A stretch of 64,000 bases of DNA from Megasphaera massiliensis (GTDB taxonomy: Bacteria; Bacillota; Negativicutes; Veillonellales; Megasphaeraceae), in the NCBI RefSeq assembly GCF_000455225.1, contig NZ_HF954537.1, forward strand, positions 733,844 to 797,843, in the 5' to 3' direction. Positions 1 to 64,000 of the stretch are shown here, in pieces; position 1 is the first letter of the stretch, and each line of letters opens with the position of its first letter. A program made the translations under genes and the position numbers. Below the pieces are notes generated by a model that was given only the letters and a program-made list of their open reading frames with translations, was not told where the DNA came from and made no database searches.

Positions 1-54
1 AACTTTCGGAGGTTTTTTAGACTTATCTGTTCCTGAAGTTTTTTTATATCATCA

Positions 55-450
55 TCAAAAGCAGACGCCGGCCTGCAAAATGACGTTGGGATAGTAGGAA
101 AATTCACCGGTCCGTACGGCAAATTTAACGTGCGCCGATTCTTTCTTTAAATCCACATGGGGAATAAAGTCTTCTTCGGCATCTTTCAAAGTATCCCGTA
201 AATGTTCTAAGATTACGGGATTCGTTTCTTTGATTTCTTCAGCGAGTACATATTTTTCGACGACGATTTCGTCCATGATGGCGTCGAATACTTGACGGAA
301 CGTCGGTACACCGCCGACGACGGCTAAATCAATGATGGGTACCCCGCTGGGAATAGGCATGCCGGCATCACAGAGGAGAAACCGGTCTTTATGTCCCAAG
401 GCGGCTAAGGCGCCGGCCAATTGGCCATGGATGATTCCTTTTTTCTTCAT
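55..450 (-). CDS. rbsD: D-ribose pyranase / RbsD-FucU family mutarotase
   Basis: Predicted cytosolic sugar mutarotase that interconverts cyclic forms of a free pentose or deoxyhexose so that the next enzyme receives the right anomer. The 131-residue product matches the usual RbsD length. It begins MKKKGIIHGQLAGALAALGH, has the conserved LCDAGMPIP stretch near residue 31 and ends with the FYPN-like segment YYPNVILQAGV. I chose the start at 450 because AAAGGACG lies 6-10 bases upstream; a longer reading adds six residues but lacks a ribosome site. It is the last gene of the isomerase-transketolase-kinase operon, 29 bases after the kinase. RbsD or FucU specificity cannot be told from sequence. 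Confidence 0.88.
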   Translation of the reverse strand: MKKKGIIHGQLAGALAALGHKDRFLLCDAGMPIPSGVPIIDLAVVGGVPTFRQVFDAIMDEIVVEKYVLAEEIKETNPVILEHLRDTLKDAEEDFIPHVDLKKESAHVKFAVRTGEFSYYPNVILQAGVCF

Positions 451-479
451 GAAAACACGTCCTTTCACGAGTGCTGCAG

Positions 480-1976
480 TCAGGCTCCTTGATGAGTCGC
501 TGCTAAGGTCTGGGAGATGGCCTTTTGCCAGCCCCCGATTAATTCACGGCGTCGGTCCCCAGCCATGGCCGGTTCATAAGAAATGCCTTTCATATCCTTG
601 AACAAGGCATCCTTATCGTACAATCCGACGGCAAGGCCGGCGGCATAAGCGGCACCGATGGCCGAAAGTTCAGCCGCTTCCGGTACGTCGACGGGACAAC
701 CGATAAGATCCGTTTGAAACTGCATGAGGTAGGCATTTTTCGTAGGGCCGCCGTCAACGCGAAGGGACGGCAGTTTGTACCCCGACTCCTTCTGCATCAG
801 CGTCGTTACATCGTTAATCTGATAGGCGATGGCATCGAGGACGGCTCGAACCATTTCTTTTTTCCCGGTTACGCGGGTAACGCCCGTATAAAGGCCCGTC
901 GCCTGACTTTCCCAATACGGGGCGCCGAGACCTGTAAAGGCCGGCACGAAATAGCTGCGGTCTTTCGGATTGGCCGCCTGGGCTAAGGCCATCGTTTCTT
1001 CCGGTGACCGGATAAGCTGTAAATCATCTTTGAGCCAGGTAATGGCAGCTCCCGTATAGTTGATATTGCCTTCAAGGACGTAGGTTGCCTTCCCCGACAG
1101 GCTCCAAGCCAGAGACGTCACCAAGCCGTGCTGGCTGTACACGGGCTTATCGCCGATATTCATCATGACCGAAGAACCCGTACCGTAGGTAGCCTTGGCC
1201 ATTCCCGGATGATGACAGGCTTGGCCGAATAAGGCCGCATGAGAATCCCCGAAGACGGCATGGATGGGAATGGCTTCCGGCAGGATGCCGTCGAAATCCG
1301 TTTTTCCATAGAAGCCGTTGGAGTCAGTCACTTCCGGTAAGGCACGGCGGTCGATACCGAAAGCCCGGCAGACATCATCGGACCAAGTCAACCGCCCGAT
1401 GTCAAAGAGCTGAGTCCGTGAAGCGTTGGAAAAATCGGTGCGGAATACCTGCCCTTTGGTCATACAGTAGACGAGCCAGCTGTCCATGGTCCCCATACAG
1501 AGATTTCCTTCGTCCATGAGTTCCTTAGCGCCTTCGACGCGGCGCAGGATCCAAGCCAATTTAGCCGCTGAAAAATAGGGCGACAAGGGTAGTCCCGTCG
1601 TATTCTTAATCAAAGAGTCAAGGCCTTTGCGGCGAAGTTCTTCACAAATCGCCGCGCCCCGCGCACACTGCCAGACGATGGCCCGATAGACGGGCTTTCC
1701 GGTCTGACGATGCCAGGCCATGGCCGTTTCACGCTGATTACTGATGCCGACAGCCTTGATGGCCTTTCCATTAATCTCGGTCTTATCCAGCATATCGCGG
1801 ATTAAATCCTTCAAATGACGCCAGATTTCATCGGAATCGTGTTCGACCCAGCCTTTTTCGTCAATATACTGCTTATGGGACTTAGCCGCCTTGTAGCAGA
1901 TGGTCCCGGCCTCGTCGAAGAGCAGCACTTTGGTGCCCTGTGTACTCTGATCGATGCCGAGAATGTAAGACTTCAT
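480..1976 (-). CDS. FGGY-family carbohydrate kinase (glycerol kinase/pentulokinase type)
   Basis: ATP-dependent sugar kinase, predicted to phosphorylate the ketose made by the isomerase encoded upstream in the operon. The 498-residue protein has the N-terminal phosphate-binding segment GIDQSTQGTKVLLFD, a TYGTGSSVMMNIG adenosine-side motif in the middle and the FGGY C-terminal signature around VDGGPTKNAYLMQFQTDL. The overall look (GNINYTGAAITWL, VWQCARG) is closer to glycerol kinase than to typical xylulokinases, but the neighbours argue for a pentulose. The ATG at 1976 starts one base after the transketolase stop, so translation is probably coupled; upstream in-frame extensions lie inside that gene. 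The substrate is unknown; D-apulose, D-ribulose and L-xylulose are all possible. Confidence 0.85.
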   Translation of the reverse strand: MKSYILGIDQSTQGTKVLLFDEAGTICYKAAKSHKQYIDEKGWVEHDSDEIWRHLKDLIRDMLDKTEINGKAIKAVGISNQRETAMAWHRQTGKPVYRAIVWQCARGAAICEELRRKGLDSLIKNTTGLPLSPYFSAAKLAWILRRVEGAKELMDEGNLCMGTMDSWLVYCMTKGQVFRTDFSNASRTQLFDIGRLTWSDDVCRAFGIDRRALPEVTDSNGFYGKTDFDGILPEAIPIHAVFGDSHAALFGQACHHPGMAKATYGTGSSVMMNIGDKPVYSQHGLVTSLAWSLSGKATYVLEGNINYTGAAITWLKDDLQLIRSPEETMALAQAANPKDRSYFVPAFTGLGAPYWESQATGLYTGVTRVTGKKEMVRAVLDAIAYQINDVTTLMQKESGYKLPSLRVDGGPTKNAYLMQFQTDLIGCPVDVPEAAELSAIGAAYAAGLAVGLYDKDALFKDMKGISYEPAMAGDRRRELIGGWQKAISQTLAATHQGA

Positions 1977-1977
1977 A

Positions 1978-2904
1978 TCAAAGCAGCTCCTTGGCAGCTT
2001 TGACGATACCTTCAGCGTCGAGTCCATAATGATGGAAGATATCAGCCGAGTTCCCCGTGACGACCGGCGCATCAGGCAGCGTCAGACTGCGGACTTTCGT
2101 CGGATATTCCGCAGCCGTAAGTTGGGCGACCATAGCACCGAGGCCACCGTAGGGAGAATGTTCTTCGACCGTCAAGATCGCCTTCGTTTCTTTGGCAGCC
2201 TTGAGAACGGCTTCCGTATCGAGGGGTTTCAAGCAGTACATGTCGAGGACGCGGACCGATTTACCTTCTGCAGCCAGCATTTCAGCTGCTTTTTTTGCTT
2301 CATAGACCAATTCACCGCAGGCGATGATGGTCAGTTCCGTCCCATCTTGCACGGTAACAGCCTTATCCATGGTAAAGTCGAGTTTGCCTTCGTCATAGAC
2401 GTCTTCGACGGCATTGCGGCCGATGCGGATATAGGCCGGTTCACTGTCGGTGACGAATTCTTTCATCAAAGCCTCTGCCAAATACTGATCGCTCGGGAAA
2501 TATACCCGAAGGCCGGGAATAGAGCCCATGGTGGCAATATCCGTCGCCGAATGATGGGTCATGCCCAAAGCACCGTAGCTGACGCCGCCGCTGATGCCGA
2601 TGAGTTTGACATTGGTATGGGAATAAGCGACGTCGACTTTCGCCTGTTCCATGCTGCGCGTCGAAAGGAAGCTTGCCGGCGATACGGCAAAGGGACGCTT
2701 GCCGGCCGAGGCCAGACCGGCACTGATGCCGACCAGGTTCTGTTCGGCAATGCCGACTTCTACGAATTGGTCGCTGTGTTCTTCGGCATAGGGGCCGAGA
2801 GCGCCGGAGCCGTGGGAATCACTGCAAAGGACGACGATATCTTTATTTACCTTGGCTTCCTCACTGAGGAATTCTGCGATTACTTTCTTAATGGCTTTGC
2901 TCAT
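1978..2904 (-). CDS. Transketolase, C-terminal (pyrimidine-binding/C) subunit
   Basis: Second half of a two-gene transketolase, 308 residues, holding the pyrimidine-binding domain and the C-terminal domain. Visible family features include the ThDP-activating glutamate region FVEVGIAEQNLVGISAGLA near residue 48, GISGGVSYGALGMTHHSATD near residue 105, and the end GNSADIFHHYGLDAEGIVKA. The ATG at 2904 overlaps the TGA of the N-terminal subunit (ATGA), the usual coupling for split transketolases. In this operon it may act on a phosphorylated pentulose instead of the general pentose-phosphate pool. It is intact, unlike its partner subunit. Confidence 0.9.
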   Translation of the reverse strand: MSKAIKKVIAEFLSEEAKVNKDIVVLCSDSHGSGALGPYAEEHSDQFVEVGIAEQNLVGISAGLASAGKRPFAVSPASFLSTRSMEQAKVDVAYSHTNVKLIGISGGVSYGALGMTHHSATDIATMGSIPGLRVYFPSDQYLAEALMKEFVTDSEPAYIRIGRNAVEDVYDEGKLDFTMDKAVTVQDGTELTIIACGELVYEAKKAAEMLAAEGKSVRVLDMYCLKPLDTEAVLKAAKETKAILTVEEHSPYGGLGAMVAQLTAAEYPTKVRSLTLPDAPVVTGNSADIFHHYGLDAEGIVKAAKELL

Positions 2905-3717
2905 AATGCTGCCTTCCTTTCGTCGAGTTCTTTCATAGCTGCTGCAACCTGATCGGCTGTCGGGACTTTGTGGTGCCAGCCGGCTTGATCTTCCATGAAG
3001 GATACGCCGCAGCCCTTCGTCGTATTGGCGATGATGACCGTCGGTTTGCCCTTCGTCCGTTTGGCAAGATCAACGGCTGCATCGATGGCATCCATGTCGT
3101 TGCCCGGAATGGACAAGACGTTCCTAGCCAAAGGAAGCCCACCGTTCTTCAGCGCTGTCCTGGCCCATGACTTCTTCCGTCGTGCCGGAAATCTGGAGGC
3201 GGTTGCGGTCGACAAAGACCGTGAGGTTGTCAAGGCCATACTGGGGACCTGCCATAGCCCCTTCCCAAACGGAACCTTCATCACATTCGCCGTCGCCTAA
3301 GACGACGTACGTCCGATAAGGACGCTGATCCATTTTCGCGGCCAAAGCCATGCCGATGGCGACGGAAAGGCCGTGACCCAAGGAGCCGCTGTTGACTTCG
3401 ATCCCGGCAATCTTGTTGTTGGGATGGCCGATAAATTTCGACAAATACTGGGAATAAGACTGGAGTTCTTCTTTCGGGAAGAATCCCTTGTCAGCCAGGA
3501 TGGTGTACAGGGCTTCGACACAATGGCCTTTACTAAGGACGAAGCGGTCGCGGTCCGGATCGTCTACCTTGTCGGGTCCGACGTTCATCTGTTTATAATA
3601 CAAGTCGACCAAGATGTCGGTAACGCTGAGGTCGCCGCCAATGTGGCCCGTTCCGGCGTGGTGAATCAGATTGACGATATCTTTGCGGATATCAATTGCT
3701 TTTTCGCGAAGATCCAT
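2901..3717 (-). pseudogene. Transketolase, N-terminal (ThDP-binding) subunit, interrupted by a one-base insertion
   Basis: The first reading frame (3717 down to 3124) encodes a normal transketolase N half: GTGHIGGDLSVTDILV, SKGHCVEALY, and the ThDP motif GDGECDEGSVWEGAM. It stops at TAG after ERWASFG. The expected continuation, VLSIPGNDMDAIDAAVDLA to DERKAAL, is found in the next frame down to 2901. Removing the T at plus-strand position 3125 changes TAG-GAA-C into TGG-AAC and restores an uninterrupted 271-residue protein reading FGWNVLSIPG. The start at 3717 has GGAGAATAAAA upstream. This is either a recent inactivating mutation or a sequencing error; the downstream genes look undamaged. Confidence 0.85.
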
Positions 3718-3719
3718 TT

Positions 3720-5120
3720 TTATTCTCCTCTCAAATATGCCTTGACGTCTTCTTCAATAGGATCATAGAGATCCGGAGCGACGCCGATATACTTACAAGC
3801 TTCATATAATACAGGGACGACGTCCTTATGGATGCCGACACAGTGGTGAATGTACGGTCCTTCTACAATTTTCGCTTCCAACCGTTTGATGTTGTCCACT
3901 TCGACCCAGAGGTAGGTCCCCATGCCGGCCGGTCCGTCGACGCCTTTAGCGTTGCCTAACAGCAGGGAATATTCGCCGTTGTCACCGTCGAAGCGAACCA
4001 GGCTGATATCGCCGTGCTTAGCTTCGGCCGTCAGGCTGCCCGGATAGTCGAAGGCTAAGGGATACGTCAGCTTCGGCGTTTCTTTGGCTACCGAAATAGG
4101 CCAAGGGCCGCAGTGCTGCAGGAGTTCCCCGTTTTCGATATCGGGATGACGGATGGTCCAATCGGCAAAGAAGGATCGCGTTCCGTCGAGAGCGGCCGCT
4201 TCTACCAAGAGGGCTGTAATGGCACCGTGGATATCCGTTTCACAGACCATGGGAATGCCTATTTCATTGAGCATGGCATTGGCTGCACAGGGCATGACGC
4301 CGAGTTCACCCTGGAGGGCGTTCCAACACTGGATGGCACCGGCATTACAGCCGTATTTTTCCATCAGCCCTTTCATGGCTACGTACAGACCGGCGACATT
4401 TTCGACTTCGTCATCTTTAATGCGGACATCCATGTGGGAGCGGATGTAGGCGACGGCCTTGTCAACTTCCGTCTTTTCGGCTTTGGCCTCGGCGACGGCT
4501 TCTGTCAGTTCCGGCATCGGAATCGGAGCCAGTTGAATGTTGAACTTTTCTAAGAGTTCCCCTTCATTGCACATGGTCGACCAGAAATCGTAAGGACGAG
4601 GACCGATCTGCAGGATACGAATGTTGCGGAAGGTCTTGACGACGTTACAGACTGCCAGGAAATCCTTGATTCCCCGTTCAAAGACGGGATCATCGAGGCG
4701 ACAGTTGGTCATGTAGGTAAAGGGCACTCTGAAACGGCGCAGTACCTTGCCGGTAGCAAAGAGGCCGCACTGGGTATCGCGCAGGCGGATCCCCTTTTCA
4801 TCAGGCCGTTCATCGAGGGGGCCCCACAAGAGGACGGGGACGTTCAAGTCTTTGGCCAGGCGGGCACATTCATATTCGGTTCCGAAATTACAGTGCGGCA
4901 GGAACAGGCCGTCAATCTTTTCTGCTTTGAACTTTTCGACAATCTTCAGCCGGTCCTTTTCATCATAGAGCAGGCCTTCTTCATTGATATCATCGATATC
5001 GACGAAGGAGATTCCCAACTCTTCCAGCTTCTGTTTCGTCAGTCCTCGATACTTGACGGCATCGGGGGCACTGAAAATGCTGCGCCGGGTCGGTGCATAA
5101 CCTAATTTAATCGTAGTCAT
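3720..5120 (-). CDS. L-fucose/L-arabinose isomerase-family protein
   Basis: Predicted aldose-ketose isomerase, first gene of the leftward sugar operon, expected to convert the imported aldose to the ketose that the FGGY kinase phosphorylates. The 466-residue protein shows the family layout: a Rossmann-like N half and a C-terminal barrel with the likely metal ligands in GELGVMPCAANAMLNE (about 285) and in VCETDIHGA. The start at 5120 is set by AAAGGAGG with 7 bases of spacing. Expression is probably from the TTGAAA-17-TATAAT promoter at 5179-5207. It is not close enough by eye to FucI or AraA to assign a substrate. Confidence 0.8.
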   Translation of the reverse strand: MTTIKLGYAPTRRSIFSAPDAVKYRGLTKQKLEELGISFVDIDDINEEGLLYDEKDRLKIVEKFKAEKIDGLFLPHCNFGTEYECARLAKDLNVPVLLWGPLDERPDEKGIRLRDTQCGLFATGKVLRRFRVPFTYMTNCRLDDPVFERGIKDFLAVCNVVKTFRNIRILQIGPRPYDFWSTMCNEGELLEKFNIQLAPIPMPELTEAVAEAKAEKTEVDKAVAYIRSHMDVRIKDDEVENVAGLYVAMKGLMEKYGCNAGAIQCWNALQGELGVMPCAANAMLNEIGIPMVCETDIHGAITALLVEAAALDGTRSFFADWTIRHPDIENGELLQHCGPWPISVAKETPKLTYPLAFDYPGSLTAEAKHGDISLVRFDGDNGEYSLLLGNAKGVDGPAGMGTYLWVEVDNIKRLEAKIVEGPYIHHCVGIHKDVVPVLYEACKYIGVAPDLYDPIEEDVKAYLRGE

Positions 5121-5178
5121 GATAAAGCCTCCTTTAAGCTTGGGCATAGGTGTTGGTGTTCTTAAACTTCTTGAACCC

Positions 5179-5207
5179 ATTATAAATTATTTAATTAAAA
5201 ATTTCAA
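5179..5207 (-). promoter_or_regulatory. Sigma-70 promoter for the leftward sugar operon
   Basis: On the minus strand a -35 TTGAAA (5202-5207) and a perfect -10 TATAAT (5179-5184) are separated by exactly 17 bases. The spacer contains the palindrome TTTAATTAAA (5190-5199), a candidate operator shared with the divergent promoter. Confidence 0.75.
5190..5199. promoter_or_regulatory. Candidate operator, palindrome TTTAATTAAA (copy 1)
   Basis: Perfect 10-bp palindrome inside the spacer of the leftward promoter. A second perfect copy lies in the rightward promoter and a 9-of-10 copy in front of the LacI gene. The likely ligand is the LacI-type regulator at 7641, although LacI operators usually have a central CG, so binding by this protein is inference. 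Confidence 0.5.
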
Positions 5208-5335
5208 TAGTTTAAATAAAAATTTTCCCGATTGTTTTCAAGGCTTTCACATGTAATATATAATAAAATTCATTATATAGCGTCATTTATGCCGATAATA
5301 CATCGAAATTTAAATGATTTTCCGATATAATCCTC

Positions 5336-5364
5336 TTGATTTTAATTAAATTTAATGGTAATAT
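5336..5364 (+). promoter_or_regulatory. Sigma-70 promoter for the GPH transporter gene
   Basis: TTGATT (5336-5341) and TAATAT (5359-5364) are separated by 17 bases. The last base of the -35 is the first base of the second TTTAATTAAA palindrome (5341-5350), so a bound repressor would cover the spacer. Confidence 0.7.
5341..5350. promoter_or_regulatory. Candidate operator, palindrome TTTAATTAAA (copy 2)
   Basis: Second perfect copy of the palindrome, again placed between -35 and -10, on the rightward arm of the divergent sugar promoter region. Confidence 0.5.
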
Positions 5365-5418
5365 TTAGCATATAGTTTAACTAACGGTTTTAATTATTTT
5401 AAAAGGAGTGCGATACAT

Positions 5419-6798
5419 ATGCAACCTGCAGCTGATCACATCAGTATCCGCGAAAAAATCTGTTACGGCCTCGGAGATTCTTCGGCCAACATCTTCTTCG
5501 GTATGACCATGATGTTTCTTCCCTATTTCTACACCGACGTCGTCGGCTTGACGGCCAGCGCCATGGGGGCCTTATTCCTCATCGCTCGTTTAGTCGATGC
5601 CTTTTCGGATCCGATTATCGGCAACTTTGCCGACCGCCACGAAACGAAACACGGTCATTACCGTCCCTTCTTACTGTACTTAGCCATCCCTTACGGATTA
5701 TCTTGCTTCTTGGTCTTTTTGGCTCCCGACTTATCGTATACAGGGAAATTGATTTACGCCTTTGTAACCTATATTTTCTTGATCCTGATGTATGCCAGCA
5801 CCGTCGTACCTTATGTCGGCCTGCTATCGGTCTTGACCGATAATCCGGCAGAACGCTTGTCTATCAACTCCTACCGCTTCCCCTTGGCAAAATCGGCCTT
5901 CCTACTCTGCTCGGCCGTCGTCCCCATGTTCGTTGCAACGTACGACAAAGCCCACGAAGCCCAGGCATACAGCCACGCCATGATCATCATCGGCATCCTC
6001 GCCGCCTGCTGTACCTTAGCCTGCTTCTTCGGTACGAAAGAACGCAGCCATCCGCTTATCGTCAAAGACGAAAACGACACTCTCTTCTCTAAAATTAAAA
6101 TCATTGCTAAGACCCGAACGCTCCGCAGTTTCTACATCTTCTTTGCCTTGACTCAGGCCGCCTTCACCTTTAAAGGCAGCTCCGCCATCTATTACGCCAA
6201 GTATTATTTGGCCCAGAACGATGCCTATTTAACGGGTCTCCTGTCGGCCTTCTCCATTGCTGGCATCGTCGCTCCGATTGTCTCTATGTGGCTCATTCGC
6301 AAAAAAGTATTCAACAAACTGGCCATGCTCCGCGTCGCAACCTTAGGCGCTGCCATAACGGCCGTTCCGATTCTCATCGTTCCGCCGGAACACTATCTCC
6401 TGTCCTCACTGTTCCTCATTTTGTCGACCTTCTTCGGTGAACTCGGTATCGTCGTCTACTGGGCCCTGCCGGCAGACTGTGCCGACATGTGCCAGCTTAA
6501 ATTCAACAAGAAGATGGCCGGCGTCCTCGGTGCCGTCGCCCTCTTCTCCCAGAAATTTGCCATGAGCCTCGTCGGTGCCGGCATCGGCCTGATCCTGACT
6601 TTCGTCAGCTATCAGCCTGGTGCCGCCATTACCCCGGCCGTCGCCAGCGGCATCCTGGCTATTACGGCAGCCCTCCCCATCGCCTGCCACGTCATCAGCT
6701 ATTACTTCCTCAACCAGTACGACCTCGACGAAGCAGCCGTTCGTAAAATTCACTTGGAATTGGCCGGCTTGTATGCCCAGGCCGAACAGGCTAATTAA
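5419..6798 (+). CDS. GPH-family (glycoside-pentoside-hexuronide) cation symporter
   Basis: Inner-membrane sugar:cation symporter of the major facilitator superfamily, 459 residues with about twelve hydrophobic segments. The N-terminal part has the family pattern: KICYGLGDSSANIFF, then DAFSDPIIGNFADRHETKHGHYRPF near residues 69-96, matching the conserved loop of MelB/XylP-type carriers. The ATG at 5419 has AAAAGGAG upstream. It is divergent from the isomerase operon and probably imports that operon's substrate. A pentose or pentoside is the natural guess from the neighbouring transketolase, but the exact sugar is unknown. Confidence 0.88.
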   Translation: MQPAADHISIREKICYGLGDSSANIFFGMTMMFLPYFYTDVVGLTASAMGALFLIARLVDAFSDPIIGNFADRHETKHGHYRPFLLYLAIPYGLSCFLVFLAPDLSYTGKLIYAFVTYIFLILMYASTVVPYVGLLSVLTDNPAERLSINSYRFPLAKSAFLLCSAVVPMFVATYDKAHEAQAYSHAMIIIGILAACCTLACFFGTKERSHPLIVKDENDTLFSKIKIIAKTRTLRSFYIFFALTQAAFTFKGSSAIYYAKYYLAQNDAYLTGLLSAFSIAGIVAPIVSMWLIRKKVFNKLAMLRVATLGAAITAVPILIVPPEHYLLSSLFLILSTFFGELGIVVYWALPADCADMCQLKFNKKMAGVLGAVALFSQKFAMSLVGAGIGLILTFVSYQPGAAITPAVASGILAITAALPIACHVISYYFLNQYDLDEAAVRKIHLELAGLYAQAEQAN

Positions 6799-6833
6799 AC
6801 CCAATCACGCTATGAAAGGAAGGATTTCTACCC

Positions 6834-7433
6834 ATGGATAAAAGAACGATCATCAGCATCAGTCGTCAATACGGCAGCGGCGGCCGTGAAGTCGCCCAGC
6901 TTCTCGCTAAAAAGACGGGGTTCCATCTGTATGACCGCCAAATCATCGATTCGGCGGCCAAAGAACTCGGCATCAGCAACTGGACGGAAGAGCAGTTAAA
7001 AGCCCTCGAAACGAGCGAACCGGCTCCCCTCGGCTTCATCCCTTTCTACTCCATCGGTGCCGATGAGGGGCCGTCGGACACGAGCATGTTCGTCGCTGAA
7101 TCGAAAATCATCCGTCAATTGGCCAAAGCCGGGTCCTGCATCATCCTCGGCCGCTGCGGCGACTTCGTCCTGAGAGACTTTTCCAAACACTATTCCTTCT
7201 TTATCTGCGCCGACGACGACTTTCGCACCGAGCGCGGCCGTACGGAATATGAGGGTAAGAGCCTCCAAGAAATCAAGGCCGAAGACCAGAAACGGGCCGA
7301 CTATTACGAATACTATACGGGAGAGCGCTGGGGACAGCCTGAAAAATATTCCTTGTCCATCAATGCCTCAAAAATCTCCCTCGACAAGGCCGCTGACTTG
7401 ATCATCCGCTACGTCGAACTCCTTCAGGCATAA
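6834..7433 (+). CDS. Cytidylate kinase-like family protein
   Basis: A 199-residue P-loop NTPase of the cytidylate-kinase-like group. It begins with ISISRQYGSGGREVAQLLA, a glycine-rich nucleotide-binding loop typical of this family, followed by YDRQIIDSAAKELG and a central GRCGDFVLRD segment. AGGAAGG precedes the ATG at 6834. It sits 35 bases after the transporter gene and ends in front of a large hairpin, so it is probably cotranscribed with the transporter. Family members' true substrates are mostly untested; a role in nucleotide or small-molecule phosphorylation is inference. Confidence 0.8.
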   Translation: MDKRTIISISRQYGSGGREVAQLLAKKTGFHLYDRQIIDSAAKELGISNWTEEQLKALETSEPAPLGFIPFYSIGADEGPSDTSMFVAESKIIRQLAKAGSCIILGRCGDFVLRDFSKHYSFFICADDDFRTERGRTEYEGKSLQEIKAEDQKRADYYEYYTGERWGQPEKYSLSINASKISLDKAADLIIRYVELLQA

Positions 7434-7435
7434 CA

Positions 7436-7523
7436 AAAAAGAGCCTATCCTCCGCCGGTCGCCTCCTAAACAGCTGCCATATGCAGACTGGATGAGGTAC
7501 CACCCGGAAGAAAGGCTCTTTTT
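7436..7523 (+). terminator. Large terminator-like hairpin after the transporter/kinase pair
   Basis: An 11-base arm AAAAAGAGCCT (7436-7446) pairs perfectly with AGGCTCTTTTT (7513-7523), closing a loop of 66 bases that itself contains CTGC/GCAG. The right arm supplies the U-run for plus-strand transcripts. The loop is unusually long for a plain intrinsic terminator. Confidence 0.55.
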
Positions 7524-7574
7524 CTGTCTAAAGTCTATTTCTGACTTTACTATCATTTTATGACGTGCTACACT

Positions 7575-7596
7575 TTTAATTGAATCGATTTATAAT
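7575..7596 (+). promoter_or_regulatory. LacI gene promoter -10 with TTTAATTGAA element
   Basis: A perfect -10 TATAAT lies at 7591-7596, but no good -35 is present 16-18 bases upstream. TTTAATTGAA at 7575-7584 is a 9-of-10 match to the palindrome found in both sugar promoters and occupies the same spacer position, which suggests autoregulation. Confidence 0.5.
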
Positions 7597-7640
7597 TTAA
7601 ACAGATATGCATAAATTCTTACAAAAGCAGGAGGTATAAA

Positions 7641-8681
7641 ATGGCAACAGTGACCATCAAAGACATTGCAGAACAACTGGGAGTTTCTCCGGCCACGGTC
7701 TCTCTTGCTTTAAACGGACGCCCCGGCGTCAACGAAGAAACGCGTCTTGCCGTATTGAACCTGGCCAACCGCCTCGGGTACCGCGGCACGACGAGCAAAA
7801 AGGCCGCTGCCCCTCAAGGCGTCATCAATTTTTTAATCTACCGTAAATCAGGCAGCATCATCACCAGTACCCAATTCTTCACCCGCCTCGTCGTCGCCGT
7901 CGAAAAAGCGGCCCGGGCCCATCACTACACCTTGACCATCACCTACTGCGACGGTCAGGATCAACTGGCGTCGTGCATTGCCGAAGCGGCAGCCGCTCAG
8001 TCGTCGGGTATCGTCATGCTGGGTACTGAAATGGAACATGACGACTTGCCTATCGTCAAGGACGCCCCCCTTCCCATCGTCGTCCTCGACAATGAACTGA
8101 CGGCTTCCCCTCTCGATATGGTCTCCATCCATAATTTAGACGGCGTATGGCAGGCCGTTCACTACCTTCATGACCAAGGACTGAAGGATATCGGCTACCT
8201 GCGCAGCTCGGTTCCGATCACGAATTTTGAAATGCGCTACCTGGGCTATACCTACGCGATGAATCAGTTCCATCAAAAACTGGACGCCACTAAGGTCTAT
8301 GAACTGTCGCCATCCCTCGAAGCAGCTCAACAAGATATGAATGCTGTTTTAGAACGAGGCGGCGCCCTTCCCGAAGCCTTTATCGCCGACAATGACCTCA
8401 TCGCCTTGGGAGCGATGCGTGCCCTGCAGCAACGAGGTCTGCGCATTCCGGAAGACATTTCCATCATCGGCTTCGACAACATTCCCTTGGCCGAATATGC
8501 GCAGCCGCCTCTGAGTTCCATCGAAGTCCCCTGTGAAAACTTAGGAAAATCCGCCGTGGAAACCCTCCGCTGGCGAATCCGCAACCCGAAGGCGACGCCG
8601 CGCAACGTAGCCACGGGGACCGAGCTGATTGTCCGAGAAAGCGTTCCTCAAAAAACGTCGTCAGAAACAGCACATGAATAA
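7641..8681 (+). CDS. LacI-family transcriptional regulator
   Basis: DNA-binding repressor or activator of 346 residues. The N-terminal helix-turn-helix TIKDIAEQLGVSPATVSLALN is textbook LacI, followed by the hinge and a periplasmic-binding-protein-like ligand domain (VINFLIYRKSG, GIVMLGTE, DNDLIALGAMRALQQRG, IIGFDNIPLAEYAQPPLSSI). The ATG at 7641 has GCAGGAGGT upstream. Its position beside the sugar operon suggests it senses the imported sugar or a phosphorylated intermediate and controls the divergent promoters near 5.2-5.4 kb. It may also control itself through the TTTAATTGAA element. Confidence 0.93.
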   Translation: MATVTIKDIAEQLGVSPATVSLALNGRPGVNEETRLAVLNLANRLGYRGTTSKKAAAPQGVINFLIYRKSGSIITSTQFFTRLVVAVEKAARAHHYTLTITYCDGQDQLASCIAEAAAAQSSGIVMLGTEMEHDDLPIVKDAPLPIVVLDNELTASPLDMVSIHNLDGVWQAVHYLHDQGLKDIGYLRSSVPITNFEMRYLGYTYAMNQFHQKLDATKVYELSPSLEAAQQDMNAVLERGGALPEAFIADNDLIALGAMRALQQRGLRIPEDISIIGFDNIPLAEYAQPPLSSIEVPCENLGKSAVETLRWRIRNPKATPRNVATGTELIVRESVPQKTSSETAHE

Positions 8682-8700
8682 CCAAAATCCTCCATATAAG

Positions 8701-8743
8701 AAAGAGTCTCGTCCCATCCTCATGGTGCCGAGCCTCTTTTTTT
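8701..8743 (+). terminator. Intrinsic terminator after the LacI gene
   Basis: AAAGAGTCTCG (8701-8711) pairs with CGAGCCTCTTT (8729-8739) with one mismatch, followed by a T-run to 8743. It separates the LacI gene from the convergent membrane-protein gene. Confidence 0.7.
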
Positions 8744-8786
8744 ACGTTGTGGAAATGGCTTCGCCTTGCGTAACTCCCGTCATGCC

Positions 8787-9506
8787 TTACGAAGCTTCTT
8801 TGGCCAAGGCCACGGGACTTTCGTTTTGATCTTCTAACGACAGACGGGCCAACCGTTCAATAAAGAACAGGCGGCGGTTGAAGAAATTAACGAGTCTCCC
8901 AACGGTCATGGCCGATACGATGGTCCCAACTCCGATAGCCGCAAAGGTCTGAGCACCGCCATAGAAAAGGGATAGGCCTAAGGCCATGGCGACCAGTGTC
9001 GAATCGAAGGCCACTTTGGCCGTACCCATGCGGATATTCGCAGTTTGAGCAATGGCTTTTACGATGCCGTCACCGGGAACCATGAGAACCTGCGAGGCCA
9101 CTTCCAGGCAGATGCCGAAGGCCAGGACGGCACAACCGATGAGCAGGATCACTCCTGCCAGAGGCCAGGAATGGCCCTGAAGCACCGACAAAAAAGGCAT
9201 ATACAGGTCGAGGGCAACGCTGAAAATAACGCTGATACCCAACTGAAGGGCTTCTATAGGATGGAATTGCCGCCGCAACAAAGCGATTTGAGCAGCAATA
9301 AACAAGATATTCGCAAAAAAAGTTATCTGACCAAAGGTCCAATTCGAATACAGGCTGATGACGATAGGGACACTTGATATGGGCGATGACCCGAATCCGG
9401 CAACGATAATGAGGTCGATGCCCAAGGCGTTGATTAAAATACTTAAGATAAATACGGGAATCCGAATTCCTTTATAGTGCATGTGACGCAAAATTAATCT
9501 CCCCAT
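8787..9506 (-). CDS. YczE/YitT-like integral membrane protein
   Basis: A 239-residue protein with about six hydrophobic segments. Motif-like stretches NALGIDLIIVAGFGSSPISS near residue 27 and MVPGDGIVKAIAQ near residue 150 are typical of the YczE group of membrane proteins, whose biochemical role is not established. The start at 9506 overlaps the end of the MarR gene by 13 bases, so the two are translationally linked. A TTG five codons in, or the ATG at 9482, are alternative starts because the upstream site for 9506 is weak. Probably controlled by the adjacent MarR protein. Confidence 0.72.
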   Translation of the reverse strand: MGRLILRHMHYKGIRIPVFILSILINALGIDLIIVAGFGSSPISSVPIVISLYSNWTFGQITFFANILFIAAQIALLRRQFHPIEALQLGISVIFSVALDLYMPFLSVLQGHSWPLAGVILLIGCAVLAFGICLEVASQVLMVPGDGIVKAIAQTANIRMGTAKVAFDSTLVAMALGLSLFYGGAQTFAAIGVGTIVSAMTVGRLVNFFNRRLFFIERLARLSLEDQNESPVALAKEAS

Positions 9507-9922
9507 TTCTTTTGATTTTTAATGATTTTACGAAAGGTTTCCATGAATCGCTGCCGTTCTTCCGGCTCAATGCCCTGCCACATGAAGTCGTCGAGACCAT
9601 AGATGATTTCGCGGATACGCTTAGCTTTTTCCCGGCCCTTTTCGGTCATGAAAATAGAGACGCCGCGCTGATCATCGGGACGGGGTTCTTTTCGGATGAG
9701 TTCCAGTTTTTCCATCCGCTTCAAAAGGCTCGTCACCGTCGACTTATCGATGATGCATTCTTGTCCGATTTCTTTCTGACTGGCCCCATCATGGAACCAT
9801 AAGTATTCTAAAATCTTAGGCTGACCGGGCATGAGGCCTTCTTGTTTGATATAGTGACTGATTTCCCGATTCGAGCGATGAAATCCGATTAATAATAAAA
9901 TATGCAGGGCTTCTTGATCCAT
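9494..9922 (-). CDS. MarR-family transcriptional regulator
   Basis: Winged-helix regulator of 142 residues. The recognition-helix region GASQKEIGQECIIDKSTVTS and the wing LIRKEPRPDDQRGVSIFMTE are characteristic of MarR proteins; the N- and C-terminal helices would form the dimer. The ATG at 9922 has GGAGAG seven bases upstream. It is the first gene of a two-gene unit with the YczE-like protein. A TTGACT-16-TATAAT promoter and two identical 11-base direct repeats just downstream of it suggest autorepression. The ligand is unknown. Confidence 0.92.
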   Translation of the reverse strand: MDQEALHILLLIGFHRSNREISHYIKQEGLMPGQPKILEYLWFHDGASQKEIGQECIIDKSTVTSLLKRMEKLELIRKEPRPDDQRGVSIFMTEKGREKAKRIREIIYGLDDFMWQGIEPEERQRFMETFRKIIKNQKKWGD

Positions 9923-9946
9923 GTCAGGCTCTCCTTCATTTGTTTT

Positions 9947-10012
9947 AATTCAAACTAAATAGTTGCAATTCAAACTACTTTATTATTATAATCCAGGGAT
10001 CCAAAAAGTCAA
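9947..10012 (-). promoter_or_regulatory. MarR gene promoter with two operator-like direct repeats
   Basis: On the minus strand TTGACT (10007-10012) and TATAAT (9985-9990) are 16 bases apart. AATTCAAACTA occurs at 9967-9977 and again at 9947-9957, exactly 20 bp apart (two helical turns), covering the expected transcription start and early transcribed region. Confidence 0.65.
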
Positions 10013-10043
10013 TAGGCTTAAGGCATCCATAATCAAAAATCGG

Positions 10044-10084
10044 CAAAAAAATCAGCACGACGGCCAAAATCAGAACCATCGTGC
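10044..10084 (-). terminator. Intrinsic terminator after the DUF421 gene
   Basis: GCACGACGG (10055-10063) pairs with CCATCGTGC (10076-10084), with one G-U; minus-strand transcripts then run into TGATTTTTTT. Confidence 0.7.
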
Positions 10085-10090
10085 TTTCTC

Positions 10091-10735
10091 TTAATCATGG
10101 GAATTGGGCGGATAGGGGTAGAGGATGACCTCTCCGTCGAGGTATTCGGCTAAAAAGATATCCCGCGGTTCATAGCCATGGCGGGTCAATTCCTGCGTGA
10201 GCCATTCCGAATCCTTGTCGATCAGCACCAAGACATCGGTATTGATCTGACCGTCGGCAATGATGGGAAAACGGATGTTGTCTTCCCCCATTTGAACGAC
10301 CGTCAACTGACCATTCTGTTCGAGGACGGCCCGCTTGACATCCTGAATACGCTGGACCCCCATGGCTCGCAGCTTCATCTGTAACTCAAAAGCCTGGATG
10401 CCCGAGCGCAGACAAGTTTCCGTCTGCAGTTCGCCCTGTTCGATGAGGATGACCGGCTTGCCGTCGACGAGGATGCGAATAAGGCGGCTGACAGATTTTA
10501 AGTATTTCAAAATCATGACCAAAATCGTCCAGACGACCATGATCATGAGAAACTGAAAAATACTGATCGTATCGTTATAAATGACGCCGCCGATAATGCC
10601 GCCGAGAACGTAATTCTGTATCTGATCCAAGGCCGACGTCGGCGCCAGATTGCGCTTGCCCAAGAGGTTAATCTGTAAAATAAGGGCCAACAGTCCCAAG
10701 CCCAGTTTAGCAAAAATCATAGAATACGGAAACAT
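10091..10735 (-). CDS. DUF421 (YetF-type) membrane protein
   Basis: A 214-residue protein with three hydrophobic N-terminal segments (about 5-95), then a cytoplasmic domain beginning KSVSRLIRILVDGKPVILIEQGEL, the hallmark of DUF421/YetF proteins. The C-terminal half has the second small domain with YEPRDIFLAEYLDGEVILYP. Function is not established; members are linked to envelope stress and sporulation in other Firmicutes. AGGAGGGG precedes the ATG. It lies eight bases after the DUF3290 gene, a known pairing, and the two probably form one complex or pathway. Confidence 0.85.
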   Translation of the reverse strand: MFPYSMIFAKLGLGLLALILQINLLGKRNLAPTSALDQIQNYVLGGIIGGVIYNDTISIFQFLMIMVVWTILVMILKYLKSVSRLIRILVDGKPVILIEQGELQTETCLRSGIQAFELQMKLRAMGVQRIQDVKRAVLEQNGQLTVVQMGEDNIRFPIIADGQINTDVLVLIDKDSEWLTQELTRHGYEPRDIFLAEYLDGEVILYPYPPNSHD

Positions 10736-10743
10736 GGCCCCTC

Positions 10744-11196
10744 CTAGTGCGGAACGTCGACGAGTTTGACGTCTTTTTGAATTAAATAGACTCGGTTAAT
10801 GCGGTAGGCTGTATAACTGCTGTTAAAATCGATGCGATAGTAATCGTCACGGATCTTAATCAGCATCCCGTCCTGCAGGCGCAATGAATTAACGGCAATA
10901 TCCGACTCCGATAAGGTCATATTGTCGCTGAAGGTATCGAGAAACTGCATCATCCGCGACGTGTTTTCCCTCGTTTCCCGCTGGCGGCTGTAACTGTCCC
11001 AATTGGAACCGATTAAAAATAAGCCGATCAAGAGCAGGATGATGCTCAAATCACGGTACTTCGACTGCAGGCGGTTGCGCATGTATTTGGCAGTGATAAT
11101 GACCAAGGCTACTAAAATAAAGAAAATCAGTCCGTATTGAAATAAGTAACTGACCTGAGCCTGGCTTTGCAGGTAAGCATACGTATAAAACTGCAA
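10744..11196 (-). CDS. DUF3290 family protein
   Basis: A 150-residue protein with two hydrophobic segments (about 17-37 and 48-65) and an extracytoplasmic or cytosolic C-terminal part rich in charged residues. The composition and adjacency to DUF421 fit the DUF3290 family. The start appears to be a TTG at 11196, since GGGGGATC sits at ideal spacing and no ATG is available. Function unknown. Confidence 0.75.
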   Translation of the reverse strand: MQFYTYAYLQSQAQVSYLFQYGLIFFILVALVIITAKYMRNRLQSKYRDLSIILLLIGLFLIGSNWDSYSRQRETRENTSRMMQFLDTFSDNMTLSESDIAVNSLRLQDGMLIKIRDDYYRIDFNSSYTAYRINRVYLIQKDVKLVDVPH

Positions 11197-11289
11197 GAAG
11201 GATCCCCCTTTCCCTTTGTTTTTCTATTGTAGCAAATCTTTTGCAAAAAAATCAACTGAAAAGGCCGTTACCGACAACTGTCGGCTGAT

Positions 11290-11326
11290 AAAAAACAGCC
11301 TGCCGTCTCAGACAGCAGGCTGTTTC
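11290..11326 (-). terminator. Intrinsic terminator after mscL
   Basis: AACAGCCTGC and GCAGGCTGTT arms enclose an 11-base loop; in the minus-strand transcript the right arm runs directly into six U residues. Confidence 0.85.
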
Positions 11327-11356
11327 CAGCATAGCATAAAACAGATATACCGTAAA

Positions 11357-11809
11357 TCAGTTGTTGGCAGCCGGCAATTCGCTGGTGCAGTGCGGGCAGC
11401 GCGTCGCATCGTCCGCGATTGGCTGGCGGCAGAAGGGGCACAGGCGCGGATCTGCAACCGGTGCCGGTTTGGGCATCAAACGGTTAAGCTGCTTGATGAC
11501 GATAAAAATAGCGAAGGCAATAATTAAAAATTCAAGAATCGTATTGAGGAAAGAGCCGTAAGCAATAACCGGGATACCGGCTGCTTTGGCATCAGCCAAA
11601 GTTTCTACCTTTTCGCCGTTCATGCTCAAAGGAATGAAGAAGTCAGAAAAATCGATTCCGCCGAGGAGTACACCAATTGGCGGCATGATGATGTTGTTGA
11701 CAAGAGACGTAACGATCTTGCCAAAAGCACCGCCGACAACGACACCGACTGCCATATCAAGGACATTCCCCCGCATGGCGAATTCTTTAAATTCTTTAAT
11801 AAAACCCAT
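11357..11809 (-). CDS. mscL: Large-conductance mechanosensitive channel with C-terminal zinc ribbon
   Basis: Homopentameric inner-membrane channel that opens under membrane tension and releases solutes during osmotic downshock. The 150-residue protein has the MscL N-terminal helix and first transmembrane segment ([20 protein letters not shown]), the [19 protein letters not shown] loop and a second membrane helix near 75-98. The C-terminus carries CPFC...CPHC, four cysteines in zinc-ribbon spacing, where E. coli MscL has a coiled-coil bundle. The ATG at 11809 is preferred over an upstream GTG because AGGAG is eight bases before it. Monocistronic, with its own promoter and terminator. Confidence 0.95.
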
Positions 11810-11856
11810 GCTATCCACTCCTATTCAAAATATAATGATGAGATATTGGTACATCT

Positions 11857-11885
11857 ATTCTATCACTACTTCTCAAAAAGTGCAA
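11857..11885 (-). promoter_or_regulatory. Promoter of mscL
   Basis: Minus-strand TTGCAC (11880-11885) and TAGAAT (11857-11862) are separated by 17 bases, about 50 bp upstream of the mscL start. Confidence 0.65.
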
Positions 11886-11948
11886 AAGGTTTTGGAGAAA
11901 TTTAGTACAAATTATTTCTTATGCTGTAATAAAATTAGAAAATGACTG

Positions 11949-13334
11949 TCAACGGATACCGGCCAGTTTTGCCGGGTCCATAGCTTTGTCGAAGTCTTCG
12001 GCCGTAACCCATCCCAGTTTCAGGGCTGATTCTTTTAGGGTCAAGCCTTCTTTCGCCGCCGTTTTGGCAATGGTGCAGGCCTTATCGTAGCCGACTAAGG
12101 GTACAAGGCCAGTGACCAGGATCAGAGAATTGTAAAGGTTAGTCTCGATTCGTTCTTCATTCGGTTCAATGCCAACGATGCAGTGTTTACGCAGGGATTC
12201 CATACTGTCCGACAACAAGCGGATCGACTGGATCAGGTTGTAGGCAATGACCGGCATAAAGACGTTCAATTCAAAATTGCCCTGGCTGGCGGCGATACCC
12301 ATGGTCGCATCGTTGCCCATGACCTGGACGGCAACCATGGTCACGGCTTCGCACTGCGTCGGGTTGACCTTGCTGGGCATGATGGAGCTGCCCGGTTCGT
12401 TTTCGGGAATGCGGATTTCGCCGATCCCGCAGCGCGGTCCCGATGACAGCCAGCGAATGTCATTGGCGATTTTCATGAGGTCGCAGGCAAGGCCCTTCAG
12501 CATGCCGTGAACGACGACTAATTCATCTTTACTGGTCAAGGATTGGAATTTATTCGGCGCCGTATGAAAGGTCGTCCCCGTCAATTCGCTGACGATTTCC
12601 GCAAAGCGGCGGTCATAGCCTTTCGGACAGTTAATGCCCGTACCGACAGCCGTGCCGCCCATAGCCAAATCGCGGAGAAAATCGACGCCGCAGCGAAGCA
12701 TTTCCTTATTGCGTTCAATCATGCGGGCCCAGCCGCTGAATTCTTGTCCCAGGGTCAAGGGAGTCGCATCCTGCAGGTGTGTGCGGCCGATTTTTACGAT
12801 ATCCTTAAAGGTTTCTTCTTTATCATGCAAGGCCTGATAGAGGGCATCCATGGCCGGAAACAGCTGCTGTTCAAGGAGCAGGACGCCGACCATGTGAAGG
12901 CCTGTCGGGAAGGTATCATTCGAGCTCTGTGAATGATTGACGTCGTCGTTTGGGTGGACGCCCTGTTCCTTGCCCGCCTCTTTAAGGATAGCCGCTGCCC
13001 GATGGGCTACGACTTCATTGACGTTCATGTTGAACTGGGTCCCGCTTCCGGTCATCCAAACGGCCAGGGGGAAATTACCGTCGAGTTTCCCTGCTAAGAT
13101 TTCATCGCAGGCCATTGCAATGGCATCAGCCTTATCGGCATCGACGACGCCCAGTTCCTTATTGGTCAGGGCGGCTGCTTTTTTCAAATAGGCAAAGACC
13201 GTGACCATTTCGGCAGGAATCTTTTCCGTTCCGATTTTAAAGTTTTCAAAGCTCCGCTGGGTCTGAGCGCCCCAGAGTTTGTCTGCCGGGACCTTAATCT
13301 CTCCCATCGAGTCTCTTTCAATACGATATTCCAT
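11949..13334 (-). CDS. fumC: Class II fumarate hydratase
   Basis: Interconverts fumarate and L-malate without an iron-sulfur cluster. The 461-residue product shows all class II signatures: GSGTQFNMNVNEV near residue 98, HPNDDVNHSQSSND, the TPLTLGQEFSGWA segment and the superfamily signature GSSIMPSKVNP near residue 316. It lies ten bases after the CoA-transferase gene and is likely cotranscribed. In a Megasphaera-like anaerobe it could serve the oxaloacetate-malate-fumarate-succinate branch. Aspartase-like activity is unlikely given the full fumarase pattern, but paralogues in this superfamily are similar. Confidence 0.93.
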   Translation of the reverse strand: MEYRIERDSMGEIKVPADKLWGAQTQRSFENFKIGTEKIPAEMVTVFAYLKKAAALTNKELGVVDADKADAIAMACDEILAGKLDGNFPLAVWMTGSGTQFNMNVNEVVAHRAAAILKEAGKEQGVHPNDDVNHSQSSNDTFPTGLHMVGVLLLEQQLFPAMDALYQALHDKEETFKDIVKIGRTHLQDATPLTLGQEFSGWARMIERNKEMLRCGVDFLRDLAMGGTAVGTGINCPKGYDRRFAEIVSELTGTTFHTAPNKFQSLTSKDELVVVHGMLKGLACDLMKIANDIRWLSSGPRCGIGEIRIPENEPGSSIMPSKVNPTQCEAVTMVAVQVMGNDATMGIAASQGNFELNVFMPVIAYNLIQSIRLLSDSMESLRKHCIVGIEPNEERIETNLYNSLILVTGLVPLVGYDKACTIAKTAAKEGLTLKESALKLGWVTAEDFDKAMDPAKLAGIR

Positions 13335-13345
13335 AGTATCCTCCT

Positions 13346-14899
13346 TTAAATTCCCATGGCAGACGGATAAAAAATACGAGCATCCATCGTTTTTAAGTCC
13401 GCTGCCATGAGTGGTCTGAATTCCATTTGGGCTATGATATCCCGTTCGATATCGATGCCGGGCGCTACTTCGGTCAGCATCAGGCCATCGGCGGTCAGGC
13501 GGAACACGGCCCGTTCGGTCACGACCAGGACGTCCTGATTCCGCGCGGCAGCATAGGTCCCGGAAAAGGTAATCTGTTCGACGCTCTTCTTGAATTTTTT
13601 ATATTTTCCTTCATGGTCGATGATTAATTTTCCGTCTTCACAGTGTTCCCGCAAGTGACCGGCCGTAAAGGTCCCCATGAGAATCAACTTTTTCGTGTGC
13701 TGCGCAAGGTCGATGAAGCCACCGGGACCGGTAATGCGGCCGTTGAATTTCGATACATTGACATTTCCCGCCGCATCGACTTCAGCCAATCCCAAGGCAC
13801 AAATATCGAGGACGCCGCCATGACAGATATTGATCATGTCGGCTTGTTTTAATTCGGCTTCGGCATTGATGGCAGCCCCCATATCGAGGCCCGATAAGGG
13901 AATACCGCCGATGATGCCCGAATCGGACGCCAGCGTCAGACCGGGGCCGAAGCCTTCTTCGGCGGCGACGGCACCGATGATTTCGGGAATGCCGATACCA
14001 AGATTCATGACGTCGCCCTTTTTCAGTTCCATCGCCGCCCGGCGGGCACAGATTTTTCGGTTATCCAAGGGATGAGGCGGCAAAGATTGGATAACCACCC
14101 GTTTTTCACCGCTCAGTTCGGGCCGATAGCCCCTGGCGGCAAAGCTTTGGACGTGATATTTCGGACGGGGCACGACGATGTAGTCGACGAGAAAATGAGG
14201 AATCTTCACTAATCGCGAGTCAAGGCGTCCCCGAGGTACGACATCTTCTACCTGTACGACGACGATCCCCTTTGACTGGCGCGTCGCTGCGGCGACTTCA
14301 AACTGCTCGCCGATCATGGCTTCCCGCTCAAGGGAAATATTACCGTCTTCATCGGCTAAAGAGCCGCGAATGAAGCAAATATCGAGGGGAAAGGCAGGAT
14401 AATAGAGGTACTCTTCTCCCTCGATATGAGCCAGGCGAACGATATCCTTTCCTTCGGCCATCGTCTTGTCATTGGCCTTGCTGCCATCGAGGCGCGGGTC
14501 GGCCAAGGTATGGAGTCCGATATCGGTCCAAACACCTTTTCGTCCGGCAGCCAAGGCTCTATACAAGTCCAACAGGGTTCCCGCCGGTACGGTATAAGCC
14601 AGGCAGCTATTCTTTGTCACCTTGTCGGCTAATTTCTTTTCCGCACCGAAATGGCTGGTAATGATCGTCCCCAAAAGGCCGTCGGCTGCCAGACGATCAC
14701 CGCCGCGTCCCCAACCGTCGCTCGTCCCGGCAATTTTCACTAACGTCAGACTGCGCGGATGCCCCTCTTCGGCATATCGATCATGCAAAGCTTTGAACAA
14801 CCCGTCCGGTGTACCGAATCCGGCTTGGCCGCTGACAGCCAGGGTCGTGTCATCACGGACCAATCGCGCCGCCTCATAAGGCGTGATAAATTGTACCAT
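13346..14899 (-). CDS. Acyl-CoA:acetate/3-ketoacid CoA-transferase (propionate CoA-transferase type)
   Basis: Single-chain fusion of the alpha and beta halves of a family I CoA-transferase, 517 residues, moving CoA between short-chain acids. The N half has LTLVKIAGTSDG and WTDIGLHTLADPR; the C half has NLGIGIPEIIGAVAAEEG near residues 315-335, where the catalytic glutamate of Pct/YdiF enzymes is expected, then NVSKFNGRITGPGGFIDLAQ and VAPGIDIERDI. The start has AGGAGGGG at good spacing. First gene of a unit with fumC. Lactate/propionate, butyrate or longer acyl donors are all possible; genomes of this group often hold several paralogues, so I do not call it pct. Confidence 0.87.
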   Translation of the reverse strand: MVQFITPYEAARLVRDDTTLAVSGQAGFGTPDGLFKALHDRYAEEGHPRSLTLVKIAGTSDGWGRGGDRLAADGLLGTIITSHFGAEKKLADKVTKNSCLAYTVPAGTLLDLYRALAAGRKGVWTDIGLHTLADPRLDGSKANDKTMAEGKDIVRLAHIEGEEYLYYPAFPLDICFIRGSLADEDGNISLEREAMIGEQFEVAAATRQSKGIVVVQVEDVVPRGRLDSRLVKIPHFLVDYIVVPRPKYHVQSFAARGYRPELSGEKRVVIQSLPPHPLDNRKICARRAAMELKKGDVMNLGIGIPEIIGAVAAEEGFGPGLTLASDSGIIGGIPLSGLDMGAAINAEAELKQADMINICHGGVLDICALGLAEVDAAGNVNVSKFNGRITGPGGFIDLAQHTKKLILMGTFTAGHLREHCEDGKLIIDHEGKYKKFKKSVEQITFSGTYAAARNQDVLVVTERAVFRLTADGLMLTEVAPGIDIERDIIAQMEFRPLMAADLKTMDARIFYPSAMGI

Positions 14900-14945
14900 C
14901 GGTTCCCCTCCTGTCGCTTTGATACAAACCTTTTGACTGTTAGAA

Positions 14946-14976
14946 AGAAAGCCCCTTTACCATAAAGGGGCTTTGT
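14946..14976 (-). terminator. Intrinsic terminator after purD
   Basis: AAAGCCCCTTTA (14949-14960) pairs with AAAGGGGCTTT across a short loop, followed on the minus strand by CTTTCTTTCT. It separates the purine operon from the CoA-transferase gene. Confidence 0.75.
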
Positions 14977-14989
14977 GAATCGTAATCGA

Positions 14990-16264
14990 TTACGACAAAT
15001 GTTTCAATCCTTTAGCACCGATATCGCGGCGAACTTGCTGGCCGTCAAAGTGGATTTTATCCACTTTGTCATAAGCCTTTTCAATGGCACTTTTAAGATC
15101 CGGTGCCACCGCCGTTACACCGAGAACACGGCCGCCATGGGTCACATAGTCCCCATCCTGTTTGGCCGTTCCCGAATGGAAGACCATCGTATCGTCGCTG
15201 TCGATACCGTCGAGGCCGCTGATGACATCGCCCTTATGAGACGAAGCCGGGTACCCGGCAGAGGCCATGATGACGCAGCAGGCCGAAGCATCTTTCCAGT
15301 GAACCATATCAGCCGACAAGGTACCCTTCGTGCAGGCATACATGATCTGCGCCAAATCGCCGTCAAGAAGCGGCAGGACAGCCTGCGTTTCCGGATCGCC
15401 GAAACGGCAGTTGAATTCGACAACTTTCGGACCGTCTGCCGTAATCATGAGGCCGGCGTAGAGGCAGCCCTGATAGGTAATGCCTTCGGCCTTAAGGCCG
15501 TCTACGACGGGCCGTAAGATCGTGTCTTCTACGACTTTTTGAATAGCCGGCGTAAAGACCGGAGCCGGTGCATAAGCCCCCATGCCGCCCGTATTGGGTC
15601 CTTCATCGTTATCGAAGATACGCTTGTGGTCCTGAGCCGAAATCATGGGCACGATCGTCTTTCCGTCGACGAAGGCAAGCAGGCTCGCTTCTTCCCCGAC
15701 CATGCATTCTTCGATGACGATGCGGCCGCCGGAAGCGCCGAAAATGTGGTCTTCCATCATGGCATTGACAGCTGCAATAGCTTCTTCTTCCGTCTGGGCT
15801 ACGACGACGCCCTTGCCGGCAGCCAGACCGTCAGCCTTGACGACGATGGGTGCGCCTTGTTCATGAATATAGGCTTTGGCGGCATCGCCGTCGGTAAAGG
15901 ATTCATAGGCTGCCGTCGGAATCCGGTATTTCTTCATGAGATTCTTGGCAAAGACCTTGGAGCCTTCCATCTGAGCCGCTGCTTTATTGGGGCCGAACAC
16001 AGCTAGTCCTTTAGCCTGAGCCACATCAGCCAAGCCTTCCGTAAGGGGTACTTCCGGACCGACAACGAGCATGTCGATGCCTTCCGAAACGGCATAATCG
16101 GCAATGCCTTCGAGGTCAGCTAAGGAAATATCGACGCATTTGGCGATATCCGCCATAGCGGCGCTGCCGGGAATGGCGTACAAGGCATCGACACTCGGGC
16201 TCTGAGCTAATTTCCAAGCCAGAGTATGTTCGCGGCCGCCGCCGCCGATGACTGCTACCTTCAT
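14990..16264 (-). CDS. purD: Phosphoribosylamine-glycine ligase
   Basis: ATP-grasp enzyme joining phosphoribosylamine and glycine to give GAR, second step of purine synthesis. The 424-residue protein begins VAVIGGGGREHTLAWKL, has GPEVPLTEGLAD near 74, the ATP-grasp lysine region VVKADGLAAGKGVVVA and FNCRFGDPETQAVLPLL near 285. Its ATG overlaps the purH stop (TAATG), so the two are coupled. Last gene of the purE-F-M-N-H'-D operon, followed by a terminator. The stop codon lies inside a 14-bp palindrome. Confidence 0.97.
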   Translation of the reverse strand: MKVAVIGGGGREHTLAWKLAQSPSVDALYAIPGSAAMADIAKCVDISLADLEGIADYAVSEGIDMLVVGPEVPLTEGLADVAQAKGLAVFGPNKAAAQMEGSKVFAKNLMKKYRIPTAAYESFTDGDAAKAYIHEQGAPIVVKADGLAAGKGVVVAQTEEEAIAAVNAMMEDHIFGASGGRIVIEECMVGEEASLLAFVDGKTIVPMISAQDHKRIFDNDEGPNTGGMGAYAPAPVFTPAIQKVVEDTILRPVVDGLKAEGITYQGCLYAGLMITADGPKVVEFNCRFGDPETQAVLPLLDGDLAQIMYACTKGTLSADMVHWKDASACCVIMASAGYPASSHKGDVISGLDGIDSDDTMVFHSGTAKQDGDYVTHGGRVLGVTAVAPDLKSAIEKAYDKVDKIHFDGQQVRRDIGAKGLKHLS

Positions 16265-16869
16265 TATTTTGCAGCTCCCTTCTCAACCTGTTCAGCGAGA
16301 TACGCTGCGATAGCCGTATCGTAGACAGCCGTATGATGAAAGGCTTCCTGTGCCAATTCTAAGCGATATTCATCGGAAAAGGCACCGTCTTTTTGGAGGA
16401 TGGAAATGATTTCACTATACTTGTCGGGATTGGTTACGATAGCGACATATTTGTTATTCTTCGCCGAAGCACGAACCATGCAGGGACCTCCGATGTCGAT
16501 GTTTTCAATGGCTTCGGCCAAGGTGACATTCGGTTTGGCAATGGTCTGCTGGAACGGATAGAGGTTGACGACGACCAAATCGATTGGCGTAATGTCGTGA
16601 TCCTTCATAGCTTTGACGTGTTCCGGATTATCGCGGACAGCCAAAATAGCTCCGTGAATCTTCGGGTTCAGGGTCTTGACGCGGCCGTCCATCATTTCCG
16701 GAAAGCCCGTTACGTCCTGAACGGCAATGACCGGTACACCTGCTTCTTTTAACGTACGCATGGTACCGCCCGTCGAAATGATTTCAATGCCGAGAGCTGC
16801 CAAGGCCTTGCCCAATTCGACGACGCCCGTTTTATCAGATACACTAATGAGTGCGCGTTTTACCTTCAT
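16264..16869 (-). CDS. purH: Stand-alone IMP cyclohydrolase (N-terminal half of PurH)
   Basis: Closes FAICAR to IMP, the last step of de novo purine synthesis. Only the MGS-like cyclohydrolase domain is present: [51 protein letters not shown] and [16 protein letters not shown]. The protein ends naturally at residue 201, so the AICAR transformylase domain of bifunctional PurH (about 510 residues) is missing, with no trace of it before purD. The start at 16869 has GGAAGG upstream; a longer frame lacks a site. The transformylase step must be encoded elsewhere as a separate protein. Confidence 0.92.
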
Positions 16870-16882
16870 GCTAACCTTCCTC

Positions 16883-17497
16883 CTATTCCTGAGTTCCCAG
16901 GACGACATTACCGCGAACCGTCAGTTTGTCGTCACAAAAGAGTGCCGCTGCCTTAATGTAAGTCGGATGTTCCTTAGTAAGGATACGAGCTGCCAGCGTA
17001 TCTTCCGTATCATCTTCATAAACCGGCACGGAAGACTGTAGGATAATCGGGCCGGCATCCATATCAGGCACGACGAAGTGAACCGTGCAGCCGGCAATCT
17101 TCACCCCGGCTTCAATGGCCTGACGCTGAGCGTGGAGGCCGCGGAAGGACGGCAAGAGAGCCGGATGGATATTGAGCATCTTGTGTTCATAATGAGCGAT
17201 GAAGTCGCTGCTCAAGAGACGCATGAAGCCGGCCAGGCAGATAAGGTCTGCTTCATAAGGAGCAATGGCTTCGAGGATATATGATTCAAAAGCTTCTTTC
17301 GAATCAAAGGCCTTGCGGTCGGCTAAGATGACCGGTATCCCCCATTCGCGGGCCCGATCCATGACCGGTGCGCCGGGGATATCGCAGACCAAGGCCTTGA
17401 TATCAGCCTTGATGGTACCGGCTTCGACGGCATCGTGGAGAGCAATGGCATTGGAGCCGCGGCCTGAGGCAAAAATGACCATCTTTTTCTTAGTCAT
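16883..17497 (-). CDS. purN: Phosphoribosylglycinamide formyltransferase 1
   Basis: Transfers formyl from 10-formyl-THF to GAR. The 204-residue protein has [18 protein letters not shown] at the start, the substrate loop [16 protein letters not shown], the catalytic segment [20 protein letters not shown] and [18 protein letters not shown], all PurN hallmarks. The ATG at 17497 overlaps the end of purM by eight bases and is preceded by GGGGAGG; longer frames would lie inside purM. Confidence 0.96.
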
Positions 17498-18554
17498 GGA
17501 ACACGCCTCCCCGCAAGGTAACGGGTACGTCCGAGTCTGTGACCTTGCCGATGACATAAGCTTTTTCATCGCGGTCAGCCAAATTCTTAAGAATGCTGTC
17601 GGCATCCTTCTCGTCGACGATCATGATCATACCGATGCCCATGTTAAAGGTGCGATACATTTCCTTGGCATCGACGCCGCCCCACTGCTGGAGGAGCGAG
17701 AAAATCGGCAACTGCGGCCACGACGTGACGTCGATATCGACGCCGACGCCTTTTGGCAGGACGCGGGGAATATTTTCATAGAAGCCGCCGCCGGTGATGT
17801 GGACCATGCCCTTGACGGTAAAGTTTTTGATGATCGGCAGGCACGGACGCGGATAGAGGCGGGTCGGCGTGAGCAGGCATTCACCGATGGTCATGCCCAA
17901 TTCATCGACGTACTGGTCGAGTTTCATCTGCTGGCGTTCAAAGACGATCTTACGGACCAAGGAGAAACCGTTAGAATGAACCCCCGTCGACGGCAAGCCG
18001 ATGAGGACGTCGCCGGCCTTGATCGTTTCGCCGGTAATGACTTTGTCGCGGTCGACGATGCCGACGCCAAAGCCGGCCAAATCGTAGTCGTCTTTAGCAT
18101 AGAAGCCGGCCATTTCTGCCGTTTCACCGCCGAGGAGAGCGCAGCCTGATTCTTTGCAGGCATTGGCGACCCCTTTTACAATGGAGGCAACCTGAACCGG
18201 ATCGAGCTTGCCGACGGCGATGTAATCGAGGAAGAACAAGGGTTCCGCACCTTGAACGAGGACGTCATTGATGGACATGGCCACGCAGTCCTGACCGACC
18301 GTGTCGTGCTTGTCCATCAGGATGGCCAGGCGCAGTTTCGTACCGACACCATCGGTACCGCTGACCAGGATTGGCTTTTTAATATCGCTGTCCATCAGCG
18401 AAAAGAGGCCGCCAAAACCGCCGAGGTCCCCAAGGACTTCGGGACGGTACGTAGCTTTTACAGAATCTTTCATCAATTCGACGGCTTTATTGCCTGCGTC
18501 GATATCGACACCGGCATCGGCATAGGTCAAACCTTTATTTGTGTTCGAGAGCAT
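17490..18554 (-). CDS. purM: Phosphoribosylformylglycinamidine cyclo-ligase (AIR synthetase)
   Basis: ATP-dependent ring closure of FGAM to AIR. The 354-residue protein shows [67 protein letters not shown] and [16 protein letters not shown], the standard PurM series. The start at 18554 has AAGGAG six bases upstream and lies 20 bases inside the 3' end of purF, so expression is coupled. Full family length. Confidence 0.97.
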
Positions 18555-19962
18555 ATTTTTCTCCTTCCTCGTTCGTCTGCGGCGTATCCGTAGGATAATC
18601 ATCATTGAAGCAAGCTAAGCACATATCTTCCTGAGGAATGTGTTCAATCGCCCGGTTCAGGCCGTCGATGGAAATGAAGTGCAGCTTGTCGACGCCGATG
18701 TATTTTTGAATCTGTTCCTGACTGAAGGTCGACGCAATGAGTTCCTTGCGGACCGACGTATCGATGCCGTAGAAGCAGGGATATTTGATAGGCGGTGCCG
18801 AAACGCACATATAGACTTCCTTGGCACCGGCTTCCCGCAGGAGCTTACAGATGATGCCGCTCGTCGTGCCGCGGACGATGGAGTCGTCGACCATGACGAT
18901 GCGCTTGCCCTTTACGACGGATTTAACGACGTTGAGTTTCATGCGGACAGCTAATTCACGCTGTTTCTGATTCGGCTTAATAAAGGTACGGCCCATGTAG
19001 CGGTTCTTGATGAGACCATGTTTGAAAGGAATGCCCGAAGCCTGGGAGTAGCCGATGGCTGCCGTATTGCCGCTGTCGGGGACAGCGATGACGATATCCG
19101 CATCGTACTGGGTTTCATTCCACATTTCACGACCCATGTTCAGGCGGGCCTGATAGACGTCCTGACCGTCGATGACGCTGTCGGGACGGGCAAAATAGAT
19201 GTATTCAAAAGAACATACCTGCTTGCGCGGTGCCTTGGCGAAGATCGTCGATTTGACCCCGTTTTCATTGATCTGAACGAATTCGCCGGGATGGACGTCG
19301 CGGACGAATTTAGCGCCAATGGCGTCGAGGGCACACGTTTCCGAAGCCAGGACCCAACCGCCTTCATCGGTACGGCCGATGCACAACGGACGGAAACCAT
19401 AAGGGTCACGGACGCCATAAAGGGTGTCTTTGGTCATGAGAACCAAAGAGTAGGCACCTTGAATGCGGTTCATGCTTTCCATGATACGTTCTTCAATGGT
19501 AGATTTCTGGCTGCGGCTGATGAGGTTGACGATGATTTCACTATCCATAGTCGTCTGGAAAGCAGCGCCGCCGCGGTCGAGTTCTTCGCGGAGAGCCCGG
19601 GTATTGGTCAGGTTGCCGTTATGAGCCAGAGCCAACTGTCCCATCGGTGTATATACCGCCAAGGGCTGGATATTGCGCGGGTTATTGGAACCGGTCGTCG
19701 AGTAGCGGACGTGGCCGATACCGACAGGCCCCCCTTCTTCTTCCGGTACGCCGTCGGCAAAGACCGTGCTGATGAGCCCCATGCCGCGGTAGGTATGGAT
19801 ATCCTGGCCGTCAGTCAAGGCAATGCCGCCGCTTTCCTGGCCGCGGTGCTGCAGGGCAAAGAGCCCCCAATATACGTAGCGGGGAATATCAAGGTGTTTA
19901 TCAAAAATCCCTAAGACGCCACATTCTTCATGCTGCTTATCCCAAATCGGATCGTAAAACAT
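18535..19962 (-). CDS. purF: Amidophosphoribosyltransferase
   Basis: Commits PRPP to purine synthesis by making phosphoribosylamine from glutamine. The 475-residue protein has a short pro-segment before the nucleophile cysteine ([11 protein letters not shown], Cys14), [26 protein letters not shown], and the PRPP motif [14 protein letters not shown] near residue 352. Presence of the pro-segment suggests self-cleavage to expose the cysteine, as in Bacillus. AGGAGG precedes the ATG. Regulation by end-product nucleotides is known for the family and not visible here. Confidence 0.97.
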
Positions 19963-20005
19963 GAATTAAACCTCCTGTTATTGAGAAAAATAGGACGCAA
20001 TCCCC

Positions 20006-20500
20006 TTACAGGGCTTTTACGTCTTCTTGTAATTTCTGGTTCTTAGCCATGACTTCATTGGCCATGTTTTCGCGATAAGCCTTGTACTTCTTCGCTAATT
20101 CGGCATCGCTGACAGCGCCGATCTGAACAGCCAAAAGGGCCGCATTCTTTGCGCCGTTAATGGCGACAGTCGCAACGGGAATCCCCGACGGCATCTGAAC
20201 GATGGCCAAGAGGGCATCCATGCCCTGCAAACTGCCGCTTTCCAAAGGAACGCCGATGACCGGCAGCGTCGTGTAGCTGGCTACGACACCGGGCAAATGA
20301 GCTGCCATACCGGCGCCGACGACAAAAGCCCCGATACCGCGTTCTTCAGCTGTCGTGACGAATTCACGAACCGCTGCCGGCGTCCGATGGGCCGATGCCA
20401 ATAAGACTTCATAGTCTACCCCAAATTCTTTAAAAATAGCTACTGCTTTTTTCATAACGGGAAAATCAGAGTCGCTTCCCATAATTAAAGCTACCTTCAT
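20006..20500 (-). CDS. purE: N5-carboxyaminoimidazole ribonucleotide mutase
   Basis: Rearranges N5-CAIR to CAIR. The 164-residue protein has ALIMGSDSDFPVMKKA at the N-terminus, the LLASAHRTP motif and the GAGMAAHLPGVVAS segment of PurE. First gene of the purine operon; the ATG at 20500 follows TAAGGAGGGG. Its 5' leader holds a folded element and an intrinsic terminator, so expression is probably set by attenuation. No purK is present in the operon. Confidence 0.96.
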   Translation of the reverse strand: MKVALIMGSDSDFPVMKKAVAIFKEFGVDYEVLLASAHRTPAAVREFVTTAEERGIGAFVVGAGMAAHLPGVVASYTTLPVIGVPLESGSLQGMDALLAIVQMPSGIPVATVAINGAKNAALLAVQIGAVSDAELAKKYKAYRENMANEVMAKNQKLQEDVKAL

Positions 20501-20520
20501 CAGAGACCCCTCCTTAGGAA

Positions 20521-20556
20521 TAACAAAACCCAAAAGTGACAGAAATCACCTTTGGG
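20521..20556 (-). terminator. Intrinsic terminator/attenuator in the purE leader
   Basis: In the minus-strand transcript CCCAAAGGTGA (20546-20556) pairs with TCACTTTTGGG (20529-20539), with one G-U, around a six-base loop and is followed by TTTTGTTATT. It lies between promoter and the purE ribosome site, so it would stop transcription before the operon unless prevented. Confidence 0.75.
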
Positions 20557-20573
20557 CTTTCAGTTAGATACAC

Positions 20574-20634
20574 GGAGACTGTTTACAAACGGCATAAAAA
20601 CCTGTCCATAAACATTTTGTCATAGTGCGTCTCC
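20574..20634 (-). ncRNA. Structured purine-operon leader, candidate riboswitch of unrecognised class
   Basis: Minus-strand RNA: outer stem GGAGAC (20629-20634) with GTCTCC (20574-20579), then a 14-base unpaired strand on the 5' side only, then inner stem TGTTTA (20609-20614) with TAAACA (20580-20585) capped by a 23-base loop. The terminator hairpin follows 17 bases later. It does not match the consensus of purine, ZTP, PRPP or THF riboswitches as I know them. Ligand and class are unknown. Confidence 0.45.
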
Positions 20635-20667
20635 TTATTGATTAAAATATTTATCAAACACACTTTG

Positions 20668-20696
20668 ATTCTATCAAAAACACACCTGCCTGTCAA
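20668..20696 (-). promoter_or_regulatory. Promoter of the purine operon with inverted-repeat operator candidate
   Basis: Consensus -35 TTGACA (20691-20696, minus strand) and TAGAAT (20668-20673) are 17 bases apart. The -10 lies inside an inverted repeat, TTTGAT-TCT-ATCAAA (20664-20678). A second repeat with TTGAT/ATCAA arms lies at 20638-20657. Confidence 0.75.
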
Positions 20697-20787
20697 TGAA
20701 AAACCGCCTTTCAATGGTAAGACAGTATCCCCCTATCGGGGACTGTGTTACAATAAAACAAAGACGCGATCGAACGGAGGAATATCC

Positions 20788-23364
20788 ATGAATTTAAACG
20801 CCGAGCAGCAGCAAGTCGTACAAGAGCTGTCAGAGTCCATTTTACTCAATGCCCCGGCCGGGACCGGCAAGACCCGGGTCCTGGCAGCGAGGGTTGCCAA
20901 TATCATAGAAAAAAAGAAAGCCGAAGGTTCGGAAATCTTATGCCTGACCTTTACCAATCGGGCCTGCAAGGAACTGAAGAACCGTATCATCGAAACGGTT
21001 CTGGAAGAAGGGTTCGCCGTCACCGTAAAGACCATCCACAGCTTTTGCTACAGCCTCATCAAAGAAGAGACCAAGCGGCAAAGCGACCGCTACAACGATT
21101 TCCTGATTTATGACGATGAAGACTGTAAACAGATTATCGGCGCCATAGAGCTTACACAAACGACACCGCGTCCGGCATTACAGGAACTTCAGACCTTCAT
21201 CGAATTTGAAAAAAAGAAACGAGTCTTCCCCGGCCTGCGCGATTTTACCAATATTCAGGATGACCTCAAAGGGTGGCTCGCGGACTACGGCGAAGACCTT
21301 GTCTGGGAGTACGACGCCGCCCTTGCCGAAAACCACGCCATCGATTTTACCGACCTCATTACCGGTGCCTATGAATTTCTCCAAGACGATGCCATCTGCC
21401 GCCGCTGGCGGGAAAAGTTCCGCTTCATCTCGGTCGACGAAATGCAGGATACGAGCGAAGTCGAGTACACCGTCATCAGCCGTCTCTTCCCGGGCCGCAA
21501 CATCCTCCTTTGCGGCGACTACTTCCAAACCATTTACGAATGGCGCGGCTCCTATCCCGAATACATTTGGAAAGAATTTAGAGCCGGTTATCATCCCCGG
21601 GAAATTACCTTCATCCAAAATTACCGATCTACCCAACTCCTGCTGGATGCCGCTCAGACGTTCTTATTCCGCGGCATGGGGCTGGCGACCGTCCAGAAAA
21701 TCTATACCCGGCCGGGCATCTCCGCGTCAAAAGAACGCGGCGAACCCATCGTCCTTCATAAAGCCGACACCTGGATGGAGGAAGCCCGCTGGATTTTCCG
21801 GGAAATCAAGGCCCTGCCACCGGAAGAACAACTGAAGACCTGCATTCTCGTCCGCGACAACCGCCAGGCTAAGCTGATCTGGATGGGCATTACCTCGCAC
21901 AACCAAAAGCTCCCCCAAAACCAGCAGCTGCCGGTTACCTGCATCGACCAGTTTCACTTGTTCAAACGGCAGGAATGTAAGGACGTCCTGGCCTACCTTA
22001 GACTCTCGCTCAATAAACACGACAACCTCAGCCTGAAGCGAATCGTCCAACGCTTCGTCCCCCGCATCGGCCGGCGTACATTGGAGACCATTGAAAGCGA
22101 TTCCTATCGAAAGGTCGGCCTCATGCTCAGCGATTTCATCGATTCCCTGTCCCACCAAGCGGGCGACCCTTATGGGCTGTTGCTGACGGCCTTAGCCGAG
22201 GAACGGCTGGTCGTCTTCGACGTCGAAAGTACGGGTACGGACACGACGCAGGATGAAATCATCCAGATCGCCGCCATTCGCCTCGATGCCAAGGGGCAGG
22301 TAAAGGATAAGTTCAACACCTATGTAAAGGCCGGCCGCTCCGTCGGCACGGCATACTACGTCCACCACATCAGCGACGAAAAACTGGCCGCTGAAGGAAT
22401 TCCGCCGCAAGAAGCCCTGACAAAGTTCTTGGCCTTTGCCAAAGACGCCGTCATCGTCGGCCACAACGTCACCTATGACTTGTCCATCCTCCACAGCGAA
22501 CTCCAGCGCCTGGGCATTTCCGAAAGGGCAGACTTTCCCTATTACGATACCCTTGACATCTACCGCCGTTTTTATCCGAACTTGATCAACCATAAATTAG
22601 ACACCTTGAGCCACCACTTTCCCATTGGCCATAAACCGACGCACGACGCCTTTGACGACATTCTGGCCACAGCCGGGCTCCTGGTCTATGCCATAAACGA
22701 GAAGATCCGCCCGACGGAAGGGGCACGACGAGCCGCGATGGCCATCTATCTCCCCCTCTTTGCCCCCTTCAGCCAAGAAATGGACGCCTTGCGGCGCTTG
22801 TCCTATAAGGCCCGGCCCACCGAAGTCATTACGTCCGTCATGAACGACAGCGGCGTCAAAGCCTGGTATCAAACACATCGCGATACCTCCGATGCAGCCA
22901 ATCACATCGACCGGCTGGAAAACATCCGCAAGCTCTACCGCATCGCCAAAGAAACAGACGATCCCGGCCAGAATCCGCGCGACGCCCTGACCGAATTTCT
23001 CAAGATGACGGCCCTTTCCAACAGCGAACTCGACAGCATGCTGTCCAAAGACCCGAAAATACCGATCATCACCATTCACCAAGCCAAAGGCCTTGAATTC
23101 GACTACGTCTTTATGGCCAGTTTAGAAGACCATGTCTTCCCGACCTATTGGTCCCGACAAAAGGGAAGTATACAAGAAGAAATACGCCTCTTTTATGTCG
23201 CCATGACGCGTGCAAAAAAGAGGCTGTATCTGAGCTGGCACCAAGGGTATGCCCGGCAGAGCTATCAGCCGAGCCGATTCCTGCATGGTATCACCGATGA
23301 TTACTGTCAACGACTCCCACTTATAGAAGCGGGGGCTTGTAAGTCAGAGAAGCATAGGTGGTAG
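20788..23364 (+). CDS. UvrD/Rep-type DNA helicase with internal DnaQ-like exonuclease domain
   Basis: Superfamily I helicase of 858 residues. Walker A APAGTGKTRV is near residue 27, motif II SVDEMQDTSEVEY and motif III GDYFQTIYEWRGSYPE follow, then QNYRST. A DEDDh 3'-5' exonuclease domain is inserted at about 470-640: VVFDVESTGTD, VGHNVTYDLSILHSEL and PTHDAFDDILATAGLL supply the acidic and histidine residues. Helicase motifs V and VI return at TIHQAKGLEFDYVFMA and LFYVAMTRAKKRLYLSW. The ATG at 20788 has CGGAGG upstream. The last 18 codons after ITDDY are insertion-sequence DNA, so the natural C-terminus is lost. Likely role in repair or replication restart; specific pathway unknown. Confidence 0.85.
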   Translation: MNLNAEQQQVVQELSESILLNAPAGTGKTRVLAARVANIIEKKKAEGSEILCLTFTNRACKELKNRIIETVLEEGFAVTVKTIHSFCYSLIKEETKRQSDRYNDFLIYDDEDCKQIIGAIELTQTTPRPALQELQTFIEFEKKKRVFPGLRDFTNIQDDLKGWLADYGEDLVWEYDAALAENHAIDFTDLITGAYEFLQDDAICRRWREKFRFISVDEMQDTSEVEYTVISRLFPGRNILLCGDYFQTIYEWRGSYPEYIWKEFRAGYHPREITFIQNYRSTQLLLDAAQTFLFRGMGLATVQKIYTRPGISASKERGEPIVLHKADTWMEEARWIFREIKALPPEEQLKTCILVRDNRQAKLIWMGITSHNQKLPQNQQLPVTCIDQFHLFKRQECKDVLAYLRLSLNKHDNLSLKRIVQRFVPRIGRRTLETIESDSYRKVGLMLSDFIDSLSHQAGDPYGLLLTALAEERLVVFDVESTGTDTTQDEIIQIAAIRLDAKGQVKDKFNTYVKAGRSVGTAYYVHHISDEKLAAEGIPPQEALTKFLAFAKDAVIVGHNVTYDLSILHSELQRLGISERADFPYYDTLDIYRRFYPNLINHKLDTLSHHFPIGHKPTHDAFDDILATAGLLVYAINEKIRPTEGARRAAMAIYLPLFAPFSQEMDALRRLSYKARPTEVITSVMNDSGVKAWYQTHRDTSDAANHIDRLENIRKLYRIAKETDDPGQNPRDALTEFLKMTALSNSELDSMLSKDPKIPIITIHQAKGLEFDYVFMASLEDHVFPTYWSRQKGSIQEEIRLFYVAMTRAKKRLYLSWHQGYARQSYQPSRFLHGITDDYCQRLPLIEAGACKSEKHRW

Positions 23365-23420
23365 CGATGCTGAGAACAACATCACCCTAATTCTGCCTAC
23401 ATCATCGGGCAGTTGACGAT
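23306..23420 (-). ncRNA. Candidate omega RNA (reRNA) of the first TnpB element
   Basis: By family knowledge the guide RNA of TnpB is made from the 3' end of tnpB plus the right end, with the guide taken from flanking DNA. Here the scaffold would end at the hairpin at 23313-23335 and the guide would read into the helicase gene (minus strand, below about 23306). Not shown by sequence alone. Confidence 0.4.
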
Positions 23421-24667
23421 GCCCGTTTTGCCAAGGAGATGTACTCCGAGGCAGTTGTTTTTCTCTCGTAACGAGGGTGATTGTCTCCAGAAATCCACAT
23501 CGTACCAAGAAGCTGGATATTCATAGCTCCGATACGGTCATCGTTGGATTGGTATCCGCACTGGCAGCTATACAGATGTTTGTGAGGCTTACGGTTTTCC
23601 TTATAGATAGTGGCGCACTTCGGGCAACGCTGAGAAGTGTATTTGGCCGATACTTTCAATACTTCCGAGCGATTTTCATGAGCCTTGTAGGTCAGAAATT
23701 GCTCAAGCTGATAGAAAGTCCAGCTCCGCAGGTCATAGTTCTGCTTTGCAGTTTGGGAGAGATTCGATTCTTCAAAGCTGACACCCGTCAAATCTTCCAG
23801 CACGAACAGCGTATCCTTGCCGTATTTCGTAACGAGTGTCTTAGAAATCCGATGATTTACATCGGACATCCAACGGTTCTCTCGTCCGGAAAGGGCTTTG
23901 AGTCTGCGCTTTGCCGATTTTGTGCCTTTGGATTGGAGCTGCTGTCTGACTTTGAGGAACTTATGTCGTTTGGCTGCAATCTTTCGCCCGGAAACAAATT
24001 CGGTTTTACCTTCTTCATCGTAACTGACCGTCAGAAATCGCAAGCCACGGTCAATCCCGACAACGTGACGGACATTTTCTTTTTGGAAATCTTCAACCGC
24101 TTTGGTGACGGGAATATGCAGATACCACAGGCCGTTGAGTTCAACTAACTTTGCCGTGCCAAGAGTCCATGAGCCGTCCAGATATTCCAAAAATGGCTCG
24201 CTTTCAAAGGTGCACCGGGTTCGTTTGCCAAGGGTGTTGATAGACAGGCTTTGTCCGTTATCCACGAAGCTGTAATCACGGTTACGAACCAAATCGGCTT
24301 GCAGGCGTTTGAAGAAGATGGGCTTCCAAAGCCATTCGAGCGTTTTCGTGATGTATTTCCAGCTTCCATCTTCGTCCTTGTATTTGTATGGTTTTTGGAA
24401 TAACTGCTGCTTGACCGTCTTATAACGAGCTATAGCCGTCTTGATGGACGATTGTGCAAGTTGCGACTTTAAGCCAAACAACAGACGAAGGTCGCTGTAT
24501 AGTGCTTTATTGAGGCTTTGGTAAGCCAAGTTAAACTGATTACCGAAGATGTATTGCGACACAAAATTACAAGCCTGACGATAATGCTCTGTCATTTGGC
24601 GAAACAGAATCTCTTGTTCCGGAGAACCATGGATGCGAAGTTTTATCGTTTTAGTTAGGTCGGACAC
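23402..24667 (-). CDS. tnpB: RNA-guided endonuclease TnpB
   Basis: RuvC-fold nuclease of 421 residues, ancestor-like relative of Cas12. The three acidic RuvC positions are visible: GIDRGLRFLTVSYD near residue 205, LFVLEDLTG near 291, and SNDDRIGAMNI near 380. A zinc ribbon CPKC...CQCG lies between the last two. The N-terminal helical domain TIKLRIHGSPEQEILFRQM is present. The start is a GTG at 24667 with AGGTGAG upstream. It looks intact. Base composition is lower in G+C than adjacent genes, consistent with a mobile origin. Confidence 0.9.
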   Translation of the reverse strand: MSDLTKTIKLRIHGSPEQEILFRQMTEHYRQACNFVSQYIFGNQFNLAYQSLNKALYSDLRLLFGLKSQLAQSSIKTAIARYKTVKQQLFQKPYKYKDEDGSWKYITKTLEWLWKPIFFKRLQADLVRNRDYSFVDNGQSLSINTLGKRTRCTFESEPFLEYLDGSWTLGTAKLVELNGLWYLHIPVTKAVEDFQKENVRHVVGIDRGLRFLTVSYDEEGKTEFVSGRKIAAKRHKFLKVRQQLQSKGTKSAKRRLKALSGRENRWMSDVNHRISKTLVTKYGKDTLFVLEDLTGVSFEESNLSQTAKQNYDLRSWTFYQLEQFLTYKAHENRSEVLKVSAKYTSQRCPKCATIYKENRKPHKHLYSCQCGYQSNDDRIGAMNIQLLGTMWISGDNHPRYERKTTASEYISLAKRASSTAR

Positions 24668-24765
24668 TTTTTTCTCACCTGCCCTTCTGAAAATATGGCT
24701 TCCCTTAAGACCACCATATCATATATGTTACTAAAACTCTAGTATTTTAAGAAAGTGAGACAAAA

Positions 24766-24808
24766 CGGACAGGATACTCCGACCTAAGAGGTCGGAGTAT
24801 CCTGTCCG
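24766..24808 (-). terminator. Strong intrinsic terminator after the chromate transporter genes
   Basis: Perfect 20-bp stem (24766-24785 with 24789-24808) and three-base loop, followed on the minus strand by TTTTGTCTC. Confidence 0.85.
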
Positions 24809-24821
24809 CATTTAGATGAAA

Positions 24822-25388
24822 TCAGATAAGGCCGGCCATCCCCAGTACCAGACCTAAGACGCCGGAACCGAGGAGGACCTTGATGACGCCGATTCCCTTA
24901 CGGGTTGCAATGATAGCGGCGATGAGGATGACGAGTCCGCCGCTGCTGAAGGCCAGCCAATCAGAGGGCAGCTCTTCCGTATTCCATAAAGCCAAGAGGA
25001 TGAAGCTCAGGCTGGCTACGCAGATAAGAGCTACGACGGCCGGACGCAGGCCGTTCAAGATACCGCGAATCGGTCCGATATCGCCGTACTTCAAAAAGAT
25101 GCGGGCTAAAAAGATACCCAAGAAAAAGGACGGCGTTACAAAGCCCAGCGTCGCTACGACGGCACCGCCAAGACCTGCGATGCGGGTCCCGACGAAGGTC
25201 GCCGCGTTTATGCCGATCGGCCCCGGCGTCATCTGCGAAATCGTAAAGATATCGACGAATTCACTCATGGTCAGCCAATGGAAGGTATCGACGACGCTGG
25301 CCTGAATAAGGGGCATAGAGGCATAGCCGCCACCGACACAGAAGATGCCGACTTTAAAAAATTCCCAATAGAGCAAAGCATAAATCAT
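24822..25388 (-). CDS. Chromate transporter, short CHR-domain subunit
   Basis: A 188-residue membrane protein of the CHR family. It has the signature FCVGGGYASMPLI near residue 16 and the QMTPGPIGINAATFVGTRIAG loop near residue 53, followed by about four more hydrophobic segments. It is half the length of ChrA; short CHR proteins act as tandem pairs, and the partner is the next gene upstream, 11 bases away. Substrate may be chromate or another oxyanion. GGGGGTG precedes the ATG. Confidence 0.87.
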   Translation of the reverse strand: MIYALLYWEFFKVGIFCVGGGYASMPLIQASVVDTFHWLTMSEFVDIFTISQMTPGPIGINAATFVGTRIAGLGGAVVATLGFVTPSFFLGIFLARIFLKYGDIGPIRGILNGLRPAVVALICVASLSFILLALWNTEELPSDWLAFSSGGLVILIAAIIATRKGIGVIKVLLGSGVLGLVLGMAGLI

Positions 25389-25399
25389 GACGGCACCCC

Positions 25400-25972
25400 C
25401 TAATTATATTGCGCATCGCGCATGAACAAGAAGCCGATGATGCCGTCGATGAGGATGAGCACCATGATATTGGTATCGAAGAACAAGTTGGCCACAAAGG
25501 TACCAATGATAATCAGCATCGGTAGTATCAGCTTCTTTTTTCCTTGTTTGACCAAGAGATCGATGCCGACATTGACGATGAGGGCCGTTGCCCCGCACTG
25601 CATGCCGCGGAGAACCATTTTAATATAGGCATTTTGAATAAAATAATCATAGCTGTAAGAAATAATGGTCAACGTAATCAAACAAGGCAGGACCGTGGCG
25701 ACAAGGGCCACCAAGGTTCCGAGAACCCCTGCCATGCGGTAGCCGAGGATGACGGCGCTGTTGACGGCGACGACGCCCGGCATGGACTGGGCAATGGCGA
25801 CCATATCGAGGGTATCCTTATCGCTGATCCAATGGTATTCGTCGACGTACTTCCCCTTGAGGAGCGGAATGATGACGAAGCCGCCGCCGACGGTGAAGGC
25901 ACTGATTAAAAAAGTCGATTTGAAGAGCGTCCAATAAAAATGGGCGTCTCGTTTCGGTGTGACAAGATCCAT
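25400..25972 (-). CDS. Chromate transporter, short CHR-domain subunit
   Basis: Second half-size CHR protein, 190 residues, with FTVGGGFVIIPLLKGKYVD and AQSMPGVVAVNSAVILGYRMAG in the same relative positions as its partner. The start at 25972 is preferred over an ATG nine bases upstream because AAAGGA lies eight bases before it. First gene of the pair, divergent from a LysR regulator. Together the two would form a full transporter of opposite membrane orientation. Confidence 0.87.
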   Translation of the reverse strand: MDLVTPKRDAHFYWTLFKSTFLISAFTVGGGFVIIPLLKGKYVDEYHWISDKDTLDMVAIAQSMPGVVAVNSAVILGYRMAGVLGTLVALVATVLPCLITLTIISYSYDYFIQNAYIKMVLRGMQCGATALIVNVGIDLLVKQGKKKLILPMLIIIGTFVANLFFDTNIMVLILIDGIIGFLFMRDAQYN

Positions 25973-26019
25973 GAGATTCATCCTTTCTGAAAATTAAAGG
26001 GATTTTTTTACATGGCTAG

Positions 26020-26034
26020 TATACCATAGGTATA
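26020..26034. promoter_or_regulatory. Candidate LysR operator between chr genes and lysR
   Basis: Inverted repeat TATACC-ATA-GGTATA in the divergent intergenic region, overlapping a leftward -10-like TATACT. Compatible with an LTTR box; binding is inference. Confidence 0.5.
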
Positions 26035-26040
26035 TCTATA

Positions 26041-26068
26041 TTGAAAATATTTGTATCATTGCTATAAT
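26041..26068 (+). promoter_or_regulatory. Promoter of the lysR gene
   Basis: TTGAAA (26041-26046) and TATAAT (26063-26068) with a 16-base spacer, 36 bases before the start codon. Confidence 0.65.
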
Positions 26069-26103
26069 ATACGTAAATCATATACCACAAAAAAGGAGAG
26101 ACT

Positions 26104-26970
26104 ATGGACCTTCGTCAACTCACATACTTCCTGGCCATCGCCGAAGAAGGCCAGATTACGGCAGCTGCTCGGCGCCTGAACATGGCCCAGCCGCCTTTGA
26201 GCCAGCAAATGAAAGCCCTCGAAGAAGAACTGGGCGTCGAACTCTTCCAGCGGGAACCGCGCAGCGTCACCTTGACCGATGCCGGAGAAATCCTATACCG
26301 CCGGGCCCGCCAGCTCATCACCCTGGCTGATTCGACGCGCCGCGAAATCGGCGACTTTAAAAGCGGCCTGCGGGGCACCTTATCCATCGGCACCGTCTCG
26401 TCCTCAGGCAGTGTCATCCTGCGGCCGGCCCTTCGGCAATTTCACGACAGCCACCGCGGCATCCGCTTTGAAATCTACGACGGCAACACCTTCCATATTC
26501 TGGATATGCTGCGAAAAGGCCTGATTGAAATCGGCATCGTCCGCACGCCCTTTAAGCAGGACGCCTTCGACTGCACCTTTTTACCGGAAGAACCGATGGT
26601 CTTGGCTTATGCCGGAAAAGACCCGAACCCTGAAAAAGAGACCTTGACCATCCCTGATTTAGACGGCCTGCCCCTCATCGTCTACCGCCGCTTCAATCAG
26701 CTCCTCCTCGACGTCTGCGAAGGACACAACCTTACACCGTCCATCCTCTGTCGAAACGATGATGCCCGGACGACACTCCTTTGGGCCGAAGCCGGATTAG
26801 GCTATGCCGTCGTCCCGGCCTCAGCCCTCTCACCGTCAAGGCTGACGACGCTCCAAATGAAAGTCCTCGACGAACCCCGGCTCTGCACGCGCCTAGCCGT
26901 CATCACCGCCAAACATCGCTACCTGTCCAGTATTGCCGGTCAATTCATCGAAGCCCTGACAAAAACGTAA
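26104..26970 (+). CDS. LysR-family transcriptional regulator
   Basis: A 288-residue regulator with the N-terminal winged helix MDLRQLTYFLAIAEEGQ and the recognition segment ITAAARRLNMAQPPLSQQMK, then a two-lobed effector domain starting LSIGTVSSSGSVILRPAL. The ATG at 26104 follows AAAAGGAGAG. Divergent from the two chromate-transporter genes, which it probably controls. Its transcript terminates at a hairpin located inside the convergent ogt gene. Confidence 0.93.
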   Translation: MDLRQLTYFLAIAEEGQITAAARRLNMAQPPLSQQMKALEEELGVELFQREPRSVTLTDAGEILYRRARQLITLADSTRREIGDFKSGLRGTLSIGTVSSSGSVILRPALRQFHDSHRGIRFEIYDGNTFHILDMLRKGLIEIGIVRTPFKQDAFDCTFLPEEPMVLAYAGKDPNPEKETLTIPDLDGLPLIVYRRFNQLLLDVCEGHNLTPSILCRNDDARTTLLWAEAGLGYAVVPASALSPSRLTTLQMKVLDEPRLCTRLAVITAKHRYLSSIAGQFIEALTKT

Positions 26971-26974
26971 GACA

Positions 26975-27481
26975 TCATTCTTTGACAAGCAAGCCCTCCA
27001 AATGAAGGAGGGCTATTTTTTTATCGATGCCGCCGGCATATCCCGTTGCCTTACCCCTGGCCCCTAAGACGCGATGGCAGGGAATGATAACCGAAATAGG
27101 ATTGTGACCGACAGCTCCGCCAACGGCCTGCGGAGACATCGTCTTCCCCGTCTGGGCTTCCACGGCTTTGGCCAACTCGCCATAGGTCGTCGTCTGCCCA
27201 TAGGGAATCTGACAGAGGAGGCTCCATACGCGGCGGCGGAATTCATTACCCTCCGGCGCCAGTGGCAGACTCATGATAGCCGGCATGCGACCGGCAAAAT
27301 AGTCGTCAAGCCAACGGACGGCCTTCTTGAGGACCGGCGTTTCTTTCGCCGTCACCGCAGCCCCCTTCAATCCGTCCCTATCATATTTCTGCCCGTCAAA
27401 CCAAAGGCCGACCAAGGCCGTTTCATTGGCAGCCAAGGTCATAGCCCCTAAAGGCGAAGCATAACTCGTCGTATAGTACAT
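26975..27481 (-). CDS. ogt: Methylated-DNA-[protein]-cysteine S-methyltransferase
   Basis: Suicide DNA-repair protein that takes methyl groups from O6-methylguanine. The 168-residue protein holds the active-site motif IIPCHRVLGARG near residue 135 and the helix-turn-helix YGQTTTYGELAKAVEA. The chosen start (27481) has TAGGAG upstream; a much longer frame would run back into the epimerase gene. Its last codons overlap the hairpin that ends lysR transcription from the other strand. It follows the epimerase by 22 bases and may be read from the same transcript. Confidence 0.92.
   Translation of the reverse strand: MYYTTSYASPLGAMTLAANETALVGLWFDGQKYDRDGLKGAAVTAKETPVLKKAVRWLDDYFAGRMPAIMSLPLAPEGNEFRRRVWSLLCQIPYGQTTTYGELAKAVEAQTGKTMSPQAVGGAVGHNPISVIIPCHRVLGARGKATGYAGGIDKKIALLHLEGLLVKE
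26992..27022 (+). terminator. lysR terminator embedded in the ogt coding sequence
   Basis: AGCCCTCC (26992-26999) pairs with GGAGGGCT (27007-27014), then A and seven T. The hairpin encodes part of the Ogt C-terminus on the opposite strand. Confidence 0.8.
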
Positions 27482-27503
27482 ACATATTCTCCTATCTTGC
27501 TCA

Positions 27504-28508
27504 TTACAAACCGTAGTACGATCTGTACCATTCGGCAAATTGCCCCAGTCCTTCTTCAATCGTCGTTTCCGGCTTGAAATCGAAATCACGCTGCAATTCA
27601 CTGACGTCGGCATAGGTCTGATAGACGTCACCGGCCTGCATGGGCAGATATTCTTTTTCCGCCGTCTTACCAAGGGCTTGTTCCAAAACTTCAATGAAGT
27701 GCATGAGCTGTTCCGGCTTATGGTTGCCGATGTTATAGACTTTGTATCGATTGCCCGATTCATTGGCCACAGGCGGATTGGAAAGCATGTGCTCTATACC
27801 GGTGACGATGTCGTCGACGTAGGTAAAGTCGCGGTACATGTCGCCGTGATTATAAATTTGAATAGCTTCCCCATTGCGGATCTTATTGGCAAACTTGAAA
27901 TAAGCCATGTCCGGACGGCCGTAAGGACCATAAACGGTAAAGAAGCGCAGGCCCGTCGCCGGAACCCCATAGAGATGGCTGTAAGTATAGGCCATGAGCT
28001 CGTTTGACTTCTTCGTCGCTGCATAGAGGCTGATGGGGTGATCGACGTTATCCGTCGTCGAAAAAGGCGTCTTTTCCTGATTGCCATAGACCGACGAACT
28101 GGAGGCAAACAACAGGTGAGTAACCTTATGGTGCCGGCAAGCTTCGAGGATATTGAAGAAGCCGATGATATTCGAATCGATATACGTCCGCGGATGGTCG
28201 ATGCTGTAGCGGACACCGGCCTGAGCCGCCAGATTGACGACGATATCCGGCTGAAACGACGAAAAGATTTGTTCTACGGCCTGTTCATCAGCTAAGTCGC
28301 CCTTCACAAAGGTGAAATTCGGGAACTGGTGCAAAATTTCGAGGCGCGCGTCTTTTAGCGTGACGTCATAATAATCATTGAGATTGTCGAAGCCCAGGAC
28401 CGTCGCCCCTTTAGCCAGCAGCCGCTTGGCCAAGTGGAAACCGATAAATCCGGCAGCACCGGTAATAAGGACTTTTTGTGCTGTATCAAAGGGTTTAAAA
28501 TTTGCCAT
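27504..28508 (-). CDS. NAD-dependent epimerase, UDP-glucuronate 4-epimerase type
   Basis: Short-chain dehydrogenase-fold sugar-nucleotide epimerase of 334 residues. NAD-binding LITGAAGFIGFHLAKRLL opens the protein, the catalytic YAATKKSNE supplies Tyr and Lys near residue 155, and LRFFTVYGPYGRPDMAYFKF is typical of CapI/LspL-type UDP-glucuronate 4-epimerases. GGGGAG precedes the ATG at 28508. With Ugd encoded 16 bases upstream, the pair would convert UDP-glucose to UDP-glucuronate and then UDP-galacturonate for the surface polysaccharide. UDP-glucose 4-epimerase activity cannot be fully excluded. Confidence 0.87.
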   Translation of the reverse strand: MANFKPFDTAQKVLITGAAGFIGFHLAKRLLAKGATVLGFDNLNDYYDVTLKDARLEILHQFPNFTFVKGDLADEQAVEQIFSSFQPDIVVNLAAQAGVRYSIDHPRTYIDSNIIGFFNILEACRHHKVTHLLFASSSSVYGNQEKTPFSTTDNVDHPISLYAATKKSNELMAYTYSHLYGVPATGLRFFTVYGPYGRPDMAYFKFANKIRNGEAIQIYNHGDMYRDFTYVDDIVTGIEHMLSNPPVANESGNRYKVYNIGNHKPEQLMHFIEVLEQALGKTAEKEYLPMQAGDVYQTYADVSELQRDFDFKPETTIEEGLGQFAEWYRSYYGL

Positions 28509-28524
28509 ATTCAGTTCTCCCCTC

Positions 28525-29691
28525 TTAATCGCGGTCAAAAAGATCCCGCGTATATACTTTATCCTTGACATCGGTCAATTTATCTGACCAGCGATTGGAA
28601 ATGATGATATCGCTCATCTCTTTGAATTCATCTAAGTCTCGAATGACGCGAGAATGGAAAAAGGTTTCTTCTTTCAGCGTCGGTTCATAGACGACGACTT
28701 CAATGCCCTTCGCCTTGATGCGCTTCATGACCCCTTGAATAGCCGAAGCCCTGAAATTATCGGAGTGACTCTTCATGGTCAGTCGATAGACACCGACAAT
28801 GCGGGGATTTTGAGCGATGAGCATATCGGCAATATGGTCCTTCCGCGTCCGATTGGCGGCGACAATAGCAGAAACCAGATTTTGAGGCACATCCTGATAG
28901 TTGGCCAAGAGCTGCTTTGTATCTTTCGGCAGGCAATAACCTCCATAACCGAAGGATGGGTTGTTATAGAAATCACCGATACGAGGATCGAGGCAGACGC
29001 CCTTGATGATTTCCTTGGTGCGAAGACCGCGCATTTCGGCATACGAATCGAGTTCATTGAAGTAGGCCACGCGCAAGGCCAAATAGGTATTGGCAAAGAG
29101 CTTTATGGCTTCCGCTTCCGTAGACCCCGTAAACAGGACGGGAATATCTTCTTTGACGGCCCCTTCGACCAATAAATTGGCAAAGGTTTTCGCCCGGTCT
29201 GACACTTCACCGACGACGATGCGCGACGGATGAAGATTATCGCAAAGGGCCTTCCCTTCCCGCAAAAACTCCGGCGAGAATAAAATATTATCTGTCTGGT
29301 ACTTATCCTTGATGTACTTCGTATAGCCTACAGGGACCGTCGACTTGATGACCATAACGGCCTTAGGATTGATGGTAAGAACCTCCTCGATGACCGTTTC
29401 TACCGACGACGTATCAAAAAAGTTCCGCTTGGGATCATAATTTGTCGGCGTCGAAATAATGACGAAATCAGCCCCGGTAAAAGCTTCCCTGGCATCAAGA
29501 GTCGCCTTAAAGTGCAGGTCGTCACGCTGCAAAAAAGCCGAAATATCGCTGTCAACAATGGGCGACTGACGATGATTCAACAAGGAGACTTTTTCCGGAA
29601 CAATATCCAAAGCGATGACTTCATTATGCTGAGCCAGCAGCATACTATTTGAAAGACCGACATAACCGGTCCCGGCAACAGCAATTCTCAT
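28525..29691 (-). CDS. ugd: UDP-glucose 6-dehydrogenase
   Basis: Oxidises UDP-glucose to UDP-glucuronate with two NAD. The 388-residue protein starts [20 protein letters not shown], has [18 protein letters not shown] and [11 protein letters not shown], and the catalytic cysteine in [17 protein letters not shown] near residue 258. The length fits the short bacterial Ugd group (about 390). It has its own upstream interval of about 120 bases after the GT8 gene's terminator, so ugd, the epimerase and possibly ogt form one unit. Confidence 0.95.
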
Positions 29692-29763
29692 ATGTATTCC
29701 CTACTTTCTCTTCTTCCGAGCACGGCAAATTCGAGCTCCGTCGTGCCACCGATAAAAAGCATG

Positions 29764-29808
29764 CCAAAAAGACCCCGCAAAAAGGATAGATCAACGGACT
29801 GCGGGGCC
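29764..29808 (-). terminator. Terminator after the GT8 gene
   Basis: Minus strand TGCGGGG and CCCCGCA arms (29773-29779 with 29800-29806) close a 20-base loop, followed by TCTTTTTGG. Confidence 0.6.
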
Positions 29809-29815
29809 TCGTTTA

Positions 29816-30805
29816 TTATAACTTATAGCGAATTTTCAGCCAGCTATACCAAAACAGGCATTGAATTCGTTTCCACGTTTCGCCCTTTTCCTGATAGACT
29901 TCTGCCAGCCGTTTGAAGCTGTGGTAGTAGGACGGTTCTCTGGGAGGCATGGGATCGTTCATGCTGTCCCAGAAGGAAATATCCAGGTAGTGGCGCCACA
30001 ATTCATCATCCGAATCAAGGACTAATTCCCAAGGCTTGTCCCGACCGGAATAATGAATCAGGATTCCTTCTATGCTGAAATCTTTATTCTTGTGATGGAA
30101 TAAATTCGGAATCGGCTTCATATTCCCGTCGATGACAAGATTCAACAAATCCTGAGTCTGTCCCTTGAAACGCCGCGGATCGGCCCCTTGATAGGCAAAG
30201 ACCTGTTCCGTAATTTTTTCACGAATCCATTCCTTGACATCGATCCACATCAAGCCGTCTGAAAAGTAGACGTCCTGCTTCATCTTCAAAAAGGCCACCC
30301 GGTCCGGTGTATGATAGGTCAAGGCACCGATAGCTTTGCCTTCTAAATCCGTCGTCAAAAACTGTTTTAAACTGCCAACACATATCATATCTGAATCTAA
30401 GTACAAGTAGTGGTCGGTGTAGTTCCGTAAAATCCACGGCATAACGATGCGAATATACGTAACCCGAGAAAAACGAGCAACTTTGATATGAAAATTCTGA
30501 TAGATGCTCATATCCATCACATATAAATAGACATTACAGCCATATTTTTTAGCCGTCTTTTCTAAATTATCCCTATTTTCCGGGCTGTAGCTGTCGACAA
30601 AGACATGGAAAGAAAAAGCGATGTCTTTATTGGTTTCTAAAATCGATGTAATTTCTGCCCCCAAGGGTTTAAAAAAGGGATCGTTAATATTAAAGCCGAT
30701 ATGCATAGCCGGCCGTTCATCATGTTCCGGAAGCCATTCAAAGGCATGTTTTTCGGTATATAATGTCGCATTTTCAAAATATTCCGTCGTAAATGTATTT
30801 GCCAT
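29816..30805 (-). CDS. GT8-family glycosyltransferase (LPS glucosyl/galactosyltransferase type)
   Basis: Retaining glycosyltransferase of 329 residues using a UDP-sugar donor. It shows HIGFNINDPFFKPLGAEITS near the start, the metal-binding DXD in YLYLDSDMICVG near 135, and the acceptor-end motif ILIHYSGRDKPWEL. The start at 30805 has GCGAGG upstream. Similar in layout to RfaJ/WaaJ-type enzymes of LPS core synthesis. Last gene of the long leftward glycan cluster before a terminator. Confidence 0.87.
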   Translation of the reverse strand: MANTFTTEYFENATLYTEKHAFEWLPEHDERPAMHIGFNINDPFFKPLGAEITSILETNKDIAFSFHVFVDSYSPENRDNLEKTAKKYGCNVYLYVMDMSIYQNFHIKVARFSRVTYIRIVMPWILRNYTDHYLYLDSDMICVGSLKQFLTTDLEGKAIGALTYHTPDRVAFLKMKQDVYFSDGLMWIDVKEWIREKITEQVFAYQGADPRRFKGQTQDLLNLVIDGNMKPIPNLFHHKNKDFSIEGILIHYSGRDKPWELVLDSDDELWRHYLDISFWDSMNDPMPPREPSYYHSFKRLAEVYQEKGETWKRIQCLFWYSWLKIRYKL

Positions 30806-30822
30806 TTTCAAACCTCGCTTCA

Positions 30823-31752
30823 TTAATATAAGGATATCTTTTTCTTTCTCAGCAGCCAATCAAATCGGAGGCGACGGAAGAAGTCTAAGTTCGCATCAAT
30901 GAATCGCTTCTGTTCCCGCTCCATAGACTGCAGACGATACCGATCATCTTCGACCCGAACGAAATGAAAGAACTCTCGAGCCAGTTTTTTATTGAGTCTA
31001 TCAATATACGACGAGTTACGCATATGTTCTTGATGAATCAAATCGTCACGCAATTTTTCAGTGCAGATACAGATGTCCAAAAACCGCTTGTGCCCGCCAT
31101 GGGTCGTGCTCGTCGGGTTTTTGTAATAGTAGTATAAACATTCATCGGTAATCATCATCCGTTGACTGCGGTACAAGTAGCGGCCCGACACGTAATTATC
31201 CTGTGAATGGCAGCGTTCAGGCGATAAAATATCGATGACAATATGCCGCTTATAGACGGCATTCCAAACAACTTTGCAAAGAAATTCTGTAAAATACAAT
31301 TCAAAAACATCCGAGCCGGTAATAAGCTGATTTCCCAAGCCCTTTTTATGCGGCAAAATAGCCTCTTCCTTAGTCCCATCGGAACCGATGACGGAACAGC
31401 GAGCCATATCGAGATCATTTTTTTCGATAAGCGCGATAAGACGTTCATACATCTCAGGGTGGAGCCAGTCATCGCTGTCGACGAAGGCGATGTATTCTCC
31501 CTTAGCAAAAAGAAGTCCGTTGTTTCTCGCTCCACTCAGGCCTTCATTTTCCTGATGGATGGCAATGATACGATCATCGATGAGGGTATAGTCATCGCAT
31601 ATTTTCCCACAGCCATCCGGTGAACCGTCGTCTACTAGAATGATTTGCAACTGTTTATACGTTTGATTGCGGATCGAATCGATACACCGATGCAGATATG
31701 CTTCCACCTTATATACAGGCACAATGACCGATAATAACCCTTTTTGCTCCAT
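30823..31752 (-). CDS. GT2-family glycosyltransferase
   Basis: Inverting glycosyltransferase of 309 residues with the GT-A N-terminal domain: LLSVIVPVYKVEAYLHRCID, LVDDGSPDGCGKICDDY, NEGLSGARNNGL and the DXD-equivalent AFVDSDDWLHPEMY. The C-terminal 200 residues are rich in basic and aromatic residues and lack membrane helices. GGAAGGTG precedes the ATG at 31752. Donor and acceptor unknown; part of the polysaccharide cluster. Confidence 0.87.
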   Translation of the reverse strand: MEQKGLLSVIVPVYKVEAYLHRCIDSIRNQTYKQLQIILVDDGSPDGCGKICDDYTLIDDRIIAIHQENEGLSGARNNGLLFAKGEYIAFVDSDDWLHPEMYERLIALIEKNDLDMARCSVIGSDGTKEEAILPHKKGLGNQLITGSDVFELYFTEFLCKVVWNAVYKRHIVIDILSPERCHSQDNYVSGRYLYRSQRMMITDECLYYYYKNPTSTTHGGHKRFLDICICTEKLRDDLIHQEHMRNSSYIDRLNKKLAREFFHFVRVEDDRYRLQSMEREQKRFIDANLDFFRRLRFDWLLRKKKISLY

Positions 31753-31858
31753 AGGACACCTTCCCAACTGCCTTATATGTTTAACCTACGTTATTATACT
31801 ATAAAAAATCCCAAAAAACTATATTTCCTTATCCAGTACCAATTATTTTTTTATGTGC

Positions 31859-33541
31859 TTATAGCTGTTTTAAATATTTATGACGAATATGGGTGTACTT
31901 TCGATACTTTTTTAAATAAAACGTAAGCAGTTTATCCTCCAGCCATTGAAGCAGCCTGCGTTTTGCAAAAAAAGCAGGACGCATCCGATGGAGATAAATT
32001 TGGTCATATATGCCAGGGTTATCGGCCAGTTCCCCCCGAATGACGGCATATCGGGCTTGTTTTGAAAAAGAAACCACCCCCTGTGAATCGACAACGGCTC
32101 CATCACTATCAACGACGGTGTAGGTAACCGGTGACGATGTCTGACAGCGGTACAAGTTCAACGGACAACATTCTTGCTCCAGAGGTAATACATAATCATA
32201 AACAAAGTCATCCCCAACGAGAAGTTTTATAAAAGGGGGAATGATACCCTTCGGATGGACTTCAGAAAAGATTCCGACTTCACTTAATCCCCATGCCGCT
32301 CCTGTAGTTTCGAGAATCTTCAAGGTACAAGCCGATACGCTCTTGGAAGTTGGCAAGGTGTATTCAAGAACACGGCCTCTTGTCGGTAAAGGACCGATAT
32401 CATAGGAAGTTCCATCGCTAAAGGAAAGGCGAACTTTTTCAATCCGTCCGCTGTCTTCTATGTTTCCGGCAAGACTCACTGTCGTAATGACCTGCTGAGA
32501 TGACCACTGAAAATGGAGGCATCGTTTCGCATCCCGATTATCCGGACTCCACAGATACTGAGCCGGAACAAATTTTTTCACATCAATATCTGCTGTGTCG
32601 ATAATTTTGAAATCACAAGCCTTTGCTGCATTTCCAGAAGAAGCCGTAACCGTCGCCTGAAAGACGAGATTATCCGTCCGCCGCTGCCAAAAAACAGTAT
32701 CGCCATTAGCAATCCGAACGGCGTGGAGGGCTGCACTTTGGGACGCATGTTGAAAAAGGGCTCGGTACAGAATATTACGGCGCAAATAAGCGCCTCTGCA
32801 GGCCGACCGTACGGGAAAACGAAGGCGTCTCCCCCATTCATAAAGAGACGTATCGATGAAAATGTCGTCACCGGGTGAAGGTTTGGGCACCGAGCGAATA
32901 TTATCTGCATAAAAATCTTTCGGTGCCCCAAAAGAGGTACAGTAAGCAAAGCCTTTTAAGACCGTCGGATGATATGAGTTCCCGGGCTGTCGAAGGATGT
33001 CTCCCAAGGCGTCCTCAAAGACGATGGAAGCCGCCCGATGGTCTGCGTGGACATCGCAGTCTACGACGACGAGGAGATCAGCCCTTATATCCAGTATCAG
33101 GTCCGTTAAATCCTGTTTGAAGTTCTGACGGCAGTAGCAGCTGTGCTGTCCCCGCTTTACAAAGGCGTAATCAGGGAAATCATGACAACTGTAGGTTTCT
33201 TGATGCCCTGCCGGAGACGTCACCGCCTTGTCCGTCGCATAGAAAAGATGACCGCCGGCATAGGCATTGGACGTATCCCCATAACCTAAAAAGAAGATTT
33301 TCCTTACGCCTAAGACCTGCAGCGACCGCCAAGCTTCTTTCATCCGCGTCACTGCGTCAAAGGAGTAATCCCCATTGGTCGTAAAAGCACAAAAGACCTC
33401 TGCGCCACTTTGAATGTAATGGTACATCAAACTGCCGGCTACATTGATTTCATCATCTTCATGAGGGACAATAACCAAGACTTTTTTCCCGCTGGCAGAC
33501 TGATTCAAAAAAGAATTGTCCCCTGCCTGACACGGATGCAT
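31859..33541 (-). CDS. PIG-L/LmbE deacetylase fused to a discoidin-like domain
   Basis: A 560-residue protein. Residues 18-200 are a PIG-L de-N-acetylase domain with the zinc motif VIVPHEDDEINVAGSL and the second ligand region DVHADHRAASIVFEDAL. Residues about 300-430 look like an F5/8 type C (discoidin/CBM32-like) beta-sandwich ending WGLSEVGIFSE. The rest is an unrecognised beta-rich part and a basic tail. No signal peptide is seen. Probably removes acetyl from an N-acetyl sugar on a lipid-linked or nucleotide precursor. The ATG overlaps the stop of the upstream GT2 gene by one base. Confidence 0.8.
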   Translation of the reverse strand: MHPCQAGDNSFLNQSASGKKVLVIVPHEDDEINVAGSLMYHYIQSGAEVFCAFTTNGDYSFDAVTRMKEAWRSLQVLGVRKIFFLGYGDTSNAYAGGHLFYATDKAVTSPAGHQETYSCHDFPDYAFVKRGQHSCYCRQNFKQDLTDLILDIRADLLVVVDCDVHADHRAASIVFEDALGDILRQPGNSYHPTVLKGFAYCTSFGAPKDFYADNIRSVPKPSPGDDIFIDTSLYEWGRRLRFPVRSACRGAYLRRNILYRALFQHASQSAALHAVRIANGDTVFWQRRTDNLVFQATVTASSGNAAKACDFKIIDTADIDVKKFVPAQYLWSPDNRDAKRCLHFQWSSQQVITTVSLAGNIEDSGRIEKVRLSFSDGTSYDIGPLPTRGRVLEYTLPTSKSVSACTLKILETTGAAWGLSEVGIFSEVHPKGIIPPFIKLLVGDDFVYDYVLPLEQECCPLNLYRCQTSSPVTYTVVDSDGAVVDSQGVVSFSKQARYAVIRGELADNPGIYDQIYLHRMRPAFFAKRRLLQWLEDKLLTFYLKKYRKYTHIRHKYLKQL

Positions 33542-34503
33542 TACGATCGCCTCCGTTTAGGATAATAGTGAACCAAGGAGGCCAGATTATAAGAGGCTAT
33601 ATAGGTCAGATATTCTAATTTTTTCCCCAATGGCAAAGGCGTTACTTTCAGAAATCGTTTCAATACCGCTTCATGTTCCATCAGCGTCTGATTGTACGCA
33701 TCTTTTCGGCGATGTTTTATATCATAGCGCAAGAGAGCAATGATGGAGCGAACATAGCCTCGAAAGGCACTGTCTAAAGTAGCTCCGATAACACCACCAG
33801 CCTCCATCTGCTGATAGATTTGTTGATGAACCTTGAAATTTCCAAGCCACACGTCTTCCGAATCTTTCCAAGACAGACTGTCTTTATGTTGGATATAGTG
33901 GTAAAAGGCGTTGGATACGAGGGCCATCGTCCTTGCTTTTAAGATGACTTCCGTTACAAACAGCTTATCCTCTGAATAAGATATGGTTTCATTGAACCGT
34001 GTGTCGCCGATGAGCTCTCGCCGATAGACTTTATTTAAGGAGCTGTCGATAAAATAGCCCTTTTTCGACAGATAATTTAAAGGTAAGTCGCTGACTTCGA
34101 TGGTCCCGACTTCATAAGGAGTGTCCTCATATGAACTTTCCTTAATAACCCGACAGTTGACGAGGTCAGCCTTCTCGCCTTCTAAGATATCAATCATGAC
34201 TTCGTACATCTTAGTATCGATACAGTCATCGCCGTCAACAAAGGCAATGTATTTCCCTTGTGCTTCATCAAGGCCTCGATTACGGGCCGAACTGACACCG
34301 CCGTTTTCTTTATGAATGACGCGCACTCGCCCATCTTGTACAGCAAATGTCTGACAAACAGACAAGCTACCGTCAGTTGAACCATCATCCACAAGTAAGA
34401 GCTCAAAATCCTCATAGCTTTGATTCAGTACGCTCTTCAGTGTATTCTGCAAATAGATTTCATTATTGTAAACGGGTATGATAATGCTCAATGAAAGCTC
34501 CAT
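33541..34503 (-). CDS. GT2-family glycosyltransferase
   Basis: A 320-residue GT-A enzyme with SLSIIIPVYNNEIYLQNTLK, LLVDDGSTDGSLSVCQ, NGGVSSARNRGLDEAQ and AFVDGDDCIDTKMYEVM. Paralogous to the GT2 protein at 30.8 kb but clearly different in the C-terminal half. The start overlaps the ligase stop (TGATG) by one base, so it is coupled to that gene. Sugar specificity unknown. Confidence 0.87.
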   Translation of the reverse strand: MELSLSIIIPVYNNEIYLQNTLKSVLNQSYEDFELLLVDDGSTDGSLSVCQTFAVQDGRVRVIHKENGGVSSARNRGLDEAQGKYIAFVDGDDCIDTKMYEVMIDILEGEKADLVNCRVIKESSYEDTPYEVGTIEVSDLPLNYLSKKGYFIDSSLNKVYRRELIGDTRFNETISYSEDKLFVTEVILKARTMALVSNAFYHYIQHKDSLSWKDSEDVWLGNFKVHQQIYQQMEAGGVIGATLDSAFRGYVRSIIALLRYDIKHRRKDAYNQTLMEHEAVLKRFLKVTPLPLGKKLEYLTYIASYNLASLVHYYPKRRRS

Positions 34504-35708
34504 CAGAGGTTCGTCTCCTTTTTATAGTACTCGCAGCTGTAGATAGTCATCCCCCAGAAAAACCAATAGAGATGCATCATATGGCGGCCAAAAAAATCAT
34601 AGTCAAAGAGGCCAAAGAGATAGATAGCTAAGATAGGTAGGAAAAATCCGGCCAGCCAGGGAAATCCCGGACCGTGGCCTCGATAATAAGCGATGAGTGA
34701 ATGGAGGACTACTCTTAGTTGGAATAAGATGAGTATTAAAAAGCCACTAAGGCCGACGAGTCCCGTTTCATTCCAAATTTGCAAGTAAATATTATGAGGT
34801 GACTGGATATTTTTTTCATGGAAAGGATTATCGGCTTCAAAGCGTTCATGATAAACTTCCCCCCAACGACCGAGGCCGATTCCGATGTAAGGCTTTTCCT
34901 CAATGAGCTGAACCGCCACCTGTGTCAAATAAACGCGTCCATCCTGACTAAGATCTCTGTCAAGCCGGTCAGAAATGAACTGCGGTGCTGCCACGCCAAT
35001 CATCAAACAAGACAGAACGAGAAGTCCGGCCATTATTTTTAACGCCAGCCATTCCCTCCCCAGATAACAGAACACCAAAAGGGCTAAAAAGACGATAAAA
35101 AAAGCGAAGTAGGCATTACGAGATCCCGTACAAAGGAGTATGCTAAAGGCAATAACACAAGCTACCGCCATGAAAAATGACGTTTTAGGACAAAGAGAAC
35201 GATAGCGGATAGTGCCAAATAATACGATCGGAAGCAGAACCAACATCACGCTAGCCAAGGAATTAGGGCTGCTGAAAGGGCCAAACAAACGATTGTCCCT
35301 CCAAATCGGATAGACTCCAACCAAACCCAAATACCAAAAAATAGAGAGGAAAATGCCGAGCCAAACGGCAATAAAAGTCCCCTTCCCTGGTCGGACCATA
35401 AGGATAACCAAAACAAGGGGAATCAGACGTTCGACGTACTTTAAAATCACCTCAGGCCTACCATCATTAAAAGGAATCGTAAGCGCCGATGTTCCCAAAA
35501 ACAGCGCAATGGTCACGACCGTCTGCCAAACGAGAGGAGCTTTCCACAGCGTCCCCGCCATGGGCCGTCCTTCTTTTCTGCAAATGATCAAGTGAGCCAA
35601 AAAAGACGCCGTCATCAGCGATCCCGATCCGGCACCACAGCTGAGGGTCAATAAAAAGATAGGGACGTACGGAAGATAATTTTGTTCGAATGTTCGCCAA
35701 TAAGACAT
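34503..35708 (-). CDS. O-antigen ligase/polymerase-like membrane protein (WaaL/Wzy family)
   Basis: A 401-residue protein with about ten to twelve hydrophobic segments and one large loop. The loop contains RNAYFAFFIVF and, near 275-320, the family pattern YIGIGLGRWGEVYHER followed by SPHNIYLQIWNETGLVGL, where the conserved histidine of ligases lies. It would transfer polymer from its lipid carrier to lipid A-core, or polymerise it. GTGGAG precedes the ATG at 35708. The presence of such a protein fits a diderm envelope. Confidence 0.83.
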   Translation of the reverse strand: MSYWRTFEQNYLPYVPIFLLTLSCGAGSGSLMTASFLAHLIICRKEGRPMAGTLWKAPLVWQTVVTIALFLGTSALTIPFNDGRPEVILKYVERLIPLVLVILMVRPGKGTFIAVWLGIFLSIFWYLGLVGVYPIWRDNRLFGPFSSPNSLASVMLVLLPIVLFGTIRYRSLCPKTSFFMAVACVIAFSILLCTGSRNAYFAFFIVFLALLVFCYLGREWLALKIMAGLLVLSCLMIGVAAPQFISDRLDRDLSQDGRVYLTQVAVQLIEEKPYIGIGLGRWGEVYHERFEADNPFHEKNIQSPHNIYLQIWNETGLVGLSGFLILILFQLRVVLHSLIAYYRGHGPGFPWLAGFFLPILAIYLFGLFDYDFFGRHMMHLYWFFWGMTIYSCEYYKKETNL

Positions 35709-35740
35709 AGATAGTTCTCCACTCTGACCGGCTGCACCTA

Positions 35741-37768
35741 TCAAAGCCAGGCATCAACCGGCCGTAATAATTCAGGCCGCTGCAGTAAATAAGCCGTCAA
35801 ACTTTTTTCAGCGGCACAAATATCGTCATAAGGAGCAGGCTTCTGGATAACATCCGCACCGGATGTCGCCGTCAAAGGTTGATAATGAGTTTCTCCGCAA
35901 CCGCCAATTGCCTTCTGGTCCACCCAATGATAAGGTGTGACACAAGACGTAACCGATTCGGTCAATGACTCAAACAGAGAATAGTAGGTGAATCCCGCCG
36001 GAGCTATGAGTTCAAACAGTGTCGGTAAAATATTCATGTGTCCACCAATGCGATTGCCTACCAGTGAATTTTTATCGATTTCCGGATGATGGAACATGAG
36101 GACCGGTGAGTGGAGTTCCCGAAAAGTGTACTCTCTTCTCATGAAAGACGTATGCTGCAGTTCCGAACACTGGAAGCCATGGTCGCCGGTAACGATGAAC
36201 AGGCTATCCGGATAGGCCGACTTCATCTTCTGGATAAAGTCATTAATAGCTCTATCGGCATACCAAAAGGTACCTAAGACCTTAGGAATGATTTTCTCTT
36301 TCAACACATCGTCCTGGACTTTCATGACACTTTCAGCATCGAAGCCCAAATCTTTTAAGGGCATCTTATAGGGACCATGATTCGAGGTCGTATAGACAAA
36401 GTGGAACTGGGGCACATCGTCGCTTCGCCGCTGAATCATGTCGGCCACCTTATTTAGAAAAATGTGATCGTAGACACCGACCCAGGAACGAGGCGCTTTC
36501 GGGTCACAGATATCGGTACCGGAATAGGAATGATTAAATCCGCAGGCCGGCGCAAAATGATTGAAGTTACCATGGGATAAACTGCCGCCGTACCAATAAT
36601 TCGTTTCATAGCCCAGTTTTCGCAGCTGTATCGGTAGCGACGTAGGCAGTGTCCCCTCCCAAAAAGGCTCCCGTTCATTCAGTTCCATGCCGGCATCGAA
36701 GATCCCAAGCATGAGGCCGACGATAGAGGGCCGAGAAATGATGCCACTGGATAAAGTTGTATTAATCGACGCCGTATGGACGTCATTCATCAACTTCTTC
36801 CCTTCATCGGCAATATGAAGGTCGGCAAAGGCCGGATCAAAATAAGGCTGAGAATAACTTTCGCCGACAACCAAGAAAATATGGGATGGTCTCTTTATCT
36901 TAGGCCCTTTCGCATGATGAGTGACGGCCTTCAAGGCATCATTAAAAGAGTCAACCGTGCCGCCCCGTTCTTCAATGAAAGGCTTTACGAAAGCAAGGTT
37001 TTCTGCCGGACTGCGCTGCATTCGCTCACTCATGCGGCGATGGCGAAGCATCTTTAGAGCAATTAAGTCGTCAACAGTAGCTTTGGCCAAAAAGGGATCG
37101 CTCTTGACAATGGCCGGAATCGTATCCCATTCCGGTTTATCATCATGCTTAAAAGTTCCACCATAACGGAAAAAATAAAAAGCCCCAATTATGAACAATA
37201 CAACAGATGTATTGAAAAGGTAGTAATGCCAACCGCTGATAGCCGGATAGGGAATAACCGGCGTCGCCATCATGCCTTGGAGGATAAAAAAGACGATGGC
37301 TAAGTAGGGGATGAGCAGTGCCAATTTGCGGGCCCCATTATACTGGTGGAAAAAGATATCGATAAGATTGTTTTTCTCCGCTTTTTCGCCGAGGAAAATG
37401 ATATTATTAAAAATATCGTGAAACTGGGCATAAAAAATCATTTTCCCGACGAAGGCCACATACAGTACGACGCTGTAAACCATACCGAACACGATGCGGA
37501 TCAAATCGCCGTACTGGTGCCAAGGTCCAATGAACAGGCCTGGCAGGGTAACGAGTACCAGGGAGATGACGAAAACATAGGCATTTAAATCCATGCCCCA
37601 CCAGAAACCGAAGCGAAAACATTCCCATAAGGCGTTGCGCTTGCCGGCAAATCCCGGATAAGGATTATGGACATAAATGAAAATCGCCCGAAATACAGCA
37701 CATAAAATCGGGAAAAAAATCCATAGTTTAATATCTTGTTGAACTGCTAAAAAAAACTGTTCAAACAC
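35741..37768 (-). CDS. LTA-synthase-family, sulfatase-fold phosphotransferase
   Basis: A 675-residue inner-membrane enzyme with about five N-terminal membrane helices (1-215) and an extracytoplasmic alkaline-phosphatase-fold domain. Catalytic-site stretches include FLVVGESYSQPYFDP, TASINTTLSSGIISRPSI (the nucleophile threonine region), YTTSNHGPYKMP and FIVTGDHGFQ. The start is a GTG with AGGAGG at eight bases. Family members move glycerol phosphate or phosphoethanolamine from phospholipids. In a diderm without teichoic acid it may decorate the LPS or an osmoregulated glycan. Confidence 0.85.
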   Translation of the reverse strand: MFEQFFLAVQQDIKLWIFFPILCAVFRAIFIYVHNPYPGFAGKRNALWECFRFGFWWGMDLNAYVFVISLVLVTLPGLFIGPWHQYGDLIRIVFGMVYSVVLYVAFVGKMIFYAQFHDIFNNIIFLGEKAEKNNLIDIFFHQYNGARKLALLIPYLAIVFFILQGMMATPVIPYPAISGWHYYLFNTSVVLFIIGAFYFFRYGGTFKHDDKPEWDTIPAIVKSDPFLAKATVDDLIALKMLRHRRMSERMQRSPAENLAFVKPFIEERGGTVDSFNDALKAVTHHAKGPKIKRPSHIFLVVGESYSQPYFDPAFADLHIADEGKKLMNDVHTASINTTLSSGIISRPSIVGLMLGIFDAGMELNEREPFWEGTLPTSLPIQLRKLGYETNYWYGGSLSHGNFNHFAPACGFNHSYSGTDICDPKAPRSWVGVYDHIFLNKVADMIQRRSDDVPQFHFVYTTSNHGPYKMPLKDLGFDAESVMKVQDDVLKEKIIPKVLGTFWYADRAINDFIQKMKSAYPDSLFIVTGDHGFQCSELQHTSFMRREYTFRELHSPVLMFHHPEIDKNSLVGNRIGGHMNILPTLFELIAPAGFTYYSLFESLTESVTSCVTPYHWVDQKAIGGCGETHYQPLTATSGADVIQKPAPYDDICAAEKSLTAYLLQRPELLRPVDAWL

Positions 37769-37902
37769 CTGTTATTCCTCCTTCATGACGGCAAGGCATC
37801 CTTATGTCGACAGCGACGACAAGAACCAGACGCTGCCGTTTCTTCCCTTTGGAAAAAGCAGTAATCGCATATCCCTTATCGTTTCCCGTCTTCTACATCA
37901 GC

Positions 37903-39033
37903 TTATTTTAAAACGTTCTCTAAGAACGTGGCTGTACTGAAATCATGATTTACTCGTTTTAATTCCCTTTCATAGGTTGGCAGCATCTCTTCGTAGGACT
38001 GCAAAAACTGTCCCAGTTGCTGACGGAGGCGTCCCAGATCTTGTAAGTCCACTTCTTGTCCGACAGTATAGTTCTTAAGCATTTCCGGATTCAAGACAGC
38101 CGTAGCCAATACGGGCTTATACAGGGCCAAGGCATTGAAATAGACGGCGCTCCAATTATACAGATAGCGTTCATTGCTGTAAGGTAGAAACAATACATCT
38201 ACGCTTTGCAGCAAATCGTACCAGGCCATGCCCAGTACCTTGCCCTGAATGAAACGAACGGCCGATTCTCTGCCGTATTTGGTCATAATTCGCGCCATAT
38301 CGTCAGCATCTTCGGGGCCGGTCGGCGCCGCTTGAACGACGAGTTCCGCCTTCCCTTCCAAATGGCTGTCCAAAAAGGCTTGAATAATACCGTCAATATC
38401 TTTTTCTCCCTTGCGGTAGTGGCCGAAGAAACCGATACGAACCGGTTCATGATACGTAAGGTTTGCCGTCACCGAAACACCTTGCGGGAGCAGAACCGGC
38501 GGCGGAATGATTTCAATCTTAGAGACGTGATCCTCTGTAAAGTCATTGCGGAGGCTCGTAATTTTTAACTTGATATTTTGATAGCCTTCGCAGCGCCGAG
38601 CCTGTTTCAGAAATTTCGGTTTTTCATGGGGATTGACACCCAAGAAAATAAAAATGACCGGCACGGGGCTCTCTTTCAGTTTACTTTTATGCAGCGATCG
38701 TAAATATCGATACGTCGCCGTCGTCAGTATAATGGCGTCTACTTCATGACGGCAGGCCTTTTCATAGGCCGCATCGAACCAACGGACACGGCGCTGTTCC
38801 CGCTGAATGGACAGCCATATTTTTTTGAGTTTGCCGGCGCCTTCATAATCGACGATTTCACCGCCGCTCATATATTCAATCGGAATCCCAAAATCAACGG
38901 GCAGGCTGCTGTTTTCCGGCAAGTATAAAACAGGCTCATGGCCTTCTTTCTTCAGTTCATCGATAATCAGACGATCGAACTCCTGTTCAAACCCGCCTTG
39001 TGTCTTCACTGTCTCTAAAATAGCTACCCGCAT
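37903..39033 (-). CDS. GT4-like glycosyltransferase (GT-B fold)
   Basis: A 376-residue protein beginning RVAILETVKTQGGFEQEFD, with an N-terminal Rossmann-like half and a C-terminal half containing IGFFGHYRKGEKDIDGII and DVLFLPYSNERYLYNWSAVYF, the pattern of the donor-binding half of GT-B enzymes. The usual EX7E motif is not clear, so family assignment is weaker than for the others. The start at 39033 has GGAG upstream and overlaps the stop of the GT2 gene. About 130 bases with no recognisable feature separate it from the LTA-synthase-like gene. Confidence 0.7.
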   Translation of the reverse strand: MRVAILETVKTQGGFEQEFDRLIIDELKKEGHEPVLYLPENSSLPVDFGIPIEYMSGGEIVDYEGAGKLKKIWLSIQREQRRVRWFDAAYEKACRHEVDAIILTTATYRYLRSLHKSKLKESPVPVIFIFLGVNPHEKPKFLKQARRCEGYQNIKLKITSLRNDFTEDHVSKIEIIPPPVLLPQGVSVTANLTYHEPVRIGFFGHYRKGEKDIDGIIQAFLDSHLEGKAELVVQAAPTGPEDADDMARIMTKYGRESAVRFIQGKVLGMAWYDLLQSVDVLFLPYSNERYLYNWSAVYFNALALYKPVLATAVLNPEMLKNYTVGQEVDLQDLGRLRQQLGQFLQSYEEMLPTYERELKRVNHDFSTATFLENVLK

Positions 39034-39791
39034 TATTTTTTCTCCGCTCTTTGCAATTCGTATAATTTCAAATATTTCAGCATCGTGTAAAAGAAGTGGT
39101 TGAAGCACATGTAGGTTCCCATCCAACCGTCTAAAAAGCCGGCCCGGGATACGAACATCTTGAAGAACCCGCCTAAACTATGGAAAAAAATCCCCGATAA
39201 GGAAATCCGTTTTCCCCGCTTATAGGCGTCTTCAGCCCATATGGTCGTATATTGGCAGAGCTTCCCTTCCCAGTGATGCCAATTTTTATAAGTATAGTGT
39301 TCTAAATGACCGGGAAGATTCCGAACCGGCAGGGCACATTCCGGATGCTCATGAACTTTATTCACCCAGGTGACCGTCGTCCGCGGAAAGAGGCGTTTTA
39401 CATGGTCCGGCTTTAATACACCGTGATTGAAGGTCGTTCCAAAGGCGACGGACTTCCGCTCCATCGAATACTGATGACTCAAGGAATCGTGTTCTGCAAT
39501 GTCTTTAACTGCCGCAATGAGTTCGTCATTCAAGCGTTCATCGGCATCGAGATAAAGCACCCAGTCGGCCGTCGTCTGCTCGAGGGCAAAGTTGCGCTGC
39601 GCTGAAAAATCGTCGGTCCAGGCACGAAAACAGACGGTCGCGCCCTGCTCCTTGGCCAGTGCCACCGTCTTATCCGTACTTCCTGAATCGATGATGATAA
39701 CGTCATCGGTACATTTTTTCGCATTCTTAACAACGTCGACAATGTTGTCTTCTTCGTTCTTCGTCAAAATCAAGATTGCTAATGAGCTCAC
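39033..39791 (-). CDS. GT2-family glycosyltransferase (WaaE/KdtX-like)
   Basis: A 252-residue GT-A enzyme: LAILILTKNEEDNIVDVVKN, IIDSGSTDKTVALAKEQGA, FSAQRNFALEQT and DWVLYLDADERLNDELI. The C-terminal stretch HVKRLFPRTTVTWVNKVHEHP is typical of the WaaE group that adds glucose to LPS core heptose. The start is a GTG at 39791 with AGAGGA eight bases upstream. First gene of the leftward cluster, adjacent to the decayed IS element, whose insertion may have displaced the original promoter. Confidence 0.87.
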   Translation of the reverse strand: MSSLAILILTKNEEDNIVDVVKNAKKCTDDVIIIDSGSTDKTVALAKEQGATVCFRAWTDDFSAQRNFALEQTTADWVLYLDADERLNDELIAAVKDIAEHDSLSHQYSMERKSVAFGTTFNHGVLKPDHVKRLFPRTTVTWVNKVHEHPECALPVRNLPGHLEHYTYKNWHHWEGKLCQYTTIWAEDAYKRGKRISLSGIFFHSLGGFFKMFVSRAGFLDGWMGTYMCFNHFFYTMLKYLKLYELQRAEKK

Positions 39792-39844
39792 GAGCCGCGT
39801 CCTCTTTTCTTTAAAATAGGGTCATTTTCTCGGTATACTTAAGC

Positions 39845-39975
39845 TTTTGACATACTCCCACGGCTAAAGTCGAGGGATTCTAGGATGCGAGCGAGAACCG
39901 CGCATCTCGCGATGGTCTTACATTCTCTCTCCTAACGGATGATGCCCCACCCGTATACAAATTTATGCTGTTAGT
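39845..39975 (-). ncRNA. Candidate omega RNA of the second TnpB element
   Basis: Region from the tnpB 3' end to the right terminal hairpin, read on the minus strand, with paired arms GCGAGATGCGCGGTTCTCGC. By family knowledge this would form the scaffold with the guide in flanking DNA below 39845. Expression not shown. Confidence 0.35.
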
Positions 39976-41076
39976 AGTCTCAGACCTTCTGACAAAATAT
40001 TTCTAGCTGCATTGCGGTCTCGGTCGTGACGGATTCCGCAGGAAGGACAAGTCCATTCATGGACACAAATATCCTTGACTTCTTTGTTTTGATATCCACA
40101 GTCATGACAAAGCTGACTGGACGGATAAAATTTATCCACCTTAATAATTTTCGTTCCCATCTGACGACCGACATATTCTAGGATATTCTCGAACGCAGCA
40201 AATCCGTAGTCGTTGACTTTTTTCCCGTGACTTTGCTGCATAGCCTTCATGCTGAGACTTTCAAGACAGATAACTGCGTACTTCTGACATAACTTTTGGG
40301 CGAGTTTAAAGTGGAAATCTCTGCGCTGATTCGCTTGTTTGTGATAGAGTCGTGCTAATACTTTACGATACTTCTGGCGGTTCTTCGAGCGAAGTTGACG
40401 GCGCGACAGATTTCGACAGGCCGTACGGATAGCCTTCTGGTTCTTCTGAAAGAAGGATGGCGCGGCAATATCATTTTCCTCATCTGGAGCAATGAGCATT
40501 TTATCTTTAAAGCAGAAATCGAACCCGACGCTTTTACCTGTTCGTGGTTTGACCTCTGTGATTTTCTGTTCGCAGACGAAGTAGAGATAGATGTCGCCCA
40601 AAGTATCCCTCTTAACCGTGAATGTCTTAATTCTGCCTTCGATGTTGCGGCTCTTGAAGTAGCGGTATTTTTGTTTGGCTATGTAGACGGTGCCATGCTC
40701 CTCATCGAGCTTCCAGCCAGCTTGCTTGAGCGTATAAGACTTGTACTTGCGGACTTTCTTAAAACCTGGCGGTGCGGTCTTACGTTTATTGTTGAGATTT
40801 GTCCAGAAGAGATTGTACGCTCTGTCGATGCGGTCAGTGACATCCTGCAATGCCTGTGAACCTATTTCTTTGAGATAACTAAACCGCTTAAGTTTTTTGA
40901 GCTTCGTCAAGTGCTGCTGCAAAGCAAACTTGTTCAGCGATTTACGATACAGCTGCCAGTACCGCTTATGGAGTGCGATGCAATGATTGTAGGCAAGGCC
41001 TGCGGCATTAATCTGCCGATGAAGTTTTTTGTTTCGTTTTGCGGTATAGAGCTTTAAATTTATAGGTCTTTATCAT
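39963..41076 (-). pseudogene. tnpB: tnpB, frameshifted at codon 8
   Basis: From the ATG at 41076 the frame reads MIKTYKFK, then shifts: one surplus T (plus strand) in the run 41053-41055 makes it stop after 23 codons. Without that base the frame continues as LYTAKRNKKLHRQINAAG into the long intact part down to 39963. That part has the RuvC segments VGFDFCFKDKML, ICLESLSM and RHDRDRNAARNIL and the zinc ribbon CHDC...CPSC. The longest open frame begins only with TTG at 40922, so a functional protein is doubtful. Confidence 0.8.
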
Positions 41077-41083
41077 TGTAAAC

Positions 41084-41484
41084 TCAGCCCCTTGTTTTCT
41101 GTGTATCAATATACCACTTGATAGTATCGATACTGACATTGCCAGCAGTCGAAACGAAATAACTTCTTGTCCAAAGGCTGGACATCCCTTTCAGTTTTGG
41201 GAATTCGTTACGAAGAACATGAGAAGAAGCTCCTTTTATCTCCTTCATGATTTCGGCAGGAGACTGCTTTGGCCAGCATTTCAAAAAAAGATGCACATGA
41301 TCAATATGGCACTCCATTGCAAGAAGCTCAATTCCGAGTTCTTCACATTTCTGTCGAGTCAGTTCTTTGAAACGATTTCTAACTGTGGAATAAGAAATAT
41401 TTTGCGCCGATACTTTGGACAGAATACAAAATGATAGTTGATGAATGACACGGTAGTTTTTGTTCTAAAATATATCGTTTCCAT
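41084..41484 (-). pseudogene. tnpA: tnpA (Y1 transposase), frameshifted
   Basis: The frame from ATG 41484 reads METIYFRTKTTVSF, then NYHFVFCPKYRRKIFLIPQ, then shifts out of frame; the continuation VRNRFKELTRQKCEELG and the HUH motif HIDHVHLF, followed by GNVSIDTIKWYI with the tyrosine, are in another frame down to 41084. A missing G in GG near 41383 explains it. The product is thus split before the catalytic histidines. Confidence 0.8.
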
Positions 41485-41620
41485 GTTTATATTATAACAC
41501 ATTTGTAGATAAAATATAATATATTGTCTACAAAAAACATTTATCCAACGATTAAAATCATTGGCTCTCTGCTAAACAATATCGGTAATATTTTATCACA
41601 TCCGGCCGGTAAAGTACAGA

Positions 41621-41653
41621 AAAGAGGCGGCTGCACAGAACAGCCGCCTCTTT
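41621..41653. terminator. Bidirectional terminator
   Basis: Perfect stem AAAGAGGCGGCTG/CAGCCGCCTCTTT with a seven-base loop; U-rich on both sides. It ends the MNT/HEPN unit on the minus strand. Confidence 0.8.
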
Positions 41654-41696
41654 TTACCGGTAAGGTTTCATGAAAGCGTTCAACAAGGCCATCATG

Positions 41697-42079
41697 TCAC
41701 TTCAATTTCTCCAGCCATGAATGCATGACCGCGTCGTATTCAGGAAAGCGGCCCATCAAACTTTCGACGAAAGCCTCATCGTAGGTATAAGTCGTCAAAT
41801 TCCGATCATCGACCATTTTTAAGGCCTGTTTCGCTTCTGCGTCGCTCAAAAGGCCCGTTTCCCGGCAGGCACGGATCACTTTTTCGGCGATGCGGCGTCG
41901 ATGCCGTCTTGGACATAGAGGTGCTCCTTGGCACATTTCCAAATCAGTTCAAAAGAGAACTCAAACCGCTGAATCAAGGCGTCCCGCTCAATTTCATTCA
42001 AGGTGTCACGGGAGGCTAATTCGTGAAATTTCTCCAAGGCCCTGACGGCTAATCGATACCGTTCGGTTATGCTTTCCAC
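41697..42079 (-). pseudogene. HEPN/HI0074-family protein, frameshifted at an A5 run
   Basis: The first frame encodes ERYRLAVRALEKFHELASRD and FEFSFELIWKCAKEHLYVQDG and ends PKK-TGA at 41876. The second frame continues VIRACRETGLLSDAEAKQAL to HSWLEKLK at 41697. Together these form a normal HI0074-type nucleotidyltransferase partner of about 127 residues. The switch is at a run of five A (41880-41884); either one A is lost, or ribosomes slip by -1 at AAA-AAG. The start is a GTG at 42079, eight bases after GGAGGG and overlapping the MNT gene by 13 bases. Confidence 0.75.
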
Positions 42080-42372
42080 AAAATGCCCTCCTCTCGAATT
42101 CGCCGGCATAAAGCGGCTCCGGCGTGATGCATATCCACCACATCGACGTGACGAGGAATCGTAGATTCTTCCAATCGTTCTCTCAGCAACGTAATTTCAT
42201 AGGAAATATCGTCCCGGCTATCGATGGCTATATCAATATCGGAGCTCCGCTTCTGTTCTCCTCGTGCCCAGGACCCGAAGAGATAAACGCGCACATCTCG
42301 TTCTTTGAAATGCTGCAAAACCACTTCTTTTACGCGCTGTACAGGCTCTTCATAGATGCTGTAGACTGTCAT
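42067..42372 (-). CDS. MNT-type nucleotidyltransferase (HI0073-like)
   Basis: A 101-residue minimal nucleotidyltransferase with the motif YLFGSWARGEQKRSSDIDIAI, whose aspartates bind metal. Such proteins pair with HEPN partners; in several HEPN-MNT modules the MNT protein is an antitoxin that nucleotidylates the HEPN RNase. The start at 42372 follows GGGGA and is preferred over an ATG 12 bases earlier. The partner gene is directly downstream but frameshifted here. Confidence 0.85.
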   Translation of the reverse strand: MTVYSIYEEPVQRVKEVVLQHFKERDVRVYLFGSWARGEQKRSSDIDIAIDSRDDISYEITLLRERLEESTIPRHVDVVDMHHAGAALCRRIREEGILWKA

Positions 42373-42463
42373 AATAATCCCCATCTTCCGATAAATATCT
42401 TTCTCGTTTCACTATAGCAAAGGTTCCTTAACTTCGCAAGGGATTGGCAGGACAGACGCCAGA

Positions 42464-42506
42464 CAGCAAAAGGCTGCCCTGCCGATATTGGCGGGACAGC
42501 CTTTCC
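42464..42506 (-). terminator. Terminator after ribH
   Basis: AAAGGCTGCCCTGCC pairs with GGCGGGACAGCCTTT with one mismatch (42469-42483, 42490-42504), followed by TTTTGC on the minus strand. Confidence 0.75.
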
Positions 42507-42528
42507 AATCCGGGATGTTCCCGGCTTT

Positions 42529-42993
42529 TTATAACTGTTTGATGAGGTTGACCATTTCGATGGCACCGGTGGCGACGTCGAAGCCTTTGTTCCCCGCTTT
42601 TGTGCCGGCCCGTTCGATGGCCTGTTCGATGTTTTCCGTCGTGATGACGCCGAACATGATGGGCACGCCCGTCTTCAGCGATGCCTGAGCAATGCCTTTA
42701 GCCGATTCGCCGCAAACGAGGTCGTAGTGGCTGGTAGCACCGCGGATGACGGCACCGAGGCAAATGACGGCGTCGTATTTACCCGATTCAGCCATTTTCT
42801 GAGCAATCAGGGGGATTTCAAAGGCTCCCGGAACCCAGGCCGTCGTAATATCGTCATCGTTGACGCCGTGACGATGGAGGGCATCGTAGGCGCCGCCGAG
42901 CAGTTTGCTGCAAATAAATTCATTGAAACGAGCGACGACAATACCAAACTTCGCACCAGAACCGATTAATTGACCTTCTTTAATGTGTGCCAT
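42529..42993 (-). CDS. ribH: 6,7-dimethyl-8-ribityllumazine synthase
   Basis: Condenses 5-amino-6-ribitylaminouracil with 3,4-dihydroxybutanone phosphate. The 154-residue protein has [49 protein letters not shown] and the [17 protein letters not shown] end, all standard. Last gene of the ribD-ribE-ribH unit; it follows ribE after 36 bases with GGAGTG upstream. No ribBA lies between ribE and ribH. Confidence 0.96.
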
Positions 42994-43029
42994 AATAACA
43001 ACACTCCTATTCTAAATTATATATTGAAG

Positions 43030-43671
43030 TTAAAATCCATTTTCCAGCAGTTTGTCCAACGTCAGGCCTGATGAGGACTGAGGCGAACCGACTGTGAATC
43101 GATGGACGTATTTCCCAATGACATCTGTTTCCAAATTGACGATGGCTCCCGGATGTTTATCCATGAGGGTCGTATTGGCCATCGTATGGGGAATGATGGA
43201 AACGGAGAACTGACTGTTACCGACGGAAACGACGGTCAAACTAATGCCGTCGATGGTGATCGACCCTTTTTCAACGATGAAGATTTCCATATCTTTCGGA
43301 ATGGAAATGGTGATGACCCGGGCAATGCCGTCATTGGCAATGCGGGCTACGTGACCGACGCCGTCGATGTGGCCGCTGACGATGTGGCCGCCAAGTCGTC
43401 CTCCGACCTGCATGGCTCGTTCCAGGTTAACCTTAGAACCGCTCTTAATCGTGCTGAACGACGAACGACGCATCGTTTCATGCATGACGTCAGCCGAAAA
43501 GGTCGAATCCGTCAAATCCGTTACGGTCAGGCAGACGCCGTTGACGGCAATACTGTCGCCGAGCTGTGTTCCTTCTAATACTTTATGAGCCGCAATCGTC
43601 AACCGAATGGAGTCGGGACGGCGGTCCATATGGGCAATAGCCCCTAATTCTTCAATGATGCCAGTGAACAT
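43030..43671 (-). CDS. ribE: Riboflavin synthase alpha chain
   Basis: Dismutates two lumazines to riboflavin. The 213-residue protein has two repeated barrels: MFTGIIEELG with DSIAVNGVCLTVT, then GGHIVSGHIDG with GSITIDGISLTVV. The start at 43671 is fixed by MFTGIIEE and the GGGAGGG site; the frame overlaps the end of ribD by 20 bases, so translation is coupled. Confidence 0.96.
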   Translation of the reverse strand: MFTGIIEELGAIAHMDRRPDSIRLTIAAHKVLEGTQLGDSIAVNGVCLTVTDLTDSTFSADVMHETMRRSSFSTIKSGSKVNLERAMQVGGRLGGHIVSGHIDGVGHVARIANDGIARVITISIPKDMEIFIVEKGSITIDGISLTVVSVGNSQFSVSIIPHTMANTTLMDKHPGAIVNLETDVIGKYVHRFTVGSPQSSSGLTLDKLLENGF

Positions 43672-44791
43672 AGGCACCCTCCCTATTGGCATTATATGCC
43701 GTAAGCAATACGTTATTTTCATGCATCTCTACAGAATCGTAGATAAGCGGCAGGCATTCATCGAGCTCATCGACGCCATAACCGCCGACCGACGGCAGGG
43801 CCCCGACACCGCCGATAATCTTATCGCCCATGAAGGCATAGACTTTATCGACGAGGCGGGCATCAAAGAAACTGCCCTGAACAGTGCTTCCCCCTTCGAC
43901 AAGGATACTGGTCAGCCCTTCTTCATGGAGTCGTTTCAAGGCTTCCGGAAGATTGATGGACTGATTGTCTTGAAGTAAGGGTGCCAGAATGACCCGCACG
44001 CCGGCATTTTTCAAAGCCTTCATCTTTTCAACGGGGCAGGCCGACGTCGTCATGACGATGGTCGGCGTCGTCTTATCGGTGACGACCAGGGACTTCAGCG
44101 GCGTCCGTCCCTTAGCATCGAGGACGATGCGCACCGGCTGGTGCGGTGCCTCCTGACCTTCTCGTTCGATACGGCAGGTCAACAGCGGGTTATCCGCCAA
44201 GACGGTGTTGATGCCGACTAAAATGCCGTCGTAAATGGAGCGCAGATAGTGGCCGTAATTTCGGGCCCATTCGTTGGTAATCCATTTCGAATGGCCCGTC
44301 CGTGATGCCGTGCGGCCATCGAGGCTTTGGGCCAGTTTAACGGCAATGAAAGGTTTTTGGACCATCATGTTTTTGATAAATACTTCGTTGAGCTGGGCTG
44401 CTTCTTTCGACAACAGGCCCACTTCAACGGCGATACCGGCCTTGCGCAGGATAGCCGCTCCCTTACCGGAGACGCGGGGATTGGGGTCGAGCATGGCCAT
44501 GACGACCTTGCCGACGCCCTTTTCGGCCAACGTCCGCGCGCACGGAGGTGTTCGGCCGTAATGGGCGCAAGGTTCGAGGGTCACATAAACCGTCGCTCCC
44601 TTGGCCTTTTCCCCGGCCTCTCTCAACGCCCACACTTCGGCATGAGGGGTGCCGGCCTTATGGTGATAGCCGGTGCCGACGATTTCACCATCTTTGACGA
44701 TGACGCAGCCGACGGCCGGATTTGGTGTCGTATAACCCAGAGCTGATTTTGCCAGTTCCAGGGCTTTTCTCATATACTCTGCCGGTTCCAA
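43652..44791 (-). CDS. ribD: Bifunctional riboflavin deaminase-reductase
   Basis: N-terminal cytidine-deaminase-fold domain (TPHAEVWALREAG, VTLEPCAHYGRTPPCA) removes the pyrimidine amino group; the C-terminal reductase domain (AVKLAQSLDGRTA, VGINTVLADNPLLTCR, ILVEGGSTVQGSFF) reduces the ribose. Length is 379, normal for RibD. I place the start at a TTG (44791), six bases after GGAAGG; the next ATG is six codons in. First gene of the operon, behind an FMN riboswitch and terminator. Confidence 0.93.
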   Translation of the reverse strand: MEPAEYMRKALELAKSALGYTTPNPAVGCVIVKDGEIVGTGYHHKAGTPHAEVWALREAGEKAKGATVYVTLEPCAHYGRTPPCARTLAEKGVGKVVMAMLDPNPRVSGKGAAILRKAGIAVEVGLLSKEAAQLNEVFIKNMMVQKPFIAVKLAQSLDGRTASRTGHSKWITNEWARNYGHYLRSIYDGILVGINTVLADNPLLTCRIEREGQEAPHQPVRIVLDAKGRTPLKSLVVTDKTTPTIVMTTSACPVEKMKALKNAGVRVILAPLLQDNQSINLPEALKRLHEEGLTSILVEGGSTVQGSFFDARLVDKVYAFMGDKIIGGVGALPSVGGYGVDELDECLPLIYDSVEMHENNVLLTAYNANREGAYVHWHH

Positions 44792-44833
44792 TATATTCCT
44801 TCCCTTCTTCTTGGATTTGCAGGCGGGAAAACG

Positions 44834-44867
44834 AAAAAAGGCTATGGATGAAAAATCTCCATAGCCC
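44834..44867 (-). terminator. Riboswitch-controlled terminator before ribD
   Basis: GGCTATGGA and TCCATAGCC arms (44840-44848, 44858-44866), then six U on the minus strand. Confidence 0.85.
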
Positions 44868-44896
44868 TTTGAGCACAACAAAAAAAGACACTGTCG

Positions 44897-45026
44897 TCTG
44901 TCTTTTCCCATCCAGACTGTACTGTCGGTACCGAAATTTCATCGGTTCAACCCTTGCGGGTTAGCGGACTGTCACCGCCGGTCAGGAATTGAAAGCCCAG
45001 CTTTCTCACCTTGCCTCAAAGACTAT
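44897..45026 (-). ncRNA. FMN riboswitch (RFN element)
   Basis: On the minus strand the conserved blocks AAGGTGAGAAAGC, GACCGGCGGT, AACCGATGAAATTTCGGT, CCGACAGT and AGTCTGGATGGGA appear in order, as in known RFN elements. It should sense FMN and favour the terminator that follows, lowering rib expression. Confidence 0.95.
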
Positions 45027-45049
45027 TTCTATTCTTCTTTTCATGTACG

Positions 45050-45078
45050 ATTTTAGCACATGAAAAGGAGAAATACAA
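45050..45078 (-). promoter_or_regulatory. Promoter of the rib operon
   Basis: Minus-strand TTGTAT (45073-45078) and TAAAAT (45050-45055), 17 bases apart, directly before the FMN riboswitch. Confidence 0.6.
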
Positions 45079-45082
45079 GTCC

Positions 45083-45727
45083 TTATCGCAAGGACGCAAT
45101 GGCGGCTTTTCGATCAGCCGCACCAAATACAGCACTGCCGGCAACGAGGAAGGTGGCGCCGGCATCTTTGACCATCTGAGCCGTCTTATCGTTGATGCCG
45201 CCGTCGACTTCGATGACAGCATCGGTATTTCCTGCATTCTGGAGGAGTTCCTTGGCCTGGCGGATTTTGTCAAGGCTATAAGGAATGAACTTTTGACCGC
45301 CAAAACCGGGATTGACGCTCATGATAAGGATGAGGTCCAATTGTCCGGCAACACAGGACAAGGTCGATACAGGCGTCGCCGGATTGAGGGCTACGCCGGC
45401 CTTCATCCCGGCTTCATGGATTTGCTGCAGAACCCGGTCCAAGTGGACACAGGCTTCTTGATGAACCGTCATATATTGGACGCCGGCATCGGCCAGGCCG
45501 TCGACATACGCTTCGGGATTGGTCACCATCAAATGAGCATCGAAGGGAAGTTTCGTAACCGGGCGCAAAGCCTTGATGACGGGCACGCCGAAGGTGAGAT
45601 TGGGGACAAAATGGCCGTCCATCAAATCGAGATGGATACAGTCGGCCCCCTTCTGTTCGACGTCTTTAATTTCTTCAGCTAACCGCGAAAAATCAGCGGA
45701 CAATATAGAGGGACAAATCGTTACCAT
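45083..45727 (-). CDS. rpe: Ribulose-phosphate 3-epimerase
   Basis: Interconverts ribulose-5-phosphate and xylulose-5-phosphate. The 214-residue TIM barrel shows ICPSILSADFSRLAEEI, IHLDLMDGHFVPNLTFG, DAHLMVTNPEAYVDG, LIMSVNPGFGGQKFIP and EVDGGINDKTAQ. It follows rsgA by two bases, a common Firmicutes order, and is the last gene of the def-to-rpe operon. Confidence 0.96.
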   Translation of the reverse strand: MVTICPSILSADFSRLAEEIKDVEQKGADCIHLDLMDGHFVPNLTFGVPVIKALRPVTKLPFDAHLMVTNPEAYVDGLADAGVQYMTVHQEACVHLDRVLQQIHEAGMKAGVALNPATPVSTLSCVAGQLDLILIMSVNPGFGGQKFIPYSLDKIRQAKELLQNAGNTDAVIEVDGGINDKTAQMVKDAGATFLVAGSAVFGAADRKAAIASLR

Positions 45728-45729
45728 GA

Positions 45730-46593
45730 TTATCGTTTCCTTTCTGCAATGGAGGTGATGATTTTACAGTACGTTTCATACCGTTCTTTTTGAATCTGCC
45801 CAGCGGCAACGGCCTCTTTTACAGCACATTCCGGTTCGGACAGGTGGAGGCACGACGAGAACTTACAGCCTGCGCTGTATGGCACCATATCCGGGAATAA
45901 GGGCAGGACGTCCCGCGCATCAAGATGTTCAAAATCGAGGGCGCTGAACCCCGGCGTATCGACGACATAGGTGTCGCTGTCGAGGCGCATGATTTCTGAA
46001 TGGCGTGTCGTATGACGGCCCCGTTTAATCTTCTCACTGACGGCTCCGATGGATAAATCCTTGCGCCCCAAAAGTCGGGACAAAAGACTCGATTTACCGA
46101 CGCCGGACGGGCCGGCAAAGGCCGTTACTTTCTGCGGCAACCGTTCATAGAGCTCGTCGAGACCTTCTCCGGTACGAGCTGATACAAGGCAGACGTCATA
46201 GCCGCAGCGCTCGTAGAAATCCCGGTAGCTTTCAGCCAAGTTCCGGTCGAGATCACATTTATTGAAGCAGAGTATGGGCCGAATGCCGCTGTATTCACAG
46301 GTCATGAGCATCTTGTCGATGAGAAAACGGTTCGGATCCGGTGACTGGGCTGCCATGATGACCATCAATTGATCGATATTGGCCACCGCCGGCCGGCGGA
46401 TTTGGTTCCGCCGCGGCAGCTGGGCTTCGATGACGCCCTTGTCATTCTCCAGTTCCGTAATTTCCAGTTCATCGCCGACTAAGATTTTCGCCTTGAGCAG
46501 CTTGCCCCGACGCCGGCATTCGACGAGGTTGTCTCTTCCGACATCGACATAATAATAGCCATTATAGTTCTTGATGACGCGTCCTTTTGTCAT
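45730..46593 (-). CDS. rsgA: Ribosome small subunit-dependent GTPase A
   Basis: Circularly permuted GTPase that assists late 30S assembly. The 287-residue protein has an OB-fold N-terminus (NGYYYVDVGRDNLVECR), then NKCD (G4) before the P-loop AFAGPSGVGKSSLLSRL, and the C-terminal zinc-binding CKFSSCLHLSEPECAV. AAGGAGG precedes the ATG. Located between the PASTA kinase and rpe, as in many Firmicutes. Confidence 0.96.
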   Translation of the reverse strand: MTKGRVIKNYNGYYYVDVGRDNLVECRRRGKLLKAKILVGDELEITELENDKGVIEAQLPRRNQIRRPAVANIDQLMVIMAAQSPDPNRFLIDKMLMTCEYSGIRPILCFNKCDLDRNLAESYRDFYERCGYDVCLVSARTGEGLDELYERLPQKVTAFAGPSGVGKSSLLSRLLGRKDLSIGAVSEKIKRGRHTTRHSEIMRLDSDTYVVDTPGFSALDFEHLDARDVLPLFPDMVPYSAGCKFSSCLHLSEPECAVKEAVAAGQIQKERYETYCKIITSIAERKR

Positions 46594-46601
46594 GTTCCTC
46601 C

Positions 46602-48554
46602 TTAGATATATTGATCCTGTACCAGCGAATTATTGATATAGACTTTGACCCGGGTCTTACCGGTCCCACTGACGCTCTTTGAAATGTTGTCGCCGCCGGA
46701 TTGATTGCGGTCGTAGACGACGCGCGAACCATTATCATCGGACACGACGATTTGAACGTGCTGGTTCGAAGCGCCGGCAGGAACACTGATATTGACCGTT
46801 CCGTAGTGCGGCGTACCGGCCGGTTCCTGGTTATTGGCGCTGCCGTCCGAGCCGGTCGACTGCGAATTTTGGCTGCCGGGATATTCGACAGTCAGATTGA
46901 CCACTTTGCCGTCTCCTGCGGCCTGAGCCGTAACGACGGCCTGAGAGCTGTCTTTCGAAGCATCGAGGTTGGCGACGGAGCCGACGGAGTAGCCGGCGCT
47001 TTCCAAGGCTTTTTCCGCCTCTTCGAGGGTCATGCCGCTTGTATTCGGAGCTTCGTTAGCCGCTTCAGCAGCCTTTTCAGCCTCGCTCTTGCGGCAGACG
47101 ACGAGGTTGACCTTCGTCCCCTTGTCAACTTTCTTCGGCGACGCCGGGCTCTGACTGATGATCGTCCCGTCGGCATACTGAGCACTTTCCTTATAGGTTA
47201 CCTTGCCGACGGACAAGCCGATTTCTTTCAACTTGCTTTCAGCCTCTTCCAGTGTCAGGCTCCTCAGATCCGGCATTAAGACCTGCTCACCCTTATTGCC
47301 CTTACTGACGGTCAGGTAAATCGTTCGGTTGGCCTTGACGACGGCACCGCCTGACGGCGTCTGGGCGACGACTTCGCCAACAGGGACTTCCTCGCTTTCT
47401 ACCTCCTTGACCGATACGTCAAGTTTTTTATCCTTGAGGATTTTTCGGGCGATTTCCACCTGTTTCCCCGTTACGTTCGGAACCGTAATATCTTCAGTGC
47501 TCCAAAAATTACCAAAGGAAAAGAAGGCCCATACGAAGGCGACGAGAAAAACACCGAGCATACCGATGATGATCGTCTTTTGGGAATGATTACTGATAGA
47601 ATCCATGAAACGAGTAAAAATATTCTTCTTCTTTTTCGGCGCTTCTTCAGGCAGCTCTTTTTCCTTTATGGGCTGGATTTTTTGAGTCCCAAAGTTATAC
47701 GTCCCCTTACTGATAATCGGACGGGCACCATTGGTGTTGATAAAGCCCTGAGACAGGCGAAGTTCAGACATCATCTCGCCAATCGACTGAAAGCGGTCGT
47801 CGGGATTCTTGGACATGGCCTTTAGGATTACCTGTTCGACCAGCCGGGGAATGCGGCGATTGTACTTCGTCGGCAGGGGAATGTCGTCCTGAACGTGCTT
47901 CAAGGCAATGCTGATAGCTGTATCCCCTTCGAAAGGCACGATGCCGGTCATCATTTCATACATGACGACGCCGAGGGAATAGATATCCGTCCGCTCATCA
48001 ATATGGCCGCCGCTGGCCTGTTCCGGCGAAAAATAATGAACCGAACCGAGAACGGTGCGATCGCTGTTTTCCACGGAATTGACAGCCCGGGCAATGCCAA
48101 AATCTGCGACCTTAATACGCCCCGTTTCAGTCACCAGAATGTTATGGGGCTTAATATCGCAGTGGACGATGCCGTTAGCATGTGCGTTTTCAAGGGCTTC
48201 GCCGATATTGAAAGCAATCTGTATCGACGTATTGATCGGCAAATGGCCGTGTTTTTCGATATACTCTTTCAACGTCTCGCCGCGTACAAACTCCATGACG
48301 ATGTAATGGACATTTTCATCGTAGCCGACGTCGTATATATTGACGATATTGGGATGGGACAATTTAGCAGCCGCTTGCGCTTCCTGCCGAAAACGAACGA
48401 CAAAATCGTGGTCGTCGCCGTATTTTGCATGAAGCACCTTGACTGCGACGATACGATCCAGGAGAATATCCTGGGCCTTATATACGCTGGCCATGCCGCC
48501 TGTGCCTACTTTTTCCAATATCTTGTATCTATTGTCTAAGATATGACCAATCAT
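46602..48554 (-). CDS. prkC: Membrane Ser/Thr protein kinase with PASTA domains
   Basis: A 650-residue kinase. The cytoplasmic domain (1-270) has GTGGMASVYKA, catalytic Lys39 in VAVKVLHA, HCDIKPHNILV, DFGIARA and YSLGVVMYEMMTG. One membrane helix lies near 335-357. Outside are three PASTA repeats (the third divergent), then a serine-rich linker and a small beta domain ending at residue 650. It should sense muropeptides or lipid II and phosphorylate cell-wall and translation targets. The PP2C phosphatase gene is directly upstream. Confidence 0.94.
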   Translation of the reverse strand: MIGHILDNRYKILEKVGTGGMASVYKAQDILLDRIVAVKVLHAKYGDDHDFVVRFRQEAQAAAKLSHPNIVNIYDVGYDENVHYIVMEFVRGETLKEYIEKHGHLPINTSIQIAFNIGEALENAHANGIVHCDIKPHNILVTETGRIKVADFGIARAVNSVENSDRTVLGSVHYFSPEQASGGHIDERTDIYSLGVVMYEMMTGIVPFEGDTAISIALKHVQDDIPLPTKYNRRIPRLVEQVILKAMSKNPDDRFQSIGEMMSELRLSQGFINTNGARPIISKGTYNFGTQKIQPIKEKELPEEAPKKKKNIFTRFMDSISNHSQKTIIIGMLGVFLVAFVWAFFSFGNFWSTEDITVPNVTGKQVEIARKILKDKKLDVSVKEVESEEVPVGEVVAQTPSGGAVVKANRTIYLTVSKGNKGEQVLMPDLRSLTLEEAESKLKEIGLSVGKVTYKESAQYADGTIISQSPASPKKVDKGTKVNLVVCRKSEAEKAAEAANEAPNTSGMTLEEAEKALESAGYSVGSVANLDASKDSSQAVVTAQAAGDGKVVNLTVEYPGSQNSQSTGSDGSANNQEPAGTPHYGTVNISVPAGASNQHVQIVVSDDNGSRVVYDRNQSGGDNISKSVSGTGKTRVKVYINNSLVQDQYI

Positions 48555-48590
48555 TTTTAACTATTCCACCACTTTCATAGTCGTTCCCGA

Positions 48591-49298
48591 TTATATGGTT
48601 GTTAAAATTGCCGTGACATTGTCCTTGGCCCCATTTTCATAGACCTGGTCAAAGAGATCGTTGATGATCTCCCGTTCTGTCCGGCCGTAGTCGCCGATGG
48701 CATCGCAAAGTTCCGGCTTGCCAATGAAAGAGGTCAAGCCGTCGGAACAAATCAGAATACGGTCATTCGGCTGTACTTCAAAAGCCCCGGTATCGACGAT
48801 GAGATTGGAGTCGACACCGACCGCTCTGGTCAGTACATGGCGCTGCGGATGATCCAGCGCTTCTTCTTCTGTAATCTTACCTTTATCGAGTAAAACCTGA
48901 ACAATCGTATGATCGACAGAAATCTGTGAAAAGACTCCTTCCCGGTATAGATAGATGCGGCTGTCTCCGACGTGGCCCCAAAAGGCCATATGCCGGGCCA
49001 GGGTCACCATGGAAACGGTCGTCCCCATTCCCTTTAGGGACGGATCGATCAAGGTCTTGCTGATGATACTGGAATTGGCATACTGAATTGCCTTTTCCAG
49101 CTGCACCGGTGCCGCATAATTAAAGTTCTTAAAATAGTAAGCAATGGCTTCTACCGCCGTCTTACTGGCGATTTCGCCGCCGACGTAGCCGCCCATACCG
49201 TCGGCTACGGCCAGCACGTTTCGCTCATGGCTGATATAAAAAGAATCTTCATTTACTTTCCGAACCAGGCCGATTTTGGATTCACCGTATGTGCCCAA
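48591..49298 (-). CDS. PP2C-family protein phosphatase (Stp1/PrpC type)
   Basis: Metal-dependent Ser/Thr phosphatase of 235 residues that opposes the adjacent kinase. Motifs: VRKVNEDSFYI, AVADGMGGYVGGE, KGMGTTVSMV, GHVGDSRIYLYR and NDRILICSDGLTSFI plus GAKDNVTAILTTI at the end, all PP2C. The start is uncertain: a TTG at 49298 lies nine bases after AGAGGA, while a GTG at 49316 has no ribosome site. Confidence 0.92.
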   Translation of the reverse strand: MGTYGESKIGLVRKVNEDSFYISHERNVLAVADGMGGYVGGEIASKTAVEAIAYYFKNFNYAAPVQLEKAIQYANSSIISKTLIDPSLKGMGTTVSMVTLARHMAFWGHVGDSRIYLYREGVFSQISVDHTIVQVLLDKGKITEEEALDHPQRHVLTRAVGVDSNLIVDTGAFEVQPNDRILICSDGLTSFIGKPELCDAIGDYGRTEREIINDLFDQVYENGAKDNVTAILTTI

Positions 49299-49367
49299 AT
49301 TCTCACGTCCTCTCACGGTGTTTCGTTATAGGTACACATTAATTCATATCATATTCCCTGTCACCTG

Positions 49368-50396
49368 TCAAATATTTTCACGTTTTATACGCAGCTGGCC
49401 GCAGGCCGCCTGAATCTTGCTGCCCATTTCCCGGCGCAGCGTGACCGGCACGCCGTGGCGCTGGAGGTAGGTAACGAATTCACTGATTGACTTATCATCA
49501 GGCCGATAGAGACCGACGTCATAGTTGTCATTAATGGGAATGGCATTGATGAGAATATTTTTACCACTGAAAAGGCGGGCCAATTCTTTGGCACAAGCAT
49601 GGGTGCAGGTCAGATTTTTGATGAGAATATATTCATAGGTAACCTTCCGGCCTGTCTCTTCAAAATAATGATGGGCCGCCGTCAAGACGGCATCGAGGGG
49701 ATACTTGTCGGTAATCGGCATGATACGACGACGAAGAGCATCATTGGGAGCGTGGAGGGATACGGCCAACGTAATGGGCATCCCTTCTTTCGCCAATTGG
49801 TACATCTTAGGCACGATGCCCGACGTCGACAAGGTCATATTGCGATAGCCTAAGTAGAGGGTATCCTTTTCGTGGATGAGCTTCATGAAGGCGATGACAT
49901 TGTCGTAATTGAGCAGCGGTTCTCCCGTCCCCATGATGACGATGGAGTGCAGCTCCGGTGTCACGTGTTGACGGAACGCCAATAACTGCGCCACCATCTC
50001 TCCAGCCGACAGATTGCGGACAAAACCGTTTTTCGCCGAAGCACAGAAGGCACAGTTGACGGCACAGCCGACCTGCGACGAAACGCAGATCGAATTTCCG
50101 TAATCGTGCATCATGAGCACCGTTTCAACGGTCTGCCCGTCGTTAAGGCGCAAAAGCAATTTAACGGTCCGTCCGTCCGGTGCATCAAGGCGCGACACGA
50201 CGTCGGGCATCTGAATAGGCAGGACTTCTTTTAAAAGGTCCCGATCCTTTTGCGGAAGGAGCACCATGTCATCCCAGGAAAAAAACGACTGCTTATATAT
50301 ATAATGAAAAATCTGATCGGCCCGGAATTTTTTCATCCCTTGGGCGACGAGGAAGTCCTGCAGGTCTTTTTTTGTCATATCGAATAGATTCATCAT
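49368..50396 (-). CDS. rlmN: 23S rRNA/tRNA adenine-C2 methyltransferase
   Basis: Radical SAM enzyme methylating A2503 of 23S rRNA and A37 of some tRNAs. The 342-residue protein has the cluster motif CAVNCAFCASA, the GTGEPLLNYDNV segment and the second catalytic cysteine near the end (QAACGQL). AAGGAG lies eight bases before the first of two ATG codons. The gene follows rsmB with one base between them. Confidence 0.96.
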   Translation of the reverse strand: MMNLFDMTKKDLQDFLVAQGMKKFRADQIFHYIYKQSFFSWDDMVLLPQKDRDLLKEVLPIQMPDVVSRLDAPDGRTVKLLLRLNDGQTVETVLMMHDYGNSICVSSQVGCAVNCAFCASAKNGFVRNLSAGEMVAQLLAFRQHVTPELHSIVIMGTGEPLLNYDNVIAFMKLIHEKDTLYLGYRNMTLSTSGIVPKMYQLAKEGMPITLAVSLHAPNDALRRRIMPITDKYPLDAVLTAAHHYFEETGRKVTYEYILIKNLTCTHACAKELARLFSGKNILINAIPINDNYDVGLYRPDDKSISEFVTYLQRHGVPVTLRREMGSKIQAACGQLRIKRENI

Positions 50397-50397
50397 A

Positions 50398-51729
50398 TCA
50401 AGACTCCTTCTTCATGCGAGCAATGAAGAACCCGTCCATGCCGTCACGCTGAGGAAGAAGCTGGATAAAGGGGCCTTCATGTCCCGGAACGGCCAGTTTC
50501 TCCGCAGCGTTTTCAACATGAAACTCCGGATGCTTCTGTAGAAATTCGTTGACGATGCCGCTGTTTTCGTCATCATTCAGAGTACACGTACTGTATACCA
50601 AAACGCCGCCGGGCTTCACGCACTGAGACGCACTTTCCAAAATGCGACGCTGCAGGGCCGGTAAAGTACGAAGATCGCTCAACTGCTTGCGCCAGCGAAG
50701 GTCGATCTTGTGGCGCAGGACTCCGAGACCGGAACAAGGCGCATCGATCAAGACGCGGTCTGCCCGACCGCCGTACTTCTGACCGATGGTGCAGGCATTC
50801 TGCAAGAGGGTGCGGACGTTTTTAAGGCCTAATTTTTGGGCATTATAGTCAATCAATTTCAATTTATGTTCATGGATGTCGCCGCCGTAGACGATACACG
50901 ACGGACCGCCGATAGCCGCTAAATGGGTCGTCTTTCCGCCGGGAGCAGCGCAGACATCGAGGACCAGTTCATGGGGCTGAGGGTCGACGATATGGGCGAC
51001 GAGCTGAGACGGTTCGTCTTGAATGATGGCCCGCCCGTCTTTAAGGCACTCCAGTTCGTGAATCCCCAAGTGACCGTCGATGTAGATGCCGTCCGGCGAA
51101 ACCGGCGTCGGACGAGCCTGAATCCCTTGTTCGATGAGGTCTCTAAGAAGCTCATCCCGACTGGTACGGGGCGTATTGGCCCGAAGACACAGAGGCGGGA
51201 TGGTATCGAAATACTGACAAAGCTGTTCCGTTTCCTCCGGGCCGTAATCTTTCAGCCAACGGCGAATGAGCCAGTCCTGCTGATGATACGTCAAGGCCAA
51301 GTAGGCTGTCATATCCTTTTCCTTATCCGGAATGACGAAGGAATTGCGGTTGCGAATGCTGTTTCGCAGCATGGCATTGACGAATTTTGCCATGCCCTTA
51401 TTGCCAAACTTCGTCGCCATCTTGACCGACTCGTTGCAGGCTGCCGATTCAGGCACCTTATCCATGCCAAAAATCTGATAGAGCCCCAAGCGGACGATGG
51501 CCAGGCAAACCGGATCGAGCTTATTTAATTTGCGCGTACTGAGCTGGGAAATGATCCAGTCCAAATAATTAAGACAGCGCAGGGTCCCATAAACAAGTTC
51601 CGTATAAAATCTCCGATCCCGATCAGAAAATTTATGGGCCTGTATCGCCTTCGAGACGACGATATTACTATACCCTTCATCCCTGCAAATGGTCAGCAGG
51701 CTTTGAAAGGCAATTTCACGTACGTTCAT
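50398..51729 (-). CDS. rsmB: 16S rRNA (cytosine-967 C5) methyltransferase
   Basis: A 443-residue protein with an N-terminal NusB-like helical domain (VREIAFQSLLTICRDEG) and a C-terminal SAM domain. Motifs: VLDVCAAPGGKTTHLA, DAPCSGLGVLRHK and YSTCTLNDDEN, with the catalytic cysteine in the second of the two cysteine motifs. The start at 51729 follows TAGGAGG. Confidence 0.95.
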   Translation of the reverse strand: MNVREIAFQSLLTICRDEGYSNIVVSKAIQAHKFSDRDRRFYTELVYGTLRCLNYLDWIISQLSTRKLNKLDPVCLAIVRLGLYQIFGMDKVPESAACNESVKMATKFGNKGMAKFVNAMLRNSIRNRNSFVIPDKEKDMTAYLALTYHQQDWLIRRWLKDYGPEETEQLCQYFDTIPPLCLRANTPRTSRDELLRDLIEQGIQARPTPVSPDGIYIDGHLGIHELECLKDGRAIIQDEPSQLVAHIVDPQPHELVLDVCAAPGGKTTHLAAIGGPSCIVYGGDIHEHKLKLIDYNAQKLGLKNVRTLLQNACTIGQKYGGRADRVLIDAPCSGLGVLRHKIDLRWRKQLSDLRTLPALQRRILESASQCVKPGGVLVYSTCTLNDDENSGIVNEFLQKHPEFHVENAAEKLAVPGHEGPFIQLLPQRDGMDGFFIARMKKES

Positions 51730-51774
51730 GAATCCTCCTAAATAAAACGTATGGCCATGCATGCGGCATGCCGG

Positions 51775-52710
51775 TTATAACGGTTCTCCGACGGTCAGCG
51801 TAACCCCTTGCAGATACTGGGCCGCCATCAGACGCTTGCGGCTTTCCGGCTGAACTTCAGTAATGCGAAGAGCGCCCTTTCCGGTCTGGACGGTAAAGGA
51901 TTTTTTAGTCACGGCAATGACCGTTCCCGGCACGGCATCCGCCCCTTCGACGACGTCGGCGGACCATATTTTCAGCCGTTTTCCGTCGCGGCACACCGTA
52001 TAGGCACCGGGATGCGGATCTAAGGTCCGGATCAACCGTTCTAAGACGACGGCATCAGCCGTCCAATCGAGGGCCGCTTCTTCTTTTGTGATCTTCGCCG
52101 TATACGTGGCCTGACTTTCATCCTGGGCGACGGCATTTCGTTCATAGTTATCCAGGTCGTCGACGACGGTCATCAAGGTTGAGGCCCCCAGAGAGGCCAG
52201 TTTATCGAACAAGGTGCCCGTCGTTTCCTTGGCGTCTAAAGGGATGACGGCTTTTTTCAGCATCTTCCCCGTATCCATCCCTTCGTCGAGGAGCATGATG
52301 GTAACGCCGCTTTCAGCTTCGCCTTCTTTGATGGCATACTGGATGGGCGCAGCTCCTCGATACTTCGGCAAGAGGGAGCCGTGAACGTTGAGGCAGCCGT
52401 ATTTTGGGATATCGAGAACGGCCTTGGGCAAAATCTTGCCGTAAGCAATGACGATAATGACGTCCGGAGAAAGGCTTTTCAGTTCAGAAATAACTTCATC
52501 GCTTCGCATAGAATCGGGTTGGAACACGGGAATCCCGAGTTCGACGGCTTTTTCCTTCACCGGCGAAAAGGTCACCTTCTTCCCTCGTCCCCGCTGTTTA
52601 TCCGGCTGAGAATAGACGGCGACTACGTCGTGCTGCGATTGAGCCAACTGTGCTAAGGCCGGAACGGAAAAATCAGGCGTTCCCATGAATACGATGCGTA
52701 AGCTCTCCAT
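51775..52710 (-). CDS. fmt: Methionyl-tRNA formyltransferase
   Basis: Formylates initiator Met-tRNA using 10-formyl-THF. The 311-residue protein has RIVFMGTPDFSVPALAQL, YGKILPKAVLDIPKYGCLNV and the catalytic HGSLLPKYRGAAPIQYA. The C-terminal OB domain starts near 205. Its ATG shares a base with the def stop, so def and fmt are coupled. Confidence 0.96.
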   Translation of the reverse strand: MESLRIVFMGTPDFSVPALAQLAQSQHDVVAVYSQPDKQRGRGKKVTFSPVKEKAVELGIPVFQPDSMRSDEVISELKSLSPDVIIVIAYGKILPKAVLDIPKYGCLNVHGSLLPKYRGAAPIQYAIKEGEAESGVTIMLLDEGMDTGKMLKKAVIPLDAKETTGTLFDKLASLGASTLMTVVDDLDNYERNAVAQDESQATYTAKITKEEAALDWTADAVVLERLIRTLDPHPGAYTVCRDGKRLKIWSADVVEGADAVPGTVIAVTKKSFTVQTGKGALRITEVQPESRKRLMAAQYLQGVTLTVGEPL

Positions 52711-53171
52711 TATTCCCCTACTTTCTGTAAATCCGTCGCTTTTTCAATAAATAAATGGCCGTAGAGATGATCCATTTCATGCTGGAAGATACGGGCCAAG
52801 AAACCTTCCGGTTCATAAATGACCGTCTTGCCGTGGCGCGTCAAGGAACGGACCTTAATTTTAGAAGCCCGCTGAACTTTACCGTAATAGCCAGGAACGC
52901 TCAGGCAGCCTTCCGTATCGATGTTCGTTTCTTCCGACATTTCAAGGATTTCCGGATTGATGAGTTCAATCAATCCGTTGCCGTCATCGAGGACGATGAG
53001 CTGCAGCGATTCATTGACCTGGGGCGCCGCCAAGCCGACGCCGTCGGCTGCATACATCGTTTCGGCCATGTCATCGAGAATTTTCTTTATATGTTTATTC
53101 ACTTTTGCAACCGGTTTTGCCGTCGCTTTCAGGACGGGATCTCCGGCTTTTATGATTTTGAGTAATGCCAT
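52710..53171 (-). CDS. def: Peptide deformylase
   Basis: Metalloenzyme removing N-formyl from nascent proteins. The 153-residue protein has the three motifs GVGLAAPQV, EGCLSVPG and QHEMDHLYGHLF with the metal-binding cysteine and histidines. First gene of the operon that runs through fmt, rsmB, rlmN, PP2C, kinase, rsgA and rpe. A -10 TATAAT lies at 53215-53220 on the minus strand, without a good -35. Confidence 0.96.
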   Translation of the reverse strand: MALLKIIKAGDPVLKATAKPVAKVNKHIKKILDDMAETMYAADGVGLAAPQVNESLQLIVLDDGNGLIELINPEILEMSEETNIDTEGCLSVPGYYGKVQRASKIKVRSLTRHGKTVIYEPEGFLARIFQHEMDHLYGHLFIEKATDLQKVGE

Positions 53172-53368
53172 ATATCTTTCACCTCATTGTTATAGTAAAA
53201 CGCTTATCCGTCTTATTATAGCGGAAAAAGAGCCAAAAGGCTACTGTAAGAATTCAAATTAACCGTCACCAAGAGTGAGAAAGAGAATCCTTCCCCTTCT
53301 ATTATATCAGATTCATACAAGGCCCGGGGCAGCGATGCTTCCCTTTTCTATGACCCGGCAAAGCCCTG

Positions 53369-53403
53369 CAAAAAGCGAAGCCTGTGTGGCATCACACAGG
53401 CTT
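53369..53403 (-). terminator. Terminator after priA
   Basis: AAGCCTGTGTG pairs with CACACAGGCTT around a four-base loop (53378-53403), followed on the minus strand by CGCTTTTTG. The 53172-53439 interval holds this and the def promoter only. Confidence 0.65.
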
Positions 53404-53439
53404 TTATGTCAAAAATGTTTAAAAAAAGTTAAAAATCTG

Positions 53440-55800
53440 CTACATCGACGGATCGACATCGATGACGACACCGGTCTGCCAACAGGCCGGAAGCTGACGC
53501 ATCCCTTTCTTTATCGGTCCCAGGTCTGCCGCCGTCAGCGACAAGACCAAGCGATATTTATTGCGGATCTTTTTGATGACGTCTTCATAAGGACCGATGA
53601 TAATAACCGCCTCTCCGTGATCCTTATTCCAGCTCGAAAGAGCCGCTGCCACGTCGTTGGCCTTGCGCCAGACTTCTTGTTCGTCGCTGTCGCTGACCAG
53701 GATCTTCGTCATTTCCTGAAAGGGCGGATAGGCCAATTCTTTACGAAACTGGATTTCCTGATCATAGAACGCGCGGTAATCCTGGCGGGCTGCACATTGG
53801 ATGACGTAGTGATCCGGCGCATAGGTCTGCATGACGACGCGGCCGGGAACGTCGCCTCGGCCGGCCCGGCCGGCGGCCTGAGTGAGTAGCTGAAAGGTCC
53901 GTTCCCCGGCCCAGTAAGCCGGCAGGTTGAGCAGGCTGTCGGCCGACAAGATTCCGACGGCACTGACACCGGGAAAATCATGGCCTTTAGCGACCATCTG
54001 CGTCCCTAATAGGATATCGTATTCATGGCGGCGGAAGGCTTCGATGATGCGGTCGCCGCTGTGTTTGCGGCTCGTCGTATCCTGATCGAGGCGGACGATA
54101 CGAGCCTCGGGGAAGAGCTCGTGGAGCTGCAGCTCCACCTTTTCTGTGCCGCTGCCAAAAAATTTAATGTATTTGCTGCCGCAGGACGGGCAAACCGTCG
54201 GCACGGGCTTTTCGGCATCACAGTAATGGCACTTTAAATGGGACGACTGGCGGTGATAGACCATGGCCACATCACAGGTATCGCATTTGACGACGTAGCC
54301 GCATTTGCGGCACATGATGAATGTCGAATACCCCCGCCGGTTGAGGAGGATGATTGCCTGCTGACGGGCTGCCAGGGTTTCATTCAGCAGTCCGTACAGG
54401 GAATCGGACACGACGCGGTAATTGCCGCGGGCCAATTCCTCCCTCATATCGACAACGGTGACTTCCGGCAAGGGGCGGTGGCCGACGCGTTCCTTCAGTT
54501 CCACCAAGACGTAGTCCCCTTGAAGGGCCTTATAATAATCGCCTAAGGCCGGCGTCGCACTGCCGAGGATGACCGGACAGCCATAGTAAGCCGCTCGTTT
54601 CCGGGCTACGGCGACGGCATGGTAGCGCGGCGCCTCATCCTGCTTATATGAGCTGTCGTGGGCCTCGTCGACGATGAACAGGCCGATGGACCGGGCCGCC
54701 GAAAAGACGGCCGATCGGGCACCGATACAGATATGACTGGTCCCGTTTTGCATGCGCAGCCAGTTATTTCGTTTTTCGCCTTGAGACAATTGGCTGTGCA
54801 TGACGACGACATCGTCGCCGAAACGGCGCAGGAAGCGGCGCACGATTTGACCGGTCAAGGCGATTTCCGGCACTAAGACGATGACCTGCTGTCCCTTAGC
54901 CAGTACTTTCTCGGCAAGCTGCATGTAGATTTCTGTCTTGCCGCTGCCCGTAATGCCATGGAGGACGTAGGTTTTTCCGCCTTCATCGCCTTCGATCACA
55001 TGGAGGGCATCTTTTTGTTCCGCCGTCAGCGGCAGGGCTTCATCCGGTTCAAGCGTCGGCAGGATGTTTGTCGTCCCTGCCGGATGCTGCTCCCAACGGG
55101 CAAGGCCCGTCGCAGCCAGGCGGCGCATGAGGTCACGCGTATAGCCCTTGGACTGGAAGTAGGCAGCCGGCGCCGTTCTCTTTTCTTTCAGTTCCGCCAA
55201 TAAGGCCTGCTGTTTAGGCCGGCCGTGAAGGGTACCATCGAGGTCATCCTTTTCAAAGGCCAGCCAGTCCTCCATTTTATCGGCAATCTTATTCTTTAAA
55301 AAGCTCTCACTGCAAAGACCGTTTTCGGCTAAGAGACGAGACACGAGGTCACGACCAAATTTACGGCCGAGGGCTCCTTTTTCCACCCTGCCCTTATCGG
55401 CGACATAGAGCTGAACCGACCGGCCTTCTGCCGTCGTCGCCGGTGTCGGTCCCAGGGACAGGACTTCCCGGCGGACGAGACCGCGCTTGTCGATCATGAA
55501 CAGCCGCAGGGCATCGGAAAGATTACAGACGTAGTAGTCGCGGATCCAAAGGGCCGTTTCAATCATTTCTTCCCGAAATCCGGTCTGTGATGACAGGAGG
55601 CCCTCAATGGGCTTTAAGGTAAAGTCGGCCGGTTCGTCCAGCGCCTCATGGAGGGCGACGACAATCCCCTCTTCCCGGCGAAAGCCAAAGGGAACGATGA
55701 CGCGGCTTCCGACGCGAACGGCCAGGTGATCCGGCACGGTATACGAAAAGGTCTGCTGTAACCGTTTGGCCGTCGTATTAATGATAATTTCAGCAATCAC
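53440..55800 (-). CDS. priA: Primosomal replication restart helicase PriA
   Basis: 3'-5' helicase that reloads the replisome at stalled forks. The 786-residue protein has the N-terminal DNA-binding part (IINTTAKRLQQTFSYTVP), Walker A LHGITGSGKTEIYMQ, DEAH box FIVDEAHDSSYKQDE, and eight zinc-binding cysteines between CRKCGYVVKCDTC and CPSCGSKYIKFFG. The GTG at 55800 is preferred: AGGAGGT is six bases before it, while the ATG at 55806 touches that site. Confidence 0.95.
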   Translation of the reverse strand: MIAEIIINTTAKRLQQTFSYTVPDHLAVRVGSRVIVPFGFRREEGIVVALHEALDEPADFTLKPIEGLLSSQTGFREEMIETALWIRDYYVCNLSDALRLFMIDKRGLVRREVLSLGPTPATTAEGRSVQLYVADKGRVEKGALGRKFGRDLVSRLLAENGLCSESFLKNKIADKMEDWLAFEKDDLDGTLHGRPKQQALLAELKEKRTAPAAYFQSKGYTRDLMRRLAATGLARWEQHPAGTTNILPTLEPDEALPLTAEQKDALHVIEGDEGGKTYVLHGITGSGKTEIYMQLAEKVLAKGQQVIVLVPEIALTGQIVRRFLRRFGDDVVVMHSQLSQGEKRNNWLRMQNGTSHICIGARSAVFSAARSIGLFIVDEAHDSSYKQDEAPRYHAVAVARKRAAYYGCPVILGSATPALGDYYKALQGDYVLVELKERVGHRPLPEVTVVDMREELARGNYRVVSDSLYGLLNETLAARQQAIILLNRRGYSTFIMCRKCGYVVKCDTCDVAMVYHRQSSHLKCHYCDAEKPVPTVCPSCGSKYIKFFGSGTEKVELQLHELFPEARIVRLDQDTTSRKHSGDRIIEAFRRHEYDILLGTQMVAKGHDFPGVSAVGILSADSLLNLPAYWAGERTFQLLTQAAGRAGRGDVPGRVVMQTYAPDHYVIQCAARQDYRAFYDQEIQFRKELAYPPFQEMTKILVSDSDEQEVWRKANDVAAALSSWNKDHGEAVIIIGPYEDVIKKIRNKYRLVLSLTAADLGPIKKGMRQLPACWQTGVVIDVDPSM

Positions 55801-55864
55801 GGACATACCTCCTCATCAGGGCTGCAGCCGAAGTTCGTCGCTGCCGTCCGAGGGCATACGCCCA

Positions 55865-55900
55865 AAAACAGAAAGAGACTGCCGTCCCTGCGGCAGTCTC
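55865..55900 (-). terminator. Terminator after metK
   Basis: GAGACTGCCG and CGGCAGTCTC (55875-55884, 55891-55900) close a six-base loop, then TTTCTGTTTTT on the minus strand. Confidence 0.85.
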
Positions 55901-55910
55901 TGCATCTCAA

Positions 55911-57101
55911 TTATAAGCCGGCTTCTTTACGGAGCGTATCCGCTTTATCGGTCTGTTCCCAAGGCAGGTTGAGATCGTTGCGGCCGAAGTGGCCATAAGC
56001 AGCAGTCTGTTTGTAAATCGGCCGCTGTAAGTCGAGCATGGCAATGATGCCAGCCGGACGAAGGTCAAAATTCTTTTCAATGAGTCCGACAATTTTTTCA
56101 TTTTCGACTTTGCCCGTACCAAACGTTTCAACGTGGATTGAAACGGGACGAGCTACGCCGATGGCGTATGCCAACTGGATTTCGCACTTATCGGCAAGGC
56201 CGGCAGCGACGACGTTCTTAGCGACGTAACGAGCGGCATAGGCGGCCGAACGGTCGACCTTTGTAGGATCCTTCCCGGAGAAAGCACCGCCGCCGTGACG
56301 AGCCATGCCGCCATAGGTATCGACGATGATCTTACGACCGGTCAGACCGGAGTCACCCTGAGGACCGCCGATGACGAAACGGCCCGTCGGATTGATGAAG
56401 AGCTTCGTCTTATCATCGAATAAGCCCTGCGGGAGTTCCGGTTTGATGACGAATTCGAGGAGGTCCTTTTCAATCTGTTCACGCGTGATTTCCGGGCTGT
56501 GCTGCGCCGAAATGACGATAGTATCGATGCGAACCGGTTTGCCGTCTTCATATTCGACGGTGACTTGGGTCTTGCCGTCCGGACGTAGATAAGAGAGCGT
56601 TCCGTCTTTACGAACACTGGCCAGGCGGCGTGCCAAACGGTGCGCTAAGGAAACAGGAAGGGGCATGTAGTCATCCGTTTCATTCGTGGCATAGCCGAAC
56701 ATCATCCCCTGGTCACCGGCACCGATGGTGTCGAACTGGTCCGTATTGCCTTCCTTCTTTTCGAGGGCATCGTCGACGCCCATGGCGATATCCGGCGACT
56801 GTTCATCGAGGGATACCAAGACGCCGCAAGTATCGCAGTCAAAGCCGTATTTCGCACGGGTATAACCGATGGAACGAATGGTTTCACGAACGATGTGCGG
56901 AATATCGACATAGCACGTCGTCGAAATTTCACCGACGACGTGGACCATCCCGGTGGTCACTAAGGTTTCACAAGCAACGCGGGCATTTTTATCTTTTGCA
57001 AGAATGGCATCCAAAATGCTGTCAGAAATTTGGTCAGCCATTTTATCCGGATGCCCTTCGGTTACGGATTCAGATGTAAAGAATTCACGATTTTTCACCA
57101 T
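55911..57101 (-). CDS. metK: S-adenosylmethionine synthetase
   Basis: Makes SAM from methionine and ATP. The 396-residue protein shows [20 protein letters not shown], the signature [12 protein letters not shown] and [24 protein letters not shown] precedes the ATG at 57101. Expression is under a SAM-I riboswitch, giving feedback by its own product. Single gene with its own terminator. Confidence 0.97.
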
Positions 57102-57115
57102 GAGGTTTCCTCCTT

Positions 57116-57154
57116 AAAAAAAATTCCCCTCATTCATGACTGTCATGAGAGGGG
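57116..57154 (-). terminator. Riboswitch-controlled terminator before metK
   Basis: CCCCTCTCATGACA and the complementary TGTCATGAATGAGGGG region form a hairpin (57126-57154) followed by eight U on the minus strand. Confidence 0.85.
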
Positions 57155-57257
57155 CTTCCAATCCCCATCTGCCAGTATAAGACTGCTGGAATTAGCACCT
57201 TTCACTTATGAAGGTTGCTGCGACATCATAGGGCCAGTCCCTCCGTCGTCTCTTGAT
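57155..57257 (-). ncRNA. SAM-I riboswitch (S-box)
   Basis: Minus-strand blocks ATCAAGAGACGACGGAGGGA, CTGGCCCTATGATG, GCAGCAACC, AAGGTGCTAATTCCAGCAG and GCAGATGGGGA follow the S-box consensus in order. It should bind SAM and allow the terminator to form. Confidence 0.95.
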
Positions 57258-57282
57258 GGTTCTTTATTTGATTTACTGGTTC

Positions 57283-57311
57283 ATTATAATTCAAACCCCT
57301 CTATTTTGCAA
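57283..57311 (-). promoter_or_regulatory. Promoter of metK
   Basis: Minus-strand TTGCAA (57306-57311) and TATAAT (57283-57288) with a 17-base spacer, just before the S-box. Confidence 0.7.
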
Positions 57312-57402
57312 GTTCTTTTTTGGTATAGCAAACATGAGTTCTGTCCTTCTAAAAAAAATTCCGACGTACCTGTTCGCCTCCGCACTTCCTGAAGAATATT
57401 TT

Positions 57403-57431
57403 TTTACATCCGTTACAGAAAACGTTATAAT
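57403..57431 (+). promoter_or_regulatory. Promoter of the DUF2325-like gene
   Basis: TTTACA (57403-57408) and TATAAT (57426-57431) are 17 bases apart, 25 bases before the start codon. Confidence 0.7.
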
Positions 57432-57456
57432 GAATAGATAGAAAGAAAGGATGATT

Positions 57457-59067
57457 ATGATGACCAAATTGCGGCCAAGAGATATATTTTTCAACGACCC
57501 TTATTTTGACTTTGCCACCCACTGTAAAACGGCAGATCTGCGTTTGGCCAAGCGCGTAGAGATCTGGGATAAATGGTATCGTACGCAAGGATTGGTAAAC
57601 ACCTTACTCCAGCGCGAAAGCCTGGCCTTCATCCGCTATAACGGCACGGAGCGGGAAGAAGCCATGATCCTGCGGATATACGAACGGACGCCGGACCGTC
57701 TCCTCATCAATACCTATTATGCATCGAAACGAAATGCCACTGAAATCTATGCCGGTACGATTCGTCTGGAACGCTATGCCACAGCCCAGACGACAGGCGA
57801 CGATTCCTACATGGGCATGATCGACCTCTTAATGTTGAAGACCGACGATGAACTCGTCGGGTTGAGCGATGTCTTTGAAGATATCCAACAAGCCAAACAC
57901 ATGGCCGCCCAATCCTTAGGCATCTACTTAATGGCTATCTACGACGGTCCCTGGATCGATGACAGCCGGGCGGACGCCGAAAAGACACCGGCCATGATTG
58001 CCGGCGAAGAACGAGAAGAACTCCTTCAGCTGCGCCAGGAAAAAGCTCAAATGGAAGCCGATCGGGAAGAACTCCTGAGGCTTCGTCTCGAATCGCAAAA
58101 CCGTAAAACCGTTCTTTCTGAACTGGAACGGCTGCGTCAGGAACTGGAGGACGAACGAAACGGCCGCCAAGAAGATCTTCAGCACTATGAAGCGACCCTC
58201 CGCCAACAGGAAGAGTACACGGAACGGATCAAGGAAAAAGCCGCCATTCAGGTATCGGAGCTGTTGACCCTGCGTCAGACCCTTAGAAAATACGAAGCCA
58301 ACCCCGAATTGGCAAAAAAAGTTGCTTCAGCACCCGAAAGGACAAGCTCGGCAGCCGTACCGAAGGCCGATGCAGCCGTAAACCCGTCAGCGCCGATAAC
58401 CGCCTCGACTCCGGTGAAATCAGACGCCCCGTCACCTTCGAAAGCAGCGGATCCGACAGCCTCGGCGGCACCGGCCCGGGCGACGGAACCGAAAAAAACA
58501 GCATCACCGGAAAAACCGACAGCGCCGACACAACCATCAGTTTCAGAAACATCGCCGGCTCCCGCGGCATCCGGCGATGGGCCAACCTCTGCGGAACCGA
58601 TAAAAACAGCAGAACGGACCGCCACAGAAAAGCCGGGGAAAACGGCCGAACCGGCAACCGCCCCGCAGACTACGGACAACTCCGCTGCAACACAAAAAAA
58701 AGCCAAGCGTCCTTCCGAAGACCGCGGCCTCGAACTGCCGTCCTTCATGACCCAGCGTGACTATACACACAGCCTGGACCGCTTCCTGGCCGGACGCCAA
58801 ATCGCCTTGGCCGGCGGTACGCCGGAATGGCAGGGCCGGATAAAACGCCGCTTCCCGACGGCTGCCGTCCTCAGCGGCTATACCGGCGACGACCGAATCC
58901 TGCGGGCTTCCACCCTCTTAGTCATCAACTTGAGTGAAGGCCAGACCGATCTGGTCAAATGGGCCATGGCCGCCGCCAGAGACATGGGCTGCCCCTGCCT
59001 TCCCATCAAGACGACAAATTTAAACGGCTTTGCCAAAGCCGTCGTAGAATATGCCAAAAAAGCATAA
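57457..59067 (+). CDS. Coiled-coil protein with DUF2325-like C-terminal domain
   Basis: Not firmly recognised. The 536-residue protein has an N-terminal alpha-beta domain (about 1-165), a charged coiled coil rich in Glu, Arg and Leu (about 175-280), a low-complexity Ala/Pro/Thr/Ser/Lys linker (about 290-425) and a C-terminal domain (about 440-536). The last part, with IALAGGTPEWQGRIKRRFP, STLLVINLSEGQTDLVKWA and CLPIKTTNLNGFAKAV, resembles DUF2325 domains by pattern. No signal peptide or membrane helix. AAAGG precedes two adjacent ATG codons (57457, 57460). Own promoter and terminator, divergent from metK. Confidence 0.65.
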   Translation: MMTKLRPRDIFFNDPYFDFATHCKTADLRLAKRVEIWDKWYRTQGLVNTLLQRESLAFIRYNGTEREEAMILRIYERTPDRLLINTYYASKRNATEIYAGTIRLERYATAQTTGDDSYMGMIDLLMLKTDDELVGLSDVFEDIQQAKHMAAQSLGIYLMAIYDGPWIDDSRADAEKTPAMIAGEEREELLQLRQEKAQMEADREELLRLRLESQNRKTVLSELERLRQELEDERNGRQEDLQHYEATLRQQEEYTERIKEKAAIQVSELLTLRQTLRKYEANPELAKKVASAPERTSSAAVPKADAAVNPSAPITASTPVKSDAPSPSKAADPTASAAPARATEPKKTASPEKPTAPTQPSVSETSPAPAASGDGPTSAEPIKTAERTATEKPGKTAEPATAPQTTDNSAATQKKAKRPSEDRGLELPSFMTQRDYTHSLDRFLAGRQIALAGGTPEWQGRIKRRFPTAAVLSGYTGDDRILRASTLLVINLSEGQTDLVKWAMAAARDMGCPCLPIKTTNLNGFAKAVVEYAKKA

Positions 59068-59074
59068 CCAAAAG

Positions 59075-59118
59075 CGGCAAGAAATGGCAGATATCGTCTG
59101 CATTTCTTGCCGTTTTTT
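59075..59118 (+). terminator. Terminator after the DUF2325-like gene
   Basis: CGGCAAGAAATG (59075-59086) pairs with CATTTCTTGCCG (59101-59112), extended inward by GCAGA/TCTG, followed by six T. Confidence 0.85.
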
Positions 59119-59140
59119 ATGCCTTTGAGGAATAGGTACC

Positions 59141-59809
59141 TTATTTTACCCAGGTAACGACATCTTCCATGGCCTGCCGCGTCTTGGCATGGGGTTCTTC
59201 GTTGCGATAGCCAAAGCCGGCCATAACCGAAACGCCGAAGTGTTCCGTGTCGAGAAGGCCTTCATCGGCCAGCATGGCTTCTACCTTGCTCCGATTAAAG
59301 CCTTCAATGGGGCAGGAATCGACGCCGATCATGGCTGCCGTCGTCAGCATGTTGGCCAGTGCCAAGTAGGTCTGTTTGCTGGCCCAGTCAAAGATGGCCC
59401 GGTCGCTTTCCAGTAAGTTGAAATCGTCTTTCTGGAAGGCCTCAAAAGCAGCTTTTCTCCCCTGCTCCGCCTCTTCCGGCAAATGCTGTACGTCGCGCAT
59501 GATGTGGGTGATGTAAGGAGAGCTGTACAAGGTATCGACTTTCTTGCGAGCCAGCAGGATTACGAAGTGACTGGCCCCTTTCAAGCTGTTCTGGGCGCCC
59601 CAGGCGATGGGAAATAATTTATCCTTAATGTCCTGGCGTTCAATGACTAAAAACTTCCACGGTTCAAAGCCAAAGGAGCTCGGCGATAAACGGCCGGCTT
59701 CCAAAATGGTGTTGAAGTCGGCGTCGGATACCTTTTTCGAAGCATCGAAACTCTTCGTAGCGTGTCTGAAGTTAAAGGCTTTTAAAATATCGGCTGCAGC
59801 AATCTTCAT
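59141..59809 (-). CDS. Nitroreductase-family NAD(P)H-dependent oxidoreductase
   Basis: FMN-binding dimeric oxidoreductase of 222 residues. FRHATKSFDASKKVSDADF at the N-terminus, LSPSSFGFEPWKFLVIE near 43 and PIEGFNRSKVEAML place it with NfsB-like enzymes. The start at 59809 follows AAAGGA by eight bases; upstream ATG codons lack a site. Physiological substrate unknown. An inverted repeat beside the likely -10 suggests regulation. Confidence 0.88.
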   Translation of the reverse strand: MKIAAADILKAFNFRHATKSFDASKKVSDADFNTILEAGRLSPSSFGFEPWKFLVIERQDIKDKLFPIAWGAQNSLKGASHFVILLARKKVDTLYSSPYITHIMRDVQHLPEEAEQGRKAAFEAFQKDDFNLLESDRAIFDWASKQTYLALANMLTTAAMIGVDSCPIEGFNRSKVEAMLADEGLLDTEHFGVSVMAGFGYRNEEPHAKTRQAMEDVVTWVK

Positions 59810-59867
59810 GGGAATCATCCTTTCCATGTCATAGTATATGTTTCATTATCTTGATTATTTGTATCAT

Positions 59868-59886
59868 TTAAATCTTGACGATTTAA
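59868..59886. promoter_or_regulatory. Operator-like inverted repeat before the nitroreductase gene
   Basis: TTAAATC-TTGAC-GATTTAA, perfect 7-5-7 repeat, abutting a minus-strand TATACT (59886-59891) that could be the -10. The bound regulator is unknown. Confidence 0.5.
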
Positions 59887-59972
59887 GTATACCATAAGAT
59901 TTTCAAAACGAAAAGAACGCACTTTTTATATATTTACTACGGATAAACTGATCTGGGTATATTTTTTATACT

Positions 59973-60012
59973 GTCAAAAAAAAGGCCATCCCAACCGGTC
60001 GGGATGGCCTTT
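59973..60012 (-). terminator. Terminator after coaBC
   Basis: AAAGGCCATCCC pairs with GGGATGGCCTTT (59981-59992, 60001-60012), then a run of U on the minus strand; it begins two bases after the coaBC stop. Confidence 0.85.
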
Positions 60013-60014
60013 CG

Positions 60015-61241
60015 TTATGCCTTTTGTTTGGAAGTTTTAGCTTTGATAATCGCAGCTGCCCGAGCTACGATAATGGAAGCCAGTTCATCTTTTGCCATCT
60101 TTTCCAAGGTCTCTGAAGAGCCGTCCGGAAACAGCAAGGTGGCAATATTGGTCGTCCCCTGGAAGCCGGCACCTTCGGCGCTGACATCGTTGGCTACGAG
60201 CATATCGAGATTCTTTTTCTGAAGTTTCTTGGTACCGTATTCGATGACATTCGTCGTCTCAGCGGCAAAACCGACCAGGACCTGATGGGTTTTACGCTGG
60301 CCAAGACCATAGAGGATGTCAGGATTCTTAGCCATTTCAAGGGTCAAGACATCGTCATTTTTCTTGATCTTATTTTCCGCCGGATGAGCCGAACGATAAT
60401 CGGCAACGGCCGCGGCTTTAATGACCAAGTCGCAGTCGTCATAATACGATTCGACAGCCGCTTTCATGTCCCTGGTACTGCCGACGTCGATGCGCCGTGC
60501 AAGGCCGACAGGAGTTTTCAAGTTGTCCGTCGTACCGGCAACCAGAGTAACTTCGGCCCCGGCAGCAACCGCCGCTTTGGCAATAGCAAAGCCCATGCGG
60601 CCGCTGGAATGATTGCCGATGAAGCGGACCGGGTCGATGGGTTCCCGCGTGCCGCCGGCCGTAACAATGACTTTCTTCCCCTTGAGCAGGTCATTTTTAC
60701 AGGCCAGCAATTCGATGTAATCGACGATGACGTCCGGGTCGGGCAGGCGGCCGATGCCGGTGATGCCGCAGGCCAGGTATCCGCTGTCCGGTTCGATGAG
60801 ATGATAGCCGAATTTTTTCAGCTTAGCCATATTATCCTGGGTAATGGGGTTCAAATACATATTGCTGTTCATAGCCGGAGCCATCAGAACCGGCGCTGTC
60901 GTTGCCATGACTGTCGTCGTCAGCATATCGTCGGCAATGCCATTGGCGATCTTACCGATGATATTGGCCGTCGCCGGTGCAATGACCAGGACGTCGGCCC
61001 AGCGGGCCAGGGCAATGTGTTCGACGTTGAATTCAGGAACATCTTCAAACATGGAAACGGCAACGGGATTTCCTGAGATTTCCCGCAGCGTCAGCGGCGT
61101 AATCAACTCCGTTGCATGGGCCGTCATGATACACTTGACTTCAGCTCCTGACTTCCGAAGTTGACTGGCAACGGATGCGGCCTTAAAGGCTGCAATACCG
61201 CCCGTAATGCCAAGGACAATCTTTTTCCCTTCCAAACTCAT
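60015..61241 (-). CDS. coaBC: Bifunctional phosphopantothenoylcysteine decarboxylase/synthetase
   Basis: Coenzyme A synthesis. CoaC half: LGITGGIAAFKAASVASQL, HIALARWADVLVIAPATANI with the catalytic histidine, APAMNSNMY and GYLACGITGIGRLPDP. CoaB half from about residue 180: VTAGGTREPIDPVRFIGNHS and KAAAVADYRSAHPAENKIKK. Length 408, normal. The start at 61241 follows GGAGG; the longer frame runs into rpoZ. Fifth gene of the yicC operon. Confidence 0.96.
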   Translation of the reverse strand: MSLEGKKIVLGITGGIAAFKAASVASQLRKSGAEVKCIMTAHATELITPLTLREISGNPVAVSMFEDVPEFNVEHIALARWADVLVIAPATANIIGKIANGIADDMLTTTVMATTAPVLMAPAMNSNMYLNPITQDNMAKLKKFGYHLIEPDSGYLACGITGIGRLPDPDVIVDYIELLACKNDLLKGKKVIVTAGGTREPIDPVRFIGNHSSGRMGFAIAKAAVAAGAEVTLVAGTTDNLKTPVGLARRIDVGSTRDMKAAVESYYDDCDLVIKAAAVADYRSAHPAENKIKKNDDVLTLEMAKNPDILYGLGQRKTHQVLVGFAAETTNVIEYGTKKLQKKNLDMLVANDVSAEGAGFQGTTNIATLLFPDGSSETLEKMAKDELASIIVARAAAIIKAKTSKQKA

Positions 61242-61257
61242 GGCAAGTACCTCCGTG

Positions 61258-61467
61258 TCATTTAATGCCGTCGCGAGGGGCTTCATAAGTAATCTTATTC
61301 TGGTCGATTTCTTCCATGGCGATGGAAACGACTTTGTTCGTATCGACATTGACCAAGGCTTCATCGTGGTCGGTCAATTCACGAGCCCGTTTGGCAGCCA
61401 AGGTAACCAGTGTATATTTGCTGTCTACTTTCTGCATCAAAGATTCAAGGGTCGGTTTAATTAACAT
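61258..61467 (-). CDS. rpoZ: RNA polymerase omega subunit
   Basis: A 69-residue protein helping assembly of RNA polymerase beta-prime. KYTLVTLAAKRARELTD matches the conserved omega helix. AGGAGAG precedes the ATG. The position between gmk and coaBC is the classic Firmicutes arrangement. Confidence 0.94.
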   Translation of the reverse strand: MLIKPTLESLMQKVDSKYTLVTLAAKRARELTDHDEALVNVDTNKVVSIAMEEIDQNKITYEAPRDGIK

Positions 61468-61483
61468 AGTTCATCTCTCCTAA

Positions 61484-62098
61484 TCATTTATACAATTCTT
61501 TCGTATGGGCAATGTTTTTAGCATTGCGCATGACTTTACACTGTTCGGCTTTTATGATCGATGCCGCTTCATCGATGGCGGTTTCCAAATCGTCATTGAC
61601 GATGACATAGTCATAGCGGTCGATCCAGTCGAGCTCTTCGCGAGCTTTGGACAAGCGGCCGTCAATAACCTCCTCGCTATCGGTCTGGCGGCTGCGCAGT
61701 CGGTGTTCCAAGACAGAACGGCTGGGCGGCACGATGTAAATAAAGATGCCCTTGGGATAGCGTTCCTTGACCTGCATGGCCCCTTGGATATCGATTTCCA
61801 GCATGACGTGCTGCCCTTCGTCCAGCATTTGGTAGACGTATTTTTTCGGCGTACCGTAATAATGATCGTAGACCTTAGCGTGCTCCAAAAAAGCATCTTC
61901 TGAGAGCAGTTGTTCAAAACGGGCATTGTCTGAGAAATAATAATTGACTCCGTCGACTTCTCCCGGTCGAGGCTGACGGGTTGTCATGGAAATAGAATAT
62001 TGGATATTGGGAAACTGTTTGCGCAGGGCCGCGCAAATCGTCCCCTTCCCGGCTCCGGACGGGCCGGATACAACGATGAGCAGTCCGGAATCATTCAT
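61484..62098 (-). CDS. gmk: Guanylate kinase
   Basis: Phosphorylates GMP to GDP. The 204-residue protein has VVSGPSGAGKGTICAALRK, SMTTRQPRPGEVDGVNYYF with the GMP-binding residues, and LEIDIQGAMQVKERYP. The start at 62098 follows GGGAG and lies four bases after remA; the longer frame overlaps remA. Confidence 0.96.
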   Translation of the reverse strand: MNDSGLLIVVSGPSGAGKGTICAALRKQFPNIQYSISMTTRQPRPGEVDGVNYYFSDNARFEQLLSEDAFLEHAKVYDHYYGTPKKYVYQMLDEGQHVMLEIDIQGAMQVKERYPKGIFIYIVPPSRSVLEHRLRSRQTDSEEVIDGRLSKAREELDWIDRYDYVIVNDDLETAIDEAASIIKAEQCKVMRNAKNIAHTKELYK

Positions 62099-62102
62099 AG
62101 TA

Positions 62103-62393
62103 TTACTCCCTTTCTTCTTCCGCTGCATCGATGGCATCAGCATCACTGCCTGCCGATACGATACGGTGGGAAATGGTTTCCGGCTGAAGAGCCGACAAGA
62201 TGATCCAGCCGTTATCCATGACGATGACGGACCGCGTCTTGCGGCCAAAGGTCGCATCGATGAGGTTGTTTCCGTCTCGGGCATCTTGGATAAGGCGCTT
62301 GATTGGAGCCGACTCCGGGCTGATCATGGCTACGACCTTATCCCCCATGACGACATTGCCGAAGCCGATATTTAATAAATTGAAGTTCATCAT
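62103..62393 (-). CDS. remA: RemA/DUF370-family regulatory protein
   Basis: A 96-residue member of the family that includes the DNA-binding biofilm-matrix activator RemA of Bacillus. [40 protein letters not shown] and [20 protein letters not shown] are conserved. The ATG overlaps the stop of yicC (ATGA), indicating coupling. Its target in a diderm Firmicute is unknown. Confidence 0.92.
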
Positions 62394-63277
62394 TCGATAT
62401 TCTGCACCTGTTCGCGGATTTTTTCAATTTCATTTTTAAGCTGCAGCACCGACTCCGTGACGGCTAAATCACCGGCCTTGGAGCCGATGGTATTGGCTTC
62501 GCGGTTCATTTCCTGAATGAGGAAATCGAGTTTTCGACCGACTTCACCGTCACTTTGAAGCATGGTGTGAAGCTGATTCAAATGGCTTTCAAAACGGACG
62601 ACTTCTTCTGTCACGTCGACCTTATCAGAATACATGGCCACTTCCTGCAAGAGTCGGTCTTCGTCGGGCACGGGCGCCTGCGCCTTATCGATGAGCTGGC
62701 GAATTTTCTTTTCCAGCCGCTCTTGATAAGCCGCCGTCATGGCATCCTTACGACCGGCAATTTCTTCGACGAGGCCTTTCATGACAGCCGACCGGGACAG
62801 CAAATCCCGACCGATGTTGGCCCCTTCGCGAAGGCGCATGGCAACCATGCTGTCTAAGGCGCCCTGCAAAGCCGCTTCAAAGGGCGGCCAGCTGGCATCG
62901 GCATCGATAGCCGGCGGCGTTTGGACGAACCAATCTTTGGTCAGGGCCATGACCTCACCCAAGCCGACGGGACTACCGTCAAAAAAGCGATTCTTGGCTC
63001 CTTCAAGGGCCGTCTTAACGGCGCCCAGTGCAGCATCGTCAATATGGATTTCCGGCGCTGCCGGCGAGAGGTCTTGAACGGTCACAAAGACATCGACCTT
63101 GCCCCGCTTCAAGACGGCTTTAATGCCGCTGCGCAGGCGGTCTTCCAAAGCCAGGTACGCATGGGGCATCCGTATATTCAATTCCAAAAAACGTTGGTTC
63201 ACTGCCCGCATTTCAATGGTAACAGCCAGTTTGCCGTCATTGCCGGTTCCCCTGCCAAAACCAGTCATACTTCGCAT
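62390..63277 (-). CDS. YicC-family endoribonuclease
   Basis: A 295-residue YicC/YloC protein, a family reported to have endoribonuclease activity. [12 protein letters not shown] at the start, [15 protein letters not shown] near 28 and the C-terminal [20 protein letters not shown] are the hallmarks. First gene of the yicC-remA-gmk-rpoZ-coaBC operon. GGGGG lies six bases before the ATG. Confidence 0.93.
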
Positions 63278-63311
63278 GTTAGAACCCCCTTAATAACCTA
63301 TTCAATACCTC

Positions 63312-63341
63312 ATTATAGCCTATCCGGCGTCCATATTGCAA
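63312..63341 (-). promoter_or_regulatory. Promoter of the yicC operon
   Basis: Minus-strand TTGCAA (63336-63341) and TATAAT (63312-63317), 18 bases apart. Confidence 0.65.
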
Positions 63342-63426
63342 ATTTTTTATATCGATGCCACCGTATGCCCGTCTTTCATCGCCCTTACAGAAAGCTGCTA
63401 CACAGCCGATTTTCCGGCACAGCCCC

Positions 63427-63454
63427 TTGCCTTTCTCCGCCCGTTTGCTACAAT
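63427..63454 (+). promoter_or_regulatory. Possible promoter of the small membrane protein gene
   Basis: TTGCCT (63427-63432) and TACAAT (63449-63454) with a 16-base spacer; moderate match. Confidence 0.45.
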
Positions 63455-63569
63455 AAAGTAAAGAAAAGAGTGAATTCGACCTATCCCAGATTTTCGTTAA
63501 GAACCATTCTATCTGACGGAGCTGATTTCTGCCTTTCATCTCCCTGCCTTGCGTCAGGAGGTCTGCCTT

Positions 63570-63809
63570 ATGAGCAAACATTACCCGGATTTTTCCCCCT
63601 TGCTGGACTGCATAGCCGCTTTCTTCGGAATGATATACGCCATTTGCCTTTTAATTTTGGTCCTTCTCCTGGCCGTCCCCATCATAGGCGTCATCATCTA
63701 TCTTTGTTCTTCCCTGCTGTTCCCGACAGACTGGGTGCTTCCCATCACAGCGGCCGGCACGATACTCTGTCTATTCATAACAGCGATTTCGGCATGGTGT
63801 GAATGGTGA
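63570..63809 (+). CDS. Small membrane protein of unknown function
   Basis: A 79-residue protein with two hydrophobic segments, about 17-43 (FGMIYAICLLILVLLLAVP) and 50-75, separated by a short loop. AGGAGG is eight bases before the ATG and a terminator follows, which support a real gene despite its size. No family recognised. It lies between the divergent yicC operon and rqcH. Confidence 0.6.
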   Translation: MSKHYPDFSPLLDCIAAFFGMIYAICLLILVLLLAVPIIGVIIYLCSSLLFPTDWVLPITAAGTILCLFITAISAWCEW

Positions 63810-63824
63810 TTTTCCCTCATCCGC

Positions 63825-63853
63825 CCCCTTCTTTTCTGAAGGGGATTTTTTAT
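63825..63853 (+). terminator. Terminator after the small membrane protein gene
   Basis: CCCCTTC (63825-63831) pairs with GAAGGGG (63838-63844), followed by ATTTTTT. Confidence 0.75.
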
Positions 63854-63858
63854 ATCCC

Positions 63859-63888
63859 TTCACAGGACCTTTACAAACATGGTATGAT
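63859..63888 (+). promoter_or_regulatory. Possible promoter of rqcH
   Basis: TTCACA (63859-63864) and TATGAT (63883-63888) with an 18-base spacer. Confidence 0.5.
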
Positions 63889-63933
63889 AAAAAGGATTGA
63901 ATTTTTTAGTGTACCAGATAAGGAGGTACTTCT

Positions 63934-64000
63934 ATGAACTTAGACGGTATCACATTACACTGCATTACCAACGAACTGGCGGACATTCTCCAAGGCGGCC
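63934..64000 (+). CDS. rqcH: NFACT-family protein RqcH, 5' end only
   Basis: The first 22 codons, MNLDGITLHCITNELADILQ followed by two glycines, match the conserved start of NFACT proteins (Rqc2/RqcH, also called fibronectin-binding protein A homologues), which add alanine tails to stalled nascent chains. AAGGAGG lies seven bases before the ATG. The gene runs off the window. Confidence 0.75.
   Translation, partial: MNLDGITLHCITNELADILQGG

What the first reader, a model, noticed from the sequence alone, without database searches (positions are those of the whole stretch)
5179..7596. One palindrome sits in the spacer of all three promoters of the sugar locus
TTTAATTAAA lies between -35 and -10 in both divergent promoters (5190-5199, 5341-5350), and TTTAATTGAA occupies the same place before the LacI gene (7575-7584). 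Placement in three spacers is unlikely to be chance even in AT-rich DNA, and suggests a regulon-specific operator without the usual LacI central CG.
Basis: partly seen in the sequence, partly recalled or inferred. Interest (0 to 1): 0.55.

Follow-up and report, generated by a model that had tools for sequence, protein, structure and literature searches.

The report
AT-only operator of hinge-less LacI repressor
A ten-letter A/T palindrome repeated in the control regions of a sugar-use gene cluster in a gut-type bacterium is very probably the landing site of the cluster's own LacI-type repressor, which lacks the DNA-bending hinge of ordinary LacI proteins and so does not need their central CG.

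Summary
The palindrome is real and not chance. Exact TTTAATTAAA occurs at 4 places in the 2.74-Mb genome, 2 of them here. In 11 related loci with the same genes it occurs 16 times in 18 promoter intergenic regions (5.6 kb) and never in the other 159.7 kb; shuffles give a mean of 0.33, and no other 10-bp palindrome exceeds 2. Six further loci gave 3 exact copies, all before the sugar genes or lacI; two had none. One correction: two spacers (isomerase, transporter) are solid, but at lacI the promoter conserved in the 61% relative places the site just after the -10, over the start. A further site lies 21 bp from the isomerase one; copies 21-22 bp apart recur in relatives. The LacI protein lacks the hinge Ala/Leu that contacts a central CG in ordinary LacI proteins; AlphaFold models no hinge helix in it but does in a hinge-Leu control. 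LacI repressors without hinge leucine and with CG-less operators are already described ('EbgR-like', PMC2329647), but those have odd operators with a central C/G. This is a new clade-specific variant: even and AT-only. Binding, repression and effector are inferred; D-apiose is a weak guess.

The parts
5190..5199 (.). Operator copy 1, TTTAATTAAA, in the spacer of the isomerase-operon promoter
   Evidence: identical in L001 and L002; aligned to an exact copy in L110
5211..5220 (-). Secondary site, TTTATTTAAA read on the - strand (one mismatch), just upstream of the isomerase -35 and 21 bp from copy 1
   Evidence: an exact copy lies in the equivalent place in L110 at 22 bp
5341..5350 (.). Operator copy 2, TTTAATTAAA, in the spacer of the transporter promoter
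   Evidence: identical in L001, L002 and L110
7575..7584 (+). Operator copy 3, TTTAATTGAA (one mismatch), at the lacI promoter, probably directly behind the -10
   Evidence: reads TTTAATGGAA (two mismatches) in L110
5179..5207 (-). Isomerase-operon promoter TTGAAA-17-TATAAT
   Evidence: conserved in 3 of 3 Megasphaera
5336..5364 (+). Transporter promoter TTGATT-17-TAATAT
   Evidence: TTGATT-17-TATTAT in L110
7546..7574 (+). Probable lacI promoter TTTACT-17-TACACT with extended -10 (TGC)
7641..8681 (+). LacI-family regulator, Leu at recognition-helix position 22, no hinge Ala/Leu
5419..6798 (+). GPH-family sugar:cation symporter, presumed regulated
3720..5120 (-). Sugar isomerase-like gene, first of the presumed regulated operon (weak, below-cutoff match to sulfoquinovose isomerase SftI)
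2901..3717 (-). Transketolase N-terminal subunit gene, frame-shifted in this assembly
1978..2904 (-). Transketolase C-terminal subunit gene
480..1976 (-). FGGY carbohydrate kinase (glycerol-kinase-like)
55..435 (-). RbsD/FucU-type mutarotase

Best explanation
TTTAATTAAA is the operator of the locus's own LacI-family repressor. Without the inducing sugar a dimer binds the 10-bp even palindrome lying between or beside the -35 and -10 hexamers and blocks RNA polymerase at the isomerase-operon and transporter promoters, and through the weaker TTTAATTGAA at its own gene. Copies 21-22 bp apart (two helical turns) suggest two dimers side by side. A pathway sugar or intermediate would release it. The operator has no central CG because this LacI clade has lost the hinge Ala/Leu and, in the model, the hinge helix, so it probably reads DNA with the helix-turn-helix alone. 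Shown: the sites, their conservation with these genes, their promoter positions, the missing hinge residues. Inferred: which protein binds, repression, cooperativity, the inducer.
For: Rare in the own genome: 4 exact places, 2 of them here, 1 beside an integrase gene and 1 inside a coding sequence. 16 exact copies in 18 promoter intergenic regions of 11 relatives, 0 in the other 159,724 bases, next best of 1024 palindromes 2 copies, maximum 4 in 500 shuffles. 3 exact copies in 6 further loci, all before lacI or the kinase-isomerase genes. 0 exact in 16 loci of related regulators outside this clade (63,792 bases) and 1 in 65 loci of other LacI relatives (752,071 bases). Regulators of the group form one clade, 100/99; all 10 have Leu at position 22 and none has the hinge Ala-x-x-Leu. 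No hinge helix at 46-59 in the model, present at 51-58 in the hinge-Leu control L014. Loss of the hinge leucine goes with loss of the central CG in described LacI proteins (PMC2329647).
Against: No binding or expression data. Copies are missing where expected: lacI in L128 and L129 has no exact copy, and of the four 40%-identical regulators with the same enzymes only one has an exact copy. In AT-rich relatives the exact word is not clearly enriched genome-wide (G063 47 against 39 for the reversed control; G236 30 against 43), so site density alone cannot give specificity there. The list of intergenic regions was drawn up after the matches had been seen. The promoters are consensus matches.
Confidence: 0.83

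Rival explanations
1. The palindrome is an operator of this locus but is bound by another regulator (a paralogous LacI or a general regulator), not by the adjacent LacI.
For: No binding data; relatives with 40%-identical regulators and the same enzymes mostly lack the exact site.
Against: Site and this LacI clade occur together; the site lies before lacI itself in several relatives; it is absent from the rest of the neighbourhoods and from loci of related regulators outside the clade, unlike a general regulator's site.
Confidence: 0.09
2. Chance in AT-rich promoters: a word that spacers and -10 surroundings produce by composition.
For: Both window regions are AT-rich; in AT-rich relatives the exact word is common genome-wide.
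Against: 16 copies against a shuffle mean of 0.33, and against at most 2 for every other 10-bp palindrome in the same regions; tandem copies 21-22 bp apart; conservation where flanking sequence has changed.
Confidence: 0.03
3. The palindrome is functional but not repressive: an activator site or part of the promoter structure itself.
For: In L111 rbsD both copies lie upstream of the -35, as activator sites do.
Against: Most copies lie in the spacer or directly behind the -10, where a bound dimer would block polymerase; a promoter element would be expected far beyond one gene cluster.
Confidence: 0.05

Closest known systems
EbgR-like LacI proteins of lactobacilli and streptococci (GalR, LacR, RafR), Francke et al. 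2008, PMC2329647
   Same: No hinge leucine, operator without central CG, TTTA/TAAA-like half-sites (TTT AGT AAA, TTT ACT AAA in that paper's table), local sugar regulon
   Different: Their operators are odd palindromes with one central C or G, they have Arg at position 22 and an insertion before helix 3 that P0001 lacks; P0001's clade is separate from them
LacI-family regulators with even operators whose central pair is not CG (49 of 1303) or degenerate (29 of 1303), Ravcheev et al. 2014, PMC4052901
   Same: Even palindrome without central CG; 22-bp tandem spacing is one of that paper's peaks
   Different: The section read does not list them, so I could not tell whether any has this sequence
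Canonical LacI/PurR/CcpA
   Same: Fold, family domains, autoregulation and local control of sugar genes
   Different: Hinge helix with Leu, Arg-G contact, central CG, longer operator
Spirochaete relatives L003-L005
   Same: No PN-x-x-A-x-x-L hinge, Leu at 22, divergent promoter beside a TTTA/TAAA palindrome
   Different: TTTA-T/C-TAAA, odd, next to TTGACA; a different gene set

Membership tests
LacI/GalR family | LacI helix-turn-helix (PF00356) plus periplasmic-binding-protein-like sensor domain | tested here: met
   PF00356 47 bits (cut-off 27), PF13377 121 bits
Canonical LacI (CcpA-like) | Hinge helix with Ala and Leu that contacts a central CG | tested here: not met
   Residues absent; no helix at 46-59 in the model, helix 51-58 in control L014
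Canonical LacI (CcpA-like) | Even operator with central CG | tested here: not met
   Central dinucleotide of the palindrome is AT
EbgR-like subfamily | Lack of hinge Ala/Leu | tested here: met
EbgR-like subfamily | Conserved insertion in the helix-turn-helix domain | tested here: not met
   Alignment column filled in L006, L009, L018, L022, L067, gap in P0001
EbgR-like subfamily | Odd operator with a single central C or G | tested here: not met
   Even TTTAATTAAA
EbgR-like subfamily | Common ancestry | tested here: not met
   EbgR-like rows form their own branch 100/100; P0001's wider clade 98/92
LacI proteins with Arg22 replaced (RbsR/MalI type) | T instead of G at operator position -6 | tested here: inconclusive
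   Leu22 is present, but position -6 is mixed: A 16, T 14, G 8, C 2 of 40 half-sites
D-apiose catabolic cluster (AplK, AptA, AptB) | Apulose kinase, split transketolase and apiose isomerase | tested here: inconclusive
   40%, 48% and 37% identity to E. coli SE15 aplK, aptA, aptB; the kinase's best solved structures are glycerol kinases; ApsI was not compared

The most novel reading that the evidence does not exclude
A LacI clade has given up the DNA-bending hinge-helix mode and reads a short, purely A/T palindrome with the helix-turn-helix alone. Sister clades may keep the TTTA half-site but change the gap between halves (two bases in Megasphaera and its relatives, one in the spirochaetes, perhaps none in the 40%-identical group), so operator spacing would have evolved together with linker length.
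Probability: 0.3. Interest if true: 0.55.

Novelty: new variant of a known kind. Interest (0 to 1): 0.42.

Why it matters
It gives a regulator clade of Negativicutes a concrete, testable operator. It adds a third operator type to the LacI family's recognition rules: hinge-less and even, beside the canonical CG type and the odd hinge-less EbgR-like type. It offers a natural set of proteins in which loss of the hinge, the residue at position 22 and the operator centre can be compared directly. Practically, it lets the regulon be drawn in other genomes with these genes.

Tried and rejected
The overlapping + strand promoter TCGAAA-17-TATAAT was rejected because its -10 is lost in both Megasphaera relatives.

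Other palindromes in the divergent region (TATATAATAAAATTCATTATATA 5257-5279; TAGTTTAACTA 5373-5383) were considered as the real operator and dropped: neither is kept in L110.

Helical phasing between the two divergent operators was considered: 151 bp in the window, 136 and 158 bp in L110 (arithmetic coordinates), so no constant phase and no looping claim.

Sulfoquinovose as substrate: the isomerase matches the SftI model at 102 bits against a cut-off of 700, and a kinase and RbsD are present; not adopted. D-apiose kept only as a guess.

Calibration: promoter calls are consensus matches; the top-scored promoter has the motif in its spacer in 11 of 17, and I count 13 only by letting conservation override the score at the window transporter promoter and the parallel TTGTGG/TTGTAG-17-TATACT architecture of L113, L115 and L133 override it at L114. 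L132 is a near-copy of L113. The core letters are fixed by how the sites were chosen. A regex attempt to extract regulators failed for most loci and was replaced by tblastn.

Papers: PMC2329647 (passages by search, section 9 in full); PMC4052901 (abstract and outline, section 9 in full); PMC2978694 (abstract and outline, passages by search); PMC13001218 (passages by search). All other papers were seen only in search listings. Searches for a published TTTAATTAAA LacI operator or for LacI regulons in Megasphaera/Selenomonas found none; subscription journals and the RegPrecise database were not searchable. Position 22 is E. coli LacI numbering, recalled; it coincides with P0001's own numbering.

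Full report
Where it is. The window lies in a 2.74-Mb genome (G000) of the same genus as two Megasphaera records carrying the same locus. The locus has, on the - strand, an isomerase-like gene, split transketolase genes, an FGGY kinase and an RbsD-type mutarotase; on the + strand, a GPH-family symporter, a cytidylate-kinase-like gene and a LacI-family regulator. Only 3 of 61 genomes searched in the order, the own one included, carry the LacI.

Observation. TTTAATTAAA is at 5190-5199 and 5341-5350 and TTTAATTGAA at 7575-7584. The first two lie in 17-bp spacers of the isomerase and transporter promoters. For lacI the TATAAT at 7591 has a poor -35 and is CTTAAT in the 61% relative L110, whereas TTTACT-17-TACACT with an extended -10 is kept there as TTTACT-17-TAGACT. 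The lacI copy therefore more likely lies directly behind the -10. A fourth site with one mismatch (5211-5220) lies 21 bp from 5190.

Is it chance? The exact word occurs at 4 places in the whole genome: two here, one beside an integrase gene, one within a coding sequence. Two or more exact copies arose in the divergent region in 1 of 2000 dinucleotide shuffles.

Relatives. A search of 300 genomes of the class found 32 with a match at E 1e-45, own genome included. I fetched larger regions for 11 of these: the 7 nearest outside the genus (44-61% identity) and 4 at about 40%. The promoter intergenic regions of these 11 (18 regions, 5625 bases) hold 16 exact copies, spread over 7 of the 11 loci; the other 159,724 bases hold none. 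In 500 shuffles the mean was 0.33 and the maximum 4; every other 10-bp palindrome reached at most 2. I listed the regions after seeing the matches; the zero elsewhere would be at risk only from matches outside the list, and there were none. Of the seven 44-61% loci, six have an exact copy and the seventh (L113) has TTTAATTGAA at lacI; of the four 40% loci, one has an exact copy.

Second set. A later search of 189 genomes of one family gave six loci not used before, in 5 genomes. Three have an exact copy (L130 before the kinase-isomerase genes, L131 and L133 before lacI); one (L132, near-copy of L113) has TTTAATTGAA; L128 and L129 have neither. The six hold 3 exact copies in 55,851 bases. As controls, 16 loci of more distant Negativicutes regulators (63,792 bases) have none, and 65 loci of other LacI relatives (752,071 bases) have one. 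Against the reading: in AT-rich relatives the word is common genome-wide and not clearly above the reversed control.

Position. Over 17 promoters with a site, the best-scored promoter has the site in the spacer in 11; letting conservation or parallel architecture decide two doubtful cases gives 13. Three have it directly behind the -10 and one upstream of the -35. Tandem copies stand 21-22 bp apart in L110, L111, L112 and L116 and, with one mismatch in one copy, in L131, L133 and the window; 42-44 bp pairs bracket the isomerase promoter in L112 and L111. Ravcheev et al. report 22 bp as a peak of tandem LacI sites and read multiples of the helix step as cooperative binding (PMC4052901).

Regulator. 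The ten regulators of this group form one clade (100/99), within a wider clade (98/92) apart from the EbgR-like one. All ten have Leu at position 22 and none has the hinge Ala-x-x-Leu; the linker alignment is loose, but the hinge motif is absent from every one of these rows. AlphaFold models P0001 with coil at 46-59, while the hinge-Leu control L014 has a helix at 51-58. Both are low-confidence there (pLDDT under 50 at 50-56 and at 51-55), so this is support, not proof.

What is known. In LacI, PurR and CcpA the hinge leucine inserts into a central CG (PMC2978694, passages). Of 1303 studied regulators, 1173 have a CG centre; 49 have a different and 29 a degenerate central pair (PMC4052901). 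EbgR-like LacI proteins lack the leucine and bind odd palindromes with one central C or G, some shown by experiment (PMC2329647). So the absence of CG is not new; an even, AT-only operator in a separate hinge-less clade is, as far as the papers searched show, a new variant.

Mechanism. Shown: sites, conservation with the genes, promoter positions, missing hinge residues. Inferred: binding by this LacI, repression by blocking polymerase, cooperation of paired dimers, release by a pathway sugar. The substrate is unknown: the transketolase halves and kinase are 48%, 37% and 40% identical to E. coli SE15 aptA, aptB and aplK of D-apiose breakdown (PMC13001218), but the kinase matches glycerol kinases best among solved structures.

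Verdict. New variant of a known kind, moderate interest.

Noticed in passing
2901-3717 (- strand): The transketolase N-subunit gene is frame-shifted by one base in this assembly; it is intact in L001 and L002. Sequencing error or pseudogene not decided.
   Followed up: partly
5257-5279: TATATAATAAAATTCATTATATA, a 23-bp odd palindrome between the divergent promoters, unchanged in all three Megasphaera though bases beside it vary; not kept in L110.
   Followed up: partly
5373-5383: TAGTTTAACTA, an odd palindrome just after the transporter promoter, conserved in the three Megasphaera, absent from L110.
   Followed up: no
L003 about 4714, L004 about 4697, L005 about 435: TTTA-T/C-TAAA beside TTGACA in the divergent promoter of spirochaete relatives whose LacI also lacks the PN-x-x-A-x-x-L hinge motif: same half-site, one base between halves.
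   Followed up: partly
L090-L093, within 350 bp upstream of lacI: The odd palindrome TAAAA.TTTTA occurs upstream of lacI in 4 of 4 loci of the 40%-identical group; AT-rich sequence, significance not tested.
   Followed up: no
6834-7433: A cytidylate-kinase-like gene (PF13189) lies between transporter and lacI in the three Megasphaera; the search of the 11 larger relative loci returned no match to it (query included).
   Followed up: no
L074 around 1501: Of the two other exact TTTAATTAAA copies in the genome, one lies upstream of an integrase gene.
   Followed up: no
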